NCBI RefSeq assembly: GCF_000305935.1
Contig: NC_018870.1
Location: 203,942-267,941, forward strand
Length of the DNA: 64,000 nucleotides
Source of the DNA: Thermacetogenium phaeum DSM 12270
GTDB lineage: Bacteria; Bacillota; DSM-12270; Thermacetogeniales; Thermacetogeniaceae
Direction of reading: 5' to 3'
This document shows positions 1 through 64,000 of the stretch, one piece after another; the first letter of the stretch is position 1, and each line of letters opens with the position of its first letter. Both the position numbers and the translations under genes were made by a program. Under the pieces are notes generated by a model that worked only from the letters and a program-made list of their open reading frames with translations, made no database searches and was not told the DNA's origin.

Positions 1-156
1 CGGCACTCCTAGGGGATCAGCGCAAGGGGCCTCTGCCTCCCTCGGGGATAGCTACCGGCCGGGCGGAGGCCGAGTGAAAACAAAATCTTGGCGCAGCCCA
101 ATGTTGATGCTAGAGTAATACTAAGTAACACACACCTTCCCTAATTTTCGGTCTGG

Positions 157-411
157 ATGGTGATCGAAGTGCGGGAAACAGTCATTTGGACGGTCTCTCT
201 GCCCCCTCAAATGGCGGAGAAGGCAGAGGCCCTAGCCAGAGTCGAAAACCGCTCCAAAAGCGAGCTCATCCGGGAAGCGCTACGCCAGTATATGGCCCTG
301 CGGGAATGGGAGCAGATGCAGAGCAAGGCCTCCCTTAAGGCACAGGCCTTGGGAATAACGGACGAAAGCAAAGTGGAACAGATCATTGATGAGATGCGGC
401 AGGGGCAATGA
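157..411 (+). CDS. Ribbon-helix-helix (CopG-type) antitoxin
   Basis: An 84-residue protein. Residues about 10-50 have the CopG/RHH pattern: a short beta strand (TVSLPPQM) followed by two helices that include SKSELIREALRQY. Such proteins bind their own promoter as dimers and neutralise a partner toxin through the C-terminal tail. The stop overlaps the start of a PIN-domain gene (ATGA), the usual antitoxin-toxin arrangement, but that toxin is truncated. No clear ribosome site precedes the ATG at 157, and GTG codons at 160 and 169 are alternatives. Family membership is well supported. Function is inferred from the neighbour. Confidence 0.8.
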   Translation: MVIEVRETVIWTVSLPPQMAEKAEALARVENRSKSELIREALRQYMALREWEQMQSKASLKAQALGITDESKVEQIIDEMRQGQ

Positions 412-512
412 AGGCAGTGCTGGACACGAACGTGCTGGTCTCCGCCCTCCTGTTCCCTGGCGGGGCCCCCGACCGGGTGTTCAGGGCCGCCTTGAGGACC
501 GCCGGATGCTGA
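408..512 (+). pseudogene. Truncated PIN-domain toxin (VapC-like)
   Basis: Starts inside the antitoxin stop (ATGA overlap). The first residues, MKAVLDTNVLVSALLFPGG, are the typical PIN N-terminus with the first catalytic aspartate (DTN). The frame stops after 34 codons, where an intact PIN toxin has about 130-140. The break coincides with a group II intron 3' end (about 483-566), so the toxin was probably destroyed by that insertion and later deletion. The remaining catalytic acidic residues are missing, so it should be inactive, leaving an orphan antitoxin. Confidence 0.75.
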
Positions 513-566
513 CCCGCATGTCCGGTGGTGTGAGAGGACGGGGGCTAGCCGCTCCCTCCTACTCGA
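483..566 (+). mobile_element. 3' remnant of a group II intron (domains V/VI)
   Basis: The arms ACCGCCGGATGC and GCATGTCCGGTGGT form a domain V-like hairpin. It is followed by a GC-rich stem (GGGGGC...GCTCCC) and the tail CCTACTCGAT, resembling domain VI with its bulged A and the intron 3' end. No reverse transcriptase precedes it here. A reverse transcriptase scrap lies on the opposite strand at 1147-1221. The assignment rests on recalled group II intron 3'-end patterns and was not modelled. Confidence 0.55.
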
Positions 567-572
567 TGGCAG

Positions 573-961
573 CTATAATCCCCCCTGCATGAGATAGTCT
601 CGAAACATGGGCTCAATGAACTTATACAATCTTCGACCGCTCTTCTCGATGGTCGCTTTTTCAATTAAAAAAGGCGTATCCCGGTTCTGTTTTCCAGGCA
701 GGTGTCTATCAGAGACACCGCCAATTCCCGCCTGTCAGATATCCGGAAAAAATCTACCGAGGCGGTGTAGAACCCCTTCTGCTTCAGCCGCCTTATAACC
801 TCATAAGCGATTGAGGTTTTCCCTATTCTGCGCGGCCCTGACAGCATCACGCTCTGGCCGTCAGCCAGTCTTGTCTGAACCGAGCTGATAAAATCTTCCC
901 TGTCCACTATATCTCCTTCTGAAACGGGCCCTCCCCACCGGAAACAACCTTCCGGGCACAT
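573..961 (-). pseudogene. Archaeal-type AAA ATPase with internal deletion
   Basis: The start is sound: AAAGGAGG sits just upstream of the ATG at 961. The first part has a Walker A motif (GPRRIGKTS) in the layout of ATPase_2/archaeal ATPases (a DREDFI segment before it). After about 98 residues the frame ends at TAA (665-667). Shifted by one base, the strand continues with a stretch containing YKFIEPMFRDYL, like the conserved C-terminal end of the same family, ending at 573. Walker B and most of the central region are absent, so this is a gene with a large internal deletion plus frameshift. These proteins are often about 350-450 residues. Confidence 0.65.
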
Positions 962-981
962 TGAACCGCCTCCTTTTTATT

Positions 982-1011
982 ACTTATCATGTAATATTTT
1001 ATGTAATAAGT
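982..1011. promoter_or_regulatory. AT-rich imperfect dyad upstream of the ATPase remnant
   Basis: An imperfect palindrome with outer arms ACTTAT and ATAAGT and an internal repeat of ATGTAATA. It lies immediately upstream of the ribosome site of the ATPase remnant in an otherwise GC-rich region. It could be an operator or part of a promoter. Nothing else supports a function. Confidence 0.3.
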
Positions 1012-1146
1012 GCAGCGGAAATTGCCGCTGAATTTTCTTTTGCCGGCCGAATGGATAGCTCATAATAACCTTCGTTCCTTCTGCCGTTTCCATGACTACT
1101 CAGTTTACCATAACGCCTGTTTGGAGACAGCGGCGAATGAGTGTGA

Positions 1147-1221
1147 CGCTCTCTCCACCGCATCATGGGCTCTCCTCCCAGGACGAAACCCGTAACTGCT
1201 ATCCGAAAATTGCGGATCGAT
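1147..1221 (-). pseudogene. Fragment of a group II intron reverse transcriptase (LtrA)
   Basis: Read on the minus strand, this encodes a conserved piece of the LtrA family, including DPQFSDSSYGFRPGRRAHDA, from the reverse-transcriptase fingers/palm region. Similarity starts and stops abruptly and no flanking LtrA sequence is visible, so it is a 25-codon scrap. Its orientation is opposite to the intron 3' end at 483-566, so the two probably come from different insertions or a rearrangement. Confidence 0.7.
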
Positions 1222-1247
1222 GCCTACTAGATCTTGACGCGGACGGT

Positions 1248-1275
1248 CTGCATCCCGATCCTCTACCTGGGGAGG
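1248..1275 (+). repeat. Short copy of the prenyltransferase remnant at about 4851-4880
   Basis: About 27 bases around CATCCCGATCCTCTACCTGG are nearly identical to CATCCTGATCCTCTACCTGG inside the decayed prenyltransferase at 4679-4906, and weaker similarity continues for some 25 bases. Together with the large direct repeat at 3597/5697, this suggests that a longer block was once duplicated. The match is short, so chance or convergence cannot be excluded from reading alone. Confidence 0.4.
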
Positions 1276-1603
1276 CACCCTGTATGTCGGTACTGGCGCC
1301 TGTCCGGGAACGCCGCGGTAAAAAAAGCCGTCCTGCGGAAGGATATGGCTGTTCTGATCACGAATAGCAACATTAGATAATAATACGCAGATATTATATT
1401 TCCCCAAGAAGTGCCAACGCCTCGGGACGTTCGCAAGCCTTGACCGGGGGGTGAGGTAGATGCGGTAAGTGCTTTGCCGTGGACCCTACTGAATTTTCTG
1501 GAGTTCGCCGGACGTGCCGCAGCTGGCGCCGGGCGCTTTCCGGCCGGTCCGGTGACGACTTCATAATTATGAAACATCTCTTCTAAGGAGTGGAGGTCGC
1601 TTC

Positions 1604-3673
1604 ATGAGGGGTTCTCAAAAAAGCGTCAGAACTTTGTTGATTGCGGTCATTGTTGGGCTGACGGCCTTGATCTTTGCCGTGCTGGCGGGTTATACAGGCA
1701 GCAGTATCAGGTCTTACATCGTGGATGAGATCGGCAGGAGTTTGACCCTGCAGGCCGGAGAGGAAGCTCAGAAGCTCTACGGGCGTATTGTAGAGGTCGG
1801 CAAGTGTTCGGAGCTGCTGGCGTTGAATGTCGCCGCCGTCGGCTACCGGAATTCCGAGCAGCTGCTTTCCATAGCCAAAAAGTACGTCGAGGAGCATGAG
1901 CTTCTCTGCGGCAGCGGCATCTGGCTGGAACCGTACCTTTACGATGAAAACACGAAGTATTACGGGCCCTATATGTACAAGGACCCTTCCCAGGGCAAGG
2001 TTGAACTGACCTGGGACTACAGCAATGCGGATTACGATTACTTTCAGTATGACTGGTACAAAATAGGGCTGAATGCCGAAGGAAAAACTGCCTGGACGGA
2101 ACCTTTTCTGGATGAAGTCAGCGGCATCTATATGATCACCTGCTCCAGCCCCATCCGGGTCGATGGACGGGTGATTGGCGTAGCTACCGCTGATATCGGG
2201 CTGGACAACCTGAGAGAATACGTTAGGAGCATTAAGGTGGGCAAAAAAGGATACGCCTTTGTCGTAACCCGCGATGGGTATTTCCTGGGCAGCAGGGAGC
2301 CCGAAAAAGACCTGAAGCAGAAAATAACGGAGGATGAAGGGACCAGGGAGATCGGAAAGGCGATCCTGAGCGGCGAAAGCGGCGTCCGGCAGGCCAGATT
2401 CCAGGGGGAGGACTGCTTCGTGTCTTTCGCCTCCATCGGGGACACGGGCATGAAGCTGGTGGAAGTGCTGCCGCAGGCGGAGGCTTTCGCATCCCTGAAC
2501 AATATGCTCAAAGTCAACATGCTCATCCTGATTATTGCTCTGGCGGCTTTCGTTATCCTGCTGTCAACCGTGCTGCAGAGGAAGGTTATCCGGCCGTTGA
2601 ATGCGGTGATGTCTGGTGCCCGGAAGGTTGCAGAGGGGGATCTTGCCGGCTACCAAGCGGAGAAAAAAGACGACAGCGGCTATGCTCCTGATGAGTTGGG
2701 ACAACTTCGGCAGTCTTTTGATGGTATGGTGGACAGCCTGAGAGGGTTGATCTTGAGAATCAGCGATGCGGCGTCATCTCTGGTTTCTTCCTCCCAGCAG
2801 CTGAAAACTGCGGCAGAGCAGTCCGCCGCCGTGTCGGAGCAGATTGCCGCTACGACCAATGAACTCACCGAAGGGGTCTCCGAACAGGCCAGGCTGACCC
2901 AGGACGGCAGCAGGATGGTTTCAGAGATGCTCGATCAGCTGAAGCGTGTGGTGCAGAACTTAGAGGCATCGGAGGAGTACACCCGGAACGTCGATGAGGC
3001 CGTCGAGAACGGCAGGGAGAAAATCTCCTATCAGAAGCAGAAGATGGAAGAGAACAAAGAAAAAACCCTAGGCCTTGAGGCCGCCGTCTCCAGTCTGGGT
3101 GAAAAATCCCGGCAGATCGGTGACATTGTCGGTGTCATCGTCGGGATAGCCGATCAGACGAACCTGCTGGCGTTGAACGCCGCCATTGAGGCGGCCAGGG
3201 CCGGAGAGCAGGGAAGGGGTTTTGCGGTTGTTGCCGAAGAGGTGAGGAAGCTTGCCGAGCAGTCGGCGCAGGCCACCCGGGAAATTAGAACGATCATCGA
3301 GGAGATTCAGAACGGCATCGACAGCGCCACTGCCGAAATGAAAAAGGCCATCTCTGCCGTAGGCGAACAGGAGACGGCGGTGGAATTCACCTCTCAGGCG
3401 TTTAACCGGATTAATGAGGCGATCCGGGGTCTGCTTGAGGAAATCCGGGACGTTTCCCGAATGGCCGCCGAGCTCAGCAGAAATGCCGAAGAAGTGAAGA
3501 CCGGCATCGAGCGGGTTGCCGAGATATCCCAGGAGAGCGCTGCGGGCACAGAGGAGCTGGCGGCCTCCACGGAGGAGCAGACCGCATCCGACCAGGAGAT
3601 TTCCAGGGCGGCCGAAAAGCTGGCCGAGCTTGCCGCTCAGCTCCAGGAGCAGGTGAAAAAGTTTAGGCTGTAG
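1604..3673 (+). CDS. Methyl-accepting chemotaxis protein with dCache sensor
   Basis: A 689-residue membrane chemoreceptor that passes ligand binding to CheA/CheW. Visible order: short cytoplasmic start, TM1 at about 9-30, a periplasmic double-Cache-like sensor at about 40-290 (the DWY and WTEPFLDE segments are typical), TM2 at about 303-325, HAMP, then a long methylation/signalling coiled coil. The highly conserved tip lies at about 510-560 and contains [20 protein letters not shown]. The ATG at 1604 follows AGGAG and a second AGG. No chemotaxis genes are adjacent, so it is an orphan receptor. The ligand is unknown; dCache domains often bind amino acids or other small molecules. Its last 24 codons lie within a 310-bp segment duplicated downstream at 5697. 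Confidence 0.95.
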
Positions 3674-3906
3674 GCTGTTCTGGCAGCAAAAAACTTTGTG
3701 AGGGGCGGAAGGGCGTTTCTTGCCCTTTCGCCGGGAGTACTCTATAATAGGCTTGACGACCTGGCGAGGGAGCGGTTCGCCTTGCCGGAGATCGAATGAT
3801 CTGTGTCTGGGGCCGGGCAGTACCGCCCCGCCGGGAGACTGCCGGGCCGCGGGAGAGATCCGCCGGGGGCTCGGATCCGGATGCCGTTATCGAGGGAGAT
3901 GAGGAT
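3597..3906 (+). repeat. Direct repeat copy 1 (about 310 bp): chemoreceptor 3' end plus intergenic
   Basis: Contains the last 24 codons of the chemoreceptor gene and the following intergenic DNA up to GAGGGAGATGAGGAT. It matches 5697-6005 with only scattered substitutions and a few single-base indels. Similarity starts at AGATTTCCAGGGCGG and ends at GATGAGGAT in both copies. In this copy the receptor frame is intact, so it is likely the original 5' context. Confidence 0.9.
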
Positions 3907-3938
3907 TCTCTTTTTTTACAGAGATTGGAGGTGTGTTT

Positions 3939-4184
3939 GTGAATCCACTTTTACAGCGGATTACGATCGATCCAAATGTATGTTTCGGAAAGCCATGTAT
4001 CCGGGGGACAAGGATATGGGTATCTCTTATACTTGATTTATTGGCAAATGGAATGACTTTTGACGAGATTTTGGATGAGTTTCCGCAATTAGAGGTTGAT
4101 GATGTTAAGGCAGCAATTGCTTATGGAGCTGAGATGGCACGTGAACGGTATGTTGAAATACCACTGAGAGAGGCAACAGGATGA
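3939..4184 (+). CDS. DUF433 antitoxin
   Basis: An 81-residue DUF433 protein. The hallmark run ITIDPNVCFGKPCIRGTRI is at about residues 8-26, followed by LLANGMTFDEILDEFPQL. DUF433 proteins carry a helix-turn-helix-like fold and are antitoxins of DUF5615 toxins. I chose the GTG at 3939 because GGAGG ends 7 bases upstream; an upstream GTG at 3933 has poor spacing. The stop overlaps the next gene by four bases (ATGA). The pair is visibly more AT-rich than its neighbours, suggesting horizontal acquisition, and lies between the two copies of the 310-bp direct repeat. Confidence 0.85.
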   Translation: MNPLLQRITIDPNVCFGKPCIRGTRIWVSLILDLLANGMTFDEILDEFPQLEVDDVKAAIAYGAEMARERYVEIPLREATG

Positions 4185-4549
4185 GATTCAAATTAGACGA
4201 GAACCTCGGAAAAAGTATACAGCAAATTTTTCAAGAAGCAGGGCATGATGTTCAAACAGTGCTCGACGAAAAAATGGGAGGTCGTTCAGACCAGACGGTT
4301 TATGAAGCATGTTGTTCTGAGAATAGATGCCTGGTAACGTTAGATTTGGATTTTGCGAATATATTGCGATTTCCCCCCGAAAAAACTGCCGGAATTGTGG
4401 TGTTCCGGATTCCGAAAAATACCGATTTAGCCAAGTTAAGAGAATTAGTCATTCAATTTTTGGAAGCAATTGAACGAATGCCAATTGCACAGCAAGTGTG
4501 GATCGTAGAGCCGAGAAGAATTCGCATACATCAAAAAGAAACAGACTGA
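4181..4549 (+). CDS. DUF5615 PIN-like toxin
   Basis: A 122-residue protein of the DUF5615 (Mut7-C/PIN-like) family. It has the N-terminal LDENLG motif with catalytic-type acidic residues, then GHDVQTV, and the central TLDLDFAN acidic motif. These are predicted nucleases paired with DUF433 antitoxins. Length is normal and no lesion is visible, so the module at 3939-4549 appears intact. It is co-transcribed with and translationally coupled to DUF433. RNA cleavage is family inference. Confidence 0.85.
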   Translation: MRFKLDENLGKSIQQIFQEAGHDVQTVLDEKMGGRSDQTVYEACCSENRCLVTLDLDFANILRFPPEKTAGIVVFRIPKNTDLAKLRELVIQFLEAIERMPIAQQVWIVEPRRIRIHQKETD

Positions 4550-4678
4550 CCTAATGGTTCGAGAGATGGGGGAGGTTCTCTTGTCTGCGCTTCTGGTGCA
4601 TATTGCTTGAAGGACGATCATCAGGCTGCTTCACCGTAGGGTGTTGCGGCCTTTCTTGTATGCGCCCGGCATGGGCGA

Positions 4679-4906
4679 AGGCTCCTCGCCCCCACCTCCC
4701 GCCGGCTGATGGTGACGATCCCCTTCGTGCTCTACGAGCTCTTCCGCTATCTCTACGTGATCTACCGGGCGGGCGGCGGGGGCGCCCCGTAGGACGTCCT
4801 GGTAGGGGACAGGCCGCTCCAGGCGGCGGTGCTCCTCTGGATCATCACCTGCATCCTGATCCTCTACCTGGGGGAGGCGCCAGGGGTTCCGGTGCTGGCG
4901 CCGTAG
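4679..4906 (+). pseudogene. C-terminal remnant of a UbiA-type decaprenyl-phosphate phosphoribosyltransferase
   Basis: In one frame from about 4682 the sequence encodes APTSRRLMVTIPF, then VLYELFRYLYVIYRAG, an in-frame TAG at 4790-4792, then DRPLQAAVLLWIITCILILY and a final stop at 4904-4906. This matches the C-terminal part of UbiA prenyltransferases annotated as decaprenyl-phosphate phosphoribosyltransferase, which act on lipid-linked sugar precursors. The N-terminal two thirds with the catalytic aspartate motifs are absent. The sequence just before it (GCGCCCGGCATGGGCG) forms a small hairpin. A 27-base piece recurs at 1248. The stretch 4907-5169 holds no gene I can support. Confidence 0.6.
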
Positions 4907-5169
4907 GCGAAACGAATGGCTTATCTTGAAGCTGCGCGATCACTGCCGCCGGTGGAGGAACTGATCTTAACCGCCGCCATTCTATAAGGGAGGCTGCGTT
5001 CTCCAGATTGTTGTCTTGCGGATAAGAGACCGGTTAAAATTGTTGTAGCAGAAAGTTAGTGGGGCAGCACGGAACCCGGGTCATTGACTCCGGCCTGCTT
5101 GGGGTTTACAATCAGGGCGAGGAAGACGTCAGGGATGTAATTTAAGTTAATCGAAGAAGGGGGGAAAAA

Positions 5170-5766
5170 ATGGATGTTTTGGTTGATCTCAAAAAGCTGC
5201 AGCAAGTTGTTGAAAGCTTCGGAAGCAACCCTCTCATAGAGAAGACCATCCGCAAGTTAATAAGTTTGAGAAAGCAAGAGCTAAAGCGGACCCTGCGACA
5301 TCTTTCAGAAGAGATTAAGGCTCTGGAGCAGCGCTATCAGTTGAGCTCTTCTGATTTCCAAAAGCGCTATGCCGAGGGGGCTCTTGGCGACGATGTGGAC
5401 CTCATCAAATGGGCCAGCTTCTTAGACATGCAACAGCGTGTTCAGGCGCAGCTGGGAGCATCTCGAGAAATGACCACTGCACGCTATTTTGAAAGATTAA
5501 AAATGATGTTGTTGCAATTGGAATTTGTGGAGGAAGTGATTGTCCGCGAAGAATTAATCACTGATGACTTTGGATACCTCCGCCTGCGTTTCACTCTGAG
5601 CAACGGAGATATTGTAGAATTGTTTGAATACGTGGTGAAGGATCAGAATGCGATAAGAACGGTTAACTATAGCTTTCATCTGCAGGATGCGAATGCAGAT
5701 TTCCAGGGCGGCCGAAAAGCTGGCCGAGCTTGCCGCTCAGCTCCAGGAGCAGGTGAAAAACTTTAA
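5170..5766 (+). CDS. Fused antitoxin and TumE-like (DUF6516) toxin with replaced C-terminus
   Basis: A 198-residue product in two parts. Residues 1-95 are helical and contain LEQRYQLSSSDFQKRYAEG and GDDVDLIKW, as in short antitoxins that usually precede TumE toxins. Residues about 101-178, beginning at an internal ATG (5470), resemble DUF6516/TumE: ARYFERL, ELITDDFGYLRLRF and YSFHLQD. The two are normally separate genes. The expected toxin end (a basic, aromatic-rich tail) is missing. From 5697 the frame runs, out of register, into the duplicated chemoreceptor tail, giving an artificial C-terminus rich in Arg and Gly. GAAGGGGGGAAAAA precedes the ATG. Toxicity was probably lost. Family calls are from motif memory. 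Confidence 0.55.
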   Translation: MDVLVDLKKLQQVVESFGSNPLIEKTIRKLISLRKQELKRTLRHLSEEIKALEQRYQLSSSDFQKRYAEGALGDDVDLIKWASFLDMQQRVQAQLGASREMTTARYFERLKMMLLQLEFVEEVIVREELITDDFGYLRLRFTLSNGDIVELFEYVVKDQNAIRTVNYSFHLQDANADFQGGRKAGRACRSAPGAGEKL

Positions 5767-6005
5767 GCTTTAGGCCGGTTCTGACAGCAAAAAACTTTGT
5801 CAGGAGCGGAAGGGTGTTTCTTGCCCTTTCGCCGGGAGTACTCTATAATAGGCTTGACGACCTGGCAAGGGCGGTTCGCCTTGCCGAGAGCGAAATGATC
5901 TGTGTCTGGGGCCGGGCAGTACTGCCCCGCCGGGAGACTGCCGGGCCGTGAGAGAGATCCGCCGGGAGCCCGACGCCGGATGCCGTTATCGAGGGAGATG
6001 AGGAT
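5697..6005 (+). repeat. Direct repeat copy 2 (about 309 bp)
   Basis: Second copy of the 3597-3906 segment. It runs from the truncated end of the TumE-like gene to the start of the DUF362 gene. The chemoreceptor tail codons are present and well conserved (ending AACTTTAAGCTTTAG) but belong to no receptor here. The copy ends within the first codons of the DUF362 gene, so the shared segment joins the end of one gene to the start of another, as if chemoreceptor and DUF362 gene were once adjacent. Confidence 0.9.
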
Positions 6006-7113
6006 AAAAGTGGAAAAGGGGCCGCAGAAGAGACCGCTCGTCGCCGTGCTCAAGACCACCCCGGAGACGGTGCTCCGGGACTACGGGCGCCTTTTGGAGC
6101 TGGCGCGCCTGAAAGATGCCCTGGACCCGTCCCTGCCGACGATCGTCAAGCTCAACCTCTCCTGGACGAAGTACTTCCCCGCCTGCTCCACGGAGCCCTG
6201 GCAGCTGGACGGCGTCCTCAAAGCCCTCTTTGAGGCGGGATTCCGGCGGGAGAACCTCTTCCCGGTGGAGAATAAGACCGTCGTCACCGACCCCCTGAAG
6301 GGGGCGGAGAACAACGCCTGGCTCCCCGTGCTCAAGCGCTACGATCTCGAATTCATCCCCCTGCCCGGTGTGAAGTGGGTGCGCTACCGACCTAAAGGGA
6401 AGCTGCTCAAGCTCGATCAGATCTTCCCGGAGGGGATCTACATCCCGGAGATGTTCATCGGGAAGCAGGTCCTGCACCTGCCCACACTGAAGACCCACGG
6501 TCACAGCGTCACCACCGGGGCGATCAAGAACTCCTTCGGAGGGCTCCTGCAGGAGGTGCGCCACTACTGCCACAAGTACATCCACGAGGTGCTGGCCGAC
6601 CTGATGGTCATCCAGCGGGAGATCCACCCCGGCATCTTCGCCGTGATGGACGGGACGGTGGCCGGGGACGGGGCGGGGCCGCGTACGATGGTGCCGCGCA
6701 TCAAGAACGTCATCCTGGCGGGCGCCGATTCGGTCGCCCTGGATGCGGTGGCGGCGAAGATCATGGGCTTCGACCCGCTGGCGATCCCCTATCTCCGCCT
6801 CTGCCATGAGCTGGGGCTCGGCGTGGCGGATCCCCGGGAGATCGAGGTGGTGGGGGAGGATATCGGCGGGATGAACTTCGGCTTCCGGACGAAGCGGAGC
6901 TTCGTCATCTGGGGGGACCAGATGATCCGGAAGGGGCCGCTTCGCCCTTTCGAGCACCTGCTGCTGCACACGAAGCTGGTGGCCTGGGCGCCCCTGGCCT
7001 CGAACATCTACCACGACTGCCTCTGGTACCCGACGGTGGGGAGAAGCCGCATCCGGGAGTTCCAGAAGACCGGCTGGGGGAGGCTGTTCCGGAGGTACGC
7101 CGGGGAGGAATAA
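5998..7113 (+). CDS. DUF362 domain-containing protein
   Basis: About 371 residues with the DUF362 layout: an N-terminal segment ending IVKLNLSWTKYFP, a central LPTLKTHGHSVTTGAIKNSF, and a later VILAGADSVALDAVAAKIMG. DUF362 proteins are found with Fe-S and radical-SAM systems and are of unknown or unclear activity; some are fused to ferredoxin domains, but no cysteine cluster is seen here. The ATG at 5998 abuts its purine-rich site; a GTG at 6010 with GATGAGG six bases upstream is an equally good start. The first codons fall inside the direct repeat. Not in an obvious operon. Confidence 0.75.
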   Translation: MRIKVEKGPQKRPLVAVLKTTPETVLRDYGRLLELARLKDALDPSLPTIVKLNLSWTKYFPACSTEPWQLDGVLKALFEAGFRRENLFPVENKTVVTDPLKGAENNAWLPVLKRYDLEFIPLPGVKWVRYRPKGKLLKLDQIFPEGIYIPEMFIGKQVLHLPTLKTHGHSVTTGAIKNSFGGLLQEVRHYCHKYIHEVLADLMVIQREIHPGIFAVMDGTVAGDGAGPRTMVPRIKNVILAGADSVALDAVAAKIMGFDPLAIPYLRLCHELGLGVADPREIEVVGEDIGGMNFGFRTKRSFVIWGDQMIRKGPLRPFEHLLLHTKLVAWAPLASNIYHDCLWYPTVGRSRIREFQKTGWGRLFRRYAGEE

Positions 7114-7240
7114 CAAATAAAGCAGTTCTTTGTAGACTTTCAATTTATATTGAATGTTCATCGAACTTCATGTATTGTATCGATAAAAGGAAATTTATTC
7201 GTGCTTTGACGGGGGACGCTTTGTAAAGGAGGAATCTCCT

Positions 7241-7492
7241 GTGCTTTCCGCTTTAGAAAAAGTATCACAAGACTTTTTAGCTTTAACGCTCCAAGAAAAA
7301 CTGGAGTTTCTCAAAAGAATCACCAATACACCGCCCGGCGAATGGGTGGAAATGGATGGCAAATTGCATTTCATTCCAGAAGGACCCCCTGCTACGGAAG
7401 AAGAAGAAGAGGTTTTTCAAAGGGAAAACGAGGAAATAGACGCCGGGCGGGGGATCACGTTACATGAACTCAAAAAAAAGTTCGAAGTTTAG
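7241..7492 (+). CDS. Small acidic antitoxin-like protein
   Basis: An 83-residue acidic protein starting at GTG behind a perfect AAAGGAGG. The C-terminal segment EEIDAGRGITLHELKKKF resembles the C-terminal helix of RelB-like antitoxins, where this region wraps the toxin. The sequence directly downstream encodes the end of a RelE/ParE-like toxin, which supports an antitoxin role. The N-terminal half has no domain I recognise. The upstream interval 7114-7240 is AT-rich and may hold the promoter, but no clean -35/-10 pair is seen. Confidence 0.6.
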   Translation: MLSALEKVSQDFLALTLQEKLEFLKRITNTPPGEWVEMDGKLHFIPEGPPATEEEEEVFQRENEEIDAGRGITLHELKKKFEV

Positions 7493-7522
7493 TATATTTT
7501 TAGGAAAACGTGCGGTCAAAGT

Positions 7523-7624
7523 CACCGCCGGATTGGGCGCTATCGCCTCAAATTTCGCGTCGAAATGGCAACAAGGGAGATAAGAATACTGGATTTTGGG
7601 CCGAGAGGAGATTTTGAATATTAA
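7523..7624 (+). pseudogene. C-terminal remnant of a RelE/ParE-type toxin
   Basis: The frame encodes HRRIGRYRLKFRVE followed by IRILDFGPRGDFEY and a stop. This is the classic C-terminal half of the RelE/ParE fold (RIGxYR...RVE...LDFGPRGD). The N-terminal half is missing: upstream in the same frame there is a stop right after the antitoxin gene and no start codon. It is the deleted partner of the small protein at 7241-7492. Confidence 0.65.
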
Positions 7625-7648
7625 TCGCTCTTTAGGAAGGGGATTTCC

Positions 7649-8041
7649 TTGGAAACTGCCGGCGCCGGTCAGGCTGCACTGACGACGTATCTGCTGCTGG
7701 CCGCCAGCATGCTCTTGAACGCCCTGGCCAACTTCACCATCAAGCTGGCGGTGCGGGGGGAGGAGCTGGACCTCGCCCCGGCGCACCTGGGAGCGACCCT
7801 GAAAACGCTGGCCGCCGACCCGGTGCTCTGGTGCGGGCTCGCCCTCTTCGGCCTGGCCTTCGTCGGCTACACCCTGGTGCTTTCCCGGCTCAATTTGAGC
7901 ACTGCCTACCCGGCCATGGCGGGGGGCGGGTTCCTCCTGGTCTTCTTCTTGAGCGCCCTCTACCTCAAGGAGGCCGTCACCGGCGCCCACCTGGGGGGAG
8001 CCTTCCTGATCATCCTGGGGATGTGGCTGCTGCTGAGGTAG
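7649..8041 (+). CDS. EamA/SMR-like small membrane transporter
   Basis: A 130-residue protein with four hydrophobic segments (about 11-30, 62-80, 88-108, 113-130), the size and pattern of small multidrug-resistance/EamA half-transporters such as ArnE/ArnF lipid-linked sugar flippases. YPAMAGGGFLLVFFLSALYL resembles the third segment, whose small residues form the dimer interface. TTG start at 7649 with AGGAAGGGG upstream. It sits next to a glycosyltransferase-like membrane protein, and ArnE/F-type proteins act with such enzymes, so lipid-sugar translocation is plausible. The substrate is unknown. A terminator follows at 8078. Confidence 0.7.
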   Translation: METAGAGQAALTTYLLLAASMLLNALANFTIKLAVRGEELDLAPAHLGATLKTLAADPVLWCGLALFGLAFVGYTLVLSRLNLSTAYPAMAGGGFLLVFFLSALYLKEAVTGAHLGGAFLIILGMWLLLR

Positions 8042-8077
8042 CACCGCCAGGCAGCGGCCGCCTTGGAGGAGCAGCAG

Positions 8078-8102
8078 CCCGGCGAGCCGGGTTTTTCTTT
8101 TT
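8078..8102 (+). terminator. Rho-independent terminator after the EamA-like gene
   Basis: Stem CCCGG/CCGGG with loop CGAG, followed by TTTTTCTTTTT. It lies 37 bases past the stop of the EamA-like gene and before the ribosome site of the next gene. Confidence 0.8.
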
Positions 8103-8147
8103 GAGGGCGGCGGAAGCGTCGTTTTGAATCTCGGGGGGATACCTGTG

Positions 8148-9905
8148 ATGGAAAGGTTCGGCCGCAGCAGGGAGTTGAAGGGAGGAGCGGGGCGCGCCCG
8201 CGGCGTCAGAAGCGGTGCGGGAAGGAGGGCGGGAGCGCCTTTGAGGCTCTCGGTGCCCCTGTTGGGGGTTCTGGCGGTTGCTGCCTTTGCCCTCTGCTTC
8301 TGGCACTCCTACTACGACTCCGCCTTCATGGGGCTCATCTACAACGATGCCCAGGACTACGCCAGCATCGCCCGCAACGTCGCCTCAGGCAGAGGCCTCA
8401 TCTCCCAGTACCTGACCCCCTTAAGCCTCGCCCACTTCGGGGTGCCGCAGCCCGACGTCTGGCGCGCCCCCCTCTGGCCGCTGCTCCTGGCCGCCTTCCA
8501 GCGGGTCTTCGGCTTCATCGACGAGGCCTCCGCCCTGGCCGGGGGCTTCTGCTTCGCCGCCGGGGCCGCGCTCACGTTCCTTTTGGGGAGGCGCTGGTTC
8601 AACACCCCCGTCGCCCTGGCCGCAGCCGCCCTCTGCGCCTTCAGCGGGCAGCTGCTCTCCTTCAGCATCTCCGGGCTCACCGAGCCGCTGGCCGTTCTCC
8701 TGATGGCGGGCTGGCTTTACCTGCTGACGGCCGCCCCGCTCTCGCCCTGGGGGCCGTTTTTGGCCGGACTCGGGGGCGGGGTCTTTTACCTCGCCCGCTA
8801 CAACGCCCTCCTCTTCTTCCTGCCCGCTCTGGTCTACCTCTGGTGGGTCCGGCGGCCGCGGCGGGAGCCCCGCCCAGACCTGGGCGCGCCGTTTGGAGCA
8901 GGCAGGAAAGGGGATGCCCTGCAGGGGGCGGCAGGGGGGCGGCGCCGCGCCGCCTTTGCGGCTCCGGCCGCCCTCTTCGTCCTGGGCTTCCTGCTGGCGG
9001 CCGGGCCCTGGCTCTGGCGCAACTGCGCTCTGACCGGGAACCCCTTCTTCTCCCTGCAGCAGTACGAGCCGGTCATGTTCACCAGGACCTATCCGGAGTA
9101 CAGCCTCTACAGAAGGGCGGAGATCGTGGACGTGGCGGGATTTTTGCTCTCTCATCTGGAGGAGGTCGGGGAGAAGGTCGCCGCCGGGTGGGGGGAGTTC
9201 GCCGGGGGCTTCTGGAAGCCGGAGTTCACGGGGGTGGCCCTCCCGGTCTTCATCCTCTTCCTGCTCTCCCTGGCCCTGCCCCTGGACGCCTCCTTTCCCG
9301 CCCAGAGGGGCGTGCGGCCGCTTCTCATCTCCTGCTTTCTCCTCCAGCTGGCGGCCCTCCTCCCCCTGCACTACATCCCCCGGCTCTTCATCATCTTCGC
9401 CCCTCTGTACGCGATCTACGCCTGCGGGGCGGTCTGGCAGCTGGCCGCAGGGGGGTTGAGGCTCCTCCGCCTGCCGGCGGTTTCGGCGGCGGTTCTGGCG
9501 GCGGCACTCCTGGCGGCCTTCACCATCTCCGGCGTCAGGGCCAACTACCCCGACTTCCACCCGGAGCCGCCCGGGCCGCATCCCCGTTCCCTGCGGGCGG
9601 AGGCGATCTCCGACGTCCGGAGGGCGCTTTCCCCGGACCGGGTGGTGGTCTCCGACAGCGGCCACATCTTCGCCTGGTACGGGGAGCGCTATGCCTTGAA
9701 ACTCCCCTATTCACCGGCCGACCTGCCGGAGGTCGCCCGCCTCGCCCCGGTAGGCGCCCTCTTCCTCTCCAACTGGATCACCTGGAATTCCCCCGATGCC
9801 GACCCGGCCTGGGTGGAGGTCTACCTCTCCCGGCCGCCCGCTCTGCACGGGCTGAGGCTCGCCAAGGTCTACCCCGACGGCAGCCTTCTGTATCTGGCGG
9901 ATTGA
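8148..9905 (+). CDS. GT39/ArnT-like polytopic glycosyltransferase family protein
   Basis: About 585 residues with roughly ten hydrophobic segments and a soluble C-terminal part. After the first membrane segment comes a loop with YNDAQDYASIARNVASG, matching the acidic catalytic loop of GT39/PMT/ArnT-like enzymes that transfer sugars from polyprenyl phosphates. GLTEPLAVLLMAGWLYLL in the middle is also typical. The C-terminal part (GHIFAWYGERYALKLPYSPA) is a periplasmic domain. ATG at 8148, with GGGGGGA nine bases upstream; GTG at 8145 is possible. The N-terminus is Arg/Gly-rich. Acceptor unknown; probably cell-surface glycan or protein modification. Confidence 0.75.
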   Translation: MERFGRSRELKGGAGRARGVRSGAGRRAGAPLRLSVPLLGVLAVAAFALCFWHSYYDSAFMGLIYNDAQDYASIARNVASGRGLISQYLTPLSLAHFGVPQPDVWRAPLWPLLLAAFQRVFGFIDEASALAGGFCFAAGAALTFLLGRRWFNTPVALAAAALCAFSGQLLSFSISGLTEPLAVLLMAGWLYLLTAAPLSPWGPFLAGLGGGVFYLARYNALLFFLPALVYLWWVRRPRREPRPDLGAPFGAGRKGDALQGAAGGRRRAAFAAPAALFVLGFLLAAGPWLWRNCALTGNPFFSLQQYEPVMFTRTYPEYSLYRRAEIVDVAGFLLSHLEEVGEKVAAGWGEFAGGFWKPEFTGVALPVFILFLLSLALPLDASFPAQRGVRPLLISCFLLQLAALLPLHYIPRLFIIFAPLYAIYACGAVWQLAAGGLRLLRLPAVSAAVLAAALLAAFTISGVRANYPDFHPEPPGPHPRSLRAEAISDVRRALSPDRVVVSDSGHIFAWYGERYALKLPYSPADLPEVARLAPVGALFLSNWITWNSPDADPAWVEVYLSRPPALHGLRLAKVYPDGSLLYLAD

Positions 9906-10031
9906 CCCATCGGGGGTCGAACCCTATTCAAGATAAAAAGGTTGACCCCTGCGGCAGCGAACCCCGGCGAATTCAGCCGGGGTCGGGAGTGGAGGCGGGG
10001 ATCAACCGGAATGCGGCTTTACAGGAGACGC

Positions 10032-10290
10032 CGGCGGCGGCACCGACAGAACGAAAAAAAGGGTTTATCCTTGCCGCCGCAGCGGCCTTATTACGGAGGC
10101 TGTGCTGCTCGCCCCTGACGAGGAAGCGCAAACGGCAGCCGATTCTAGGTAGGACGTCGCGGTGGGCGGCTCTGCGGCAGGGGTGCCGTCAGAGGAGCCG
10201 GTCGGCTGCCGTTTGCGGCAGGTCTTAGGCGAGTCAAACCGGAAGATCCGGGAGCAGGCGCAAAGACGAACCGCGACGCATTGTTCAGGT
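10032..10290 (+). ncRNA. Repeated structured RNA element, copy A
   Basis: Lies in the 390-base gap after the GT39-like gene. It is clearly homologous to copy B (26693-26970) and has a head shared with copy C (minus strand, 10756-11055): GCGGCACCGACAGA. Stems visible: CGGCC (10083-10087) with GGCTG (10098-10102); CTCTG-CGGCA with TGCCG-(T)-CAGAG (10170-10194); and a perfect 15-bp pair GCAAACGGCAGCCGA (10128-10142) with TCGGCTGCCGTTTGC (10202-10216). Closing arms GGTTTATCCTT (10062-10072) and AAAGACGAACC (10262-10272) pair imperfectly. No open frame is conserved between copies. The family is unknown to me. Confidence 0.7.
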
Positions 10291-10297
10291 CAGGGTG

Positions 10298-10663
10298 CTA
10301 CATTAAGGTGAGATAGATGGCATCCCCCTCCTTGCAGGCTCTGGCCAGCTCGCAGTGGCGCAGAACGGCGAAGTTGTTCTGCAGCTCCTCCGGGGAGATC
10401 CCCAGGGCCCCGGCGATCTCCTCCCGGGTGGCCTTCCCCTTCTCCTTCAGGTAGTCGTAGATCTTCTTCTGAAGGGGCGTCAGCCCGTCCGTACCCTTCT
10501 GCCCCTGCAGCTCCCGGGCGGTTCGGGCCGCGGAAACCGCCCCCGGATCGCAGGGCTGAGGCCGCGTCAAAGCGGCGATGTAGCAGTCCTCGCAGAGCTT
10601 CATCCCTGCGTGGCCGTAGATTTCGTCCTCCGGGACGTCGGCCTGGCATTTTTCACAGCGCAT
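10298..10663 (-). CDS. Zinc-ribbon plus winged-helix small regulator-like protein
   Basis: A 121-residue protein with an N-terminal four-cysteine site (CEKC at the start and CEDC about 20 residues later, LIM/zinc-ribbon-like) and a C-terminal winged-helix-like segment, TPLQKKIYDYLKEKGKATRE, followed by EIAGALGISPEELQ. It is probably a DNA-binding or redox/metal-responsive regulator. ATG start with GGAGGTGG upstream on the minus strand. It stands alone between RNA element copies A and C. No partner can be named. Confidence 0.7.
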   Translation of the reverse strand: MRCEKCQADVPEDEIYGHAGMKLCEDCYIAALTRPQPCDPGAVSAARTARELQGQKGTDGLTPLQKKIYDYLKEKGKATREEIAGALGISPEELQNNFAVLRHCELARACKEGDAIYLTLM

Positions 10664-10755
10664 TACTCTTCCACCTCCCGATCGGTTGAAGTAAGAGGTT
10701 GATAACTGGCGTCCGGTGTGCTCCCGGCCCCCTTTTGGGAAACCGCATCCCTGTC

Positions 10756-11055
10756 ATGAAAATAGATCGCATACCCTGCCGGTCTACCGCTCGACTCCCG
10801 ATTCCAGGCCGGACAGGACGACGGCTCGCTTCGGGACAGCTCTGGGATGCTGCGTAACAAGTTGCGAACTGCTTCTGCCAGTCGCAGCGTTTGGCCTCGC
10901 AGCAAATCCATTCCATCGAAACTCTTAAGGTGTCTGTACTCGCATCCCGACCTGTCATCCTCGCTTCGCCTGTCCTGTTACCCGGCCTTCCATAGGTCGC
11001 TCGCCGGCAGACCCGTCGGGTATTTTCATACTCTGTTGGTGCCGCCGGAGGCGGC
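10756..11055 (-). ncRNA. Repeated structured RNA element, copy C (diverged)
   Basis: On the minus strand the stretch opens with GGCGGCACCAACAGA, the same head as copies A and B. It then has a closing pair, TATTTTCAT (plus 11021-11029) with ATGAAAATA (plus 10756-10764), an inner pair CTGCCGG/CCGGCAG, and the segment TGCCGGCGAGCGACC, matching TGCCGGCGCAGCGACC of copy B. The remaining interior has diverged. No convincing protein is encoded on either strand in 10664-11110. Homology is weaker than between A and B but supported by head, core segment and equivalent closing stem. Confidence 0.5.
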
Positions 11056-11110
11056 ATGGGTGTCTGCCCGGAGAGGGGCCGGGGCAGGGCTCTGTGAAGG
11101 CTCCCTGCCT

Positions 11111-11464
11111 TCAGCTGTTCTCCGGCAGTGCCCCGTAATCCTTCAAAGCCTTGATGACGTAAGAGGTATAGGCAATCCCCGGGCCCCCGCCCATCATGAT
11201 GGCCACACTGCACGCCTCCAGGATCTCTTCCACCGTTGCCCCTGAGTCAAGCGCCTGCTTGACGTGGTTGGCTATTCAGGGCTGACAGCGGATGGCGACG
11301 GAAACGGCGATCCCGATCAGCTCTTTGAACTTCAGCGAGAGGGCGCCCTCCCGGTGCACCCCCCGGGCTATGCCCTGGAAGCCCTTCATGATTTCGGGAA
11401 ACCGTTTTTGCAGTTCCGCCCGGCCTTCTTCGAGGGTCTTCAGCAGGTTCTCCATTTCCTTCAC
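11111..11464 (-). CDS. AhpD/carboxymuconolactone decarboxylase-like selenoprotein (CxxU)
   Basis: A 117-residue CMD/AhpD-fold protein if the in-frame TGA at codon 63 (11276-11278) is read as selenocysteine. Cysteine relatives have CxxC in the active site; here the codons give R-C-Q-P-UGA, and homology continues without a frameshift: IANHVKQAL, VEEILEACSVAIMMGGGPG, then DYGALPENS. Twelve bases after the UGA is a 7-bp hairpin with a 4-base loop, placed like a bacterial SECIS. The family performs thiol-based redox or peroxide-related chemistry. GTG start at 11464 follows GGAGG with 8-base spacing; ATG at 11455 is an alternative. A strong promoter and an operator-like dyad lie upstream. Simple gene callers would split or truncate it. 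Confidence 0.8.
11246..11263 (-). promoter_or_regulatory. Candidate SECIS hairpin
   Basis: On the minus strand, GTCAAGC-AGGC-GCTTGAC makes a perfect 7-bp stem with a short loop containing GG, starting 12 bases after the UGA. Bacterial SECIS loops bind SelB and lie within the first tens of bases after the UGA, within the coding region. Position, stem and loop fit; binding is untested. Confidence 0.6.
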
Positions 11465-11531
11465 CCTTCTCTCCTCCCTGGTCGGTGATTTCCGGCTGGT
11501 AGATGAACGGCAATTAAATAGCCTTAAACTT

Positions 11532-11552
11532 ATATATGTCGTCAACATATAT
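11532..11552. promoter_or_regulatory. Perfect ATATATGT-N5-ACATATAT operator-like dyad
   Basis: Inverted repeat with 8-base arms, overlapping the downstream edge of the -10 box of the selenoprotein promoter. PadR-family regulators bind ATGT...ACAT dyads, and a PadR-like gene (11836-12237) faces away from this promoter 280 bases further on, so repression of the selenoprotein gene by that regulator is a reasonable inference. Confidence 0.55.
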
Positions 11553-11579
11553 TATAATATCCATAGCGGTGCCTGGCAA
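11551..11579 (-). promoter_or_regulatory. SigA-type promoter of the selenoprotein gene
   Basis: Minus strand TTGCCA (11579-11574), 17-base spacer, TATAAT (11556-11551). It lies about 90 bases upstream of the GTG start. Confidence 0.75.
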
Positions 11580-11835
11580 GTGTCGGCCGGGGTCTTTTTA
11601 GCCGGTCTTCGCCCGGAGAGCGAGGCCCGGACGGGGGAGCGGGGCGGCCGGTTTCCGCCGGCCGTTTCCTGGGAACGAGGCCCGGCCGGGTGACCCGGCT
11701 CGCCCTTTCAGGGTATCCCTTCCGGCGCTCGGCCTGGCATCTGAGATGCCTTTTTTGCGCTTTGCAGTATCGACCAAACCGGGAAGAAAATGTGCTATGA
11801 TGGATGGCGGAGAACTGAACTTAGGAGGAATCTCC

Positions 11836-12237
11836 ATGTTTTCTGGTGACGGCTGCGGTCTTCCGGGGTCGGGAGCCGGCAGCGGCCCCCGCTGCGCCGG
11901 GGGGCCCCGGAAGTTCATCGAACCCTATCTGCTCCTCTTCTTGAAGGAGAGGACTGCCTACGGGTACGAGCTGATCGAGATGTTCGCCCGCTTCGGCTTC
12001 GATCCCCTCCCCGACCCCGGGGCGGTTTACCGCAATCTGAGGCGGATGGAGGAGGAGGGGCTGGTCGAGTCGCGCTGGGAGCTGGAGGGCAGCGGCCTCC
12101 CCCGCCGCTTCTACAGGCTGACCGGCGAAGGGGACGCCGTGCTCCGGGCCTGGGTGAGGAAGTTCAAGACCAACAGAGACATCGCCGACGAGTTCATCAA
12201 CTACTACCGCCGGATTGCCGGGGAGAAGGACGAATAG
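11836..12237 (+). CDS. PadR-family transcriptional regulator
   Basis: A 133-residue PadR-type winged-helix protein. After a glycine-rich N-terminus with two cysteines comes FIEPYLLLFLKERTAYGYEL, the standard PadR opening, then DPGAVYRNLRRMEEEGLVES (recognition helix and wing) and a C-terminal dimerisation helix. ATG at 11836 is preceded by TTAGGAGGAATCTCC; longer upstream reading is unnecessary. The two N-terminal cysteines could sense metal or redox state. The adjacent divergent selenoprotein gene has an ATGT/ACAT dyad in its promoter, making it the likeliest target. The interval 11580-11835 otherwise shows only GC-rich hairpins. Confidence 0.85.
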   Translation: MFSGDGCGLPGSGAGSGPRCAGGPRKFIEPYLLLFLKERTAYGYELIEMFARFGFDPLPDPGAVYRNLRRMEEEGLVESRWELEGSGLPRRFYRLTGEGDAVLRAWVRKFKTNRDIADEFINYYRRIAGEKDE

Positions 12238-12238
12238 C

Positions 12239-13327
12239 TCAGAGGTTTCGGAGCAGACCCTCGAGGACGGCGGCGTCGAGGCTCCGGGCCAGGGCGGTGA
12301 TCAGCCGCAGGGCGTTCCGGTAGTCGTCCAGATGGGCCATCCCGGTGTGGTCGTGGATGTAGCGGACGGGGATCCCGATCACCACCGATGGAACCCCCTG
12401 GCGGAAGAGGTGGATCTTGCCGGCGTCGGTCCCCCCTCCCGGCATCACGTCCACCTGGTAGGGGATGTCGTTCTCCTGCGCAGTCCGCACCACCAGGTCG
12501 CGGAAGGGCGTGTGGGGGATCATGCTGGCGTCGTAGAACCCGATCACGGGGCCCTTACCCAGCTGGGTGCGGATGGCGACGTCGTTCTCCCCGATCCCCG
12601 GGGTGTCGGTGGCGACCGAGACGTCGATCACCAGGGCCAGGTCCGGCCGCACCACGTCCACGCTGGTGGCGGCGCCCCGCAGCCCCACCTCCTCCTGGAC
12701 GGTCATCACCCCGTAGACGGCATTGGGGTGCTGCACTTTTTTTAGCTCCCGAAAAAGCTCCACCACCAGGGCGCACCCCACCCGGTCGTCCAAGGCCCGG
12801 GCCATGAAGGTCTTCCCGTTGGCGCAGAGGTGGAAGGAACTCGACGGCACCACCGGGTTCCCCTGCCTCACCCCCGCCTGCTCGGTTTCCTCCCGGCTCG
12901 TGGAGCCGACGTCGATGTACATGGCGCTGATCTTGACGGGCTTGGCGCGCTCTTCGGCGGTCAGGATGTGGGGGGACTTCGCCCCGATGACCCCGATCAC
13001 CCGCCCCTTTTCGGTGAGGATCTCCACCCGCTGGGCGAGCAGGACCTGCTCCCACCAGCCGCCCAGGGGCTGGAACTTGACGAAGCCGTCGGCGGTGACG
13101 CGGGTGACCAGAAACCCTACCTCATCCATGTGGGCGGCGATCATCAGCTTCGGCTCTTCAGACGTCCCCTTCTTGACCGCCACCAGGCTTCCCAGGTGGT
13201 CGGTGTGCAGCTCCTCGGCGAGGGGCTCCAGGTAGTCCCTCAGAACCTTTCTGATCGGGGCCTCGAAGCCGGAGACCCCGGGCGTTTCCGTCAGGGTTTT
13301 TAAGAGTTCCAGAGTCGTTTCCTCCAC
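12239..13327 (-). CDS. M42-family metallo-aminopeptidase
   Basis: A 362-residue M42 peptidase (glutamyl aminopeptidase/FrvX/TET family), a cytoplasmic di-metal exopeptidase. Visible ligands and motifs: AAHMDEVGFLV with the first metal histidine, ARALDDRVGC with the bridging aspartate, VQEEVGLRGA with the catalytic glutamate pair, IDVSVATDTPG, GGGTDAGK, and a late IPVRYIHDHTGMAHLDD with the last histidine. Length is normal. The start is GTG at 13327 with GGAGGA upstream. It converges with the PadR gene, the two stops being two bases apart. Probably housekeeping peptide turnover. Confidence 0.92.
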   Translation of the reverse strand: MEETTLELLKTLTETPGVSGFEAPIRKVLRDYLEPLAEELHTDHLGSLVAVKKGTSEEPKLMIAAHMDEVGFLVTRVTADGFVKFQPLGGWWEQVLLAQRVEILTEKGRVIGVIGAKSPHILTAEERAKPVKISAMYIDVGSTSREETEQAGVRQGNPVVPSSSFHLCANGKTFMARALDDRVGCALVVELFRELKKVQHPNAVYGVMTVQEEVGLRGAATSVDVVRPDLALVIDVSVATDTPGIGENDVAIRTQLGKGPVIGFYDASMIPHTPFRDLVVRTAQENDIPYQVDVMPGGGTDAGKIHLFRQGVPSVVIGIPVRYIHDHTGMAHLDDYRNALRLITALARSLDAAVLEGLLRNL

Positions 13328-13659
13328 GGCGGTTTATCCTCCTTCACTGATTCGCTCTCAGTTAGTCTTAACCGGGGGAAGGGGTTCTTATGCCCGGGAA
13401 GGGCTTTAATACCGGAAAAATCCGCCGGGCAGCCCTGCCGGGCGAATTCCTTTTCCTGTAAATTCTGATTGACAAATTATAGATGGTGGAGTAGAATCAG
13501 GAGGTGGCCGACCGGGCGGTCGGATTTTGACGGCCTGCGGCCGGCCCACTTCAAAACCGCTGACGAAACTGCCGGGATAATTCCTTCTACGACGTCGACC
13601 GACCGCAGACGTGCGGCTGTTGACTGATCGACCGATTCTAAAATCCGGGGGGATTGTTG
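13328..13659 (+). promoter_or_regulatory. Control region of the RND efflux operon
   Basis: Holds a near-consensus promoter, TTGACA (13469-13474), 17-base spacer, TAGAAT (13492-13497). Ten bases further is a perfect dyad CCGACC-GGGC-GGTCGG (13508-13523), well placed as an operator for the operon's own TetR-type regulator (18582-19202). The remaining leader of about 135 bases contains CCGCA-GACG-TGCGG and no gene. Promoter seen directly; operator assignment inferred. Confidence 0.7.
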
Positions 13660-15156
13660 ATGGGAGCAGGAGAAGAATTGACGAACGGCGGTTTAAAAGG
13701 CGCCTCCGGCGAGGACAGGCCGTCCCGGGAGGGGCGCCCTCCGGGGGGTGGCCCTGCAGGTGAAGGTGATGCCGGGGAACGGCTGCCGGGGCTCAAGGCG
13801 TCACCCGCCGCCGGGGATGCCCAAAATGAGGGCGGGCGGGCTTTAGAGCCTCAAGCTGCGGGGGCGGCGGGAAAAGCGGCTGAATGCGGCGCTCCGGAGA
13901 ATGCCGCCTCCGGGGATGCTGCCGGAGGGGACAGCGGGGACACCCCGGAGCCCCCTGAAGGGGGGAGGACCCTCTTAAGGAGGAGGCTTCTCGCCGCCGG
14001 GATCGCTTTGGCGGTTCTCATAGGGATCGGCATCATGGGCTGGCGCTATGTGAAGCTTAAGCAGGAGGACGCCCCTGCTGACGCCGGCCCCAAGGTGGTT
14101 CCGGTGGAGGTGGCGGAGGTGACGACAGGGGACGTGGTGAAGGTCGTCAAGCTCACCGGGAACGTGGCCGCCCGCACGGAGATCAACGTCATTCCCAAGA
14201 TGCCCGGCAGGATCCGGTCTCTTTCCGTCGACGTCGGGGACCGCGTCACCAAAGGGCAGGTCCTGGTGAAGCTGGACGACGCCGAGGTGCTGGCATCCCT
14301 CCGGGCTGCGGAAGCGGCGCTGGAGGTGGCCAAGGCCGGCGCCCGGGCGGCTCAGGCCAACCTGGAGGACGCCAAACGCAACCTGGAGCGGATGCAGCAG
14401 CTTTACGATGCCGGGGCGATCTCCCTGCAGCAGCTGGAGCAGGCCCAGCTCCGCTACGATCAGGCCGCTGCCGGGGTTAACGACGCCCAGGTGCGCCAGG
14501 CGGAGGCGGCCGTGGAGTCGGCGCGCCTGCAGCTGGAGAACACCGTCATCGTTTCTCCCATCAACGGGGTGGTGGCGGCGCGCTTCGCCGACCCGGGCGA
14601 GCTGGCCGGCACCAGCCAGCCCCTGCTGACCCTGGTGGACATCTCCGAGGTGCAGGTCACCTGCAACGTTACCGGTGAGGACGTCAACAGCCTCCGCACG
14701 GGACAAAACGTCCCGGTGGTGGTGGCCGCCGCCGGGCAGACGGAGGAAGAACGGCGCTTCACCGGGAGGATCACCTCTCTGGCGCCGGCGGCCGACGCCC
14801 GCAGCAAGCTCTTCCCCGTCAGGATTTCCATTCCCAATCCGGAGGGGAGGCTGCGGCCGGGGATGTTCGCCGAGGTCCACCTGACGACGGCCGTGAGCCG
14901 CGGTGCCGTCAGGGTGCCGGTGGATGCCGTTCTGGAAAGGGACGGGAAGAAGATCGTCTACGTGGTGGAAGGGGACAGGGCACGGGAGCGCCGGGTCGAG
15001 ACCGGGATCACCGGGGAGGAGTACGTCGAGATCAAAAGCGGCCTCAAGCCCGGTGAAAAGGTCGTGGTCACCGGGCAGGACTTCCTGGTGGACGGCACCA
15101 GGGTGCAGGTGTCCTCCGGCAAGAACGGCGGGCAGGGGAAGGAGGCCTCCCGATGA
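13660..15156 (+). CDS. RND efflux membrane-fusion (HlyD/AcrA-like) subunit
   Basis: A 498-residue periplasmic-adaptor-type subunit anchored by one membrane segment (AAGIALAVLIGIGIMGW, about 116-132). Then come the barrel-sandwich part (KMPGRIRSLSVDVGDRVTKG), a coiled-coil hairpin, the second lipoyl half ending in VIVSPINGVVAARFADPGE, beta-barrel and membrane-proximal domains. Unusual is a cytoplasmic N-terminal extension of about 100 residues, low-complexity and rich in Gly, Ala, Pro and Glu. ATG at 13660 has GGGGGGA seven bases upstream. The stop overlaps the pump gene (ATGA), so the two are translationally coupled. Confidence 0.9.
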   Translation: MGAGEELTNGGLKGASGEDRPSREGRPPGGGPAGEGDAGERLPGLKASPAAGDAQNEGGRALEPQAAGAAGKAAECGAPENAASGDAAGGDSGDTPEPPEGGRTLLRRRLLAAGIALAVLIGIGIMGWRYVKLKQEDAPADAGPKVVPVEVAEVTTGDVVKVVKLTGNVAARTEINVIPKMPGRIRSLSVDVGDRVTKGQVLVKLDDAEVLASLRAAEAALEVAKAGARAAQANLEDAKRNLERMQQLYDAGAISLQQLEQAQLRYDQAAAGVNDAQVRQAEAAVESARLQLENTVIVSPINGVVAARFADPGELAGTSQPLLTLVDISEVQVTCNVTGEDVNSLRTGQNVPVVVAAAGQTEEERRFTGRITSLAPAADARSKLFPVRISIPNPEGRLRPGMFAEVHLTTAVSRGAVRVPVDAVLERDGKKIVYVVEGDRARERRVETGITGEEYVEIKSGLKPGEKVVVTGQDFLVDGTRVQVSSGKNGGQGKEASR

Positions 15157-18100
15157 ACGTTCCTGAACTGGCGGTTCGGCGCTCTGTCACCGTCTTGATG
15201 ATCGTCATCGGGGTCCTCGTCCTGGGCTTTCTCTCCTTAAGCCGGCTCTCCCTCGACCTGCTGCCGGACATCACCTACCCGGTGGCGCTCGTAACCACCG
15301 ACTACCCCGGAGCCGGCCCGGAGGAGATCGAGAAGTCGGTCACCAGGCCGCTGGAGGAGGTCCTCTCCACCCTCAACAACGTGGACACCATCACCTCCAA
15401 CAGCCAGACAGGTTCCTCCATGGTGATCCTCCGGTTCGAGTGGGGCACCGATATGGACCAGGTCACCATCGACGTCAGGGAGAAGATCGACATGATCCGG
15501 GATTATCTCCCCGACGGCGCCGGTGACCCGATGGTCATGAAGATGGACCCGAACGTCATGCCGGTGCTCCAGATCTCCCTGAGCGGGGGGAGGGACCTGG
15601 CGGAGCTGACCCGCCTGGCGGAGGAGGAGATCAAGCCGCGGCTGGAGCGTTTGCCCGGTGCCGCCTGGGTGGTCGTTACCGGCGGGCGCACCAGGGAGGT
15701 CCAGGTGCTGGTGGACCCGGTCAAGCTGAATTCCTACGGGCTTTCCCTGTCCCAGGTTGCCCAGGCCTTGAGCGCCGAGAACGTCGGGCTCTCTGCGGGC
15801 ACAATGAAGCAGGGGAAGAAGGAGCTTCTCATTACCACCAGCGGTGAATACGAGGACCTGCTGCAGCTGGCCAACACCCCCCTGACGACCCCCGGAGGGG
15901 CGGTGGTTTATCTTAAAGACATTTCCGAGATTAAACAGGGCTATGCCGAACTCACCCAGAAGACCTCCCTCAACGGGCAGCCCGCAGTGGGGGTGCACGT
16001 TCTCAAGCAGTCGGGAGCGAACACCGTCCAGGTCTCCCGGGCGGTGCAGGAGGAGCTGACCGCCCTGCAGAAGGAGCTGCCGGGGAGGATAGAGACCGGC
16101 GTCGTCTTCGATCAGGCCGATTTTATCAGGACCTCCATCAACACCGTGGTCGAACACGCCCTCCAGGGGGCGCTCCTGGCCGTCCTGGTCATCTTCCTCT
16201 TTCTCCGCAGCTTCCGCAGCACGGTGATCATCGGGCTTTCCATCCCCATTTCCATCATCGCCACCTTCGTCATGATGTACTTCGGGGGGCTTACCCTGAA
16301 CATTCTCTCCCTGGGCGGGCTGGCCATGGGAGTGGGGATGATCGTGGACGACTCCATTGTGGTTCTGGAAGTCATTTACCGCTACCGGGAGGCGGGAGCC
16401 TCCCCCTGGGAGGCGGCCACGGCCGGGGCGCAGGAGGTGGCCATGGCCGTCACCGCCTCCACCCTCACCAACGTGATCATCTTCTTACCGGTGGTCTTCG
16501 TCCAGGGGATCGCCTCCCAGATCTTCCGGGATCTGGCCCTGACCGTCTCCTTCGCCCTGCTGGCCTCCCTCCTGGTGGCCCTGACCGTGGTTCCCGTCCT
16601 GGCCTACCGCCTGGTGCGGGTGGCCGGCGTGGAGAAGGAGCCGCGCACTCCGCTCGGGCGCCTCAGCTTCTCCCTCGGGCGGTTCTTTGAGGGTATGAAC
16701 GCCTCCTACCGCCGCCTGCTGGAATGGGCGCTCGGACACCGGAAGGCGGTGCTGGGCGGCACCGCCCTCCTCTTCGTCATCTCCCTCGGCCTGTCCCCGG
16801 TGATCGGCGCCGAGTTCTTCCCCTACGTGGATACCGGGGAAATCTCCATTAACGTGAAAATGCCCCGGGGCACCGGGCTGGAGGAGACGGGTCGCGTCGC
16901 CGGGCAGGTTGAGGAGATCTGCGGCAGCCTGCCGGAGGTTAAGACCACCTTTTCCAGCGTCGGCGCTTCTTCCGGGATGGAGTTCTTCCAGGGTGCCTCC
17001 GCCGACCGCGCCTCGATACGGGTGAAGCTCACCCCCCGCCGGGAGCGCAGCCGCAGCACCTCCGAGCTGGTCGAGGAATTGCGGGGGAGGCTGGAAGGGA
17101 TCCCCGGCGCCGAGATCGAGGTCGATGAGAGCCAGGCGGTGAGCATGGGGACCGCCCCCATCAGCATTACCCTGGAGGGGGACGACCTGGAGGTGCTGAA
17201 GGCCGAGGCCGAAAAGATCGCCGCTATCGTGGAGCAGGTTCCCGGCACCAGCAACGTCTCCACCTCCCTGGAGGAGGGCAAGCAGGAGATCGAAGTCCGG
17301 TTGAAGAGGGAAGAGGCGGCATCCTACGGTTTGGGCACAGCCCAGGTGGCCCAGGTGCTGCGCACCGCCATCTCCGGCCAGGTGGTGACCACCTACCGCG
17401 GTGAGGGGGAGGAGATCGACCTCAGGCTGCGGCTCGACCCCGGGGCGATCCAGAGCCTGGATGACCTGGGCGCCCTCACCGTCCTCACGCCCACCGGAGC
17501 ACAGGTACCTCTGCGGGAGGTGGCGGAGCTCAACTGGAAGGAGAGCCCGGTCGTCGTGAGCAGGGAGAACCAGACCCGGGCCTGCTACATCACCGCCGAC
17601 CTCCGGGGCCGGCCGCTGGGGAGCGTCATGGAGGACATCCAGAACCGCCTCAAGGGCCATCCACTCCCGGCGGGATACCGCATCACCTACGGCGGTGAGT
17701 TCCAGGAGATGACGGAGGCCTTCGGGAGCCTGGCGCTGGCCCTGGTGCTGGGGATCCTCCTGGTTTACATGGTGATGGCCTCCCAGTTTGAATCCCTCTC
17801 CCATCCCTTCGTCATCATGTTCACCATACCCCTGGCCTTCATCGGGGTGGTGGCGGCCTTCGTCTTAACGGGGAAGACCTTCAGCATCCCGGCCTTTATC
17901 GGGGTGATCATGCTGGCGGGGATCGTGGTCAAGAACGGGATCGTCCTGGTGGACTACATCAACACCCTGCGGCGCCGGGGGGTGAGCCGCCGTGAGGCGA
18001 TCCTCAGGGCCGGCCCCATCAGGCTGCGTCCGGTGCTCATGACCGCCCTCACCGCCATCTTCGGGATGGTTCCCCTGGCCCTGGGCTTTGGGGAGGGCGG

Positions 18101-18260
18101 GGAGCTGCTCTCTCCTCTGGCGGTCGGGGTCATCGGCGGGCTGACCGTGGCCACCTTCCTGACGCTGGTGGTGGTTCCGGTGATGTACACCCTGGTGGAG
18201 GACCTGGTGGAAAAACTGGTGCCGGGCACTGCTGCCAGAAGTTTTCAGCAGGCGCAGTGA
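15153..18260 (+). CDS. RND-family efflux pump (AcrB/HAE1-like)
   Basis: A 1,035-residue proton-driven pump of normal length. It has TM1 near 9-29 (VLMIVIGVLVLGFLSLSRL), a first docking/porter loop, then TM2-TM6 with GGLAMGVGMIVDDSIVVLE containing the adjacent aspartates of the proton relay, a second large loop from about 560, and TM8-TM12 with GIVVKNGIVLVDYINTLRRR. It works with the fusion protein just upstream. Gram-positive RND pumps of this AcrB type lack an outer-membrane factor and none is present. Substrate unknown (drugs, lipids or metabolites). Confidence 0.95.
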   Translation: MNVPELAVRRSVTVLMIVIGVLVLGFLSLSRLSLDLLPDITYPVALVTTDYPGAGPEEIEKSVTRPLEEVLSTLNNVDTITSNSQTGSSMVILRFEWGTDMDQVTIDVREKIDMIRDYLPDGAGDPMVMKMDPNVMPVLQISLSGGRDLAELTRLAEEEIKPRLERLPGAAWVVVTGGRTREVQVLVDPVKLNSYGLSLSQVAQALSAENVGLSAGTMKQGKKELLITTSGEYEDLLQLANTPLTTPGGAVVYLKDISEIKQGYAELTQKTSLNGQPAVGVHVLKQSGANTVQVSRAVQEELTALQKELPGRIETGVVFDQADFIRTSINTVVEHALQGALLAVLVIFLFLRSFRSTVIIGLSIPISIIATFVMMYFGGLTLNILSLGGLAMGVGMIVDDSIVVLEVIYRYREAGASPWEAATAGAQEVAMAVTASTLTNVIIFLPVVFVQGIASQIFRDLALTVSFALLASLLVALTVVPVLAYRLVRVAGVEKEPRTPLGRLSFSLGRFFEGMNASYRRLLEWALGHRKAVLGGTALLFVISLGLSPVIGAEFFPYVDTGEISINVKMPRGTGLEETGRVAGQVEEICGSLPEVKTTFSSVGASSGMEFFQGASADRASIRVKLTPRRERSRSTSELVEELRGRLEGIPGAEIEVDESQAVSMGTAPISITLEGDDLEVLKAEAEKIAAIVEQVPGTSNVSTSLEEGKQEIEVRLKREEAASYGLGTAQVAQVLRTAISGQVVTTYRGEGEEIDLRLRLDPGAIQSLDDLGALTVLTPTGAQVPLREVAELNWKESPVVVSRENQTRACYITADLRGRPLGSVMEDIQNRLKGHPLPAGYRITYGGEFQEMTEAFGSLALALVLGILLVYMVMASQFESLSHPFVIMFTIPLAFIGVVAAFVLTGKTFSIPAFIGVIMLAGIVVKNGIVLVDYINTLRRRGVSRREAILRAGPIRLRPVLMTALTAIFGMVPLALGFGEGGELLSPLAVGVIGGLTVATFLTLVVVPVMYTLVEDLVEKLVPGTAARSFQQAQ

Positions 18261-18581
18261 GGCCGGGCCGGCGGCGGCCGGTACCCGACCGCTGTTTTGT
18301 GCCGCCTGCTCGATAGAAAAGTCCGGGGGCACCGTCTCCGGGATGTCGGCGCTTTGAGAGATATTCAAGATGCGTTGAGGCCGGTAATAAAGCCGGCAGC
18401 CGGTATTTTCTCATTCACCGGCGTCCCTTCCGGTATTTATAAGAAAAGGCCGCGGCTGTACGGAGCGGGAGCAAACCGCTGCGGGGATCGTTCCTGACGG
18501 GCCTGCGGCCTTGCCCGGCCATTTGGCCGGGCTTGGGAGGAGTCGGTTTTCCTGACGCCGGTTAAAGGGGGCTTGTCTGCT
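18261..18581 (+). other. Intergenic region between pump and TetR regulator
   Basis: No gene seen. It contains a perfect hairpin, GCCCGGCC-ATTT-GGCCGGGC (18513-18532), without a T run, and several shorter GC-rich inverted repeats built on CCGGC. The hairpin could be a transcript-stabilising structure or an operator. The gap suggests that the regulator may have its own promoter, but no convincing -35/-10 pair is visible. Confidence 0.4.
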
Positions 18582-19202
18582 GTGGCTCAGAAAAGGCGCG
18601 GATCCATACTGGAAGCGGCGGCGGCCGTCTTTTCCGAGAAGGGGTTTCACGCCGCCACCATGGAGGAGATTGCCGCCCGGGTGGGGATCGGCAAGAGCAC
18701 CCTCTACGAGTACTTCGAAAGCAAGGAGGACCTCTTCCGGGAGGTGTTGCGCCAGGGGATGGAGAACTACCTGGCGGCCATGCGCGGGCGGCTCAAGCGG
18801 CCCTGCACGGTGCGGGACGTCCTCACCGCCGTTGCCGCCGCCCACTTTAATTTCATCATGGAGCACCGCCACCTGGCGCGCATCTTCTCCGACGAGGTCC
18901 GGCTGCCGCTGCCCCAAATGCGGGAGTGGCTGCGGCAGCTGCGGGAGCGCAAGCTGGCCATGGTCGCCGGGCTGATCGAGCGGGGCGTTAATGAGGGGGA
19001 GTTTCGCCCGGTGGACGCCCGGCTCGCTGCGGAGGTGTTTCTGGGCGCTCTGGGGGCGCTCTGCCTGCCGCTGCTCTGCGGCTCCGATGAAGTCGGCGCA
19101 GAGGACGGCGGCGACGACCCTGACCGGCTACAGGAGCGTTTGATCCGCGGCCTGGAGATCCTCTTCGAGGGCCTGCTTAAGAGCCGGAGCGTTCCTGTTT
19201 AA
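18582..19202 (+). CDS. TetR/AcrR-family regulator of the efflux operon
   Basis: A 206-residue TetR-type repressor. The N-terminal helix-turn-helix is complete: RGSILEAAAAVFSEKGFHAA, then TMEEIAARVGIGKSTLYEYF. The rest is helical ligand-binding domain. GTG at 18582 has AAAGGGGG 10 bases upstream; TTG at 18573 would sit directly on that site. Encoded downstream of the pump in the same direction, it probably represses the operon at the dyad at 13508-13523. The inducer is unknown. A terminator follows. Confidence 0.88.
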   Translation: MAQKRRGSILEAAAAVFSEKGFHAATMEEIAARVGIGKSTLYEYFESKEDLFREVLRQGMENYLAAMRGRLKRPCTVRDVLTAVAAAHFNFIMEHRHLARIFSDEVRLPLPQMREWLRQLRERKLAMVAGLIERGVNEGEFRPVDARLAAEVFLGALGALCLPLLCGSDEVGAEDGGDDPDRLQERLIRGLEILFEGLLKSRSVPV

Positions 19203-19263
19203 CATTTTATGGCATTTGATGCCGGACTCATGCAGGAATTGATGTTCCGGTGTAGAAAGATAT

Positions 19264-19289
19264 AGGAGCCAGGAGCAGCTCCTTTTTTA
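19264..19289 (+). terminator. Terminator after the TetR gene
   Basis: AGGAGC/GCTCCT stem with an 8-base loop followed by TTTTTTAT. It closes the efflux operon about 60 bases past the TetR stop. Confidence 0.7.
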
Positions 19290-19290
19290 T

Positions 19291-19319
19291 TTGCTGCGGG
19301 AGCCCCCTGGAGCTATAAT
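19291..19319 (+). promoter_or_regulatory. Promoter of csaB
   Basis: TTGCTG (19291-19296), 17-base spacer, TATAAT (19314-19319), immediately after the terminator and about 130 bases before the csaB start. Confidence 0.65.
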
Positions 19320-19449
19320 GGGAGGGCAGGCACCCTGCTTTTGCGGCGAGAGCGGTCCTCTGAAAGTGGGCAGAAGCGGCGAAGGTTGAATTACGCCGGA
19401 TGGAGGCGGCTGCCTTTGCCGGCATCGATTATGGCGGGAAGGTGAAATC

Positions 19450-21021
19450 ATGCTGCGGGTGGCGGTATCGGGCTACTACGGGTTCAACAACACCGGGGAT
19501 GAGGCGATCCTGGCGGCGCTGATCACCACCCTGCGCGCCCTGGCCCCCGGTGTGGACATCACCGTTTTTTCCCACTGCCCGCGGGAAACCCGCCGGCTCT
19601 TCGGGGTGCGGGCGGTGAACAGGTGGAACCCCCTGGGAGTCGCCTTTTCCCTGCTGCGCAGCGACCTCCTGCTCAGCGGTGGGGGCGGCCTGCTCCAGGA
19701 CGTGACCGGGGTGCGGAGCCTCTGCTACTACCTGGCGGTTGTCGCCCTGGCCAAGATTCTCGGCAAGCCGGTCATCTACTACGCCCAGGGGGTGGGGCCG
19801 ATCCGGACGCGCTTCGGGCGCTGGCTGACCCGCATCATCTCCAACCGGGTGGATCTCATCACCGTGCGCGACCAGGCCTCCCGGGACGACTTCCTGCAGA
19901 TGGGGGTCAACCGGCCGCCCGTCGTCGTTACCGCCGACCCGGTGCTGGCGGTGAGCCCTGCCCACTTCGGACCGGAAGCGGGAGCCGCCGTGCTGGACAG
20001 GGCGAGGGGAGAGGCCGGGGAGGAAGCAGAAGGCGGCGAACCGCCCCGGGGTGTGAGACCGCCCGGGAAGGCCGCAGCACCTGGAGTAGGAGCGGAGAAG
20101 GCCTCCCTTCGGGAAACGCCCGAGAAACCGTCCCTGGAAAGGGAGGCGGCGGCCGGAGCCGGACCGGGGCAGACGGGCTCCGGGGAGACCCCTGCTGGAG
20201 GAGGGGAAGGCGTCGCCGGCGGCGAGGGGTGCACCCCTTCCGGCGGGAATCCTTTCGGCGGGTGTGCGGCAGCGTCCGGACAGGCCGGGCGGCGGCCGGA
20301 TCCCAGGCGAGAGCCCTCCGGGAACGGCTCCGGGGGTGCGGCCGAAGGAAAGGCGGCTGCAGGCGCCGGGCAGCCCGCAGGGAGGGTGCGCCCCGCCGGG
20401 GAGAAGAAGCGGCGCCTATTGGGGATCGCCGTCAGGGACTGGAAGGACTGCTACGAGTATAAGCGGGCGATCGCTGCGGCGGCCGACCGGCTGGTTCGCG
20501 AGGGTTGGGAGGTCGTTTTCATCCCCTTCCACTTCCCCCGCGACCTGCAGTCCTGCCGGGAGACCAGCTGGCTGATGCAGGAGCCGAACCTCTTGATCCG
20601 CTTCAAGCTCTCCGTGGAGGAGCTCTTCAGCCTGCTGGGGCAGCTGGACCTGGTATTGGGGATGCGCCCGCACGCTCTGGTCATGGCTTCGGTGATGAGG
20701 ACGCCCTGCGTGGGGATCACCTACGACCCCAAGGTGGCCAGATTTCTGGAGATGACCGGGCAGCCGGTGGCGGGGACGGTGGAAGACCTGGACGGGGAGA
20801 GGCTCTACGAAGAGATCGTCCGGGCCTGGGAGAGGAGGCAGGAGATAGCCGCCCACCTGGAGCAGGTGCTCGTCCCGCTGCGGCAGCGGGCCTGGGAGAC
20901 GGCGGCGCTGGCCATGAGCGTCTTTTACTCCCGCTACCCGCACCGCAGGGGTGAGACCGGGAGGAACGGCCGCTCCCAGGGTGCCGCCGAGCGCCCGTCC
21001 AAAGGCGGCAGGAACCGCTAG
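19450..21021 (+). CDS. csaB: Polysaccharide pyruvyl transferase CsaB with large insertion
   Basis: A 523-residue CsaB-type enzyme, which adds pyruvate ketals to secondary cell-wall polysaccharide so that SLH domains can bind. The N-terminal part (SGYYGFNNTGDEAILAALI, GGGGLLQD, YYAQGVGPIRT) and C-terminal part (GIAVRDWKD, LVLGMRPHALVMASV, GITYDPKV) match the family. Between them, residues about 185-318 (about 20000-20400) are a low-complexity Gly/Ala/Pro/Arg/Glu-rich insertion without stops. Usual length is about 370, so the insertion accounts for the excess. ATG with GGAAGGTG upstream and its own promoter. An SLH protein is encoded at 59340-61019. Confidence 0.88.
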   Translation: MLRVAVSGYYGFNNTGDEAILAALITTLRALAPGVDITVFSHCPRETRRLFGVRAVNRWNPLGVAFSLLRSDLLLSGGGGLLQDVTGVRSLCYYLAVVALAKILGKPVIYYAQGVGPIRTRFGRWLTRIISNRVDLITVRDQASRDDFLQMGVNRPPVVVTADPVLAVSPAHFGPEAGAAVLDRARGEAGEEAEGGEPPRGVRPPGKAAAPGVGAEKASLRETPEKPSLEREAAAGAGPGQTGSGETPAGGGEGVAGGEGCTPSGGNPFGGCAAASGQAGRRPDPRREPSGNGSGGAAEGKAAAGAGQPAGRVRPAGEKKRRLLGIAVRDWKDCYEYKRAIAAAADRLVREGWEVVFIPFHFPRDLQSCRETSWLMQEPNLLIRFKLSVEELFSLLGQLDLVLGMRPHALVMASVMRTPCVGITYDPKVARFLEMTGQPVAGTVEDLDGERLYEEIVRAWERRQEIAAHLEQVLVPLRQRAWETAALAMSVFYSRYPHRRGETGRNGRSQGAAERPSKGGRNR

Positions 21022-21045
21022 CGGCGGCCAAAGCCGTTATCGGTT

Positions 21046-22533
21046 TTACCCGTCAGGCACCCTTTCCGGCAGCTGGGTGGTGGCTCCGAGGATCGCCCAG
21101 AAGAGGGTCTGCATCATCGGCACCTCGAAGACGTTTTCCACCCCGTTGTGGACGAGGACTCCTACCAGCCCGGCGGCGATGCCGCAGGCCAGGGCGCGCT
21201 TTTCGGGATCTGATGAGACGTCCCTGATGACGCCCGCCAGCATGCGGAGCGCCCGCAGGAGCACCCAGAGGAAGACGATGAGGCCGGTGAAGCCGGTCTC
21301 CGCCGCCAGCTTGAGGTAGTAGTTGTCGACGTAAAAGGTGCCCGGCATCCGGAAGCGGTCTGCGGTGGCACCTCCGAAGCGCCCCAGGCCGACTCCCGTC
21401 ACCGGGTGTTTGATGAGGCGGTCGGCGGCGAGCTCCCACCGGGCGAGCCGCCCGCCCCGGGCGGAGCTCTCCAGGTACCGGCTGCTGAAGGTGTACTGAA
21501 GGCGGCCGGCCACCGACGGGGAGACCACCGGGAGCAGGATTGCCCCGGCCAGGATGAGGGCGAGCACACGCTTATCCTGGAGCAGCCCGTAGAGGAGGGC
21601 GGCCGCCAGGAAGGCGAGCCAGGCACCCCGGGAAAAGGTGACGACCAGGCAGCCCAGCATGGTCAGGAGCGCCGCCCCGAGCAGGAAGCGCAGGCGGCGC
21701 GAATTGCAGGATCTGAAGAGAGCTGCTGCCGGTGGGATGACGAGAACCAGGTAGCAGCCCAGGATGTTGGGGCTGCCGATGATGGAATACGCCCGCGTCC
21801 TCACCCCGGCTTCGGCCTGGTCGACCCAGGAGGCGGGCATGGGGGCTCCGGTGACGTACTGGAAGATGCCGTAAAGGGCGACCGGGAAGGCGGCGGCGAC
21901 CAGGCTCAGGACGAAGATGCGCTGCTTCCGGAAGTTGAGGGAGATGTTCGCCGCCACGTAGTACCAGAGGAGGTACTCGAAGGTTACCCGGAACCCGTCT
22001 AACGCCACGGCCGGTTCCGGGGAGCGGAAGAGGTAGAGGGCGACCCCGGTGCCGAAAAAGAGCAGCAGCGGGAGGTCCAGGGGTGTGAAGTGGAACTTCT
22101 CTCCGCGGTTGACCGCGATTCTGGCCAGGACCAGAAGGAGCCCCAGCAGGAACAGAAGCTCTTTCCAGATGCCGGCGCTGCCCACCAGGGCGGGGTGGCT
22201 GCGCAGATAGTAGTCGATGATGGGGTAGGCGGCGACCAGCACCAGGACGAGATGGGACATCCCTGCCGCCGCTTCCAGCAGGCGGGAGGTGATGCTTCCC
22301 TTGAGGCGCTCCCCGAACGCCTGGAGCAGAACCGTCAGCGCCTCTAAGGGAGCGGCGACCACCCTGGAGAGGGCGGTCTGCCGGAGACGGGCGTTCTCTG
22401 CCCGGTAGCCCGGCCCCAGCAGGAAGCCGTAGAGGGCGCTGGTCCGCCAGAGCCCGGCCAGGGCGCTGAAGAAAGCCAGGAGGGCGCTCTGCTTCCAGAT
22501 CCTTTTCAAGTCTTGGATTGCCGGTGGGTTCAC
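21046..22533 (-). CDS. O-antigen ligase/Wzy-like polymerase
   Basis: About 495 residues with ten or more membrane segments and the Wzy_C/O-antigen ligase signature: TRAYSIIGSPNILGCYLVL before a large loop, FSRGAWLAFLAA, and the late HPVTGVGLGRFGG followed by YVDNYYLKLAAETGF. Such proteins join or polymerise lipid-linked glycans at the outer face of the membrane. GTG at 22533 follows AGGAGG with 9-base spacing. The gene converges with csaB and is divergent from a GT4 glycosyltransferase, in a clear surface-polysaccharide neighbourhood. Two further ligase-like proteins at 28538 and 61470 carry TPR tails that this one lacks. Confidence 0.85.
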   Translation of the reverse strand: MNPPAIQDLKRIWKQSALLAFFSALAGLWRTSALYGFLLGPGYRAENARLRQTALSRVVAAPLEALTVLLQAFGERLKGSITSRLLEAAAGMSHLVLVLVAAYPIIDYYLRSHPALVGSAGIWKELLFLLGLLLVLARIAVNRGEKFHFTPLDLPLLLFFGTGVALYLFRSPEPAVALDGFRVTFEYLLWYYVAANISLNFRKQRIFVLSLVAAAFPVALYGIFQYVTGAPMPASWVDQAEAGVRTRAYSIIGSPNILGCYLVLVIPPAAALFRSCNSRRLRFLLGAALLTMLGCLVVTFSRGAWLAFLAAALLYGLLQDKRVLALILAGAILLPVVSPSVAGRLQYTFSSRYLESSARGGRLARWELAADRLIKHPVTGVGLGRFGGATADRFRMPGTFYVDNYYLKLAAETGFTGLIVFLWVLLRALRMLAGVIRDVSSDPEKRALACGIAAGLVGVLVHNGVENVFEVPMMQTLFWAILGATTQLPERVPDG

Positions 22534-22740
22534 GGTGCGTGTCCTCCTTTTCGGTCGCCGGTGGGCGTTTCGAACAGCCCCCGGCGTCGTCAAGGGCGTT
22601 TATCTTTTTTTGAAAAGCCCGTTTTGATTTTCGCGCTTCCATTTTCTTTGCGGCGAAGCAGCTTCTTCCAGCAATCAGAATGCCGGCCGGCTTGAGGTTG
22701 ATTGAGCCTTGCGGCCGGCATTTGGGAGACGGTGGTTTAG

Positions 22741-23880
22741 GTGAATGAACAGGCAAGGCTGAGCGTTGTCCACATCATCGGCGGCGGAGAGTTCGGGGGA
22801 GCCGAGCAGCACGTCCTGCGCCTTACGGAGCGTTTGGGGAGAAACGGCTGTGATCCCCACGTCGTCTGCCTTTTCCGGGAGCCCTTTTACCGGATGCTCC
22901 GGGAGGCCGGGATTCCCGCCGCCGTCGTGCCCATGCGGCACCGGCTCGACTGGGGTGCCTGTCTGCGCCTGGCGTCCCTGCTCCGGGAGCTGCGCCCGCA
23001 GATCGTCCACACCCACGGCGTGCGGAGCAACCTCATCGGGCGCCTGGCGGCGCGCCTTGCCGCCGTCCCGGTGGTCGTGACCACCGTTCACAGCGTTCTC
23101 CCCCAGGATTACCCGTCCCCGGTGAGCCGCCTCCTCAACGGCTTCACCGAACGGGTGACGTCACCGCTGACCACGCACTTCATCGCCGTCTCCGGCTTCA
23201 TCGGGGACTACCTCGCGGCGGCCGGGATTCCCCGGGAGAAGATCACCGTCATCTACAACGGGATCGACCCCGCCCTCTGGGAGAGTTGGGCTTGCGACGG
23301 CTCCTTCCGCACCCGCTTCGGGATCCCCCCCGAAGCCCCCCTCTTCGGGATCGTTGCCCGGCTGCACCCCGTCAAGGGCCACCGCTACTTCCTGGAGGCC
23401 GCCAGGGAGGTGGCCGGGAGGTTCCCCGACGCCCGCTTCGTCATCGTCGGAAGCGGCTTCTACTGGCGGGAGGTGGATTCCCTGATCAGAGAGTACGGCC
23501 TGGCCGACCGCTGCATCCGCACCGGCTTTCTGACGGATGCCGGCCCCGCCTACGCCGCCCTCGACTGCCTGGTGATCAGCTCTCTTTCCGAGGGCTTCGG
23601 CCTCACCGCCCTGGAGGCGGCCGCTTTGGGTAAGCCGGTCATCGCCACCAGGGTCGGGGCGCTGCCGGAGATCATCGAAGACGGGGTGACCGGCCTGCTG
23701 GTGCCGCCTGCCGATCCCGGGGCGCTGGCCCGGGCGATGCTGCGCCTCCTCGAGGATCCCGCCGAGGGGCGCCGCCTCGGCGCTGCAGCCCGAGAGGTGC
23801 TGCTGGAGAGGTTCAGCTTAGACCGGACGGTCGCCCAGACCGCAGGCCTCTACCGGTCGCTCCTCGAGGGCCGGGGGTAA
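22741..23880 (+). CDS. GT4-family glycosyltransferase
   Basis: A 379-residue GT-B glycosyltransferase of family 4. The N-terminal acceptor domain starts LSVVHIIGGGEFGGAEQHVL (glycine-rich loop). The C-terminal nucleotide-sugar domain contains IVARLHPVKGHRYFLEAA, and the EX7E motif lies in SEGFGLTALEAAALGKPVIA. GTG start at 22741. It probably builds the surface polysaccharide made by the surrounding genes. Cytoplasmic or membrane-peripheral. Donor sugar unknown. Confidence 0.9.
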   Translation: MNEQARLSVVHIIGGGEFGGAEQHVLRLTERLGRNGCDPHVVCLFREPFYRMLREAGIPAAVVPMRHRLDWGACLRLASLLRELRPQIVHTHGVRSNLIGRLAARLAAVPVVVTTVHSVLPQDYPSPVSRLLNGFTERVTSPLTTHFIAVSGFIGDYLAAAGIPREKITVIYNGIDPALWESWACDGSFRTRFGIPPEAPLFGIVARLHPVKGHRYFLEAAREVAGRFPDARFVIVGSGFYWREVDSLIREYGLADRCIRTGFLTDAGPAYAALDCLVISSLSEGFGLTALEAAALGKPVIATRVGALPEIIEDGVTGLLVPPADPGALARAMLRLLEDPAEGRRLGAAAREVLLERFSLDRTVAQTAGLYRSLLEGRG

Positions 23881-23934
23881 GATCCCCCGACCGCGCGCTT
23901 TTGCAGACCGGCGCTTGCCTTCTGGGGCTGCCCC

Positions 23935-24423
23935 TTAATCCTCGTGGATGTCTATCTTGAGTACCTGCGCTTTCAGCTGCACCGTCTGCGTCTTCAGGTA
24001 GAAGTCGTCCTTCCCGACCCGGACCTCCTGTCCGGCCACCCGCAGGTCGGGCTCCCCGAGGGCGACCCTGCCCCTGATGGTGGCGTAGAGGTCCATGTTA
24101 AAGGGGTCCCTCGTCAGCAGCCGGGTGCCGTCGGCCTTGGTGGTGGCGATCAGGGCCGGCTCCACCCGGACGTCGATGATGCGGGCGTCGGTGAAGCTGC
24201 CGTTGGCCACCAGCCTGTCCCCCACCTTGACGGCCTTCGCCGTTTCCGGATGGATGAAGGCCGCCTCCACGAGAACGTCGGCAGTGGCGTATTCCTGCGC
24301 CTGCCCGGCCGGGTGCACCTTCAGGTAGATGCCCGCGGCGACGGCGAGCACCAGAACCAGCGCCAACAGGTCGATGGGGTTGATCAGCCCGAACAACTTC
24401 CCTCTGTCGTCGATGACCCGCAC
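23935..24423 (-). CDS. DUF4330 membrane-anchored protein
   Basis: A 162-residue protein opening with DDRGKLFGLINPIDLLALVL, the DUF4330 signature, with one N-terminal membrane segment (about 17-36) and a soluble outer domain. Function unknown; I recall the family beside polysaccharide and O-antigen ligase genes, and here it is divergent from a WecA-type gene. GTG at 24423 with AGGAGGAATC upstream. Confidence 0.75.
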   Translation of the reverse strand: MRVIDDRGKLFGLINPIDLLALVLVLAVAAGIYLKVHPAGQAQEYATADVLVEAAFIHPETAKAVKVGDRLVANGSFTDARIIDVRVEPALIATTKADGTRLLTRDPFNMDLYATIRGRVALGEPDLRVAGQEVRVGKDDFYLKTQTVQLKAQVLKIDIHED

Positions 24424-24620
24424 TGCGATTCCTCCTTACGTTGAGGCACGGCCTCTCTCTGCTCCTCTTATCTTAGCGAAATTTCTCCGAAACTTAAAGA
24501 GGATCTTTCGGAAAGACGGCGAACTTAAGAAGTTATAGGCTCATATGAAAATCTTGCCGGTGCTTTGGTTATCATTTATCATGTATATTGTGATTACCGA
24601 TTGCGGGAGATGGAGAAACC

Positions 24621-25685
24621 GTGGAGCTGCCTTCACTTACCGTGGCATTTTTCACTGCGTTGGGCATACCCCTGGTGCTGACGCCGTTCGTCAAAAGGCT
24701 GGCCGTTCTGGCCGGCGCCGTCGACCGGCCCGGGGGGAGGAAGGTGCACCGGGTTTCCGTGCCCTCCTGGGGCGGCCTCGGCATCTTCCTGGGCTTTGCG
24801 GCGGCGTCCCTGCTGGTGGTGCCGCACAATCATCAGCTCACCGGCCTGCTGGCAGGGGGGTTCGTCGTCCTGCTGGTGGGCATGATCGATGACTGGCGCG
24901 GGATTTCCCCCTGGGCCAAGCTGGCCGGGCAGATTGCGGCCGCCTCCGTCCTGGTGGCCTGGGGGATCCGGGTTGACTTCGTCACCAACCCCCTGGGCGG
25001 GATGATCTATCTGGGGAGCTTCAGCATACCCGTCACCATCCTCTGGGTTGTGGCCATTACCAACGCCCTCAACCTGGTAGACGGGCTGGACGGCCTGGCG
25101 GCGGGGGTTGCCGCCATTTCCGCCGGAACGGTGGCCGTCGTCTCCTTCGGGGAGGGGGAGCCTTTGGTCGCCGCCTTTGCCCTGCTGCTGGCGGCGGCGT
25201 GCCTCGGGTTTCTCCCGCACAACTTCCATCCGGCGAAGATCTTCATGGGGGACACGGGATCGATGTTCCTCGGCTTCATGCTGGCCTCCCTGGCGGCAGT
25301 CGGCCTCACCAAGTCGGCGACCGCCTTTTCCCTGATCCTGCCGATCCTCATCCTCGGCATCCCCATCTTCGATATGGTTTTCGCCATCGTTCGCAGGATC
25401 CTGAGACACCGGCCGATCTTCGCAGCCGACCGTGAGCACCTGCACCACCGTCTGTTGGACCTCGGTCTGACGCACCGGCAGTCGGTGCTGGTCATCTACG
25501 GCGTCAACCTCCTGCTGGGGGGGAGCGCCGTGCTCCTCACCCGCCTGGCCACGGACCAGGGGATGCTGCTGCTGTTGATCGTGCTGGCGGGTGTGCTGGC
25601 CGCCGCCAACAAGATCGGGCTCTTTTCCGTGAGCTCCGCGGTGCCGTCCCCGGCTTCCGAGAAGGCACCATCCGACGGAGCGTGA
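24621..25685 (+). CDS. WecA/TagO-type undecaprenyl-phosphate sugar-1-phosphate transferase
   Basis: A 354-residue MraY/WecA-family enzyme that starts glycan synthesis by moving a sugar-1-phosphate, usually GlcNAc-1-P, from UDP onto undecaprenyl phosphate at the inner membrane face. About ten membrane segments. Catalytic motifs: GMIDDWRG (Asp pair), NALNLVDGLDGLAAG, IFMGDTGSMFLGF, and the WecA-specific cytoplasmic ADREHLHHRLLDLGL. GTG at 24621 with GGAGATGGAG upstream. It probably primes the secondary wall polysaccharide modified by CsaB. The C-terminus has a short Ser/Pro-rich tail. Confidence 0.9.
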   Translation: MELPSLTVAFFTALGIPLVLTPFVKRLAVLAGAVDRPGGRKVHRVSVPSWGGLGIFLGFAAASLLVVPHNHQLTGLLAGGFVVLLVGMIDDWRGISPWAKLAGQIAAASVLVAWGIRVDFVTNPLGGMIYLGSFSIPVTILWVVAITNALNLVDGLDGLAAGVAAISAGTVAVVSFGEGEPLVAAFALLLAAACLGFLPHNFHPAKIFMGDTGSMFLGFMLASLAAVGLTKSATAFSLILPILILGIPIFDMVFAIVRRILRHRPIFAADREHLHHRLLDLGLTHRQSVLVIYGVNLLLGGSAVLLTRLATDQGMLLLLIVLAGVLAAANKIGLFSVSSAVPSPASEKAPSDGA

Positions 25686-25945
25686 CCGGCGGAAAAGAGT
25701 TAAGGGGGTATTATTCGGCGCTTCCCGGCGAGAGGGCCTCGCGGCGGTGCGTAAAAAAGTGACCCGAGCGGTGCCGCCTGCAGGGGCGCTTCTGTTGTTG
25801 AGGGCTGCGAGGCGCTCCGCCGTCGAGGTTTGGGGAGCGATCGTATGATTCTGGCGCACGGTTCTGACCGGATGACTTTGATTCTGGCAAAAACCGGGCG
25901 GGCCGCTGCGGTTTTTTGAAGTTTTCAGGACGGGGAGATTTTCTT

Positions 25946-26464
25946 ATGAAGTGGAGAAGGTATCTTCTGTTCGCCCTGCCTTTGGTCGTCGGGACCGGCC
26001 TTGGCTTTCTGCTGGGCTCGGTTGTCTTCGCCGGGGGGGAGGGGCCGGGAAGCGCCTCCGATCCCCTGGTGGCGCGCAGCTACGTTGATGAACGGGTGAA
26101 GGGCTACGTCCGTGAACTGGAGGAAAGGGTCGCTGCCCTCAACGAGCGCGCCCTGAAGCTGGAGGAGGAGCTTGCCGGGCTTCAGAAGCGCTACGAAAGC
26201 GCCCCCGAACAGCCCGGGGGAGGCTCTGACGGAGGCTCCGGCAGCAGCACACCGGCCCCCGGCAATGGTGTCGTCTACATCAAAGAGGGGAACAGCTACG
26301 TCAATCTCCGGAGCGGCCCCGGGACGAACCACGAAATCGTGGGGAAGGCCCTGCCGGGCCAGCCCTTAACTGTGGTCGGCCGGGAGGGGGACTGGTACCG
26401 GGTGCGCCTCGGCGACGGGAAGACGGCCTGGATCGCCGCCTGGCTGGTTACCGCCCCCTCCTGA
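25946..26464 (+). CDS. Membrane-anchored SH3-domain protein
   Basis: A 172-residue secreted or membrane-anchored protein: basic start, one hydrophobic segment (LLFALPLVVGTGLGFLLG), a coiled coil (about 45-95, VRELEERVAALNERALKLEE), a Gly/Ser linker, and a C-terminal bacterial SH3 domain (YVNLRSGPGTNHEIVGKA ... GDWYRVRLGDGKTAWI). Bacterial SH3 domains bind cell wall. ATG at 25946 with CGGGGAG upstream. Likely acts in the envelope. The upstream gap 25686-25945 holds no gene I can support. Confidence 0.8.
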   Translation: MKWRRYLLFALPLVVGTGLGFLLGSVVFAGGEGPGSASDPLVARSYVDERVKGYVRELEERVAALNERALKLEEELAGLQKRYESAPEQPGGGSDGGSGSSTPAPGNGVVYIKEGNSYVNLRSGPGTNHEIVGKALPGQPLTVVGREGDWYRVRLGDGKTAWIAAWLVTAPS

Positions 26465-26692
26465 GGGGCGGCAACTGCTTCCATCGGCTTAAATCCCTCG
26501 TTTTTGAAAACCGGCCCGTCGGCCCTGAGGCCAGGTGTCCCGTCCGCTTAGGGCTTCACCGGTGAGGTGCGGCCCGCGGCCGGCAGCCGCTTCTTTTTGC
26601 GGCCTTCTCTGCGGCCCCTGCCGAAAGCCGTCCGCTGCGGGGGATCAAGAGGCGGTCGCCGTCGGCTGTCACCAGCAGACCATCGTGCCGCT
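26465..26692 (+). other. Intergenic region before RNA copy B
   Basis: GC-rich, no gene seen. It contains several GCCGGC-type inverted repeats and a small stretch, GGCCTTCTCTGCGGCC. It may be leader or flank of the structured RNA that follows. Confidence 0.3.
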
Positions 26693-26970
26693 GGCGGCGG
26701 CACCAACAGAGGAACGAAAAAAAGGTTTATCCTTGCCGGCGCAGCGACCTGACGGAGGTCGTTACTCGCCCTTGACGAAGGAGCAGCAAACGGCAGCCGA
26801 ATCGAAATAGGATGTCGAGGTAGACGACTCTGCGCCAGGGAAGGCGCATAGGAGCCGGTCGGCTGCTTATCTATCGACGAGTTTTAGGCGAGTTTAACCG
26901 AAAGATCCGAGAGCAGGTGTAAGGATAAACCGAAACGTATTTTCGGGCAGTACAAGGACGTTGAGATAGG
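26693..26970 (+). ncRNA. Repeated structured RNA element, copy B
   Basis: Best-preserved copy. A perfect 11-bp closing stem joins GGTTTATCCTT (26724-26734) and AAGGATAAACC (26921-26931). Inside are CGACC-TGACGGA-GGTCG (26745-26761), TGCGCC-AGGGAA-GGCGCA (26831-26848) and GCAGCCGA (26793-26800) with TCGGCTGC (26859-26866). Compared with copy A, the first stem changes an A-U pair to G-C at the same position and the second hairpin is rebuilt with different bases, as expected for a conserved RNA fold. No open frame is conserved between copies. Located in a 574-base gap between the SH3 gene and the coiled-coil gene. Confidence 0.75.
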
Positions 26971-27038
26971 CGATATAAAAGGGGTAAACGGTTTAAGTGC
27001 AGTTAGATCTTCTTGTCCAGAAAAAAGGGGGGAGCGGG

Positions 27039-27698
27039 GTGGATAACGAGCAGTTCCAGGAACTGGTTTTGAGGCAGCTGCGAGAGCTGACCGAAGGCCA
27101 GAGGGCGCTCGCGGATGGGCAGAACAGGCTGGACGCCCGGATGGGGAAGGTAGAGAACCGTCTGGAAGGCCTGGACGCCCGGGTGGGGAAAGTAGAGGAC
27201 CGGCTGGAGGGTCTGGAGAACCGGATGGGGAAGGTAGAGAACCGTCTGGAAGGTCTGGACGCCCGGGTGGGGAAGGTAGAGGACCGGCTGGAGGGTCTGG
27301 AGAACCGGATGGGGAAGGTAGAGAACCGTCTGGAAGGTCTGGACGCCCGGGTGGGGAAGGTAGAAGGCCGGTTGGAAGGCCTGGACATCCGGATGGGGAA
27401 AGTGGAAGACCGTATAGGGCAGGTCGAAACCGGGATGGGTGATATCGGAACCCGGATCGATAACCTGGAGAAGCTCCAGCTGCGGGTGGAGACCCGCCTG
27501 GACGGTGAAATTCTCGAAAAGATCCGGGCGCTCTTCGATGCCCGCCAGGTATCGCTGGATTACTATGCCAGCATCAAAAACAGTCTGGCACGCATCGAAG
27601 AGGGGCTGGACTACCTGCGCCGGCGCACCGCCGAGCACGATTTGAAGTTCCTGGAGTACGACCGTGAATTGCGGTTATTGAGAATGGAAAAAAAATAA
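27039..27698 (+). CDS. Coiled-coil protein built from 14-residue repeats
   Basis: About 219 residues, almost entirely coiled coil. After a start with DNEQFQELVLRQLRELTEGQ come repeated 14-residue (two-heptad) units of the type MGKVENRLEGLDAR and VGKVEDRLEGLENR, then a non-repeated C-terminal helix region (SLDYYASIKNSLARIEEGLD). Similar repeat proteins are often annotated only as hypothetical. GTG at 27039 follows AAAAGGGGGG; an upstream GTG at 26997 lacks a site. No signal peptide. It directly follows RNA element copy B. Function unknown. Confidence 0.7.
   Translation: MDNEQFQELVLRQLRELTEGQRALADGQNRLDARMGKVENRLEGLDARVGKVEDRLEGLENRMGKVENRLEGLDARVGKVEDRLEGLENRMGKVENRLEGLDARVGKVEGRLEGLDIRMGKVEDRIGQVETGMGDIGTRIDNLEKLQLRVETRLDGEILEKIRALFDARQVSLDYYASIKNSLARIEEGLDYLRRRTAEHDLKFLEYDRELRLLRMEKK
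27129..27413 (+). repeat. 42-bp tandem repeats inside the coiled-coil gene
   Basis: Alternating 42-bp units (84-bp super-unit) of the type GGACGCCCGGRTGGGGAARG followed by TAGAGRACCG. At least two super-units are nearly identical at DNA level, so recent duplication or slippage is likely and copy number may vary between strains. Confidence 0.85.
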
Positions 27699-27724
27699 TG
27701 GGGCCGCCCGAACTCAAGCCTCTG

Positions 27725-27829
27725 GAGAGGGAGGCCGCTGTGCGGATACTGGGGAGCAACCCCTGCATCTGCGTAAGTTTCCCTCGGTGAAAGAGGAAGC
27801 CCACCCATTTAGGGGTGGGAGGAGGTCAC
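27725..27829 (+). ncRNA. Solo omega-RNA-like right end of an IS605/IS1341-type element
   Basis: About 105 bases, nearly identical to 40888-40992, containing GCTGTGCGGATACTGGGGAG, CTCGGTGAAAGAGGAAGCCC and the terminal hairpin CCCACCC-ATTTA-GGGGTGGG followed by AGGAGGTCAC. This is the form of the 3' end of tnpB elements that encodes omega RNA and serves as right end. No tnpB is adjacent, so it is a remnant or a MITE-like derivative. Its subgroup differs from the complete element at 56690-58802. Confidence 0.65.
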
Positions 27830-27868
27830 GGGTAGCAGCAGGAGAAAAACTTTTTTGAGGTGATGGAG

Positions 27869-28423
27869 ATGACGCGCCAAGAGGCTTTGGCCCTCGTCAA
27901 GGAAAAGGTTCACACACCCGAGCTCGTCAATCACATGCTGGCCACCGCCGCCATTATGGAGGGGCTGGCCCGGCGGCTGGGCGAGGATGAGGAGAAGTGG
28001 TACCTGGCCGGCCTTCTGCACGACATCGACTACGAGGAGACCAAGGACGACCCCGACCGGCACAGCCTGGTGGCGGGGGAGATGCTGGAAGAGCTGGGGT
28101 TCGACGGGGAGATTGTCCACGCCGTCAAGGCCCACAACGACCACGAGGGGATCAGCCGCGACACCCTCCTGGCCAAGGCCTTATACGCCACCGACCCCCT
28201 CTCCGGCCTGATCACGGCCACCGCCTACGTGATGCCTTCGCGCACCCTCGGGGAGGTCAAGGTGAAGTCCATCAAGAAGAAGTTCAAGGACAAGGCCTTC
28301 GCCCGGGGAGCCAACAGGGACCAGATCCGCACCTGTGAGGAGTTCGGCGTTCCCTTGGAGGAGTTCTTCGAGATAGCCCTGAAGGGGATGCAGGGGATAG
28401 CCTCTTCTTTAGGCCTGGCCTGA
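27869..28423 (+). CDS. HD-domain phosphohydrolase
   Basis: About 184 residues with a compact HD domain: HTPELVNHMLATAAIMEGLA, then LAGLLHDIDYEETKDD with the HD pair, and AHNDHEG with a further metal histidine. HD proteins of this size hydrolyse nucleotides or cyclic nucleotides. The substrate cannot be told. ATG at 27869 has GAGG eight bases upstream; GTG/ATG at 27860/27863 are alternatives. The solo omega-RNA element ends 40 bases before the start. Confidence 0.8.
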   Translation: MTRQEALALVKEKVHTPELVNHMLATAAIMEGLARRLGEDEEKWYLAGLLHDIDYEETKDDPDRHSLVAGEMLEELGFDGEIVHAVKAHNDHEGISRDTLLAKALYATDPLSGLITATAYVMPSRTLGEVKVKSIKKKFKDKAFARGANRDQIRTCEEFGVPLEEFFEIALKGMQGIASSLGLA

Positions 28424-28537
28424 AACGGCCGGACGGTTTTGGAGTAAGGCCGGTTCGCAGTCCGGCAGCGCCCGAGCCGGCCTGAGGTGTCGGGCGAGGA
28501 CGGGCAGATTGGCGAGACAGGCAGCGGGGGGTTGGAG

Positions 28538-31360
28538 ATGCCAGGAAAGAAGCAAAAAGGAAGGAGCACGCGGAGCAAGAAGGCCGCCGGACGGTCTTTG
28601 CAGAAGGCGGCGCAGGGGAAGGTGGTCAGCCTTTCCGAAAAGCGCGGCCGCAAAAAGGTCGTTCCTTTGAGGAGCAAGAAGGAGCGGGAAGCAGTCGCCG
28701 CCAAGGGGGTCAGGCGCAGGAGGCCGCGCTTCCGGATTCCGGAGGGCCTCCAGGATTCTATCCGGCGGCTGGCGATCCGCCTGCGGCTGAGCTCCGGGAC
28801 GGGGGCTGCCGCCTCGAAGAAAGCGGCAGGGCACCAGGGCGGGCCGGCCCGGAGCGGCCGGGGTGAGTGGTTCTCCCGGGCGGCCGCCTCCCTTCAGGGT
28901 GTGTTGCCTGCGGAAAGCGGGAGGACGCTGCGGCGGCTCTGCAGCGTCGAGGGCCTGGTTGCCGTCATGCTGGCGGTCCTGCTCTTCTACCCGCCCTACT
29001 TCCGCGGTCTCTTCTTCTCCCGGGAGCTGCTGCCGACCCACATGTACACGGCGGTGATCTTCGCTCTTTTCGCATTCTACAAGCTTTCCCGGAGGGAGCT
29101 CTCCTTCTTTCGGGCTCCTTTGGACTACGCCGTTTTCATCCTGCTGGGGCTCTATTTCACATCCTCTGCTGTGGCCTGGAATGCCCGGGAAGCCGCGGCG
29201 GCGGTCTTGAAGATAGCCAACTACACCGCCGTCTACTGGCTGCTGGCCTCGGTCGTCCGCTCCCTCAACGCCGTGCGCGGCTATCTGGCCGTCTACTTTC
29301 TGAGCGGCGCCGGGGTCGCCCTGCTCGGCCTGGGGGCGGCCTTCGGCACTTTCCGCTACAAGGACGCCTTCGTCGGCGGCAGGATCTACTCCAGCCTGCA
29401 GTACCCCAACTCCCTGGCCTCGTTCCTGACCGCCGTCAACCTCTTCGGCCTCTACTTCCAGGCGGTGGCCGTGAAGCTCCCCTCCCGCCTGCTGCTGGCG
29501 GCGGGCAACTACCTGCTTTTCCTCACCTTCCTGGGAACGCAGTCCCGGGGCGCCTACCTGATCTATCCTTTGGGGCTCATCGTCCTCCTCGCCGGCCTCC
29601 CCGGAGGGGCGCGCCTGCGCTCTCTGGGCTGCTTCCTCCTGCAGGCGCTCTGCGCCGTCTTGGTCTCGGGGAGGGTGATGGCCTGCACCGGCGGTGGGGC
29701 CGCCCTCAAGGGGTGGCTCTGGGTGCTGGCCGGTGCGGCCTTAGCCGCCGGCCTGCAGTACCTCTGGCACCGCCTGGAGCAGCCGCGTCCTGCCCCTGCA
29801 CCGGGCGCCCGGCGCCGCCGGCTGAGGCCCTGGGTGCTGCCGGCGGCCGGGGTGCTGGCGGTCCTGATCGCCGCCGGCGGCGGCTACTACGCCCTGCGCC
29901 ATGCCTCCACACCAGCGGCGGCTGCTGCCCGGATCCTGCCGCAGTCCTGGATGGAGCGGGTGCAGAGCATTTCCCTTCAGGAGAAGAACGCCCAGGAGCG
30001 CCTGCTCTGGAGCAGGGATGCTCTTAAGATAATGACCGCCGGGCCGGTCAACGCCCTCCTGGGCACCGGCGGGGGCGGCTGGAATTCCCTCTACCACAAG
30101 TATCAGGACTACTACTATTCTTCCACCGAGGTGCACAACCACTTCTTGCAGGTGGGCGTGGAGACGGGCTTCCCCGGCCTGCTGGCCTTTCTCGCCGTCT
30201 GGTTCTGCTTCCTCTTAAGCACTGTGGCGGTGCTGAGAGGAAGGGTTGGGGAGGACGTGAAGGGGACGTCCTGGGCGATCTTTGCCGCCGCTCTGGCCCT
30301 CGGCATTCACTCCTTCCTGGACTTCAACCTCTCCTTAGGGGCGGTCGCCCTCTTCCTGTGGGGGCTCTTCGGGCTGCAGCGCGGGCTTCAGCGGCTCTTC
30401 GTTCCCTCTGAAGAGGCCGCACCCGCAGGGGGGAAGAAGCTAAAGGAGCGCCGGACTTTCACGTCGAGCCCCTTCTTCCAGGGGGCTGCCGTCGGCCTGG
30501 CGGCGTTCCTCGTCTTCTTCGTCTCCTTGAATCTCTTCCTGGGTGAGAAGTACGCCGCAGGCGCCACTGCTGCCGCCAAGGAGCAGAACGCCCAGCAGGT
30601 CGTGAACGGACTGGAGCGGGCGGCGCAGTGCGATCCCTGGAAGGCCTCCTACAGGATGGAGCTGGGGAGGATCTACATGCAGGCGGGAACTGAGCAGGGG
30701 GACGGGAGGCTGCTCGGGCTGGCGCTGGAGAGGCTGCGGGAGGCAGTGCGCCTGAACCGGGGTGACGCCGGTGCCAGGGTTCTCTACGCCGGTGCCCTCT
30801 TCAGAGCCGGGCAGGTGGAGGAAGGGGTGCGCCAGCTGGAAGAGGCCTTGTCGCTGGCTCCCCTCCGCCAGAGCCTCTACGAGGACCTCGCCCAGGGCTA
30901 CCTGAGCGCCGGACGCTACCTGCTGGAGCGGCCGCTGAAGGATTCCCGGCAGGGGGAAGAGGGGACATCCCAGGAGGTCGGGGAGCCGCAGGGGGCAGCG
31001 CGGGACTACCTGGTGAAGGCCGCCCAGGTGCCGCAACGCCTGAAGCGGCGCATGGCCGCGGTGCCGGAGGCCTACAGGAGGTACTGGGTCAAAGCGCCGC
31101 AGCTGGCGGTGACGCCGTCCCTTCAGCTCTCGGCCGGAGAGGCGGCGGCCCTGCTGGGGCGCCGGGAAGAAGCCGTCGAGTATCTTGCCGGGGCCGAACG
31201 GGATGATCGCTTCAAGGCGGAGGCCCTCCTCTGGAGAGGCCTGGTGCTGGAGCGGATGGGACGCTCCGCCGAGGGGAAGGAGCTGGTAGGCCGGGCGCTC
31301 GAGCTCAAGCCGGAGCTTGCGGAGGAGCGCGACCGCCTTCAAAGGATCCTCCCCCGGTAG
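28538..31360 (+). CDS. O-antigen ligase-like membrane protein with C-terminal TPR repeats
   Basis: About 940 residues. A basic, Lys/Arg/Ser-rich N-terminal tail of about 110 residues precedes ten or more membrane segments with the Wzy_C pattern (GRIYSSLQYPNSLASFL, GTQSRGAYLIYPLGL, GTGGGGWNSLYHKYQDYYY, then EVHNHFLQVGVETGFPGLLA). The last about 270 residues contain TPR-like helices (LERLREAVRLNRGDAGARVL ... VEEGVRQLEEALSLAPL). It is paralogous throughout to 61470-63956. Presumably it transfers or polymerises lipid-linked glycans. ATG at 28538 with GGGGG upstream; GTG at 28487 is possible. Target protein or glycan unknown. Confidence 0.82.
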   Translation: MPGKKQKGRSTRSKKAAGRSLQKAAQGKVVSLSEKRGRKKVVPLRSKKEREAVAAKGVRRRRPRFRIPEGLQDSIRRLAIRLRLSSGTGAAASKKAAGHQGGPARSGRGEWFSRAAASLQGVLPAESGRTLRRLCSVEGLVAVMLAVLLFYPPYFRGLFFSRELLPTHMYTAVIFALFAFYKLSRRELSFFRAPLDYAVFILLGLYFTSSAVAWNAREAAAAVLKIANYTAVYWLLASVVRSLNAVRGYLAVYFLSGAGVALLGLGAAFGTFRYKDAFVGGRIYSSLQYPNSLASFLTAVNLFGLYFQAVAVKLPSRLLLAAGNYLLFLTFLGTQSRGAYLIYPLGLIVLLAGLPGGARLRSLGCFLLQALCAVLVSGRVMACTGGGAALKGWLWVLAGAALAAGLQYLWHRLEQPRPAPAPGARRRRLRPWVLPAAGVLAVLIAAGGGYYALRHASTPAAAAARILPQSWMERVQSISLQEKNAQERLLWSRDALKIMTAGPVNALLGTGGGGWNSLYHKYQDYYYSSTEVHNHFLQVGVETGFPGLLAFLAVWFCFLLSTVAVLRGRVGEDVKGTSWAIFAAALALGIHSFLDFNLSLGAVALFLWGLFGLQRGLQRLFVPSEEAAPAGGKKLKERRTFTSSPFFQGAAVGLAAFLVFFVSLNLFLGEKYAAGATAAAKEQNAQQVVNGLERAAQCDPWKASYRMELGRIYMQAGTEQGDGRLLGLALERLREAVRLNRGDAGARVLYAGALFRAGQVEEGVRQLEEALSLAPLRQSLYEDLAQGYLSAGRYLLERPLKDSRQGEEGTSQEVGEPQGAARDYLVKAAQVPQRLKRRMAAVPEAYRRYWVKAPQLAVTPSLQLSAGEAAALLGRREEAVEYLAGAERDDRFKAEALLWRGLVLERMGRSAEGKELVGRALELKPELAEERDRLQRILPR

Positions 31361-31509
31361 CGCCTGAATTCCGCCGGCAAGGAAAGCAGTATCTAAAATT
31401 TTTTCCGCTTCTCGAGCCCGCAAAATGGCCGTAAGCGGCCTTTCCCCCTTCTTCGAACTCGCATCCTTCACGAACGGCCATCTCCAAAATGAAGGCCCTC
31501 CGGGCGGCT

Positions 31510-32121
31510 TTAATCCTCCTCGCCGTCCGGAGGGCGGCAGAGCCCGGACTGCGGGCAGTTCCTGTAGCAATAGTCGGGGCGGCTTTCGCGCGCCCGGAAG
31601 GGCGTCGGCCCGCCGGAGCCGCCGCTGGGATACCCCCCGAGGCCTGCGGCCTCCTTCTCCACCAGATCCGCCGCCAGCAGGATCTCCCTGACGCTGGACC
31701 AGCGGTGCGGCACGACCAGGCTGCTCCCGTCGCAGAACGAAAACCGCGTCCCGGCCTTCCTCAGACCGCGGTACTCCGGGCGGATCGAGCGGATCTTGGC
31801 CTTGACGATGTAGGCGCGCGTCCCGTCGTCCTTGACCCGGGCCTGCCGGGCGCGCACCGGCAGGAGCACCAGGCCGGGGCGGATGGCCACGGGGATGGCG
31901 TAACACCTCCCGCAGACCCGGCCGAAGGCCCGCCGCGCCGCCTGCAGGTCGAACAGGAAGGTGCGGGCCAGCTGAGCCAGCAGCGTCTTCGTCTTCAGAT
32001 CGCTGAAGATGGCCTGTCGGTGCTCCAGCAGAATCCGCGTGCCGTTGGTGCCGTCCCTGGCATAAACGGGAACGAGGCCGATGAGCTCCGGCCAGATCTG
32101 AGAAAAATCCACTTTTGGCAA
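31510..32121 (-). CDS. ComK-like regulator, SOS-boxed promoter
   Basis: A 203-residue protein resembling the ComK family over about residues 10-155: LIGLVPVYARDGTNGTRI at the start, YAIPVAIRPGLVLLPVRARQ in the middle, and FSFCDGSSLVVPHRWSSVRE near the end, in the order seen in ComK. The C-terminal 50 residues are Gly/Pro-rich with three cysteines. In Bacillus ComK activates DNA-uptake genes. TTG start at 32121 with GGAGG nine bases upstream. The promoter carries a perfect LexA/DinR box, so expression is probably SOS-induced. The family call is from memory of the pattern and is moderate. Confidence 0.55.
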   Translation of the reverse strand: MPKVDFSQIWPELIGLVPVYARDGTNGTRILLEHRQAIFSDLKTKTLLAQLARTFLFDLQAARRAFGRVCGRCYAIPVAIRPGLVLLPVRARQARVKDDGTRAYIVKAKIRSIRPEYRGLRKAGTRFSFCDGSSLVVPHRWSSVREILLAADLVEKEAAGLGGYPSGGSGGPTPFRARESRPDYCYRNCPQSGLCRPPDGEED

Positions 32122-32145
32122 CTGCTGCCACCTCCCTTACGCTCG

Positions 32146-32175
32146 ATTATATACGAACATGTGTTCTCATGTCAA
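32146..32175 (-). promoter_or_regulatory. Promoter with LexA box for the ComK-like gene
   Basis: Minus strand TTGACA (32175-32170), 18-base spacer, TATAAT (32151-32146). Inside the spacer is GAAC-ACAT-GTTC (plus 32155-32166), fitting the Bacillota LexA/DinR consensus with the flanking G. A repressor there would block RNA polymerase. Confidence 0.85.
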
Positions 32176-32369
32176 GTTCGTGAGCCGTCATCTAATGGCG
32201 GTCTTTTTGATCCCCCCTCTGCCGGCCGGGGCTCCTCTCCCCCGCTTTGCCGAGCGCTGGCCGTTGCGGGGACGCCGGGCTCCCCGGTGGGGGCCGTTGA
32301 ATCTGCGCCGGTTAAAATTCCCCAGTTCCTCTAAAGGGCCGCGGGGGCACTTCTTGCGGCGTTCTCCCT

Positions 32370-32570
32370 TCAGCGGGGGCCGGCAGCGGCCGCCTGGGTG
32401 GGCTCTTTGACCCCGTGGTCAGACGAGCGCAGGTATAGGGACAGCACCTGCTCCAGACGGGTAATGGCCTCCGTCAGGGTGTCCAGCTTCTTTTCCACCC
32501 TCACCAGAAGGTAGACCGCCACCAGCATGGGGAAGCCGTAATTTCCGATCTGCATCCAGATGTCCTCCAC
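32370..32570 (-). CDS. YvrJ-family small membrane protein
   Basis: A 66-residue YvrJ-family protein: one membrane helix (IGNYGFPMLVAVYLLVRVEK) followed by an amphipathic coiled helix (LDTLTEAITRLEQVLSLYL). The architecture is like small holin-like BhlA proteins. GTG start at 32570 with GGAGGGAG upstream. Third gene of the DUF1659-DUF2922-YvrJ series, so probably under the LexA-boxed promoter at 33203-33232. Function unknown. Confidence 0.8.
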   Translation of the reverse strand: MEDIWMQIGNYGFPMLVAVYLLVRVEKKLDTLTEAITRLEQVLSLYLRSSDHGVKEPTQAAAAGPR

Positions 32571-32658
32571 CTGTCTCCCTCCTCTCCGGTGATCTTTAAA
32601 ACAGCCTGCCCGCCGGGGGCTCCGGCAGGCAGGGAGTGGTCATAAACGCAGCCTCAAT

Positions 32659-32877
32659 TTAAGGTGTAATGAGTTCCGCCGTCTCCGTGGTCACGATGCG
32701 GGCGCTCAGGATGGCGCTGGCGTCCCCGGTCCGGCTTGAGAAAATGTTTTTAGCAATGACCTCATTCATGGCGGACTCCACCTCCTCGGCCGTCAGGTCC
32801 GGGCGGGGGTCGGCTACCGAAATGCGGAACCTCCCGCCCCCTTCGGTGATGAACACCATTTCCAGCCTGCTGGCCAC
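32659..32877 (-). CDS. DUF2922 protein
   Basis: A 72-residue DUF2922 protein: LEMVFITEGGGRFRISVADP, then PDLTAEEVESAMNEVIAKNI. GTG at 32877 follows AAAGGAGGTGAAG. The family regularly sits next to DUF1659 and YvrJ in Bacillota, as here. Length is complete, function unknown. The gap to YvrJ (32571-32658) holds a short GC-rich inverted repeat (GCCGGGGGC region), not an obvious terminator. Confidence 0.8.
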   Translation of the reverse strand: MASRLEMVFITEGGGRFRISVADPRPDLTAEEVESAMNEVIAKNIFSSRTGDASAILSARIVTTETAELITP

Positions 32878-32919
32878 TTTTGCTTCACCTCCTTTCCTCA
32901 GCTAGGGGATACGCCGCCG

Positions 32920-33147
32920 TTAGACGGCCGGCTCGAGTACGACCTCGTTCACCCGGCGGATGGAGTCGACCGGGTTGGCCTGCAGCCCGGCCAGGGCCTG
33001 TCCGACGGCCAGGACGTCTTCATCGGCGGCGGTTGTCTTGACGCTGCGGTAGGTCCTGGTGGACAGGATGGGGTTTCCGTTGGCGTCGGTGCCGGCCCTC
33101 ACCACGATCTCCATGGCGCTGGTCAGCGGAATTGCGTTGACGGGCAT
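32920..33147 (-). CDS. DUF1659 protein
   Basis: A 75-residue DUF1659 protein, first gene of the small operon. It has LTSAMEIVVRAGTDANGNPI, the S-x-x-Y-x-V-like RTYRSVKTTA, and an ending VNEVVLEPAV. ATG at 33147 behind a perfect AAAGGAGGTGAG. Promoter with LexA box about 60 bases upstream. DUF1659 and DUF2922 are similar small beta-rich proteins and may associate, which is inference. Confidence 0.82.
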   Translation of the reverse strand: MPVNAIPLTSAMEIVVRAGTDANGNPILSTRTYRSVKTTAADEDVLAVGQALAGLQANPVDSIRRVNEVVLEPAV

Positions 33148-33202
33148 GGTGTCTCACCTCCTTTTTCTGCTTTTTGAGAGGGCTTGTTTCCCTGTCGCCA
33201 TC

Positions 33203-33232
33203 ATTATAGAGGGAACAGGTGTTCCCATGCAA
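33203..33232 (-). promoter_or_regulatory. Promoter with LexA box for the DUF1659-DUF2922-YvrJ operon
   Basis: Minus strand TTGCAT (33232-33227), 18-base spacer, TATAAT (33208-33203), with GAAC-ACCT-GTTC (plus 33213-33224) within the spacer. Same spacing and box placement, within one base, as the ComK-like promoter 1 kb away. Confidence 0.85.
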
Positions 33233-33725
33233 AGGCCGCATCAGGGCGTGAAGGGGTGAGTTTTCCCGGGGGTAAACCGGAAATGCGAAGGGCGGGGAAG
33301 GCCCGCCCGGAGGTGCGGCCCGTCGGCCTTCTGGCCGGCTCGGTTTAAAGGGAAACACAGGACGCGGGTGGGAGGACAAAAGCGGCGGAGGTGCGCCGGC
33401 GGGCAGGGTGCATCCGCCGGAAAGACGGTCGCTGCCGCCGCGGGGCGAATTTCTGAACTGCGCACCCCTTGAGGGGGCGGATTCGGGGCGCATTTTGGAA
33501 ATACCACTTCATAAAAAAATCCGGGTTTCACGTCCGGCAGGCTTTCTTGCGGATTTGCGCCTGCCCTCGCCGGAAGCGGGGGCAGGGGCGTCCGCGGCCT
33601 GAAGCATGGATGCTCACTCCGCCTCAGGCATAAGTGGAGTCCTCACCCCCGCCGGGAGGAGGGGGCTCACTCCGCCGGCCGGGGAGCGACGGATGCCTTT
33701 TCCACCTGAGGCAGCGTCGGCGGCA
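33233..33725. other. Intergenic region, no gene supported
   Basis: About 490 bases of GC-rich sequence between two minus-strand operons. Open frames exist on both strands but have no ribosome sites or recognisable motifs. CTCACTCCGCC and CTCACCCCCGCC occur close together (33610-33680) as part of a short imperfect repeat. Confidence 0.4.
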
Positions 33726-33756
33726 GTAAAAAAGGAGGCGGGGTCTTGCCCCGCCC
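33726..33756 (-). terminator. Terminator of the GerMN/two-component operon
   Basis: Minus strand hairpin GGCGGGG-CAAGA-CCCCGCC followed by TCCTTTTTTAC, 73 bases past the GerMN stop. Confidence 0.8.
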
Positions 33757-33828
33757 GTTATGAAGAGCTTTTGAGAGATAGCGTCTTTGCGGTTGTTGAA
33801 ACCTTGAGGGTCTTCCTTTTCCCTGCGG

Positions 33829-34419
33829 TTACTCTTTGATCAGCTCCCAGTTGGGTGCGATGGGTTGGGTGGTGTCGGCGTGCCCCAGGATTGCCTCCTG
33901 GGTCTCACCCTCCAGCAGGAACTGCACCTTCTCGATCCCCGGGAGTTCGGCCAGGGAGTTGGTGATCGAGTAGAGGGTCATCAGCTCCCCGGCGGAGCCG
34001 CCCCAGTGCTTGGTTTGAAACTCTTTGGAGAAGTTCACGTAGGCCACGCCGTCCACCACTTTGACGGAGAGGAGTTTGGCCTCCTGAGGCACGGTGCGGG
34101 TAAGGTCCGGGTTCTGCGGCCCCTTGATCAGCTCCTCGATGACGACCTCCTCAAGCGGCCTGGTTTCTTTGGCGACCTCCCGCTCCTCCGGGACCAGATA
34201 CATCGCCTCCCCGTCGCCGAAGTAAAGGGTGACCTTCGCCAGGGTCTCCTGCGGCTGGGCGCTGATGTCCGGTTTGTTCTGCTCGCTGCTTTTTACCGGC
34301 ATCCTTTGGGGCTCCGACCTGAGCCAGGCCCCTGTAGCCAGCACCAGGACCGCCGCCAGGGCCACCGCCAGAGCCGCCATTAGAGACTTGCGGAACAGCC
34401 GGCTGTTTGTTAACGACAT
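33829..34419 (-). CDS. GerMN-domain membrane-anchored protein
   Basis: A 196-residue protein with an N-terminal membrane anchor (LMAALAVALAAVLVLATGAW), a short disordered linker and a GerMN domain (VTLYFGDGEAMYLVPEEREV, LEEVVIEELIKGP, VAYVNFSKEF, LYSITNSLAELPGIEKVQFL). GerMN domains occur in GerM and LpqB-type envelope proteins linked to germination or two-component sensors. ATG with GGGAGGGTC upstream. It lies downstream of a PhoP/PhoR-like pair and has its own promoter with phased hexamers, so it is likely a target and possibly an accessory of that system. Confidence 0.85.
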   Translation of the reverse strand: MSLTNSRLFRKSLMAALAVALAAVLVLATGAWLRSEPQRMPVKSSEQNKPDISAQPQETLAKVTLYFGDGEAMYLVPEEREVAKETRPLEEVVIEELIKGPQNPDLTRTVPQEAKLLSVKVVDGVAYVNFSKEFQTKHWGGSAGELMTLYSITNSLAELPGIEKVQFLLEGETQEAILGHADTTQPIAPNWELIKE

Positions 34420-34470
34420 CTCAGACCCTCCCTTTGCGGGTAGTTTTCAAATCCCTGCGGTTCTGTAGCT

Positions 34471-34533
34471 ACTATAACAGCTGCTTATTTCAATTTTATC
34501 TCCGATTGTTACAAAAATATTACAGATTGTTAA
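34471..34533 (-). promoter_or_regulatory. Promoter of the GerMN gene with PhoP-like phased hexamers
   Basis: On the minus strand: TTAACA (34533-34528), N5, TAATAT (34522-34517), N5, TAACAA (34511-34506), N5, GATAAA (34500-34495), 18 bases, TATAGT (34476-34471). The four hexamers repeat every 11 bp, the spacing used by PhoP/PhoB-type OmpR-family activators, and the last one occupies the -35 position of an otherwise weak promoter. Confidence 0.6.
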
Positions 34534-34628
34534 GGGTTTAAGGGGAAGCTTTTCGGGGCGGGTCCTCAGGAAGCAGGGGGCAGCGGGTGGGGTTGAGGGG
34601 GCTTCCGGGAAGCGGGCAGTCCTGCGGC

Positions 34629-36203
34629 TCAGGCCCCGAAGCCCCCTTTCCGCTGCGGCGGCGTTCGGGGGAAGCGCACCTCGAAGGCCGTTCCCTTCCC
34701 CGGTGCGCTCTCCACCGCCACGGTGCCGCCGTGCCGGCGCACCGCCTGCCTGACGATGGCCAGGCCGAGACCGGTGCCACCCGTCGCCCGCGACCGCGCC
34801 CGGTCCACCCGGTAGAACCTGTCGAAGATGTAGGGCAGGGCCTCCGGGGGGATGCCGGGGCCGTTGTCCTCGACTCTGACGGCCAGCTCTTCCCCCTCCA
34901 CCGCAGCTGTGATGGTGACCCGGCCGCCATCTTGGGTGTAGCGCACCGCATTGTCCAGCAGGTTGAGGAAAATGCGGGTGAAGAGCTGGCCGTTGAGCGG
35001 CCAGGAGATCCCCTGGGGCTCCTCCTCCAGGTGGATTGCGATCCCCTTCTGAGCCGCTTCCCCCGCCAGCAGCCCCTTGATGTGGGTCAGAAGCGGCCCC
35101 ACCCTTTCCTCTCCGAAGGTGACGGGGTAATCGGGGTCGTCCAGTTTGGTCAGGTGCAGCATGTCGTCGACGAGGGCCGCCATCCGGTCGGCTTCGCCGT
35201 TGATGTCCCGCAGAAAGTCCCGGCAGACCTCCGGGTCCATTTCTTTCGCCTCCAGGAGGGACTGCGCCAGAACCTTGATGGAGGAAAGGGGCGTTTTCAG
35301 CTCGTGGGAGGCATCTGCCAGAAAGTGCCTCAGCGTCCTGTCGGCCTCTTCCAGCTTGGCCGCCATTTCGTTGAGATCCCGCGCCAGAAGGCCGATCTCG
35401 TCCCGGCTGTTGATCTCTACCCGCCGGTTGAAGTGCCCGGCGGCGATCATCCTGACCGCATCCGCCAGCCGGTTGAGGGAGTTGGCAAAGTGATCGGCCA
35501 GCATCAGCCCCACCAGGAGGGCGAGCACCCCTCCGGCGGCGGAGACGGCGGCCAGCAGCCTCCGGGTGTCGGCGACCGCTTCATCGATGTCCTTGAGGTC
35601 GGTCACCAGCATCACCGCTCCGGCCACGCTTTCATCCCTGATGATGGGCACGGCGGCGTAGAGCACCCTTTCGCCGCTCTCAAGCCTGTGGACGCCTGTT
35701 TTGCCCGTTCCGGAGAGGGCGGAGGTCACCTCCTCGTGCTCCAGCAGTTGTCCTTCCAGCCACTTCTCACCGAAGGAATCCACCGCAACCCTCCCTTTCC
35801 GGTCGAGAACCAGGACGCGCGCCTCCATCTGCGTTCCGAAGTCCCTGACGAAGTAGAAGGTGCTGCGGTCGTGGCGCAGGAGGGTCTCCTGACCGGCGAG
35901 GGCGATGATGTTGGCGTTGGCCAGGGTTTTCACCCCCCGGTCGTGCAGATAGCTCTCCTCCAGGGCGCGCAGGGCGACACCGTTGATCACCACGAGGATC
36001 ACGGCGATCACCAGGAGATAGGTGCCGGCCAGCTTGGTGCGGATCCCGAAGCGGGGGGCGTCCCTCCGGCCGGTCGGTGCCGGAGGAACTCTCTCCCCTT
36101 TTTCGGCGCCAGTGCCGCCTGCAGGCGGTGTCCCCTGGTCACGGCCTCTTTGATGGGCGCCCTCCCCGGCGTGCCCCTTACCCCTCTTCGTCTGCGAAAA
36201 CAT
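34629..36203 (-). CDS. PhoR-like sensor histidine kinase
   Basis: A 524-residue sensor kinase: variable basic N-terminus (about 50 residues), TM1 (LAGTYLLVIAVILVVINGVA), a roughly 130-residue extracytoplasmic domain, TM2 (about 217-237), HAMP, HisKA with the phospho-acceptor in LADASHELKTPLSSIKVLAQ, and HATPase with N (NLLDNAVRYTQDGG), G1 (VEDNGPGIP), F and G2 (GGTGLGLAIV) boxes. It overlaps the response-regulator gene by about 26 bases. Signal unknown; phosphate or envelope stress are candidates by resemblance. Confidence 0.92.
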   Translation of the reverse strand: MFSQTKRGKGHAGEGAHQRGRDQGTPPAGGTGAEKGERVPPAPTGRRDAPRFGIRTKLAGTYLLVIAVILVVINGVALRALEESYLHDRGVKTLANANIIALAGQETLLRHDRSTFYFVRDFGTQMEARVLVLDRKGRVAVDSFGEKWLEGQLLEHEEVTSALSGTGKTGVHRLESGERVLYAAVPIIRDESVAGAVMLVTDLKDIDEAVADTRRLLAAVSAAGGVLALLVGLMLADHFANSLNRLADAVRMIAAGHFNRRVEINSRDEIGLLARDLNEMAAKLEEADRTLRHFLADASHELKTPLSSIKVLAQSLLEAKEMDPEVCRDFLRDINGEADRMAALVDDMLHLTKLDDPDYPVTFGEERVGPLLTHIKGLLAGEAAQKGIAIHLEEEPQGISWPLNGQLFTRIFLNLLDNAVRYTQDGGRVTITAAVEGEELAVRVEDNGPGIPPEALPYIFDRFYRVDRARSRATGGTGLGLAIVRQAVRRHGGTVAVESAPGKGTAFEVRFPRTPPQRKGGFGA

Positions 36204-36873
36204 AGCCTACTCCCCACTTGGTGATGATCCAGCGCGGGCGGGCGGGATCGGGCTCGATCTTCTCCCGCACCCTGCGGATGTAGACGTCGACCACCCTGCT
36301 GTCCCCGAAGTAATCCTCCCCCCACACCTGGTCCAGCAGCATTTCCCTGGTGAAGGTGAGCCCGGGGCGGCGGGCCAGCGTCAGCAGGAGGTCGAATTCC
36401 CTGGCGGTGAGCTCGACCGGCCTCCCTTCAACGGTTACCCGGCGCCGCCCGGGGTCGATCTCCAGCCCGCCGAAGGTGAGCACCCCTCGGGCAGGCCCGG
36501 GCTGCTGAGCGGAGGATGCTGTGCGGCGCAGGACGGCGCGCATCCTGGCGATCAGCTCCCTGGTGTTGAAGGGTTTGGCCAGGTAATCGTCGGCCCCCAG
36601 CTCCAGCCCGACTATCTTGTCCACGTCGTCCCCTCTGGCGGTGAGCATGATGATCGGCGTGTTGTCCCTCTGCCGCAGCCTCCGGCAGACCTCCAGGCCG
36701 TCGATCTCCGGCAACATCAGGTCGAGGATGATCAGGTCGACCCGGTTGTGGCGCAGGAATTCCAGGGCCTCCTTTCCGTCGTAGGCGGCCGAGACCCGGT
36801 AGCCCTCCTTTTCCAGGGCGTACTTAAGCCCCTTGACCAGCGATCTTTCGTCCTCGACGATCAGTACACGCAA
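36178..36873 (-). CDS. OmpR/PhoB-family response regulator
   Basis: A 232-residue regulator: receiver domain (VLIVEDERSLV, phospho-acceptor Asp in LIILDLMLPEIDG, switch Thr in MLTARGD, Lys in YLAKPFN) and a C-terminal winged helix (LTAREFDLLLTLARRPG, DSRVVDVYIRRVREKIEPD). I prefer TTG at 36873, since GGGAGGG lies six bases before it; ATG at 36879 would abut that site. First gene of the pair with the kinase. Phased hexamers upstream of GerMN suggest a direct target. The region 36874-37408 contains no gene I can support. Confidence 0.92.
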   Translation of the reverse strand: MRVLIVEDERSLVKGLKYALEKEGYRVSAAYDGKEALEFLRHNRVDLIILDLMLPEIDGLEVCRRLRQRDNTPIIMLTARGDDVDKIVGLELGADDYLAKPFNTRELIARMRAVLRRTASSAQQPGPARGVLTFGGLEIDPGRRRVTVEGRPVELTAREFDLLLTLARRPGLTFTREMLLDQVWGEDYFGDSRVVDVYIRRVREKIEPDPARPRWIITKWGVGYVFADEEG

Positions 36874-37408
36874 TCTCATCCCTCCCGCTGCCGCACGTTC
36901 CCGGCGCCGCCCCTGCTCCGAGGGCCGTCCGGGGGGTTGTTGCAGGAAAATCTCCCCTTCGGCTCATTGCTTACGGCGCCCGCCTTCAAGCCTCAAAACG
37001 GCCGGGCATCCGGGATGGCGTGACGGCAGAAGAATGCATAAAGATCATCCGTGAACCGAAAATCCGCCCCTGTGCCTTTCCCTGTCGTTAGAATTCTCGC
37101 TCGGGAAGGCGTATTCCTGTTTTCCAGATCCAGGCTGCCCCTGCGGCGGGCGGCGACAGGCGACAGCGGCCGGCGGCCGGACACCCCGATGTGCAGAAAA
37201 TACGGGCACCCCTGCAGTAGCAGCCGGCGGCGCCGGAATAACACCCCCTCGCAGAGAAAACGCCTTCTGAGGCCTCCTGTTGTGAGGCCTCCTGCGGCAG
37301 CCCGCCGGCCGGAAAACGCCCTTTCGAGCGTCCTTTCCAGGGGAGGAAAGAAATTGCCTCCCGGTGCAGGATTTTGGCAGCTGCCGGCGAAAAGTTATTA
37401 ATTAAGGT

Positions 37409-37429
37409 TATGATACCTGATTAATCAGG
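37409..37429 (+). promoter_or_regulatory. -10 box and perfect palindrome before the ferredoxin gene
   Basis: TATGAT (37409-37414) is followed at once by the perfect 14-bp palindrome CCTGATTAATCAGG (37416-37429), which ends just before the ribosome site. No good -35 is visible. The palindrome is placed as an operator over the transcription start. Confidence 0.5.
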
Positions 37430-37446
37430 GAAGGGGGGATTTTGTC

Positions 37447-37686
37447 TTGGCCGAGGAGAAGAAGAAATATAAATTCGATTTTGAGATCAAGCAGGATCTC
37501 TGCATGGACTGCGCCACCTGCTGGTACGTCTGCAACTATGAGGGTGGAAGCGGCGCCGTCTACGTGAATTACAACGGGTCGGCTTATTACGATATCGATA
37601 AAGACACCTGCACCAGGTGCGGCCGCTGCTACCGGGCCTGCCCGGTCAACGCCGTGGAGCGCCTCAAAGCTGCGGACGCTTCGTAA
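37447..37686 (+). CDS. Small 2[4Fe-4S] ferredoxin
   Basis: A 79-residue soluble ferredoxin with two four-cysteine sites: CMDCATCWYVC (C-x2-C-x2-C-x3-C) and CTRCGRCYRACP. The second is canonical; the first lacks the proline after the last cysteine. About 30 residues with several aromatic residues separate them (YVNYNGSAYYDID), longer than in classical clostridial ferredoxins. TTG start at 37447 with GGGGGGA upstream. Monocistronic, between a possible operator and a perfect terminator. Redox partner unknown. Confidence 0.85.
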   Translation: MAEEKKKYKFDFEIKQDLCMDCATCWYVCNYEGGSGAVYVNYNGSAYYDIDKDTCTRCGRCYRACPVNAVERLKAADAS

Positions 37687-37702
37687 ACGCCCGACTCCTG
37701 AG

Positions 37703-37734
37703 GTTCCCCATTGCTGCGATGGGGAACTTTTTTG
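37703..37734 (+). terminator. Terminator after the ferredoxin gene
   Basis: GTTCCCCAT-TGCTGCG-ATGGGGAAC (9-bp perfect stem) followed by TTTTTT. Confidence 0.92.
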
Positions 37735-38018
37735 TTCTAAGGGGGGCTTCCCCTCCCGGCGGGCAGCCTTAACCGAAGGGGGCCGGTGCCGGCTGAGCAG
37801 GGGGGAGGGCCGAGGGGCCGCACCCCGCCGGAGGGGGCTGAAGGCGCGGCCGCGGCGAAGGCGAACAGCCGGAGCGGCAGAGGCCGTCGGCCCGGCCCCG
37901 CGGCCGCCGCCGGGCAGGAAAAGCGTCGGAAGCGGCGAAGTATCCTGGTAGGCGGGCGCCCGGAAGGGCACGGGCAAGAAAGAAGCGGTTTTTGACGAAA
38001 GGACGGGTGTGAAGGCCG
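37735..38018 (+). other. GC-rich intergenic region before the methyltransferase
   Basis: About 280 bases of very GC-rich DNA with no convincing gene. It contains runs of GGGG and GCCGCGGC-type inverted repeats. No promoter visible. Confidence 0.35.
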
Positions 38019-38810
38019 ATGGCTGCCAGAAGCGGAAGAAGGACGGCGCTCGACGGGAAGACCTGGCTGCGCTACTCCATCAGCATCTGGGACGACGTCA
38101 AGGACGCCGAAGAGCGCAGCTACCGGCACCCGGCCATGTTTCCCACCAGCCTCACCGACCGGCTGATCGAGATCTTCGGACGGGAAGAGGATGGTTTGGT
38201 GCTCGACCCCTTCCTGGGGAGCGGCAGCACCCTCTGCTCCGCCTTTAAAAAAGGGCTGCCCTCCGTCGGCTTCGAGATCTCGGAGGAATACGTCGCCCTC
38301 GCCGGGCGGCGGCTGCAGAAGATAGCCGGGCCTCCCGACCGCTATCCCCGCATCATCCAGAAGAGCAGCCTGCAGCTGGAGGAATACCTGGAGCCGGAGA
38401 GCGTGAGCCTCTGCATCACCTCCCCCCCTTACTGGAACGTTCTCAACCGGAAGCGCACCGCCGACGGCAAGCCCGTCCGCAACTACGGCTCCCACCCCGA
38501 GGACCTGGGGAACGTCGCGGATTACCCGGCTTTCCTGAATGCCCTGCAGCGGGTCTTCGCCGGGGTCTACAAAACCCTGATCCCCGGCTGCTACTGCATC
38601 GTCATCGTCATGGACGTCCGCAAGAGGTCGGACTTCTACCCTCTGCACATGGACCTCAGCTTAAAGCTGCGGGAGGTGGGGTTTACCCTGGACGACATCA
38701 TCATCTGGGACCGCCGCCGGGAGTACAACAACCTGCGCCCCTTGGGTTACCCCACGGTCTTCCGCGTCAACAAGGTGCACGAGTTCATCCTGATCTTCCA
38801 GAAGAGGTGA
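38019..38810 (+). CDS. Orphan DNA (amino) methyltransferase
   Basis: A 263-residue N4-cytosine/N6-adenine-type DNA methyltransferase. The AdoMet-binding motif LVLDPFLGSGSTLCSA is at about 62-77 and the catalytic SPPYWN at about 128-133, with a predicted target-recognition stretch after it. Motif I before motif IV with a short N-terminus suits a gamma-like arrangement; the enzyme is short. No restriction endonuclease is encoded nearby, so it may be regulatory or a relic or part of a defence module. ATG at 38019 has weak purine-rich sequence upstream. Methylated site unknown. Confidence 0.8.
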   Translation: MAARSGRRTALDGKTWLRYSISIWDDVKDAEERSYRHPAMFPTSLTDRLIEIFGREEDGLVLDPFLGSGSTLCSAFKKGLPSVGFEISEEYVALAGRRLQKIAGPPDRYPRIIQKSSLQLEEYLEPESVSLCITSPPYWNVLNRKRTADGKPVRNYGSHPEDLGNVADYPAFLNALQRVFAGVYKTLIPGCYCIVIVMDVRKRSDFYPLHMDLSLKLREVGFTLDDIIIWDRRREYNNLRPLGYPTVFRVNKVHEFILIFQKR

Positions 38811-39009
38811 CCTTTTATCTCAGAAGGGGCGGCCTTCCGCTCTTCCCGTCCCACACCATCCCTTCCCTTCATCCGGCGGGCTCCGCAGCCCGGCCGGCTG
38901 CGCCGTCGCAGGAGGGGCGCTCTGCTGCCTGCTCGAACCCCAGGCTGAAGCCCTGCGAAACTATAATAATAAGCAACTGTCTTCTGAAGAACTCACCATC
39001 ACGATAATA

Positions 39010-39038
39010 TTGAACTGCACCTCCCGGCTGGCTATAAT
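39010..39038 (+). promoter_or_regulatory. Promoter of the vapBC pair
   Basis: TTGAAC (39010-39015), 17-base spacer, TATAAT (39033-39038), 22 bases before the start of the antitoxin gene. Confidence 0.75.
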
Positions 39039-39060
39039 GTGATCAGGAGGTGTTACATTT

Positions 39061-39336
39061 ATGTCGAATACACGCGTGTTACATATGAGGTTCCCAACCG
39101 ACGTTATAGCGTCCCTGGAGGAACTCCTGAACGATCTCAACGTAAGCCGGAACGAGTTCATCGTTCAGGCGGTTCGGGAGAAAATCTCTCGTGAGATGCG
39201 GCTCCGGGGACTGAAGAAGACCCGCGGTTCCCTCGGGCCTGAGGACGCACCGGATTGGGCGGGAATCCCTGCTGCGGAGTGGGTGCGGAAGGTGCGCAGA
39301 GAGGAGAGCAGGTTACCGTATGGCTTTTCTGATTGA
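39061..39336 (+). CDS. vapB: VapB-like RHH antitoxin
   Basis: A 91-residue ribbon-helix-helix protein (RVLHMRFPTDVIASLEELLN, then LNVSRNEFIVQAVREKI), with a C-terminal tail rich in acidic and aromatic residues that would bind the toxin. AGGAGGTG precedes the ATG. It overlaps the toxin gene by 17 bases. Expected to repress its own promoter at 39010-39038 as a complex. Confidence 0.85.
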   Translation: MSNTRVLHMRFPTDVIASLEELLNDLNVSRNEFIVQAVREKISREMRLRGLKKTRGSLGPEDAPDWAGIPAAEWVRKVRREESRLPYGFSD

Positions 39337-39727
39337 CACCTGCGTCTTGATCGACCACTTAACCGGCAGGCTGCCTTCCGATGCCTCCACCTGGTTGGAG
39401 CAGGTAGTCACCTCCGGGATGGCGGCCACCAGCGTGATCGTGTACCACGAACTCTTATTCGGGGCGCGCACAGAAAAGGCGCGGGCCGCCGTGGAGGAAC
39501 TGTTGCAGGCGTGGAGCATACTTCCCGTAGACCGCCAGGTTGCAAGGCGCGCTGCGGAAATCCGCCGCGATCAGGCCGCGCAAGGAAGGACCCTCGGAAT
39601 GGCCGACTGCCTCATAGCGGCGACCGCCGAACTTAAGGGACTGAAGGTGGTAACGGCGAACGTTGAGGATTTTCCCTCAGTCGAAGTGGTTTTCCCCGGC
39701 GGTCCCGCAGGGGGCAGCAGCAGGTAG
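39320..39727 (+). CDS. vapC: VapC-like PIN-domain toxin
   Basis: A 135-residue intact PIN toxin: LIDTCVLIDHL (first Asp), SVIVYHELLFGART (conserved Glu), GMADCLIAATA (third acidic site) and TANVEDF (last Asp side). Such toxins are Mg-dependent RNases acting on tRNA or rRNA. Co-transcribed with the preceding antitoxin by overlap. It is the only fully intact PIN toxin in the window, against truncated ones at 408 and 43402. Confidence 0.9.
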   Translation: MAFLIDTCVLIDHLTGRLPSDASTWLEQVVTSGMAATSVIVYHELLFGARTEKARAAVEELLQAWSILPVDRQVARRAAEIRRDQAAQGRTLGMADCLIAATAELKGLKVVTANVEDFPSVEVVFPGGPAGGSSR

Positions 39728-40089
39728 GACTGAGAACGGGAACTGTCAAAGTTTTCTGCGACACGGCGCGCTCGGATGGGCCTGCCGGAGCCGGGCGGCG
39801 TTCTGAAAGGGGAGCTGAAGCCTGGGGGCCGCGGCCGCCGTGGACGGAACGGCAGCACGCGGACGGCACAGCAGAGGGACGGGACGTCCGCCGTGTTTCG
39901 ATCGCTACGGTTTGTGATAAACTATTGGTGAGGGCTGGAAAATATCTGTTAAGGCGGGTGGCTGCGCGTGGAGGCGCTGTCCCAACAGCCTGCCGGACGG
40001 CATTCCGGTGCGCCTCTTTAATGTCAGGCCGGCACAGGACGCGGTGGGGGTACTGGAATGATGACGGGGCCGAGAAAGGTGTGAGCGCA
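39728..40089 (+). other. Intergenic region, no gene supported
   Basis: About 360 bases with no recognisable gene. An upstream in-frame extension of the nucleotidyltransferase (from 39925) lacks a ribosome site and family similarity. Short GC-rich inverted repeats only. Confidence 0.4.
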
Positions 40090-40425
40090 GTGGAGTACCT
40101 GACGGCCGCGGAAAAAGCGGCGTTGGCTGAGTTGAGAGAAGAGCTGCGGAAGATGCTGGGCGACCGGCTGGTCGGTCTTTACCTCTACGGCTCCAAGGCG
40201 AGAGGGGATTACGGGGCCGGTTCCGACGTTGACGTTGCTGTGATCGTAAAAGGACTGACCGGAAATTTAAAAAAAGCCGTCTTCGATAAGGCTGCCGACA
40301 TCGAGCTTGAGCGCGATCTCTGCCTTTCAACCCTCGTTCTGTCTGAGGAGCAGTTCGAGCTTCTGAAGCGGCGGGAGAGAAGAATAGGGCTGGACATCGA
40401 AAGAGAAGGGGTGTCCCTTTTATAG
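40090..40425 (+). CDS. MNT-type minimal nucleotidyltransferase antitoxin
   Basis: A 111-residue MNT-type nucleotidyltransferase with the GSKARGDYGAGSDVDVAVIV motif (GS...DxD), typical of MntA antitoxins, which adenylylate (AMPylate) a HEPN toxin partner. GTG at 40090 has AGAAAGGTG 8-10 bases upstream; GTG at 40081 is too close. The HEPN partner follows 25 bases later, a complete module. Confidence 0.85.
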   Translation: MEYLTAAEKAALAELREELRKMLGDRLVGLYLYGSKARGDYGAGSDVDVAVIVKGLTGNLKKAVFDKAADIELERDLCLSTLVLSEEQFELLKRRERRIGLDIEREGVSLL

Positions 40426-40450
40426 CTATTGTGGCGGGAGGGTGTTTTCT

Positions 40451-40855
40451 GTGATCGATGAGAATAAGCGGGAAAACATCAGGGAGGAAATCAACAGGGC
40501 AAATCATCTTCTCGATGCGGCAGACTATTTGAACGCGGGTGGTTTTTACAACGACGCCGTTTCCCGTTTGTATTATTATCTTTTTTATCACTTTAGAGCG
40601 CTGCTTTTATCGGAAGATTTGGAGCCGAAAACCCATGAAGGCATCTCAAGGTTGATAGGGATTCGTTTTGTAAAGCCGGGAATCCTCGACGTGAAAAGCT
40701 CACGCGTTTTTTCAAGACTGATGAAATACAGAGAGGAAGCGGATTACAACCCGGCTTTTTCGTTTTCGGAGGATGAATATCTTGAATTAAGGGAAGAAGC
40801 GGTAGAGGTTGGAGATGCCGTCAGGGGCTACCTGAGGGAGAAGGGGTATCTCTGA
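40451..40855 (+). CDS. HEPN-domain toxin partner of the MNT protein
   Basis: A 134-residue HEPN protein of the UPF0332-like type: NREEINRANHLL-type opening, then GGFYNDAVSRLYYYLFYHFR and LEPKTHEGI. HEPN RNases use R-x(4-6)-H; here the arginine in SRLYYYLFYH is followed by His one residue later than usual (R-x7-H), a small irregularity that might affect activity. GTG at 40451 with GGGAGG eight bases upstream. It lies directly after the nucleotidyltransferase. Confidence 0.82.
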   Translation: MIDENKRENIREEINRANHLLDAADYLNAGGFYNDAVSRLYYYLFYHFRALLLSEDLEPKTHEGISRLIGIRFVKPGILDVKSSRVFSRLMKYREEADYNPAFSFSEDEYLELREEAVEVGDAVRGYLREKGYL

Positions 40856-40887
40856 TCTGGCTGTGAGCGCAAGCCGTTCACCCCTTC

Positions 40888-40992
40888 GGAGAGGGATGCC
40901 GCTGTGCGGATACTGGGGAGCAACCCCTACATCCGCGTAAGCTTTCCTCGGTGAAAGAGGAAGCCCACCCCTTTAGGGGTGGGAGGAGGTCA
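40888..40992 (+). ncRNA. Second solo omega-RNA-like right end
   Basis: Near-identical to 27725-27829 with a handful of substitutions, including compensated ones in the end hairpin (CCCACCC-CTTTA-GGGGTGGG). It ends GAGGTCAC exactly where the stop codon (TAG, 40995-40993) of the minus-strand TPR gene begins, so its insertion may have trimmed that gene's 3' end. No transposase or tnpB adjacent. Confidence 0.65.
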
Positions 40993-42900
40993 CTAACCGT
41001 TGCTATTGCCCAGGATTTCCCCGAGCGGCTCCCGCAGCTCGATGGGGATGGTGGCGATCTTGCAGCGCTGTCCGGAAACGCTGGTGCGCCCGACCATCAC
41101 CAGTGCCCGTGACCAGAGGGTGCCGAGGATCGACTGAGGCTTCTTCTCCTCCCAGTAAAAGCCGTCCCCCTCCATGCTCCCGAACTTCCTGGTGACGGCG
41201 TTCAGCCTGCTCCAGCCTCCCCGCTGCAGCAGATACTCGAGCAGCTCCCTTTCTGCGGCGTCCAGATTCTCGACGGCTCTGGCAAGGTTTTTCCGGTCGG
41301 TGAGAAACTCCACGAGCTGGTCTTCCCGCTCCCGGCGGTGGCGCAACGGCTTCAGGCCGTGCGCCTTGCAGGCTGCCGTCAGCCAATTTGCGGGCATGTT
41401 CTTCAGCCCCCTGGCCAGGGTGGCGTCTGCGGGAAGGGTCTTTTTCTCGATCTCCTGGCGCTGATCTTCCGTAAAGAATTTCATTATTCGTTCGGGCAGG
41501 GAGAGGAGGTCGTCCCTCAGCTCTGCCTTTTCGATTTCCTCCTCCAGCAGTTCAATCTTCGACCGGATTTCTTCTGTGATCTCGTCCGGATCGATCCTGT
41601 TAAGGTAGGCGCGCGCCTGCTCCGGATCATCCATCTGGAGCATGAGTGCGGCAAAGTTGAAGAGAACGGCGGGGTCTTCGGGCGCCGTTTCCTCCAGCAG
41701 CTCCATGAGATCCAGGGCTTCCTCCAGTTTATCCTGCTGGCGCAGGAGGTTGGCGAGGGTCATCATGGCCGGGGGATAGTATTTTTCCTGCTGGAGCAAA
41801 TCCTGCAGCAGGGACGTGGCCTCTGCGATCTTCCCCTGGTCGCGCAGCTCGACGGCGTGCTGCACCACTTTGTCCAGCTCCTCATCCGGCTCCAGCATTA
41901 CGCTGATGGTTTTGAAGTGAATCAGCCGCTGCTCGCCGTCGATCAGCACGGGAACGGGTTCATCTTCTCGCAGAATGCCCCTGTCTACCAGGGCATGCGC
42001 CGCTCCCATTTTCAGAGGGAGGGGAAACCAGGAGTTTTCCAGCACCTTCCGCCCTAGCTTTTCGCCCCACTCCCCACCGTAGTACACCAGATTGTATAAG
42101 GCCACCTGGCTCCCTTCCGAATCCCTTTCTTCGGCTATCTGGGCCAGCGTCCTGATTCGGAAGAAGCCGTTCTCCACGCAGCGGCGCCGCGCCTCTTCAT
42201 CTGCTGCGGCATCCTGAACCATTTTCATGAGCTTCTCCTCGGAGTGGTGTTTGTAGCTCAGCTCAAAGGGGGGAAAGATGTCGCGTTCCATAAGGAAGGC
42301 GACCAGTTCCATGTCGGAGAACAGCGGGTGTGCGTGGGCGATTGAGCCCCAAAGGGAGGCGGCTCGCTTGTAGCGGCCCATGTTGAAGGAGGCCACCCCT
42401 GCCAGGTACCTGTTCTCGGTGAGAACGTGGTAGGATTCCCAGCGGCGGTAGAGGTCGAACACCAGCCGGTGGTCTCTTAAGTCTCCGGCCGCCTGCATGA
42501 TGATGGCCGTGTACTCCTGGAACGTGCGCATCTCCAGAGCGCCTGCCCTGCGGTGGCGCAGTGCGGAAAGCCCCTCGTCGAAGGAGCGTTCGGCCTTCCG
42601 GAGCCACCGGCGGGCCTCCTTCTCTTGGCCGAGGGAGCAGTAGATCCTGGCGGCCAGGGCGTAGGTAAAGGGGTTCGCCTGACTGCTCCCGCCTTCCGGG
42701 TTTAAGAGCGGTTCGATGACCTCGAGGGCGCGCCGGGGCTCTCCTCCCATGAAGACGGCATACGCCAGGTTGTTGCGCGGGGGTGTGGAATCTTCCTCTT
42801 TCAGGGCCTCTGCAAAGGCCTCTGCCGCGGCCCGAAAGTCGCCTGCTTCCAGTGCCTCGTGTCCTTTTATGAGAAGCTGCTCTGCCTTATCCGCTTTCAC
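40993..42900 (-). CDS. Large TPR-repeat protein
   Basis: A 635-residue soluble protein rich in TPR/helical repeats: LLIKGHEALEAGDFRAAAEA at the start, YALAARIYCSLGQEKEARRW, and a second TPR block around AVELRDQGKIAEATSLLQDL. The middle (WGSIAHAHPLFSDMELVAFL) and the C-terminal region (LDAAERELLEYLLQRGG, a winged-helix-like segment) are unassigned. GTG start with GGGAGGT upstream. No enzymatic motif. Its role is unknown; it lies in the defence-rich region and is divergent from the antitoxin and large helicase operon. Confidence 0.7.
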   Translation of the reverse strand: MKADKAEQLLIKGHEALEAGDFRAAAEAFAEALKEEDSTPPRNNLAYAVFMGGEPRRALEVIEPLLNPEGGSSQANPFTYALAARIYCSLGQEKEARRWLRKAERSFDEGLSALRHRRAGALEMRTFQEYTAIIMQAAGDLRDHRLVFDLYRRWESYHVLTENRYLAGVASFNMGRYKRAASLWGSIAHAHPLFSDMELVAFLMERDIFPPFELSYKHHSEEKLMKMVQDAAADEEARRRCVENGFFRIRTLAQIAEERDSEGSQVALYNLVYYGGEWGEKLGRKVLENSWFPLPLKMGAAHALVDRGILREDEPVPVLIDGEQRLIHFKTISVMLEPDEELDKVVQHAVELRDQGKIAEATSLLQDLLQQEKYYPPAMMTLANLLRQQDKLEEALDLMELLEETAPEDPAVLFNFAALMLQMDDPEQARAYLNRIDPDEITEEIRSKIELLEEEIEKAELRDDLLSLPERIMKFFTEDQRQEIEKKTLPADATLARGLKNMPANWLTAACKAHGLKPLRHRREREDQLVEFLTDRKNLARAVENLDAAERELLEYLLQRGGWSRLNAVTRKFGSMEGDGFYWEEKKPQSILGTLWSRALVMVGRTSVSGQRCKIATIPIELREPLGEILGNSNG

Positions 42901-43145
42901 TTTTCTTATTACCTCCCTGGAAGTTGATGGTGCCTTCCTCAGAAGCGGCGGGAAGGTATGGCCTGTCTATAGCTTTTCGGCAAAAAGGGCATTCTTCCTG
43001 CCCGGGCGCCGGGGATTTTAAAAAATAAGCGGGGGAAAATTTGCGGCGCTTTTTGTGCCCCCCGGCAGCCTGCCGAGCCGGTGGGGTGCAAGAACCGTTC
43101 GTCCCGGGCTATAATGAATAATGTATATCGAAGGGGGGTTAGAAG

Positions 43146-43412
43146 ATGATCCGAAAACAGTTCTACGTCGATCCTCATCATGATTACCTTTTGAAAAAGC
43201 TGGCCCGGGCGACGGGGGTTTCTGAAGCGGAACTGGTACGGCGTGCCCTTGAAGCCCACCTGAATGCCTGCATGGCAGCCGGGCACAACTTGAAAGCCTG
43301 GGAGGCTGAAAAGGCCTTCATCGAGGATCGCATCAAGATGCAGAGGGAAACCGCCCATCCCTCGGCGGAGATCGGTAGAAGCTGGCGGAGGGATGACCTC
43401 TATGACCGGTAA
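43146..43412 (+). CDS. RHH-type antitoxin
   Basis: An 88-residue protein with an RHH opening (MIRKQFYVDPHHDYLLKKLA, then VSEAELVRRALEAHL) and a C-terminal toxin-binding-like tail (AEIGRSWRRDDLY). Preceded by a TATAAT at 43110-43115 and GAAGGGGGG. The next gene overlaps it and begins as a PIN toxin but is truncated, so the antitoxin is orphaned. Confidence 0.78.
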   Translation: MIRKQFYVDPHHDYLLKKLARATGVSEAELVRRALEAHLNACMAAGHNLKAWEAEKAFIEDRIKMQRETAHPSAEIGRSWRRDDLYDR

Positions 43413-43530
43413 GATTCTTGTGGATACAAACATACTGGTATATGCCTATAACTTATCCGAGCCGGAAAGTGCCGTTTTCGGCGCGTGCCGATGTAAGTTT
43501 GCAGCTCCTGCAGCCCCCTTTTCATCATGA
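43402..43530 (+). pseudogene. Truncated PIN-domain toxin
   Basis: Starts 11 bases before the antitoxin stop. MTGKILVDTNILVYAYNLSE is a typical PIN N-terminus with the first catalytic Asp. Similarity stops after about 24 residues and the frame ends at codon 43. No remaining PIN motifs appear before the next gene at 43681, so most of the toxin has been deleted. Confidence 0.7.
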
Positions 43531-43680
43531 TATATCTTCCGCGCATAAACGTGCCTGCCTGGCCATTCCTCGTATTCTCTTGTGAAGCAGGAAAATGAAA
43601 TTCTGCAGAAAAAATGCAGGAAAAACCAGTTTTTTGTAGAATGACCTTATTAAGGTTATGCTGGCAAGGGTGATCATCCG

Positions 43681-46600
43681 ATGTTAGAGAATTGTGCCGG
43701 CCTGGAAGACTGTGAGCGTGTGCTCGCCGGACAAGTGGAAAAGGTCGCTTTTCTCGGCCAGGTGGAACTATCTTCCGAAGACGTGGAAAAGCTGGGAGCG
43801 CTGATCGGGGAGCGAATAAAAAACGACATCCGACGGGGTACGCAGTATTTGCAGCAGCGCGCGGAGACTTGTTTGGTGCAGTATTTGGTGGACACGGGAA
43901 TATGGAAATATAAGGACGGCTCTTATTGGCCTGCGTTGGCAGAAGCGGTTGGACTGGATGACGTTAACTGGCAGGTTCGATGGGGCAGTTTTTTTCTTCA
44001 ATATCTTACCCGGAAGGGACTGCAGCAGTTTGATCTGGAGCAGGATGAGGAAGGTGCTTGGCGCTACGTCACACCTATTCTGCTGCACGGTGGGATTCCC
44101 GACTGTTGCCTGGATGAATTCTTCAGCCGCATTGTCGTGAGATTGATCGACGATGACAGGGTCGCCGAAGATGACGTTAGGGATTGGCTTTATTCCGTCA
44201 GGGAACAGGAGTTTCGGAAAAGGGATCTCTACAAAGAAATCAGGGAGCTCGAGAAAGAAAAGGAGAAACTATCGGTAGATTATGGAAGGCTGAGCCGTCT
44301 GGAAAACCTTGTAACGAAAGTGGGAGAACTGGCCGCGGCAGCTTCGAGCCCCGGGCAGTGGAGCGAACTGCCGGAGGACTGCCCAGGGTTTCTCCGGGAG
44401 AAGGAATCCGAATTAAAGGATGTTCAGCGGCAGATCACCGACCTGGAAAGGCGGCGTGAGGCTTGCTGCCGGAGGATCCGGCAATTTACTCAGGAGGACA
44501 GGATTATCTTGGAGCTGGGCTCCACTGTTGAGCAGTATGCGCAGGAATACCAGGACTTTTTAAAAGAGAGGGAAAAGCTGCGGGAGTTGGAGGCCGAGGA
44601 AAAGGCCTGCCGGGAAAAGCTGAATGCTTTAGCTGCGTCTTTTTGGGGATCTCCCTGGGAGGACGGGTATGGGGATCTTCTAGAAAACATCTCCTGGGAT
44701 CTCCTGGCCGTAAAATGTGAAGAATATCGGGCGCTGCGGGAAGCGTATCGCCCGCCGGATGAAGGGCGATCTCAAAAGAATGCGGAGGCGCGGCGGCTCC
44801 CTTTTGTTGGCTGCTGGCCGGGAATTATTTCTACAGCTGCGGGCGTAGGCCTTCTTTTTTCACCCCTTCGGTGGGCGGGGGCGCTGTTCCTCTCTGCAGG
44901 TGTGCTGATGGCGGCTGGCGCTTTCATCCGGTGGCGCCGAGAGAAGCGATTGGAGAAGGAGCAGCGCGAAGCGCTGCAGTGCCGGATGTCGGCCGCTGAG
45001 AAAGAGATGCGCCGGCTTGAAGGGGAAATCAATCGGATTGTGGCCGGTCTACCCTTTCCGGCCGATTGCAGCTGGATTCAGGTCCCGGATGCGATCGACC
45101 GTCTGGGATCGCTGAGGGAGGCATTCGAACGCAGGCAGGACTGCCTTTGTCAGATGAGGCAGGTGGAATCCCGACTTGCCGGCTGGCGGCAGCGGGCAGC
45201 GGAGGCAGCCGCCGCTGCCGTGGGAGCGCTACCGGATTTCGGCGGGTGTTCAATCGAGGTGATGCTGGAGAAGCTCTCTCGGAGCCGGCAGAAGCGGGAA
45301 ACGGCAGAGCAGGCGGAAAGAGCCTTGAGGGAGGAGATCGCACCCCGGCTGCAGGAGCTGAGGGACTGCGAGGCCCGGATCGAACGGGATTTATGCAGGG
45401 TAAAGGCACGGCTGTTGTATTTGGGGCGCGGCAGTCTGGAAGAGGGCATCAATGAACTGGCAGTGAAGAGGGACGTTTTCCGACAGGTGAAAGTGGTGAT
45501 TGCCGAGATCGAGGAGCTGCTCGGGCTTTTAAACCTGCCCTGGGAGGCGCTCCCTGACGGCAGGATTGGCGAGCTCTGCAGGGCTAAAGGCGCAGAACTC
45601 GAAAGCCTTTGCTCCCGGCTCAAGGAAAAAGAAAAGGAAATGGCAGGCCATCCCTCGTCCCTCCCGGACCTCGACAGGCCCATAGAGCGGTTTCTTCTTT
45701 ACGGAGGCGAATGGACGGAGAGGTGGCTGATCGGCGCAGTCAGGCTGGCCGAGCGGGCTTTTCGGGAGCGAAATATCCCTCACGAGGTGGAGCCGGATCT
45801 GCCTGCCAGGGTAGTTGACGGGTTTAGGGAATGGTGGAGAGAAAACCACCCTTCAGATCCCAATGGAAACACTGACCTTAAGCCGGAAAGGTTTGCTAAT
45901 CCTGTTCTCAAGCTGGATCAACGGCAGAGGGGGCTGGTGATCTTCACCGACCGCTGCCGCTTCCGCCTGGAGGATGCCCGTTTGGCGCCGACGGTAATTT
46001 TGAAAATAACCGCTTGCGGTCAGGTTGCCGGCGATGATTCTCTGCAGCCGGTTGAACTGCCGCTGCGGGTCTACAGGGGCAAGGAAGGCTGGGCGGAGAC
46101 GGAGGTTGTGGAGTACTCCGTCCCGCCGGCAAAAGAATACGAAGTTGCCCTGGTAGTAAACGGAAAAGTCAGGAGGTCCCTGCGGATCGAGGGAATAAAA
46201 GATGGAAGGCCGTTTCTCGTTTTCGATGAGAATGGGAAGCAGTTCGCCGGTGAAGTTCTACCTCGCCGGAGATTTTGGCTGCTTCTCTTGAGCGGCTATC
46301 GGCTGCCTTTTAACGTTCCTGTAATTGAAGACGCAACCCCGCCATGGCAGCCGGGCTACTGCCTCTTTCTCGTCGATTTAAGCGATGCCCAGGAGTTTTA
46401 TCTCACCGACGGCAGTGGAGTGCGATGCGGTTATCCCCTGGCAGAGGGGGAATCCTTTGAGCCCTACCTCAGCGGCGGGCAGACCGTCGATTTCGTCTCC
46501 GTGGAGGGTGCTCCGGTTTATGCCGGAGAGCCGCCTTTCCTGGTCATCCCGGTGGACAACGAGACCGGTTGGAAGGGGTGGAGCATCGTTGTCCGGTACG

Positions 46601-48612
46601 GCAGGGGGTTGTCCGCGGAGCGCAGGCGCTGTTTGCTGGGCGAACTGCCAGAAGAGAGCATCCGGCGGTGCGACGGGCGGATGGAGGTCCCTTTGGCGCT
46701 CCCTGAATTGTTGGGCCCGGGAGCTGCCGGTGATTTCACGGTTCGGCTGCGGGCCAGCAAAAAAAGTGAATACGTTTTTAGGCTGACCGTGGTTCCCGAT
46801 CTGCTGGTGTTTTTTGAACCGCAGCTTTTATTGCCCTTTTCCCAGGAGGGTGAGCAGACCAACGTGACGGTGATAATACCGGAGAACGCCGCTTTGGAGG
46901 TTGAACAGCCGGCAGCAATTATATCGGTGGAGGACGACGCCTATGAGATAGAAGTGCCCCGGGAAGAGGATGTGGTTCGGGTAACCCTCGTGCTTGATCA
47001 GACTTCACAAACCGCAGAGGAGAAAATTCTGCCCATGGACATCAGGGTTCCCGCTGTCCGCTGGCGGCTGCTGGGATTAAAGGGCGGTCAGTTTCGCGAG
47101 TGGCAGAAGCGGGTAGCGGAGGTCTGGCTCGGGGATTGGGAGGAGGCGGGGGACGCCCTCTATCTGGAGCTGGGGTTCCCCGCAGAAGAGGGAGAGACGG
47201 TGCAGTTTTGCTTGGACGGTTCCACGCACTACGTTACCGGGCAGATCAGAAATGGATGTACCCGGTTTAACCTGCTTGAGTTTACTGATACCTTGAGAAG
47301 CGGGGGAGAGCCTCTCCGGAGCTTTTCGATAAAGGTCTACGGTTCGCGCCGGAAACCGATCTGCGAGGGGCTTCTCTTTCGTGTGCTCTGCCGTTGGATT
47401 GTGGAAGATGTGAAGTGGACGGTACGGGACCTGGGCGGTAGGCGGCAGCTGAGGGTTGAGTGGAGGGAGAGAGGGCGGGCGCAGAACCGGGTGCTGCGGG
47501 TGTGGAGGCTCTGGGAGCCTTGGTCACCCCTGCTTGTAGAACCGATTCCGGATGGGGCCGTGCAGATAACCGTAGAGAGGGAAAAGGCCGTTTTGCCTCC
47601 CGGGCGCTATCTGCTCCAGTTTGCCGTGGAGGATCCCTGGCGTGCGGATGAGCCCGTGTCCTTTCCGACGGAAGGGCTCAATACTGTAGAGATCGACATC
47701 AGCGGTGGGGAGCCCTATATTAAAGACCTCGATATTCGGCTGCAGCCGGAAGAAGCTCTGATCTCAGGCGTTCTGGTTAATGCGGCTCCGGGAGAGAAAT
47801 TGATCGGATCGCTCTGCGGAATTGCCGGCCGCAGAGGAGAGGTGCGGAGGACGGAGACGGCCGTAGCTGCCGATGGAGCATTTCGGTTCGAATTTGCCCG
47901 CAGTGAGGGGGGGCCGTTGCCGCTGCCGGTGGAGGCCCACTGGTTGGTGCTGGCAACAGAGGGCCTTTCTTTTTACGAATTCAGCATTCTTGAGAATCCG
48001 GCACCTCTGAAATTTGCTTTGGAAGAACTGACGGTGCAGGAAGTAGCGGAATTAATTGAAGTCCAGGAAGGTGTAGACGTGAGGATCGAAAGCCGGGAGG
48101 GGGATCTGACCTGCTTCGAGTTGCCGGCCGAGGCCGGCTCCGAGTTGATCGGAGCGTGGACCGACGGGCGCAGTGAAGTCGACGTCGACTTGATCGTGAA
48201 TCAAAGATTCGAAAGGGTTAAGATTAAGCGAACGCCAGAAGAAACCCAGCTTCTCCTGGAAAGGGGTGTGAAGTGCATCGGCTGCGGCATGATCTTGCCA
48301 AACACCCAGGCCTGGTATCAACATTCTGCCGGGCTGGAGGAACATCCGGGGCTTATTATCAATTACGTAAACGTCCCTATTTCGCTCTACCTGATCTGGG
48401 ACGTTGCGCCTCTGATCCGAAGGTACCGGGCTGAGAACTATGCCGGCTGGCGGGAACTGCTGGTGCTGTATTCCAGCCGCCATATGCCGCTCCCGGGCCG
48501 GATTATTGACGAGGGACGGCTCGATTGCGAACGACTGTTCGGAGTCCTCTGGGAAAGAGAAAAAGAGCGCGCTCGTGCGCTGGCAAGGGGGTTGCGGAAG
48601 GTTGAGCGTTAA
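43681..48612 (+). CDS. Giant coiled-coil, membrane-hairpin protein of a two-gene system
   Basis: A 1,643-residue protein I do not recognise by family. Visible layout: a mixed N-terminal domain (1-170); a charged coiled coil (about 175-320); a hydrophobic hairpin of two likely membrane spans (about 375-415, GVGLLFSPLRWAGALFLSAG); a second long coiled coil (about 417-655); then about 850 residues of beta-rich, Ig-like sequence; and near the end KCIGCGMI...WYQHSAGLEEH (about 1530-1555), a plausible zinc site of two Cys and two His. ATG follows AAGGGTGAT. The last codons overlap the start of the DUF1998 helicase, so the two are co-translated. Size and pairing recall Druantia type III (DruH with DruE), by architecture only. 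Confidence 0.6.
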   Translation: MLENCAGLEDCERVLAGQVEKVAFLGQVELSSEDVEKLGALIGERIKNDIRRGTQYLQQRAETCLVQYLVDTGIWKYKDGSYWPALAEAVGLDDVNWQVRWGSFFLQYLTRKGLQQFDLEQDEEGAWRYVTPILLHGGIPDCCLDEFFSRIVVRLIDDDRVAEDDVRDWLYSVREQEFRKRDLYKEIRELEKEKEKLSVDYGRLSRLENLVTKVGELAAAASSPGQWSELPEDCPGFLREKESELKDVQRQITDLERRREACCRRIRQFTQEDRIILELGSTVEQYAQEYQDFLKEREKLRELEAEEKACREKLNALAASFWGSPWEDGYGDLLENISWDLLAVKCEEYRALREAYRPPDEGRSQKNAEARRLPFVGCWPGIISTAAGVGLLFSPLRWAGALFLSAGVLMAAGAFIRWRREKRLEKEQREALQCRMSAAEKEMRRLEGEINRIVAGLPFPADCSWIQVPDAIDRLGSLREAFERRQDCLCQMRQVESRLAGWRQRAAEAAAAAVGALPDFGGCSIEVMLEKLSRSRQKRETAEQAERALREEIAPRLQELRDCEARIERDLCRVKARLLYLGRGSLEEGINELAVKRDVFRQVKVVIAEIEELLGLLNLPWEALPDGRIGELCRAKGAELESLCSRLKEKEKEMAGHPSSLPDLDRPIERFLLYGGEWTERWLIGAVRLAERAFRERNIPHEVEPDLPARVVDGFREWWRENHPSDPNGNTDLKPERFANPVLKLDQRQRGLVIFTDRCRFRLEDARLAPTVILKITACGQVAGDDSLQPVELPLRVYRGKEGWAETEVVEYSVPPAKEYEVALVVNGKVRRSLRIEGIKDGRPFLVFDENGKQFAGEVLPRRRFWLLLLSGYRLPFNVPVIEDATPPWQPGYCLFLVDLSDAQEFYLTDGSGVRCGYPLAEGESFEPYLSGGQTVDFVSVEGAPVYAGEPPFLVIPVDNETGWKGWSIVVRYGRGLSAERRRCLLGELPEESIRRCDGRMEVPLALPELLGPGAAGDFTVRLRASKKSEYVFRLTVVPDLLVFFEPQLLLPFSQEGEQTNVTVIIPENAALEVEQPAAIISVEDDAYEIEVPREEDVVRVTLVLDQTSQTAEEKILPMDIRVPAVRWRLLGLKGGQFREWQKRVAEVWLGDWEEAGDALYLELGFPAEEGETVQFCLDGSTHYVTGQIRNGCTRFNLLEFTDTLRSGGEPLRSFSIKVYGSRRKPICEGLLFRVLCRWIVEDVKWTVRDLGGRRQLRVEWRERGRAQNRVLRVWRLWEPWSPLLVEPIPDGAVQITVEREKAVLPPGRYLLQFAVEDPWRADEPVSFPTEGLNTVEIDISGGEPYIKDLDIRLQPEEALISGVLVNAAPGEKLIGSLCGIAGRRGEVRRTETAVAADGAFRFEFARSEGGPLPLPVEAHWLVLATEGLSFYEFSILENPAPLKFALEELTVQEVAELIEVQEGVDVRIESREGDLTCFELPAEAGSELIGAWTDGRSEVDVDLIVNQRFERVKIKRTPEETQLLLERGVKCIGCGMILPNTQAWYQHSAGLEEHPGLIINYVNVPISLYLIWDVAPLIRRYRAENYAGWRELLVLYSSRHMPLPGRIIDEGRLDCERLFGVLWEREKERARALARGLRKVER

Positions 48613-51600
48613 TCCTATCAGTGCTGCGGCGGCGATTAAGGAAAGTTATCTCGGTTACCTGACTACCACGTTTCATTTCCGAGATGCCGTTATCCAGGAG
48701 CAGTTTGAGAGCAGCCTGAGGCGGGGAGCAGATTTCGTCAAAGGGCCAATTTTAGAAGCCACGCCGCCGTTTGAGAAGGGTTCTACTGTTGCCGAATTGA
48801 TAAAAGAGGGGGTCTTATCCGAGCGCTTTGCGTTTCTCTCTACACCGCAGCTGCCGATGGATCGCCCATTATACAGGCATCAGGAGGAGGCGATCTGCAA
48901 GCTCATTGTGGGGCGGCGCAACCTGGTGGTGGCCACCGGGACGGGGAGCGGGAAGACGGAAACCTTCCTCATTCCCATCCTCAACCATCTCTTTAGAGAG
49001 GAGGAGGCAGGCCGGCTGGGCCCCGGTGTCCGGGCGCTTCTCCTCTACCCGATGAATGCGCTGGCCAACGATCAGCTGGTGCGGCTGCGGGGGCTGTTAA
49101 AAAACTATCCCAACGTCACCTTCGGCCGTTATACCGGGGAAACGGAGGAGAAACATGCTGTTGCCCTGGATCAGTATAGAAAAGCGTTCCAGGGCCAGGA
49201 TCCGCTTCCCAACGAACTCATATCCAGGGAGCAGATGTGGGAAAACCCGCCGCACATCCTTCTCACAAACTACGCTATGCTGGAATACCTGCTGCTGCGG
49301 CCGAATGACAGCGTTTTCTTCGACGGGGAGTATGCCAGGAACTGGCGTTTTATCGTCATCGATGAAGCCCATACCTATTCCGGTGCTAAAGGGATTGAAA
49401 TGGCGATGCTTCTGCGGCGGTTGAAGGACCGGGTGGCTGCGGGAGAGGGAGGGCTGCAGTGCGTGGCCACGAGCGCCACCCTGGGGGGCAAGGAGGAATT
49501 CAGCCGAATTGTTGACTTCGCCGGCCAGCTGTTCGGCGAGCCCTTTGAATGGGTGGAGGAGGATCCCGGGCGCCAGGACGTCGTGGAAGCGGTGCGCCTG
49601 CCGGTGGTGCTGCAGTCGCAGGAGTGGGGGGAGCCCTCTCCGGAGGTCTACGAAAAGTGGCTGGACGCAATTAGCAAAGTGGGCGGCGAAGAAGCCGCAG
49701 CTGAGCTCGTCAGGTACGGTAGCGAGAGCGGCGTTCCCCAGGCGGTCTTGGAGAGTGCTGCCTCGAAAGCGTCGGGGCCGAATGGGTGGAGGACCTTTCT
49801 CTACGAAGTGCTGCAAGGGGATGGCCGGATGCTGAGGCTCCATCAGAAACTGCAGGAAAAGCCCCGGGATTTCGGTGAACTGGCCGGGGAGATTTTTCCG
49901 TCGCTGCCGGATGCCGATAGAGCTTTGATGGCGCTGGTTGAACTGGCCGCCAAGGCGAAAGTGGGCGATGATGAGACGCCCCTGCTGCCGGCCCGTTACC
50001 ACTTTTTTGTCCGGGCTATTGAGGGAGCCTACCTTGCCCTGAAACCCGAGCAGAGGCTTTTTCTGGCGCGGCGGGAAAGCTGGAAAGAGGATGGCGGCGA
50101 GTACCCCGTTTTTGAAGCGGCCGTCTGCCGCCGGTGCGGGGCTACGTACCTGGTCGGGGAGCTTGATCGCAGTAACGGCCGGTGCTATTTGAAGCAGACA
50201 GGTGAGGCCGGAGGAAAGATCGCCTATTTCCTCAAAGTACCGGGTGAGATTGCTACCGATGCTCTGGATGAGGATGATGAGGTTGAGTTTCCACAACCTG
50301 TTGTGCCGGAAGATCGGTTGGAAAGCTACCTGCTGTGTGCCTCCTGCGGTGCTGTAGAACTGGAAAAGGCATTCGATCTGCCCTGCAGCTGCGGCCGGGA
50401 AAATTATCAGCGCCTGCTTCGGGTGCCGGTTACCGATAAAGGGAATGTCTTCCTCTGTCCGGCCTGCGGGGGACGAAGTCCCGACGGAATGGTGCGGCGC
50501 TTTCTGGTAGGTACCGATGCCGCGGCGAGCGTGTTGGCCACTGCACTATACCGGCAGATCCTTCCGAAGCAGAGGGACGATGTCAAAAGGATGCAGGCGG
50601 ATGAGGATCCCTGGAGCTCCACTTTGGCCGTTACGGCCGGGGAAGGGGAGGAGTGCGGTTCCAGGAAGCTGCTCATATTCTCGGACAGCCGCCAGGACGC
50701 AGCCTTTTTTGCCCCCTATCTCGACCGGACGTACAACCAGATCCTGCGCCGCAATATAATCTTAAAAATCCTCAAGGAGCGCAGAGAGGAGGCTGTAGCC
50801 AACCGGTGGAGGCTGCAGGATCTGGTCGGCCCCCTGCAGGAGGCGATCGAGGAGAACGACCTCTTGCCCGGCTGCAGCCTTCAGGAGCGGATGAACGAGG
50901 CCTGGAAGTGGCTTTTCCGGGAATTTCTGGCGCTCGACCGCCAGATCAGCCTTGAAGGGCTGGGCCTGCTGAGCTTTAACCTGGTCAAGCCCCGCCACTG
51001 GTGTGCCCCACCCGGATTAATGGGTGACCCCTGGAACCTGACGGAGACAGAGGTCTGGACGCTCTTTCAAATACTGCTCAACACCCTGCGGATGAAGGGA
51101 GCCGTCCTTTTCCCGGAGCAGATCTCTCCCCGTGACCCCTTTTTCCGGCCCAGAAACCGGGAATTCTATTTTCGCGAGTACGGTGCCTCGCAGCAGAAGG
51201 GGATCTTCAGCTGGAATTCTGCTGCCGTAAACAGCAGGCTGGATTATCTGATCCGTCTGGCATCCAATATCAACCCGGAGATCGGCGAAGAGAAATGCAG
51301 GGAGGTATTGAAAAACATCTGGACGCGCAGCCTGGCCTTGAGCAAGAACAACAGCTGCTGGCTTCCCTATTTTTCGGTTGATTCTCTTCCAAGGGAAGGG
51401 GTGGTCTACCGGTTACGGTATAACGTGTGGGAAGTGTGGAGGGCCCTGGATGAAGGCCAGGAGTGGTTTATCTGCGATAAATGTCAAAATCTGACGCCCT
51501 ACAACGTAAGGGGCACCTGTGTCACCTATCGCTGCCCGGGCAGACTGCGGCCGGTTCGACCTGAAGAGATTTTTCGACAGCACCATTATTACCGGCTGTA

Positions 51601-53485
51601 TCTGGACGATCTGCCGCCGCGGATGGTGCCCGCCGAACATACGGCACAGCTGACCGGGAAAGCGGCGACTGAACTGCAGAGCAAGTTCAGGGAAGGTACG
51701 GTGAACGTTCTAAGCTGTTCTACCACGTTTGAGCTGGGTGTCGACGTGGGAGAACTGGAGGCCGTGTTTATGCGCAACGTGCCCCCTTCTGCGGCCAACT
51801 ACATCCAAAGGGCGGGGCGGGCCGGCAGGCGGACCGACTCTACAGCTTTCGCCCTGACCTTTGCCCAAAGGCGCTCGCACGACCTCGACCACTATCGCGA
51901 ACCCTGGCGGATGGTCTCGGGTAAGGTTCAGGCTCCTTACTTTAAGATCGCCAACGAGAAGGTTGTTCGGCGGCACGTTTACGCTACCGCCCTGTCTGCC
52001 TTTTGGCGCCGCCAGGAGTATCGGGGGCTTTTCGGCAAAGTGGAGAAGTTCTTTTTTAGGGACGGGCCTACCGGAACGGACCTTTTTGCCGATTTTCTGG
52101 AAAGCCGCCCGGCCGGGCTGCTGCGCTCGCTGAAGAGAATCGTCCCCGGTGACCTGCAGGAAAGCATTGACCTGGACGGATGGGGTTGGCTGGACGGCCT
52201 CTTCGATCCCAAAAAGGGTGTGCTCCGGCTGGCGGAAGAAGAGGTCATAAGCGACGTGGAGCAGTTGGAGGCGGTCAGAGAGAGACTGTATAGAGAACGC
52301 AAGAGGAGCGATCACTTAATCAGGTTGATTGACACGATAAAGAAGAGGGATTTGATCGGTTTTCTTTCGAGCCGGAACGTCATACCCAAGTATGGCTTTC
52401 CGGTGGACGTGGTCGAACTGCAGCTGCTGCATCACGGAGAGGAGGCAAAAAGACTGCAGCTGGAACGAGACCTCCGGATTGCCCTGTCAGAGTACGCTCC
52501 GGGCGGACAGGTTGTGGCCGGAGGCAAACTGTGGACGAGCCGCTATTTAAAAAGGTTGCCGAACAGGGAGTGGGAGCGCTTTCGTTATGCCATCTGCGAT
52601 GAGTGCCAGGTATTTGTAAGGCAGAGGGCAGAGCTGGTCGGCAGTGAGGATCTGGATAAACGCTTCAGCCGGTGCCCGGTTTGCGGGCAGCGTTACAGGA
52701 ATCAGGGGACCTATATCATCCCTGCCTTTGGTTTTATCATCGATCAAAAGGGGCCGACAGCACCCGGCGAGGAAAAACCGGAGAGGACCTACGCCACCAG
52801 GGTTTACTTCTGCGGTGAGGCCGATGAGGAAGGCTGCGTTGAGCTTCCGCTTCAGAATATCAGATTGAAGGCCGTACCCGCCGTCCGCGGCAGGATGGCG
52901 GTCATCAACAACGCCGGCGCCACCGGCTTTAAGGTCTGCTCCCGGTGTGGGTATACCGTCCTCGGAGACGAACGGGTGAAAAATCCCCACCTCAGGCCCG
53001 GCGGTGACGAGTGTCAGGGAACGCTGCAAAGTTACCTTTCTCTCGGCCATGAGTTTGAAACCGATATTCTGAAGCTTACGTTTGAGGGATATGAAAATAG
53101 CGAGCTCGGCTTCTGGTATTCATTGCTCTATGCCCTGTTGGAGGGGATGAGCAAAGCATTGGATATCGAACGGCAGGACATCGACGGCTGTCTTTACCCT
53201 GCAGCTGCGAACCCGGCTGCCCGGACGCTGGTCCTGTTCGACGACGTGCCGGGCGGAGCAGGACACGTCAGGCGGATTGCCAATCCGGGGTCCCTGCTGC
53301 TGGTTTTGAGAACATCCCTGGAGCGCCTCCTGAACTGCGAATGCGGAGGCAGCGAGGGGGATGCCAGCTGCTACGGGTGCCTGCGGCATTACCGCAATCA
53401 ATTCTGCCATGACCTGTTAAAGAGGGGTCCCGTCATCTCCTTCCTGCGGGACGTTCTCCTTCAGGTGGGAGCTGCAGTGCCGTAA
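48602..53485 (+). CDS. Giant DEAD/DEAH helicase with DUF1998 domain
   Basis: A 1,627-residue superfamily-2 helicase. Walker A ATGTGSGKTETF is at about 111, DEAH in VIDEAHTYSGAKG at about 251, motif III SATLGG near 290, a long insertion with three Cys pairs (CRRCG, CASCG, CPACG at about 505-625), then the second RecA domain with STTFELGVDVGELEAV (about 1039) and QRAGRAGRR (about 1069). The C-terminal DUF1998 region ends in a dense cysteine cluster (CECGG...CYGCLRHYRNQFCH). It resembles YprA/MrfA-type and DruE/DrmA-class helicases. TTG at 48602 with AAGGGGG upstream, overlapping the previous stop; GTG at 48575 is an alternative. Probably acts on DNA in defence or repair with its upstream partner. 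Confidence 0.82.
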   Translation: MSVNPISAAAAIKESYLGYLTTTFHFRDAVIQEQFESSLRRGADFVKGPILEATPPFEKGSTVAELIKEGVLSERFAFLSTPQLPMDRPLYRHQEEAICKLIVGRRNLVVATGTGSGKTETFLIPILNHLFREEEAGRLGPGVRALLLYPMNALANDQLVRLRGLLKNYPNVTFGRYTGETEEKHAVALDQYRKAFQGQDPLPNELISREQMWENPPHILLTNYAMLEYLLLRPNDSVFFDGEYARNWRFIVIDEAHTYSGAKGIEMAMLLRRLKDRVAAGEGGLQCVATSATLGGKEEFSRIVDFAGQLFGEPFEWVEEDPGRQDVVEAVRLPVVLQSQEWGEPSPEVYEKWLDAISKVGGEEAAAELVRYGSESGVPQAVLESAASKASGPNGWRTFLYEVLQGDGRMLRLHQKLQEKPRDFGELAGEIFPSLPDADRALMALVELAAKAKVGDDETPLLPARYHFFVRAIEGAYLALKPEQRLFLARRESWKEDGGEYPVFEAAVCRRCGATYLVGELDRSNGRCYLKQTGEAGGKIAYFLKVPGEIATDALDEDDEVEFPQPVVPEDRLESYLLCASCGAVELEKAFDLPCSCGRENYQRLLRVPVTDKGNVFLCPACGGRSPDGMVRRFLVGTDAAASVLATALYRQILPKQRDDVKRMQADEDPWSSTLAVTAGEGEECGSRKLLIFSDSRQDAAFFAPYLDRTYNQILRRNIILKILKERREEAVANRWRLQDLVGPLQEAIEENDLLPGCSLQERMNEAWKWLFREFLALDRQISLEGLGLLSFNLVKPRHWCAPPGLMGDPWNLTETEVWTLFQILLNTLRMKGAVLFPEQISPRDPFFRPRNREFYFREYGASQQKGIFSWNSAAVNSRLDYLIRLASNINPEIGEEKCREVLKNIWTRSLALSKNNSCWLPYFSVDSLPREGVVYRLRYNVWEVWRALDEGQEWFICDKCQNLTPYNVRGTCVTYRCPGRLRPVRPEEIFRQHHYYRLYLDDLPPRMVPAEHTAQLTGKAATELQSKFREGTVNVLSCSTTFELGVDVGELEAVFMRNVPPSAANYIQRAGRAGRRTDSTAFALTFAQRRSHDLDHYREPWRMVSGKVQAPYFKIANEKVVRRHVYATALSAFWRRQEYRGLFGKVEKFFFRDGPTGTDLFADFLESRPAGLLRSLKRIVPGDLQESIDLDGWGWLDGLFDPKKGVLRLAEEEVISDVEQLEAVRERLYRERKRSDHLIRLIDTIKKRDLIGFLSSRNVIPKYGFPVDVVELQLLHHGEEAKRLQLERDLRIALSEYAPGGQVVAGGKLWTSRYLKRLPNREWERFRYAICDECQVFVRQRAELVGSEDLDKRFSRCPVCGQRYRNQGTYIIPAFGFIIDQKGPTAPGEEKPERTYATRVYFCGEADEEGCVELPLQNIRLKAVPAVRGRMAVINNAGATGFKVCSRCGYTVLGDERVKNPHLRPGGDECQGTLQSYLSLGHEFETDILKLTFEGYENSELGFWYSLLYALLEGMSKALDIERQDIDGCLYPAAANPAARTLVLFDDVPGGAGHVRRIANPGSLLLVLRTSLERLLNCECGGSEGDASCYGCLRHYRNQFCHDLLKRGPVISFLRDVLLQVGAAVP

Positions 53486-53695
53486 GCAGCACCATTTCTT
53501 CGGGCATGAGAAATCCTGTTTTTGCAGTTTAACAGGAGGTTGTAGACCATTCTGCATTTGATGCTTATGCCTTCCTGATAGAGGCGCGAGGCAAGAGCGT
53601 TTTTTAGTAAAAATTTGTTTTTGGATAACAAACTTACTGACACTAATAATAACTTACATTATCTTATAATATCTTATGAAAGAGGTATAATAAAA

Positions 53696-54040
53696 TTGAC
53701 TGTCTGGATAGCTCTTCTCCGTAAGGCCGCGAGAGAACGAAATGCCGGAAATTTGGAAGAGGGTTATATTATTTCCCGGCATGCCCTTCAAAGAATGGGT
53801 GAACGGGGAATAGCAGAAGAGGATATAACGAAGTGCGGCCTGGAAGGGAAAGTATTGGAAACACAGGATCATGGCCGGGATATTAAAGTTCTTGTTCAGG
53901 GTGTCGATACCGATGGCCAGGACTTTTACATGATAGTGGCCTTGCGTTTTCCCAGACCGGTCATTGTTACTGTCTGCCGCTTCCAGGATGAAGCGTGGGA
54001 AGATTTAGGGCCTTTTAAGAAAAGGCGTAAGGAGGATTAA
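53696..54040 (+). CDS. DUF4258-type putative toxin
   Basis: About 114 residues with the DUF4258 pattern: ISRHALQRMGERGIAEEDIT, then VLVQG, and FYMIVALRFPRPVIVTVCRF near the end. DUF4258 proteins resemble small RelE/BrnT/MqsR-like RNase toxins. TTG at 53696 has AGAGG ten bases upstream; the longer reading from 53615 has no site. First gene of an AT-rich three-gene operon. The preceding gap (53486-53695) is AT-rich with several TATAAT-like boxes. Confidence 0.7.
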   Translation: MTVWIALLRKAARERNAGNLEEGYIISRHALQRMGERGIAEEDITKCGLEGKVLETQDHGRDIKVLVQGVDTDGQDFYMIVALRFPRPVIVTVCRFQDEAWEDLGPFKKRRKED

Positions 54041-54042
54041 CA

Positions 54043-54543
54043 ATGGAATGTTATATCTGCGGTGGCGAAATGAAAAAGAACAAAAAAGATGTGGATGCCA
54101 CCTGGAAAGGTCGTACAATTACTTTTCGGGGGATGAATGCCTGGGTCTGCAGCTCATGTGGTGAAGAGGCCTATGAGCCTGATGACGTGCGCCTGATGCA
54201 GGGGCTGATCCGGGGTACCCTGAATCAGCCTGAATATCCGGAAATAATGAATGTGAGTGAGGTAGCGGAACTGCTCCGTGTGAGCAACCAGACAGTTTAT
54301 AACCTGGTTAAAAGCGGCCGGCTTCCTGCGACGAAAGTAGGTCGGGAGTGGCGCTTCTCCCGGGAAAAGATCCTGCAAGTACTGGGTGGAGAAGCCTTCA
54401 AGGAGGAGGCAATAACTGAGGAAAAGCAAGATAGTGGGGTGAAGATGGCGGCACGTAAAGCCGACGATAACGGTATCTCTGAGCGAGATTTACAGGTAAT
54501 TCAGAGGCATCTGGCCGAAATGGGCGGGCAGCAAGGGGGGTAA
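54043..54543 (+). CDS. YgiT-type zinc finger and HTH antitoxin (MqsA-like)
   Basis: A 166-residue protein: an N-terminal YgiT/MqsA-type zinc site (CYICGGEM ... WVCSSCGEEAYEPDDV), then an excisionase/MerR-type helix-turn-helix (MNVSEVAELLRVSNQTVYNL, VGREWRFSREKI), and a hydrophilic tail. In MqsA the zinc part binds toxin and the HTH part binds DNA. It follows the DUF4258 gene by three bases with AAGGAGGAT and overlaps the peptidase gene by one base. Likely antitoxin and autoregulator. Confidence 0.82.
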   Translation: MECYICGGEMKKNKKDVDATWKGRTITFRGMNAWVCSSCGEEAYEPDDVRLMQGLIRGTLNQPEYPEIMNVSEVAELLRVSNQTVYNLVKSGRLPATKVGREWRFSREKILQVLGGEAFKEEAITEEKQDSGVKMAARKADDNGISERDLQVIQRHLAEMGGQQGG

Positions 54544-55322
54544 TGGCAGTGTCATTATCTCCCGTTTTTTATGCCCGGCAACTGCGCCATGAACTGAAAT
54601 TAACCGGTGCTGTGGATCTTAGTCTGGTAGCAGATCGGATGAATATCAGAATCTTCGAAGAAGCCCTTGATGCCGAGGGATACCTGATACAAAAGGGTAA
54701 AGAGGCCCGTATTATTATAAACAACAACATTGGCTATGAAACCAGGAAGTGCTTTACTATTGCACATGAACTCGGGCATTTTTATATGCCCCATCACCAG
54801 GAAAGCATATTCCGCTGCCTGGCTAGAGATATTCAATCCTATTGCAGTGATCGGAAATTGGAATATGAGGCGAACGAGTTTGCAGGAGAATTTTTGTTAC
54901 CGGCTCAGGAACTGGAAAAGCGTTTATTGCAACCTCCAAATCTGGACATGATAAAAGAGTTCAGTAAGATTTATGGGACGTCTTTAACTGCAACAGCCGT
55001 CAAAGTTGTTCAATTAACGTGTGAAAAGATAGCAGTTGTTCTCTCCGAATCAGGTGAAATCAAATGGTTTCGCAAATCTGAATCCTTTCCCTACTGGATT
55101 AACAAAGGACCTCTTCACGAATGGACCTATGCCTATGACTTTTTCTCTGCAGGAAAAAGCCTTCCGGAAACACCGCAGAAGGTACAGGCTATGGCCTGGT
55201 GCCAGGGAGTTTCAAGAGAAGAATTGATTTTTGAGGAATCAATGGCATTTCCTAACCTAAATATTGTAATGACTTTGCTTTACATACCATATGAAGAGGA
55301 ATGCGACGCTTTCTGGTGGTAG
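54543..55322 (+). CDS. ImmA/IrrE-family metallopeptidase
   Basis: A 259-residue protein with an ImmA/IrrE domain: FTIAHELGHFYMPHH carries the HExxH zinc motif, and EYEANEFAGEFLLPAQEL supplies the third ligand. Such peptidases cleave regulators or antitoxins after a signal. ATG overlaps the stop of the antitoxin gene with AAGGGGGG upstream. The three genes form a likely stress-responsive unit in which the peptidase could destroy the HTH antitoxin; that is inference. Confidence 0.85.
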   Translation: MAVSLSPVFYARQLRHELKLTGAVDLSLVADRMNIRIFEEALDAEGYLIQKGKEARIIINNNIGYETRKCFTIAHELGHFYMPHHQESIFRCLARDIQSYCSDRKLEYEANEFAGEFLLPAQELEKRLLQPPNLDMIKEFSKIYGTSLTATAVKVVQLTCEKIAVVLSESGEIKWFRKSESFPYWINKGPLHEWTYAYDFFSAGKSLPETPQKVQAMAWCQGVSREELIFEESMAFPNLNIVMTLLYIPYEEECDAFWW

Positions 55323-55352
55323 TGCAAATTAATGATCCTGTATCGGGGAAAA

Positions 55353-55712
55353 ATGGCGAAACTGTTTGACTGTCCTGGAGTAACGCATAATGCAGAAGAG
55401 TGCCACGGTAAGTGCTGCATCAACTGCAACTGTTTGCTCTGCACGGGCAAGTGCTCACTCTTTGAGGAAGAGATAACCTGCTGTGTGTTCAATATTTTTG
55501 AAACGCCTTGTTCGCAATGGCCGTCGCCTTTCCCGTCATGTGTAAAAGTGGCCCCCGGATTGTTTGCAGACTCGCAAAAGTTCCGCTTGTGCATCCTCAA
55601 ACAGAAAACGTCTGCAAATCGCCAGGAACGTATTGCCAGAGGGGTGGTGGCGATTCCCGGGCTTCCGGAGGCGGTGATCGTGAGGAAGGGGCAGGAGAAA
55701 TCGGCAATTTAG
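55353..55712 (+). CDS. Cysteine-rich protein of unknown function
   Basis: About 119 residues. The N-terminal half has eleven cysteines, including CHGKCCINCNCLLC, CSLF and TCCVF, suggesting a metal or Fe-S centre. The C-terminal half (after about residue 60) is unlike it and may come from other DNA. ATG at 55353 has GGGG four bases upstream; ATG at 55332 is possible. It follows the peptidase gene by 30 bases. I do not recognise the family; the C-terminal half may be a chimeric extension. Confidence 0.5.
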   Translation: MAKLFDCPGVTHNAEECHGKCCINCNCLLCTGKCSLFEEEITCCVFNIFETPCSQWPSPFPSCVKVAPGLFADSQKFRLCILKQKTSANRQERIARGVVAIPGLPEAVIVRKGQEKSAI

Positions 55713-55797
55713 AGAATCTCCTTTTGAGGGCTGAACGCTCGTCCGGGCGGCAGAGTTTCGTCCGGGAAAATCCTTGAAAGGCCGAGGCTGATAATCG

Positions 55798-56586
55798 ATG
55801 ATCGACATCCACACCCACATCCTGCCCGGCTTTGACGACGGTCCGGGGACGCTCGAGGAAAGCCTGGAGATGGCCGCATCCTTTGTGGCCGCCGGCTTCA
55901 CCGCGGTCGTCGCCACGCCCCACGTGATCCCCGGGGTTTACGACAACGGGAGGGAGGCGATCCTGGAGGGTGTTGCCGCTCTCCAGAAGGAACTCGATGC
56001 GGAGAAGATCCCCCTCAAGGTCTACCCCGGCTCGGAGTGCCACGTCAGGCCTGATCTCCCTCAGGATCTTGCGGACGGGAAGCTGGTCACCCTCGGCGAC
56101 AGCGGCAGGTACCTCCTCGTCGAGCTGCCGGCGCAGGAATTCCCGCCCTATGCCGGGGAGGTCCTGTTTCGTCTGCTGCTGAACGGCGTCACGCCGGTGC
56201 TGGCGCATCCGGAGCGCAGCGCCTTTTTCTCCGGCAGCCCCCGCTCCCTCGCCGAACTCGTCGGAAAGGGGGTTCTCGTGCAGGTGACCGCCGGATCGCT
56301 GGCAGGCCTCTTCGGCCCCCAGGTGCAGAGGACGGCCAGGCGCTGGCTGAGAGAGGGGCTCGTGCACTTCGTTGCCAGCGACGCCCACGGCAACGGGCAC
56401 CGCTTGAGAGCTGCTGCCCGGGCGGCCGGGCTCCTCGGGGCGGACGCCGAGGCCCTGCTGGATGCCGCTCCTGCTGCTGCCGTTCGGGGGTGCGGGCTGG
56501 AGCCTCTGGCAGCAGTCCGTCGTGTCCAGGGTGGGGAGGAGAAGAAGCTGGGCTTCTTGGGCCGGCTGTTCTGTCGGAGAAGGTGA
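55798..56586 (+). CDS. CpsB/CapC-type PHP-domain protein tyrosine phosphatase
   Basis: A 262-residue PHP-fold metallophosphatase: MIDIHTHILPGFDDGPGT carries the HxH metal pair, then VVATPHVIPGV, PGSECHVRPDL (Glu ligand), VLAHPERSAF (His), and FVASDAHGNGHR with the final Asp-His pair. CpsB/YwqE-type enzymes dephosphorylate the tyrosine kinase controlling polysaccharide chain length, and a Wzz-like gene begins at 63938. The start ATG has only weak purine sequence before it. The C-terminus is basic. Confidence 0.88.
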   Translation: MIDIHTHILPGFDDGPGTLEESLEMAASFVAAGFTAVVATPHVIPGVYDNGREAILEGVAALQKELDAEKIPLKVYPGSECHVRPDLPQDLADGKLVTLGDSGRYLLVELPAQEFPPYAGEVLFRLLLNGVTPVLAHPERSAFFSGSPRSLAELVGKGVLVQVTAGSLAGLFGPQVQRTARRWLREGLVHFVASDAHGNGHRLRAAARAAGLLGADAEALLDAAPAAAVRGCGLEPLAAVRRVQGGEEKKLGFLGRLFCRRR

Positions 56587-56792
56587 AAGGTCTCCGGCAG
56601 CCGATCACAGCAGAACTCTTCCACCCGGCAGAGCGGTTTTCCGGCCGGCCATCTCTGCTTACCGGAGCACTCTTGAAGAAAATATCCGCGCCGCATTCTT
56701 CTGACTTCAGTCAGGATTTAAGCGCGGCCTTGTTTTTGCTTTTTTATCTATGGTACAATATATGCAAAAAAGCAAAACAAGGAGAACAGCCG

Positions 56793-57194
56793 ATGGAGCC
56801 CCAGCGAGGACGCAACAGTGTGTACAACATAGCCTACCATATGGTCTGGTGCGTTAAATACCGTAAGCCGCTGCTTACCGGAAGGGTGGCCGAACACCTC
56901 AAAAGCCTTCTGTACCAGGTGGCCAGGGACAACGGTTTTACTATTGAGATGATGGAGATAATGCCCGACCACGTACATCTCTTCGTCCGCGCCACCCCCA
57001 ACCACCTCGTAGCCAGTATGGTCAAGGCCCTCAAAGGCGTCTCCGCGCGGTTCCTTTTCAAAGAGTTTCCCGAACTCAAGAAGGAACTCTGGGGCGGCCA
57101 CCTCTGGAACCCTTCTTACTACGTGGGTACCGTCGGGCACATCTCCGAAGAGACAGTTAAAAAGTACATCGAAAGCCAGAAGGCAGGCGACTGA
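56793..57194 (+). CDS. tnpA: IS200/IS605 TnpA transposase (Y1 HUH)
   Basis: A 133-residue Y1 transposase. YHMVWCVKYRKPLLTG is the family opening, MPDHVHLFVRATP carries the HUH metal site, and the catalytic Tyr lies near the C-terminus in VKKYIESQK. ATG with AAGGAGAACAG upstream. Cuts and joins single-stranded DNA at the hairpin ends. Confidence 0.95.
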   Translation: MEPQRGRNSVYNIAYHMVWCVKYRKPLLTGRVAEHLKSLLYQVARDNGFTIEMMEIMPDHVHLFVRATPNHLVASMVKALKGVSARFLFKEFPELKKELWGGHLWNPSYYVGTVGHISEETVKKYIESQKAGD

Positions 57195-57195
57195 A

Positions 57196-58521
57196 GTGCC
57201 GCACCTGCACGGGTTCACCAAAACCCTCCGGTACAATCTGCTCATGCCGACCGACGTAGAAGAACAAGCGCTTCGCACTACCCTTCTCTACCGGCGGGTG
57301 GTTACTTATTACCTCCAGGTCTTCCAGGAACACCAGGAAATAATCGACCACGGCAAGTGGCTGAAGATGGCCGAAAAGCTGACCCACCGGACGAAGGACA
57401 ACCCTGACCCGGAGTACCCCTTCGACAGGGAATTTCTCAACCTTCCCTCCGGCTTCCGGAGGAGCGCCATCGCCGAGGCCCACGGCAAGGCCCAGGCTTG
57501 GAAGACCAGCTACGAAAAATGGGAAGAGAGAAAGCGCAAACACGAGGAGAGAAACCGAAGGCGCATTATCGCCGGGAAAAAGCCTATCGAATTCGCAGAG
57601 CGCCCGCCGCAGTACCCGAAAGACAACAACTGCTGGTTGAGCTACTACGGCACCGAGTACAAGTGGCTGGACTCTCACCACATAATGCTGAAGATGTTCA
57701 CCGGTAAGTCCTACGTTTACCGGAAAGTTACGCTCCTACAGCCCTTCGCCGTTCCTCCCGGTTATGTCGCCGGCTCTCCCGTGCTGGTCAAAAAGCCGAC
57801 CGGTTGGGAATTGCACGTACCGATTGTGCGGGTAACGAAATTAAACCTGAAAAAGATCGAGGAACTCGTCAAGGACACTTCTCTGAAAATCTGCCTGGTT
57901 GACCTGGGCATGAACCGACACGCGGCGATGACCATCCAGGATACCGAAGGCAGGGTCTACGCGGCGAAACTCATCTCTGCCGCGAAGGACAACCACCTTA
58001 GGAAGCGGTACCTGGAGAAGATAGTCAACCTGCAGATGCAGACCGGGGTCATCCCGGAAGGAGAGCGGTTCGCCAAGCACCTGTGGGATAAAGTTTCCAA
58101 CCTAAACGACGACATTGCCCATCGGGTATCTAGGCAGATAGTGGATTTCGCTAAGATTCACGGTGCCAAAATCATCGTCTTCGAGCATTTGGACGGCCTT
58201 AGACCCTCCAAGGGAACCAAGTCGCACCGGCTGAACCAGAAGTTCATCCTGTGGGTGAAGGGCCGGATCTTCCGGTACACGAGGTACAAAGCGCTGCACG
58301 AAGGAATAGTCACCTGCCGGGTGTCGCCGAAAGAAACATCGTCCCGCTGTCCTTACTGCGGGTTTCCGACCATCGTCCGCTACAACAAAGGCAAAAACGG
58401 GGAAGAAACTAAAGGCGTCGATTTAGCGAAATGCACCAACTGCGGGGTGCGCGACATCAATTCGGACTTTATCGGCTCCCTGGGGATAGGGCGAAACTTC
58501 CGGCTTAAATACTGCCCGTAG
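57196..58521 (+). CDS. tnpB: TnpB RNA-guided nuclease of IS605
   Basis: A 441-residue TnpB. RuvC motifs: Asp in CLVDLGMNRHAAM, Glu in IIVFEHLDGLRPS, final Asp in VRDINSDFIGSLGIG; between the last two is a zinc finger (CPYCG...CTNCG). The N-terminal part has the wedge/REC region (FTKTLRYNLLMPT). TnpB proteins cut DNA next to a short motif using omega RNA from the element's 3' end and help retain the element. GTG two bases after tnpA. It appears catalytically intact. Confidence 0.95.
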   Translation: MPHLHGFTKTLRYNLLMPTDVEEQALRTTLLYRRVVTYYLQVFQEHQEIIDHGKWLKMAEKLTHRTKDNPDPEYPFDREFLNLPSGFRRSAIAEAHGKAQAWKTSYEKWEERKRKHEERNRRRIIAGKKPIEFAERPPQYPKDNNCWLSYYGTEYKWLDSHHIMLKMFTGKSYVYRKVTLLQPFAVPPGYVAGSPVLVKKPTGWELHVPIVRVTKLNLKKIEELVKDTSLKICLVDLGMNRHAAMTIQDTEGRVYAAKLISAAKDNHLRKRYLEKIVNLQMQTGVIPEGERFAKHLWDKVSNLNDDIAHRVSRQIVDFAKIHGAKIIVFEHLDGLRPSKGTKSHRLNQKFILWVKGRIFRYTRYKALHEGIVTCRVSPKETSSRCPYCGFPTIVRYNKGKNGEETKGVDLAKCTNCGVRDINSDFIGSLGIGRNFRLKYCP

Positions 58522-58802
58522 TCTTATCTCGCGCCGGGTGGGCTCCAAACCCATTCGGAAGACCTCTCCGGCGACGGAGGGGCGTCCATGCCACCTATAC
58601 GGTGGTATCGTGGATCAGGCGCGAACCCGCTGGCTGCTTGCACCCGGTAAAATACGGCGTATGCCGGTGCGGGTTCCAAGCCCGTGCCGGTAAGGGGTCG
58701 GGCCTACGGCCCAGGGGCTCCCACGACCGCGTACCCGGGGCAGGCGCGAAGTTCCGGGAAGTAAAACCCGGAATCTTCCCACTTCAGTGGGGAGAGGTTC
58801 AA
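58522..58802 (+). ncRNA. Omega RNA and right end of IS605
   Basis: Non-coding 280 bases after tnpB with stacked inverted repeats (CTCTCCGGCGACGGAG; CCACCTATACGGTGG; CCGGTGCGGGTTCCAAGCCC region; GGGTCGGGCCTACGGCCC) ending in the right-end hairpin. This matches omega RNA scaffolds, whose guide would read into the flanking sequence at 58803 onward. Confidence 0.75.
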
Positions 58803-58803
58803 A

Positions 58804-59154
58804 GGCAACCCGGAGGCCTTCGTCTTTTTCAAAAATGCGAGTCCCATTACGGAGCACGCTGTACTTAAAGGAAAGGGGCGCCTCGTTTAAAATGCGGAGA
58901 TCGACGGGATAGCCGATCAATTCTTCCAGGGCGCTTTCCAGAGCCAATTCATAATAAATGCCGCTCCCTGCCGGTACCGGGGAGAGGTAGACGGCGAGAT
59001 CAATATCCCCAAACGTTTCTTGCTCTAGAAATGAGCCGTGGACGTAGGCGAAGCTGATCTCCGGTTGTGCCTGCAGAAGGTTTCTGATCTTGGCAAGAAT
59101 TTCCCCTTTTTTTTCTTGTGCCAGGTAATGCCTTTTCTTTAACAATTTCCTCAC
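58804..59154 (-). pseudogene. Nucleotidyltransferase (MNT-like) truncated by IS605
   Basis: The first about 117 codons of a minimal nucleotidyltransferase: AYVHGSFLEQETFGDIDLAV has the GS...DxD motif and later SVLRNGTRIFEKDEGLRVAF is the usual continuation. At about 58804 the frame enters the IS605 right end, giving a foreign tail. The expected C-terminal residues and any HEPN partner are not found next to the left end of the IS, so flanking DNA may have been lost. ATG start at 59154. Confidence 0.75.
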
Positions 59155-59265
59155 TCCAGAATTTATCTGTTCTCATCTTACCACAGCCGCAGGCGTTGTG
59201 AAAACGTCTCGGTGAGAACTGGCCTCTTGTTCCGTGATTTCCATCCGGGTTTTTCTAAAAAAGGA

Positions 59266-59294
59266 TTGCCCGTCCAGCCCATTGAGTGTATAAT
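59266..59294 (+). promoter_or_regulatory. Promoter of the SLH protein gene
   Basis: TTGCCC (59266-59271), 17-base spacer, perfect TATAAT (59289-59294), followed 28 bases later by AAAGGAGGTGA. Strong promoter and ribosome site fit an abundant surface protein. Confidence 0.8.
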
Positions 59295-59339
59295 ACGTAT
59301 TGGAGTTTTTTAACCCGAGGGGAAAGGAGGTGAAACGAG

Positions 59340-61019
59340 GTGATGAGCAAGTTGTACACCAATCGCCCCCTTCTCGGCAACATCGGGTTGGTGGTGTTCC
59401 TCGCCTTCCTGGTCACGCTGACCTTCGGAACAGTCCCGCAGGCCCAAGCAGCAGATCAAACAACAGATGGAAAAACAGTCCACGTTGATAAATCTTCGAC
59501 ATCTTCAGATGGAACGGTCGAATTTACCATTACTATTACTTCTCCAACCGATTTTGATGACAGCCTGCTAGAGCTGTTTCTCCGGAAATCTGACGGAACC
59601 GAGATCACCAGCACATCAGTATATGTATATGAATCAGCATATGAAGTTTCTAAACAAGTGTATCAATTTGTCTATGACTGGGTATATAAATTCAACACAG
59701 CAGACTTACCAATGAATGTGACGTTTGTGGTATATCTAAATGAAGTAGAATTACCCTCAATCACCCTCACAGTGGAGCCACCACCACCTGAATCCGTTGG
59801 CGGCGGTGGACCTGCGGTTCCGCCGACGACCACGGTGAGCACGGGTACGGTTGCCGTTGAAGACGGGGTAGGTACCCTGACGGTTGATGCATCCAAGGTG
59901 GCCAGGCTTCTTGACGATCCTCAGCTGAAGGAGATCGAGTTCGCCATTCCTGCAGACTTGGCTGTTGTAGGAGACGTGGTCATGCCGGCTGCAGTCCTTG
60001 CCGACGTCTTTGAGGCCGGCAAAGCGGCGGTCTTCGAGGTCGGCGGCGTCCGGCTGGTGATCGAGCCCGGCGACCTGGATGTTAAGGACGTGCAGCTGCT
60101 GGCAGAAGAGGGAGCGACGGTTGCGGTCAGCGTTGTTAAGGCCACTGCTCCGGTGCAATACGGACTAAAGGTGGCAAGCGACGTCTACGAAATCAAGATG
60201 GAAGTCACCGGTGCTGACGGGCTGAAGAAGGGAGAGATCGCTTCCTTCTCCAAGCCGATCACGCTCACGCTGCCGTACTCAACCGACAGGCTGCAGGGGA
60301 TGAGCGAAGACCTGCTCTCGATCTTCCGCTACGGCGAAAAGACCGGGAAGTGGGATCTCGTTCCGGGCAGCAGGGTCGACAAGGTGAACAAGACGGTCTC
60401 CGTTGGCAGCTACTCACTCAGCAAGTATGCAGTGATGGCTTATGAGGCAGCCTTCACGGACGTCGCAGGCCACTGGGCCGAAGAAACCATCAAGCTGATG
60501 GCTGCCAAGGGGATCATCAAGGGAATGACGGCGACGACCTTCGCACCCGAGGCCGAGGTGACCCGGGCGCAGTTCGCCACGATGCTGGTGAATGCCCTGA
60601 ACATCCGCCAGCAGGCTGCGACCGGAACCAGGTTCAGCGACGTCCCGGCAACTGCTTGGTTCGCCAACACGGTGGAGACCGCAGCGGCGAACGGTCTGCT
60701 GAACGGCTATCCTGACGGCAGCTTCAAGCCCAATGCCAAGATCACGCGGCAGGAGCTGGCCGTAATGGTGGCCAACGCCCTGAAGTTCCGCGGCAGAGAC
60801 GCCGCAGAGCTCACGGCGGAGGAAGTGAACGCCATCTTGAGCGGCTACAGCGACCGCGGCCAGATCGGCAGCTGGGCGAAGCGGGCGGCTGCGGTGGTCG
60901 TCAAGAGCGGCATCGTCAAGGGCCGCGCCGTAGACCAGTTCGCACCGCTGGCGACGGCCAAGCGCTGCGAGGCCGTTGTGATGATCAAGCAGATGCTCTC
61001 CTTCCTGGGCGAGCTGTAG
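59340..61019 (+). CDS. Surface protein with three SLH domains
   Basis: A 559-residue secreted protein. A signal peptide (LGNIGLVVFLAFLVTLTFGT, cleavage near AQA-A) precedes a variable beta-rich region of about 90 residues and a Pro-rich linker. A domain at about 160-350 contains IEFAIPADLAVVGDVVMPAA and a later KKGEIASFSKPITLTLPY. At the end are three SLH repeats: FTDVAGHWAEETIKLMAAKG, FSDVPATAWFANTVETAAAN and YSDRGQIGSWAKRAAAVVVK. SLH trimers bind pyruvylated wall polysaccharide, tying this protein to CsaB. GTG at 59340 (9 bases after GGAGG); ATG at 59343 is possible. Confidence 0.9.
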   Translation: MMSKLYTNRPLLGNIGLVVFLAFLVTLTFGTVPQAQAADQTTDGKTVHVDKSSTSSDGTVEFTITITSPTDFDDSLLELFLRKSDGTEITSTSVYVYESAYEVSKQVYQFVYDWVYKFNTADLPMNVTFVVYLNEVELPSITLTVEPPPPESVGGGGPAVPPTTTVSTGTVAVEDGVGTLTVDASKVARLLDDPQLKEIEFAIPADLAVVGDVVMPAAVLADVFEAGKAAVFEVGGVRLVIEPGDLDVKDVQLLAEEGATVAVSVVKATAPVQYGLKVASDVYEIKMEVTGADGLKKGEIASFSKPITLTLPYSTDRLQGMSEDLLSIFRYGEKTGKWDLVPGSRVDKVNKTVSVGSYSLSKYAVMAYEAAFTDVAGHWAEETIKLMAAKGIIKGMTATTFAPEAEVTRAQFATMLVNALNIRQQAATGTRFSDVPATAWFANTVETAAANGLLNGYPDGSFKPNAKITRQELAVMVANALKFRGRDAAELTAEEVNAILSGYSDRGQIGSWAKRAAAVVVKSGIVKGRAVDQFAPLATAKRCEAVVMIKQMLSFLGEL

Positions 61020-61036
61020 GCGAAAAGTGCTGATCG

Positions 61037-61079
61037 GACCCCGGTTCAGGGCGGCCGACCCTGCCGGGGTCTTTATTTT
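61037..61079 (+). terminator. Terminator after the SLH gene
   Basis: GACCCCGG (61037-61044) pairs with CCGGGGTC (61064-61071), with an inner AGGG/CCCT stem, followed by TTTATTTTG. A second CGGGGTCTTTATTTTG lies about 25 bases further, a partial duplicate of the 3' arm and tail. Confidence 0.85.
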
Positions 61080-61469
61080 GTTGCCGGGATCTTTTCGGGG
61101 TCTTTATTTTGCCCGGAATTTCTCGACGATAAATGCAGAGCAAAAAGCAGGACGGGGTTTAACGAGCCGCCGTGCAGCTGAGTTTGCCGCAGAAGTTGTC
61201 GAAATTGTTTTCAAAGCCTTTTCTTGCCGGTATTGTTTTGCGAACCTTCAATAAAAGTGTGCCGCTGCAGCAGGAATGTTGAAGATAATGGCGAAGAATA
61301 TTCGCAGGATTTTGGAAGATCATGGCGAAGGATATAATTTTATAAAAGTAGGGGAAGAGCGCGCCAGAAGGCGCCGCTGCTCGATGACGGCTTCCCCGGC
61401 GGCGGCTGTTGGCTGCCGCTCAACCAAGGTATAAGAAAAAAAGAAAGGTCGGCGGGATTCAGAAAAGCG
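61080..61469 (+). other. Leader region of the second O-antigen ligase-TPR gene
   Basis: About 390 bases without a gene. It contains AGGATATAATTTTATAAAAG (61324-61345), which could hold a -10 box, and GC-rich inverted repeats (GGCGCC, GCCGGGG...CCCCGGC type) shortly before the gene. No clean promoter could be assigned. Confidence 0.35.
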
Positions 61470-63956
61470 ATGAGGAAGCAGCAGGAAGCGAGAAACCTTA
61501 AGAAAACCAAATCCCTAAGGGGAGCTTCGAAGAAAAAGGAGCAGATGCTCTTCGGGCTGAACGTCGACCTCCGCCCCTTTTTCCTGTTCGGCCTGTTCCT
61601 CATTTTATTCTTCTCCCCCTTTATGCGCGGCCTCTTCTTCCCGCCGGAATTTCTCACGGCCTGCATCCTGGTCGGCAGCACCTTCATCATCTGCGTCTTC
61701 GACCAGGTGCTGCGCAGGGAGATCTTCGTGCCGCGCCTCGCCCTCGACTGGGCGGTCCTGGCCTTCGTCTTCGCCTGGGCGCTATCACTCATCGGCGCGG
61801 TGCACGTGGTCAGCGCCCTCAGGGAGCTGATGGAGGCGGCGGCCTGCGCCTTTCTCTACGTCTGCGCTGCGCGGGCGGCGAGGAACGAGAAGTCCTTCGA
61901 CCTCCTGCTGCTCATCTGCTACCTGGCGGGTATCGGCGTCGCCCTCATCGGCATCCTGGCGGCAGCGGGCATCTTCCCCTTCCCCGGGGCCTACGACGGG
62001 GGCAGGATCATGTCTACGTTCCAGTACCCCAACGCCCTGGCGGTCTACCTGGTGCTGCTCAACTGCGTTGGGCTCGCCTTGAGCGTCAAGAGCGAAAACC
62101 TGCTTGCCAAGAGCTTCTACGCCTGCGGCAACTTTTTAATGATACTGGTAATCCTGGGAACGCAGTCGCGCGGCGGCTGGGTGGTCTACCCCCTGGCGGT
62201 CGGCGGCCTGATCGCCATGCTCCCCTCCGCCTACAGGTGGCGGGCGGCCTATCACCTGGTGATCCCGCTCGGGTGCGCCCTCTTCGCGGGGCGGGGCTTC
62301 TTCGGCCTGCTGCGCGCAGGGGAAAATCTCGCTGCGGTGAAGTACGCCGTCTACGGGGGGATTGCGGCGCTCGTCCTCCAGGCGGCCTACCACCTGCTGG
62401 CGCAGTGGCTGAACCGGGATGAGGTCTCCGATGCCACCAGGCGCCTGGCTGCTGCCGGAGGGGTGGGTTACCTGGTGCTCGTCATCGCCTTCTACGTCTA
62501 CGCTTCGGCCGGAGCCCTGCCGATCACCGCCGCCACCGTCGCCCCCGTCGAGGTGGTGCGCAGGGCGGAGCAGATCTCCGCAGCAGAGGAGAACTTCAGA
62601 AACAGGCTGGAGTTCTCCCGTGACGCCCTGAGGATCGTCAGGGATTACCCACTCGTCGGGGTTGGCGGCGGAGGCTGGAACGCCCTCTACCACAAGTATC
62701 AGTCCTCCCTCTACTGGACGACCGAGACCCACAACCACTTCTTTCAGACGTGGGTAGAGGCGGGGACGATCGGCTTACTCGCCCTGCTGAGCCTGTGGGC
62801 GGGCTTTACTGCCCTTACCGTCAGATACCTGCGGCGGCGTGAAGGTGGCGGCCTGCGCATCTCCGTCGCCGGCGCTTTTACCGGGATGCTTGCCCTCGGC
62901 CTGCACAGCGCCTTCGACTTCGACCTCTCCCTGCCCGCTTTGAGCTTTCTCCTCTTCACCCTGTTCGGGGCGGTGCGCGGTGCGGCCGCAGGCGCTTTCG
63001 AAGCGCCGTCTGAAGAAAAAGCAGCCGCTGCGGCGGGCGGGCCGGCCGGCGGTGACGGCACGGCGCCGACGGGCAGCGGCTCAGGCCTCAAAGGGCTTCT
63101 CCGGAGGCTGCAGAGGTTGAGCCCGCAGGGGACTGCCGGCCCCCCTTGGCTGATCGGGGCTGCCGTCGTCGGTCTGGCAGCGGGGCTGGCCCTCATCATT
63201 CCTGCCCGCAACTTCTACGCCGCCGGGACTGTTGGCGCCGTAGGGGCAAGGGCGCTCCTCAACAAGGATTTGGAGACGGCAGAGAGGTGCTATGCGGAGG
63301 CCCACAGGCTTGACCCCTTCACCGCCTCCTATGCCGCCGACCTCGCTCAAATTTACGCCGCCCAATCCCTTGCCGGGGACGATGCCATCAAGCACTACAG
63401 GGCGATCGACCTGGCGCGGAAGGCGGCAAGGGCCGAACCCTATAATGCCCGCGTGCGAGCCGTGTTGGTCAACGTCTACCTTCAACTCGGGGAACCCCTG
63501 CTGGCGGCAAGAGAGGCAGAGGGGCTTCTCGAGGCCAATCCCATGCTCGCCTCCAGCTACGAGTTGGTGGTCGCTGCCCGCCTGGAGGCGGCGCGCTACT
63601 ACCTGCGCTACGGAAAGGGGGATCTTGCCCGCCCTCTCCTGCGGCCGGTGGACGACCTGGTCGAGGAGATGGAGAACAAAGGGATTGAGGTGACCCCTAG
63701 ATTCCGCCTCTACCAGGGGGCGCTGGCAGCCGTCGCCGGGAGGCTTACAGAAGCTCTGGCGCACCTTGAGGAGGCGGCGCAGGAGCGCGACACCGAATTT
63801 GAGGCGAAGGCCTGGCTGGCAGCAGCTTTGGATGCTGCCGGTGATTCCCATAAATCCGGGGAGTTGGCGTCTAATCTGCGGGAGAAAAGCCCTCAGTTCC
63901 ACGAGCTTTATGAAGCGTTGAGAAAGGAGAGTTCATCGTGGCCGAGCAGCCGGTAG
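61470..63956 (+). CDS. O-antigen ligase-like membrane protein with TPR tail (second paralogue)
   Basis: An 828-residue paralogue of 28538-31360: basic N-terminus, ten or more membrane segments, Wzy_C motifs GRIMSTFQYPNALAVYLVL, GTQSRGGWVVYPLA and VGGGGWNALYHKYQSSLY with ETHNHFFQTWVEAG, then a Gly/Ala-rich linker and TPR-like helices (LETAERCYAEAHRLDPFTAS, KAARAEPYNARVRAVLVNVY). ATG at 61470 keeps the basic tail seen in the paralogue; ATG at 61545 has a nearby AAGGAG but spacing of three. The next gene starts inside its last codons. Confidence 0.82.
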   Translation: MRKQQEARNLKKTKSLRGASKKKEQMLFGLNVDLRPFFLFGLFLILFFSPFMRGLFFPPEFLTACILVGSTFIICVFDQVLRREIFVPRLALDWAVLAFVFAWALSLIGAVHVVSALRELMEAAACAFLYVCAARAARNEKSFDLLLLICYLAGIGVALIGILAAAGIFPFPGAYDGGRIMSTFQYPNALAVYLVLLNCVGLALSVKSENLLAKSFYACGNFLMILVILGTQSRGGWVVYPLAVGGLIAMLPSAYRWRAAYHLVIPLGCALFAGRGFFGLLRAGENLAAVKYAVYGGIAALVLQAAYHLLAQWLNRDEVSDATRRLAAAGGVGYLVLVIAFYVYASAGALPITAATVAPVEVVRRAEQISAAEENFRNRLEFSRDALRIVRDYPLVGVGGGGWNALYHKYQSSLYWTTETHNHFFQTWVEAGTIGLLALLSLWAGFTALTVRYLRRREGGGLRISVAGAFTGMLALGLHSAFDFDLSLPALSFLLFTLFGAVRGAAAGAFEAPSEEKAAAAAGGPAGGDGTAPTGSGSGLKGLLRRLQRLSPQGTAGPPWLIGAAVVGLAAGLALIIPARNFYAAGTVGAVGARALLNKDLETAERCYAEAHRLDPFTASYAADLAQIYAAQSLAGDDAIKHYRAIDLARKAARAEPYNARVRAVLVNVYLQLGEPLLAAREAEGLLEANPMLASSYELVVAARLEAARYYLRYGKGDLARPLLRPVDDLVEEMENKGIEVTPRFRLYQGALAAVAGRLTEALAHLEEAAQERDTEFEAKAWLAAALDAAGDSHKSGELASNLREKSPQFHELYEALRKESSSWPSSR

Positions 63957-64000
63957 TTCAGATGGAAGAAGAGTTTATCGATCTGCGCTCGATCTTCAAG
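63938..64000 (+). CDS. Start of a Wzz-like chain-length determinant (partial, runs off the window)
   Basis: GTG start with AGAAAGGAGA eight bases upstream, overlapping the end of the ligase-TPR gene by 19 bases. The 21 visible codons include EEEFIDLRSIFK, a typical opening of Wzz/YveK-type polysaccharide chain-length proteins just before their first membrane segment. Only 63 bases are inside the window. Confidence 0.65.
   Translation, partial: MAEQPVVQMEEEFIDLRSIFK

What the first reader, a model, noticed from the sequence alone, without database searches (positions are those of the whole stretch)
10032..10290. Undescribed structured RNA family, copy A, with a 15-bp perfect internal helix
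A and B share sequence along about 250 bases and differ in stems by compensating changes (for example G-C for A-U at the same pair in the first stem; the second hairpin rebuilt with different bases). No protein frame is conserved. I cannot match it to RNase P, tmRNA, 6S, SRP, group II introns or a riboswitch I know.
Basis: seen in the sequence. Interest (0 to 1): 0.85.

Follow-up and report, generated by a model that had tools for sequence, protein, structure and literature searches.

The report
Known TwoAYGGAY RNA in mobile repeats
The RNA is real but not new: it is a worn-out copy of a known bacterial RNA of unknown function (TwoAYGGAY), and the new point is that this RNA is spread through genomes in dozens of copies by small mobile DNA elements, some of which insert into the stop signals of transcription.

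Summary
"Undescribed RNA family" does not hold. Copy A belongs to a ~277-bp dispersed repeat with about 48 matches in this 2.94-Mb genome. Sister copies in the same genome, about 80% identical to A, pass the Rfam gathering score for TwoAYGGAY (RF01731: 48.6, 46.2 and 45.3 bits against 43). Copy A itself is below the score and has lost defining loop features, so it looks like an old, decaying copy.

RNA-type covariation is strong over 47 copies: 115 double-change cells against 39±6 shuffled.

What I could not find in the literature held: TwoAYGGAY is carried by MITE-like mobile elements. There are empty sites, including one in this genome. Copy numbers reach 52 or more. The ends differ between lineages. 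The core also occurs inverted between the same ends. In one genome 37 of 39 copies sit in duplicated intrinsic-terminator hairpins.

Function remains unknown. CsrA binding (proposed in 2014) fits the GGA loops and csrA co-occurrence (49/51 genomes), but that correlation is partly explained by flagellation.

The parts
10026..10293 (+). Copy A of the dispersed repeat (5' module, TwoAYGGAY-like core, 3' end TTGTTCAGGTCAG). Its 5' end is degenerate.
   Evidence: siblings E 1.7e-59, 80% identity; matches consensus 13-277 at genome 213970-214234
10061..10073 (+). 5' arm of the inverted repeat that bounds the core (GGGTTTATCCTTG). The 3' arm is 10261-10272 (CAAAGACGAACC) and is decayed in copy A; intact copies have CAAGGATAAACC.
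   Evidence: sequence
10081..10106 (+).
   Evidence: 97.3% of cells paired; AU to GC at cols 17/32
10107..10113 (+). 5' strand of the closing stem (GCTCGCC); partner 10228-10234 (GGCGAGT)
   Evidence: helix 3 (91% paired, CG to UA double changes in 10 sequences)
10127..10142 (+). 5' strand of the perfect 16-bp helix; partner 10202-10217
   Evidence: self-match, helix 4 (7 of 10 pairs with double changes)
10143..10162 (+). Hairpin 1 (AYGGAY hairpin), degenerate in copy A: the tandem G.A and the closing pair are lost
10166..10199 (+). Hairpin 2 (second AYGGAY hairpin). In copy A the loop is GGGG instead of GGGA or YGGA, and one G.A of the tandem is lost.
10202..10217 (+). 3' strand of the 16-bp helix
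26677..26950 (+). Copy B of the same repeat (92% identical to the consensus)
   Evidence: genome 230618-230891
10750..11068 (-). A second high-copy repeat ('element 2', 42 matches in this genome). It shares the 5' terminal hairpin module but has a different core and no Rfam match.
   Evidence: one search shows it abutting TwoAYGGAY copies in L005, L020, L023 and L024; (L065 and L066 scanned)

Best explanation
Copy A is an old, decaying copy of a ~277-bp non-autonomous mobile element (MITE-like). The element's ~190-nt core encodes a TwoAYGGAY RNA (RF01731). Shown: the family is homologous to RF01731; its stems covary; it is dispersed in many copies; elements carrying this core have inserted at sites that are empty in relatives; and the core sits inside unrelated terminal modules, in either orientation. 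Inferred: a transposase supplied in trans moves the element. The RNA folds as a closed multi-stem structure presenting two short hairpins with GGA in the loop and a tandem G.A in the stem, held close together as a paired protein-binding site, most plausibly for a CsrA dimer. The element would persist because its RNA is tolerated or useful in 3' untranslated regions and between genes. Copy A has lost the GGA loop of hairpin 2 and the intact hairpin 1, so it is probably no longer functional.
For: Homology: siblings at 75-80% identity to A over its length. Three own-genome copies are above the RF01731 gathering score, and 15 are at E<=0.1. RF01731 is found in 11 of 20 genomes of the order and 51 of 399 of the phylum, and in 0 of 14 control genomes. 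Structure: 115 double-change cells against 39 +/- 5.7 (0 of 500 shuffles), slid versions at most 22; the tandem non-Watson-Crick pairs of hairpin 2 (cols 103-104/139-140) are kept in 47 of 47; RNAalifold finds hairpins 1 and 2 on its own. Mobility: about 48 matches here, 41 to 68 in relatives, 52 or more in an unrelated family. Empty site for an order-type element in this very genome and in G012, with 91-97% identical flanks. Empty site for a G136 element in G407. 37 of 39 G136 copies have the same terminator hairpin (12-33 nt aligned) on both sides (own score mean 40.0 against 12.9 for mismatched pairs; 3 of 1482 mismatched pairs reach 24). Core inverted between the same outer modules. CsrA: GGA kept in loop 1 in 41 of 47 and in loop 2 in 42 of 47; csrA present in 49 of 51 RF01731+ genomes against 236 of 348 others, p 2.7e-6, and 25 of 25 families, p 4.6e-4. 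A CsrA-binding motif was matched in RF01731 by PMC4333381.
Against: No transposase was identified for any of these elements. In this genome no target duplication is seen: flank similarity 12.3 for true pairs against 13.1 for mismatched pairs. GU against AC intermediates, which should tell an RNA strand from a DNA palindrome, are not significantly skewed once one fixed GU column is left out (54 against 39, p 0.15). The csrA correlation is confounded: fliG is present in 50 of 51 RF01731+ genomes, and within fliG+ genomes csrA is 48/50 against 232/278, p 0.011. One near-complete RF01731+ genome (G197, 94%, 12 copies) has no csrA hit. No expression or binding data exist here.
Confidence: 0.85

Rival explanations
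1. An undescribed structured RNA family.
For: Copy A itself gives no credible Rfam match at gathering score or at E up to 5. It folds better than shuffles.
Against: Sister copies in the same genome and in 6 other genomes of the order pass the RF01731 gathering score over the whole 168-position model.
Confidence: 0.04
2. A purely DNA-level palindromic repeat (MITE or BOX-like). The stems are kept because the DNA must form hairpins for transposition, and no RNA function is selected.
For: High copy number, inverted repeats bounding the core, core found in both orientations relative to the outer modules, no significant GU/AC asymmetry, insertion at hairpins in G136.
Against: Tandem G.A steps and GGA loops are conserved in one strand (GGA 5.7 against TCC 0.8 per copy). 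The same core and loops recur in many bacterial families while the outer arms change. That is expected for an RNA and not for a transposon end.
Confidence: 0.3
3. A trans-acting CsrA sponge or cis CsrA site, amplified because it tunes CsrA activity in bacteria that lack CsrB-type RNAs (a specific version of the best explanation).
For: Two hairpins with GGA loops of the ACANGGAUGU type; csrA co-occurrence; published motif match (PMC4333381); upstream gene reads into the element in 28 of 39 G136 copies (p 0.009) and 17 of 24 own copies (p 0.064).
Against: Confounded with flagella. Loop GGA is lost in several own-genome copies (13 of 18 keep loop 1). G197 lacks csrA. No binding data.
Confidence: 0.3
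4. A cis-regulatory element or riboswitch of the next gene, as Rfam's type label 'Cis-reg' implies.
For: Rfam type label.
Against: Copies lie in all gene arrangements and many lie between convergent genes, copy A included. Weinberg 2010 scored it as not cis-regulatory.
Confidence: 0.05

Closest known systems
TwoAYGGAY RNA, Rfam RF01731 (clan CL00106)
   Same: Same overall architecture over all 168 model positions: closing stem, inner long stem, two adjacent hairpins with GGA-containing loops, tandem G.A; sister copies exceed the curated score.
   Different: Loop 1 in this genome is usually ACAGGAUGU (one base shorter than AYGGAY), loop 2 AGGGAU or AGGGAA. Copy A lacks both intact loops. It is carried in a mobile repeat, which the sources held do not describe.
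Bacterial MITEs / non-autonomous insertion elements
   Same: Short, no open frame, dispersed, inverted terminal repeats in several lineages, empty sites.
   Different: Contains a phylogenetically wide conserved RNA. The own-genome type shows no target duplication. The transposase is unknown.
IS1272/TnSha1 (IS1182 family)
   Same: Inserts into intrinsic-terminator hairpins without sequence preference (PMC4923244), like the G136 elements.
   Different: IS1272 partly deletes the hairpin. The G136 elements duplicate it. No IS1182 transposase was looked for.
CsrB/CsrC/RsmZ CsrA-sequestering RNAs
   Same: GGA motifs in hairpin loops.
   Different: Two main sites per copy instead of many, dozens of genomic copies, Bacillota hosts; binding untested.

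Membership tests
TwoAYGGAY RNA (RF01731) | Covariance-model score at or above gathering (43 bits): the repeat family | tested here: met
   Own-genome sister copies 48.6, 46.2 and 45.3 bits.
TwoAYGGAY RNA (RF01731) | Covariance-model score at or above gathering (43 bits): copy A itself | tested here: not met
   No RF01731 match for copy A. Copy A is a member by descent (80% identity to members), not by score.
TwoAYGGAY RNA (RF01731) | Two adjacent hairpins with GGA-containing AYGGAY-type loops | tested here: met
   GGA kept in loop 1 in 41 of 47 and loop 2 in 42 of 47 copies of the order. Copy A keeps neither in an intact form.
TwoAYGGAY RNA (RF01731) | Tandem G.A in a hairpin stem | tested here: met
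   Hairpin 2 cols 103-104/139-140 non-Watson-Crick in 47 of 47. Copy A has one position changed.
TwoAYGGAY RNA (RF01731) | Covariation in the stems | tested here: met
MITE-like non-autonomous mobile element | Dispersed near-identical copies without a gene | tested here: met
MITE-like non-autonomous mobile element | Occupied and empty sites | tested here: met
   (relatives of copy A, not copy A's own site)
MITE-like non-autonomous mobile element | Terminal inverted repeats and target duplication | tested here: inconclusive
   Clear in G136 and seen in single G270 and G063 copies. No duplication in the own genome, where the 5' flank instead resembles the element's 3' end.
MITE-like non-autonomous mobile element | Parent transposase with the same ends | not tested
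   Not searched for; none was seen in the loci read.
CsrA-binding regulatory RNA | Binds CsrA | not testable with these tools
   Only motif and co-occurrence.
RNase P, tmRNA, 6S, SRP, group II intron, riboswitches, HEARO/omega RNA | Rfam covariance-model match at this locus | tested here: not met

The most novel reading that the evidence does not exclude
TwoAYGGAY is not a host regulatory RNA in origin but the RNA core of a widespread class of Bacillota mobile elements. The core hops between different transposon ends, and in some hosts it is delivered into transcription terminators, so that dozens of mRNAs acquire the same 3'-UTR RNA, possibly forming a genome-wide CsrA sponge.
Probability: 0.35. 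Interest if true: 0.75.

Novelty: new member of a known kind. Interest (0 to 1): 0.5.

Why it matters
TwoAYGGAY has stood as an RNA of unknown function since 2010. Showing that it rides in mobile repeats explains why it appears in dozens of unrelated intergenic places and why its outer stem looked unconserved. It also gives a direct test of the CsrA proposal, and it warns that covariation alone does not make a host regulatory RNA. The terminator-duplicating insertions in G136 are an unusual target choice worth study in their own right.

Tried and rejected
Rfam on copy A alone, at gathering score and at E up to 5: nothing credible. Phage and plasmid collections: no DNA match to copy A. Target duplication in the own genome: absent. 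IS200/605-type targeting (5' flank YAG resembling the element's 3' end TTTTCAnGGYAG) was considered for this genome; it fits the flanks but no transposase was tested, so it is not claimed. Retrotransposition (variable-length duplications) was considered for G136 and G063; own-genome truncations occur at both ends, so there is no support. GU/AC strand test: not significant. Strict orientation of G136 insertions relative to terminators: first seen in 10 copies, but in 10 of 39 copies both neighbours lie on the minus strand and the terminator appears to belong to the downstream one, so only a bias remains. Literature search for drum and skipping-rope RNAs, possible relatives: nothing useful held; Weinberg 2017 not held.

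Full report
WHAT WAS CLAIMED AND WHAT IS THERE. The internal helix is 16 bp perfect (10127-10142 with 10202-10217), copy A folds better than all 100 shuffles (z -3.7), and copy B lies at 26677-26950. The example of compensation is genuine: G-C in A against A-U in B in the local hairpin 10081-10106.

COPY NUMBER. In the whole genome (G000, one contig of 2,939,057 bp; from memory this is the size of Thermacetogenium phaeum DSM 12270, not verified by a tool) copy A has 34 matches and a consensus of the repeat has 48. A is an outlier: most full-length copies are 89-97% identical to the consensus, A is 80%. The consensus element is ~277 bp: a 5' module with a GC-rich hairpin (AGACC...GCCGCC-ATC-GGCGGC-ACCAACAGAG), a 12-bp inverted repeat GGTTTATCCTTG...CAAGGATAAACC around a ~190-nt core, and a 3' end TATTTTCAGGGCAG.

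IDENTITY. Rfam gives nothing for A. Siblings do match: in related genomes and in this genome the core matches RF01731 TwoAYGGAY over the whole model and above the curated score (48.6, 46.2 and 45.3 bits here against 43). So the family is known. Literature held: found by Weinberg and colleagues in 2010, scored probably an RNA and not cis-regulatory (PMC2864571); proposed as CsrA-binding from motif matches, with tandem G.A noted, in 2014 (PMC4333381). I found no held paper that reports mobility.

STRUCTURE. On 47 distinct cores from the order (A1), a structure written from one relative gives 115 cells with changes on both sides against 39 +/- 5.7 in shuffles (0 of 500), with at most 22 for slid partners. 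RNAalifold on its own recovers hairpins 1 and 2 with two-sided changes. The tandem non-Watson-Crick step in hairpin 2 is present in all 47. GGA is kept in loop 1 in 41 and in loop 2 in 42. Copy A departs at exactly these features: loop 2 is GGGG, the tandem G.A of hairpin 1 and one G.A of hairpin 2 are changed, and the 3' arm of the bounding inverted repeat is decayed (and sequence). I read A as a decaying copy.

MOBILITY. (1) RF01731 is multi-copy in many families: 41 in G010, 39 in G270, 29 in G063, 28 in G193, and 52 (the scoring limit) in G136. (2) The outer arms differ between lineages while the core is the same: inverted ends such as CAGACTGTAGACAAA (G136, G270), TGATTTAGGTGTA (G063) and GGGTGTGC (G193). 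(3) In G010-G012 the core is inverted between the same outer modules, with the bounding inverted repeat intact. (4) Empty sites: a G010/G011 copy is absent, with 91-97% identical flanks, from this genome at 1,804,014-1,804,034 and from G012; a G136 copy is absent from its congener G407, which has one terminator hairpin where G136 has two plus the element. (5) In G136, 37 of 39 copies are flanked on both sides by the same terminator hairpin (12-33 nt aligned); mismatched pairs reach the same score in 3 of 1482. In this genome no such duplication is seen, so the ends, and probably the enzymes, differ between lineages.

FUNCTION. Unknown and inferred only. The two GGA hairpins are the strongest clue. 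csrA is present in 49 of 51 RF01731-positive genomes against 236 of 348 others (p 2.7e-6) and in 25 of 25 families (p 4.6e-4) (counts read by me from the tables). However fliG is present in 50 of 51, and within fliG-positive genomes the csrA excess is modest (48/50 against 232/278, p 0.011). Upstream genes read into the element in 28 of 39 G136 copies (p 0.009) and 17 of 24 own copies (p 0.064) (ORF-based, rough). The strand test by GU against AC is not significant (54 against 39). I therefore hold 'mobile element with an RNA core' firmly and 'CsrA ligand' at about 0.3.

CONTEXT OF COPY A. It lies between a membrane glycosyltransferase-like gene (8124-9905 +, PF13231) and a convergent small winged-helix gene (10298-10663 -, weak HTH), about 120 bp after the stop codon of the first. 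A second high-copy repeat with the same 5' module (10750-11068 -, 42 matches) lies about 450 bp on.

VERDICT. Observation confirmed; 'undescribed family' rejected; a degenerate new member of RF01731 within a mobile repeat. The interesting part is the mobility of TwoAYGGAY in general, not this copy.

Noticed in passing
window 11105-11470, minus strand: A carboxymuconolactone decarboxylase/AhpD-like protein (PF02627, 70.5 bits) with an in-frame TGA in place of the second active-site cysteine (RCQP-U-IANH), a likely selenoprotein.
   Followed up: partly
window 10750-11068, minus strand: A second ~319-bp repeat (42 matches in this genome, also in G004 and G010-G012) with the same 5' terminal module as the TwoAYGGAY repeat but a different, unmatched core. 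Shortened forms with the middle missing also exist.
   Followed up: partly
L181-L220 (G136), e.g. L209, L217, L195: Insertion into intrinsic terminators with duplication of the whole hairpin, an unusual target choice for a small element.
   Followed up: yes
L063-L066, L076 and L080: Mosaic elements: an internal segment replaced by another structured core, or only the two ends left (107 bp, genome 865739-865845), as if cores were exchangeable.
   Followed up: partly
window 497-567, plus strand: Group II intron domain V (RF00029, 41.6 bits, just over the cut-off).
   Followed up: no
window 27029-27490: Eight or more copies of a 42-bp tandem repeat inside an ORF, shortly downstream of copy B.
   Followed up: no
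window 3597-3906 and 5697-6005: A duplicated ~310-bp stretch 2.1 kb apart, at 87-96% identity, including the end of a methyl-accepting chemotaxis gene.
   Followed up: no
L004 866-985: A molybdenum/tungsten cofactor riboswitch (RF01055, 68.6 bits) about 500-600 bp upstream of a TwoAYGGAY copy, and a sub-threshold SECIS_3 match at 2886-2944.
   Followed up: no
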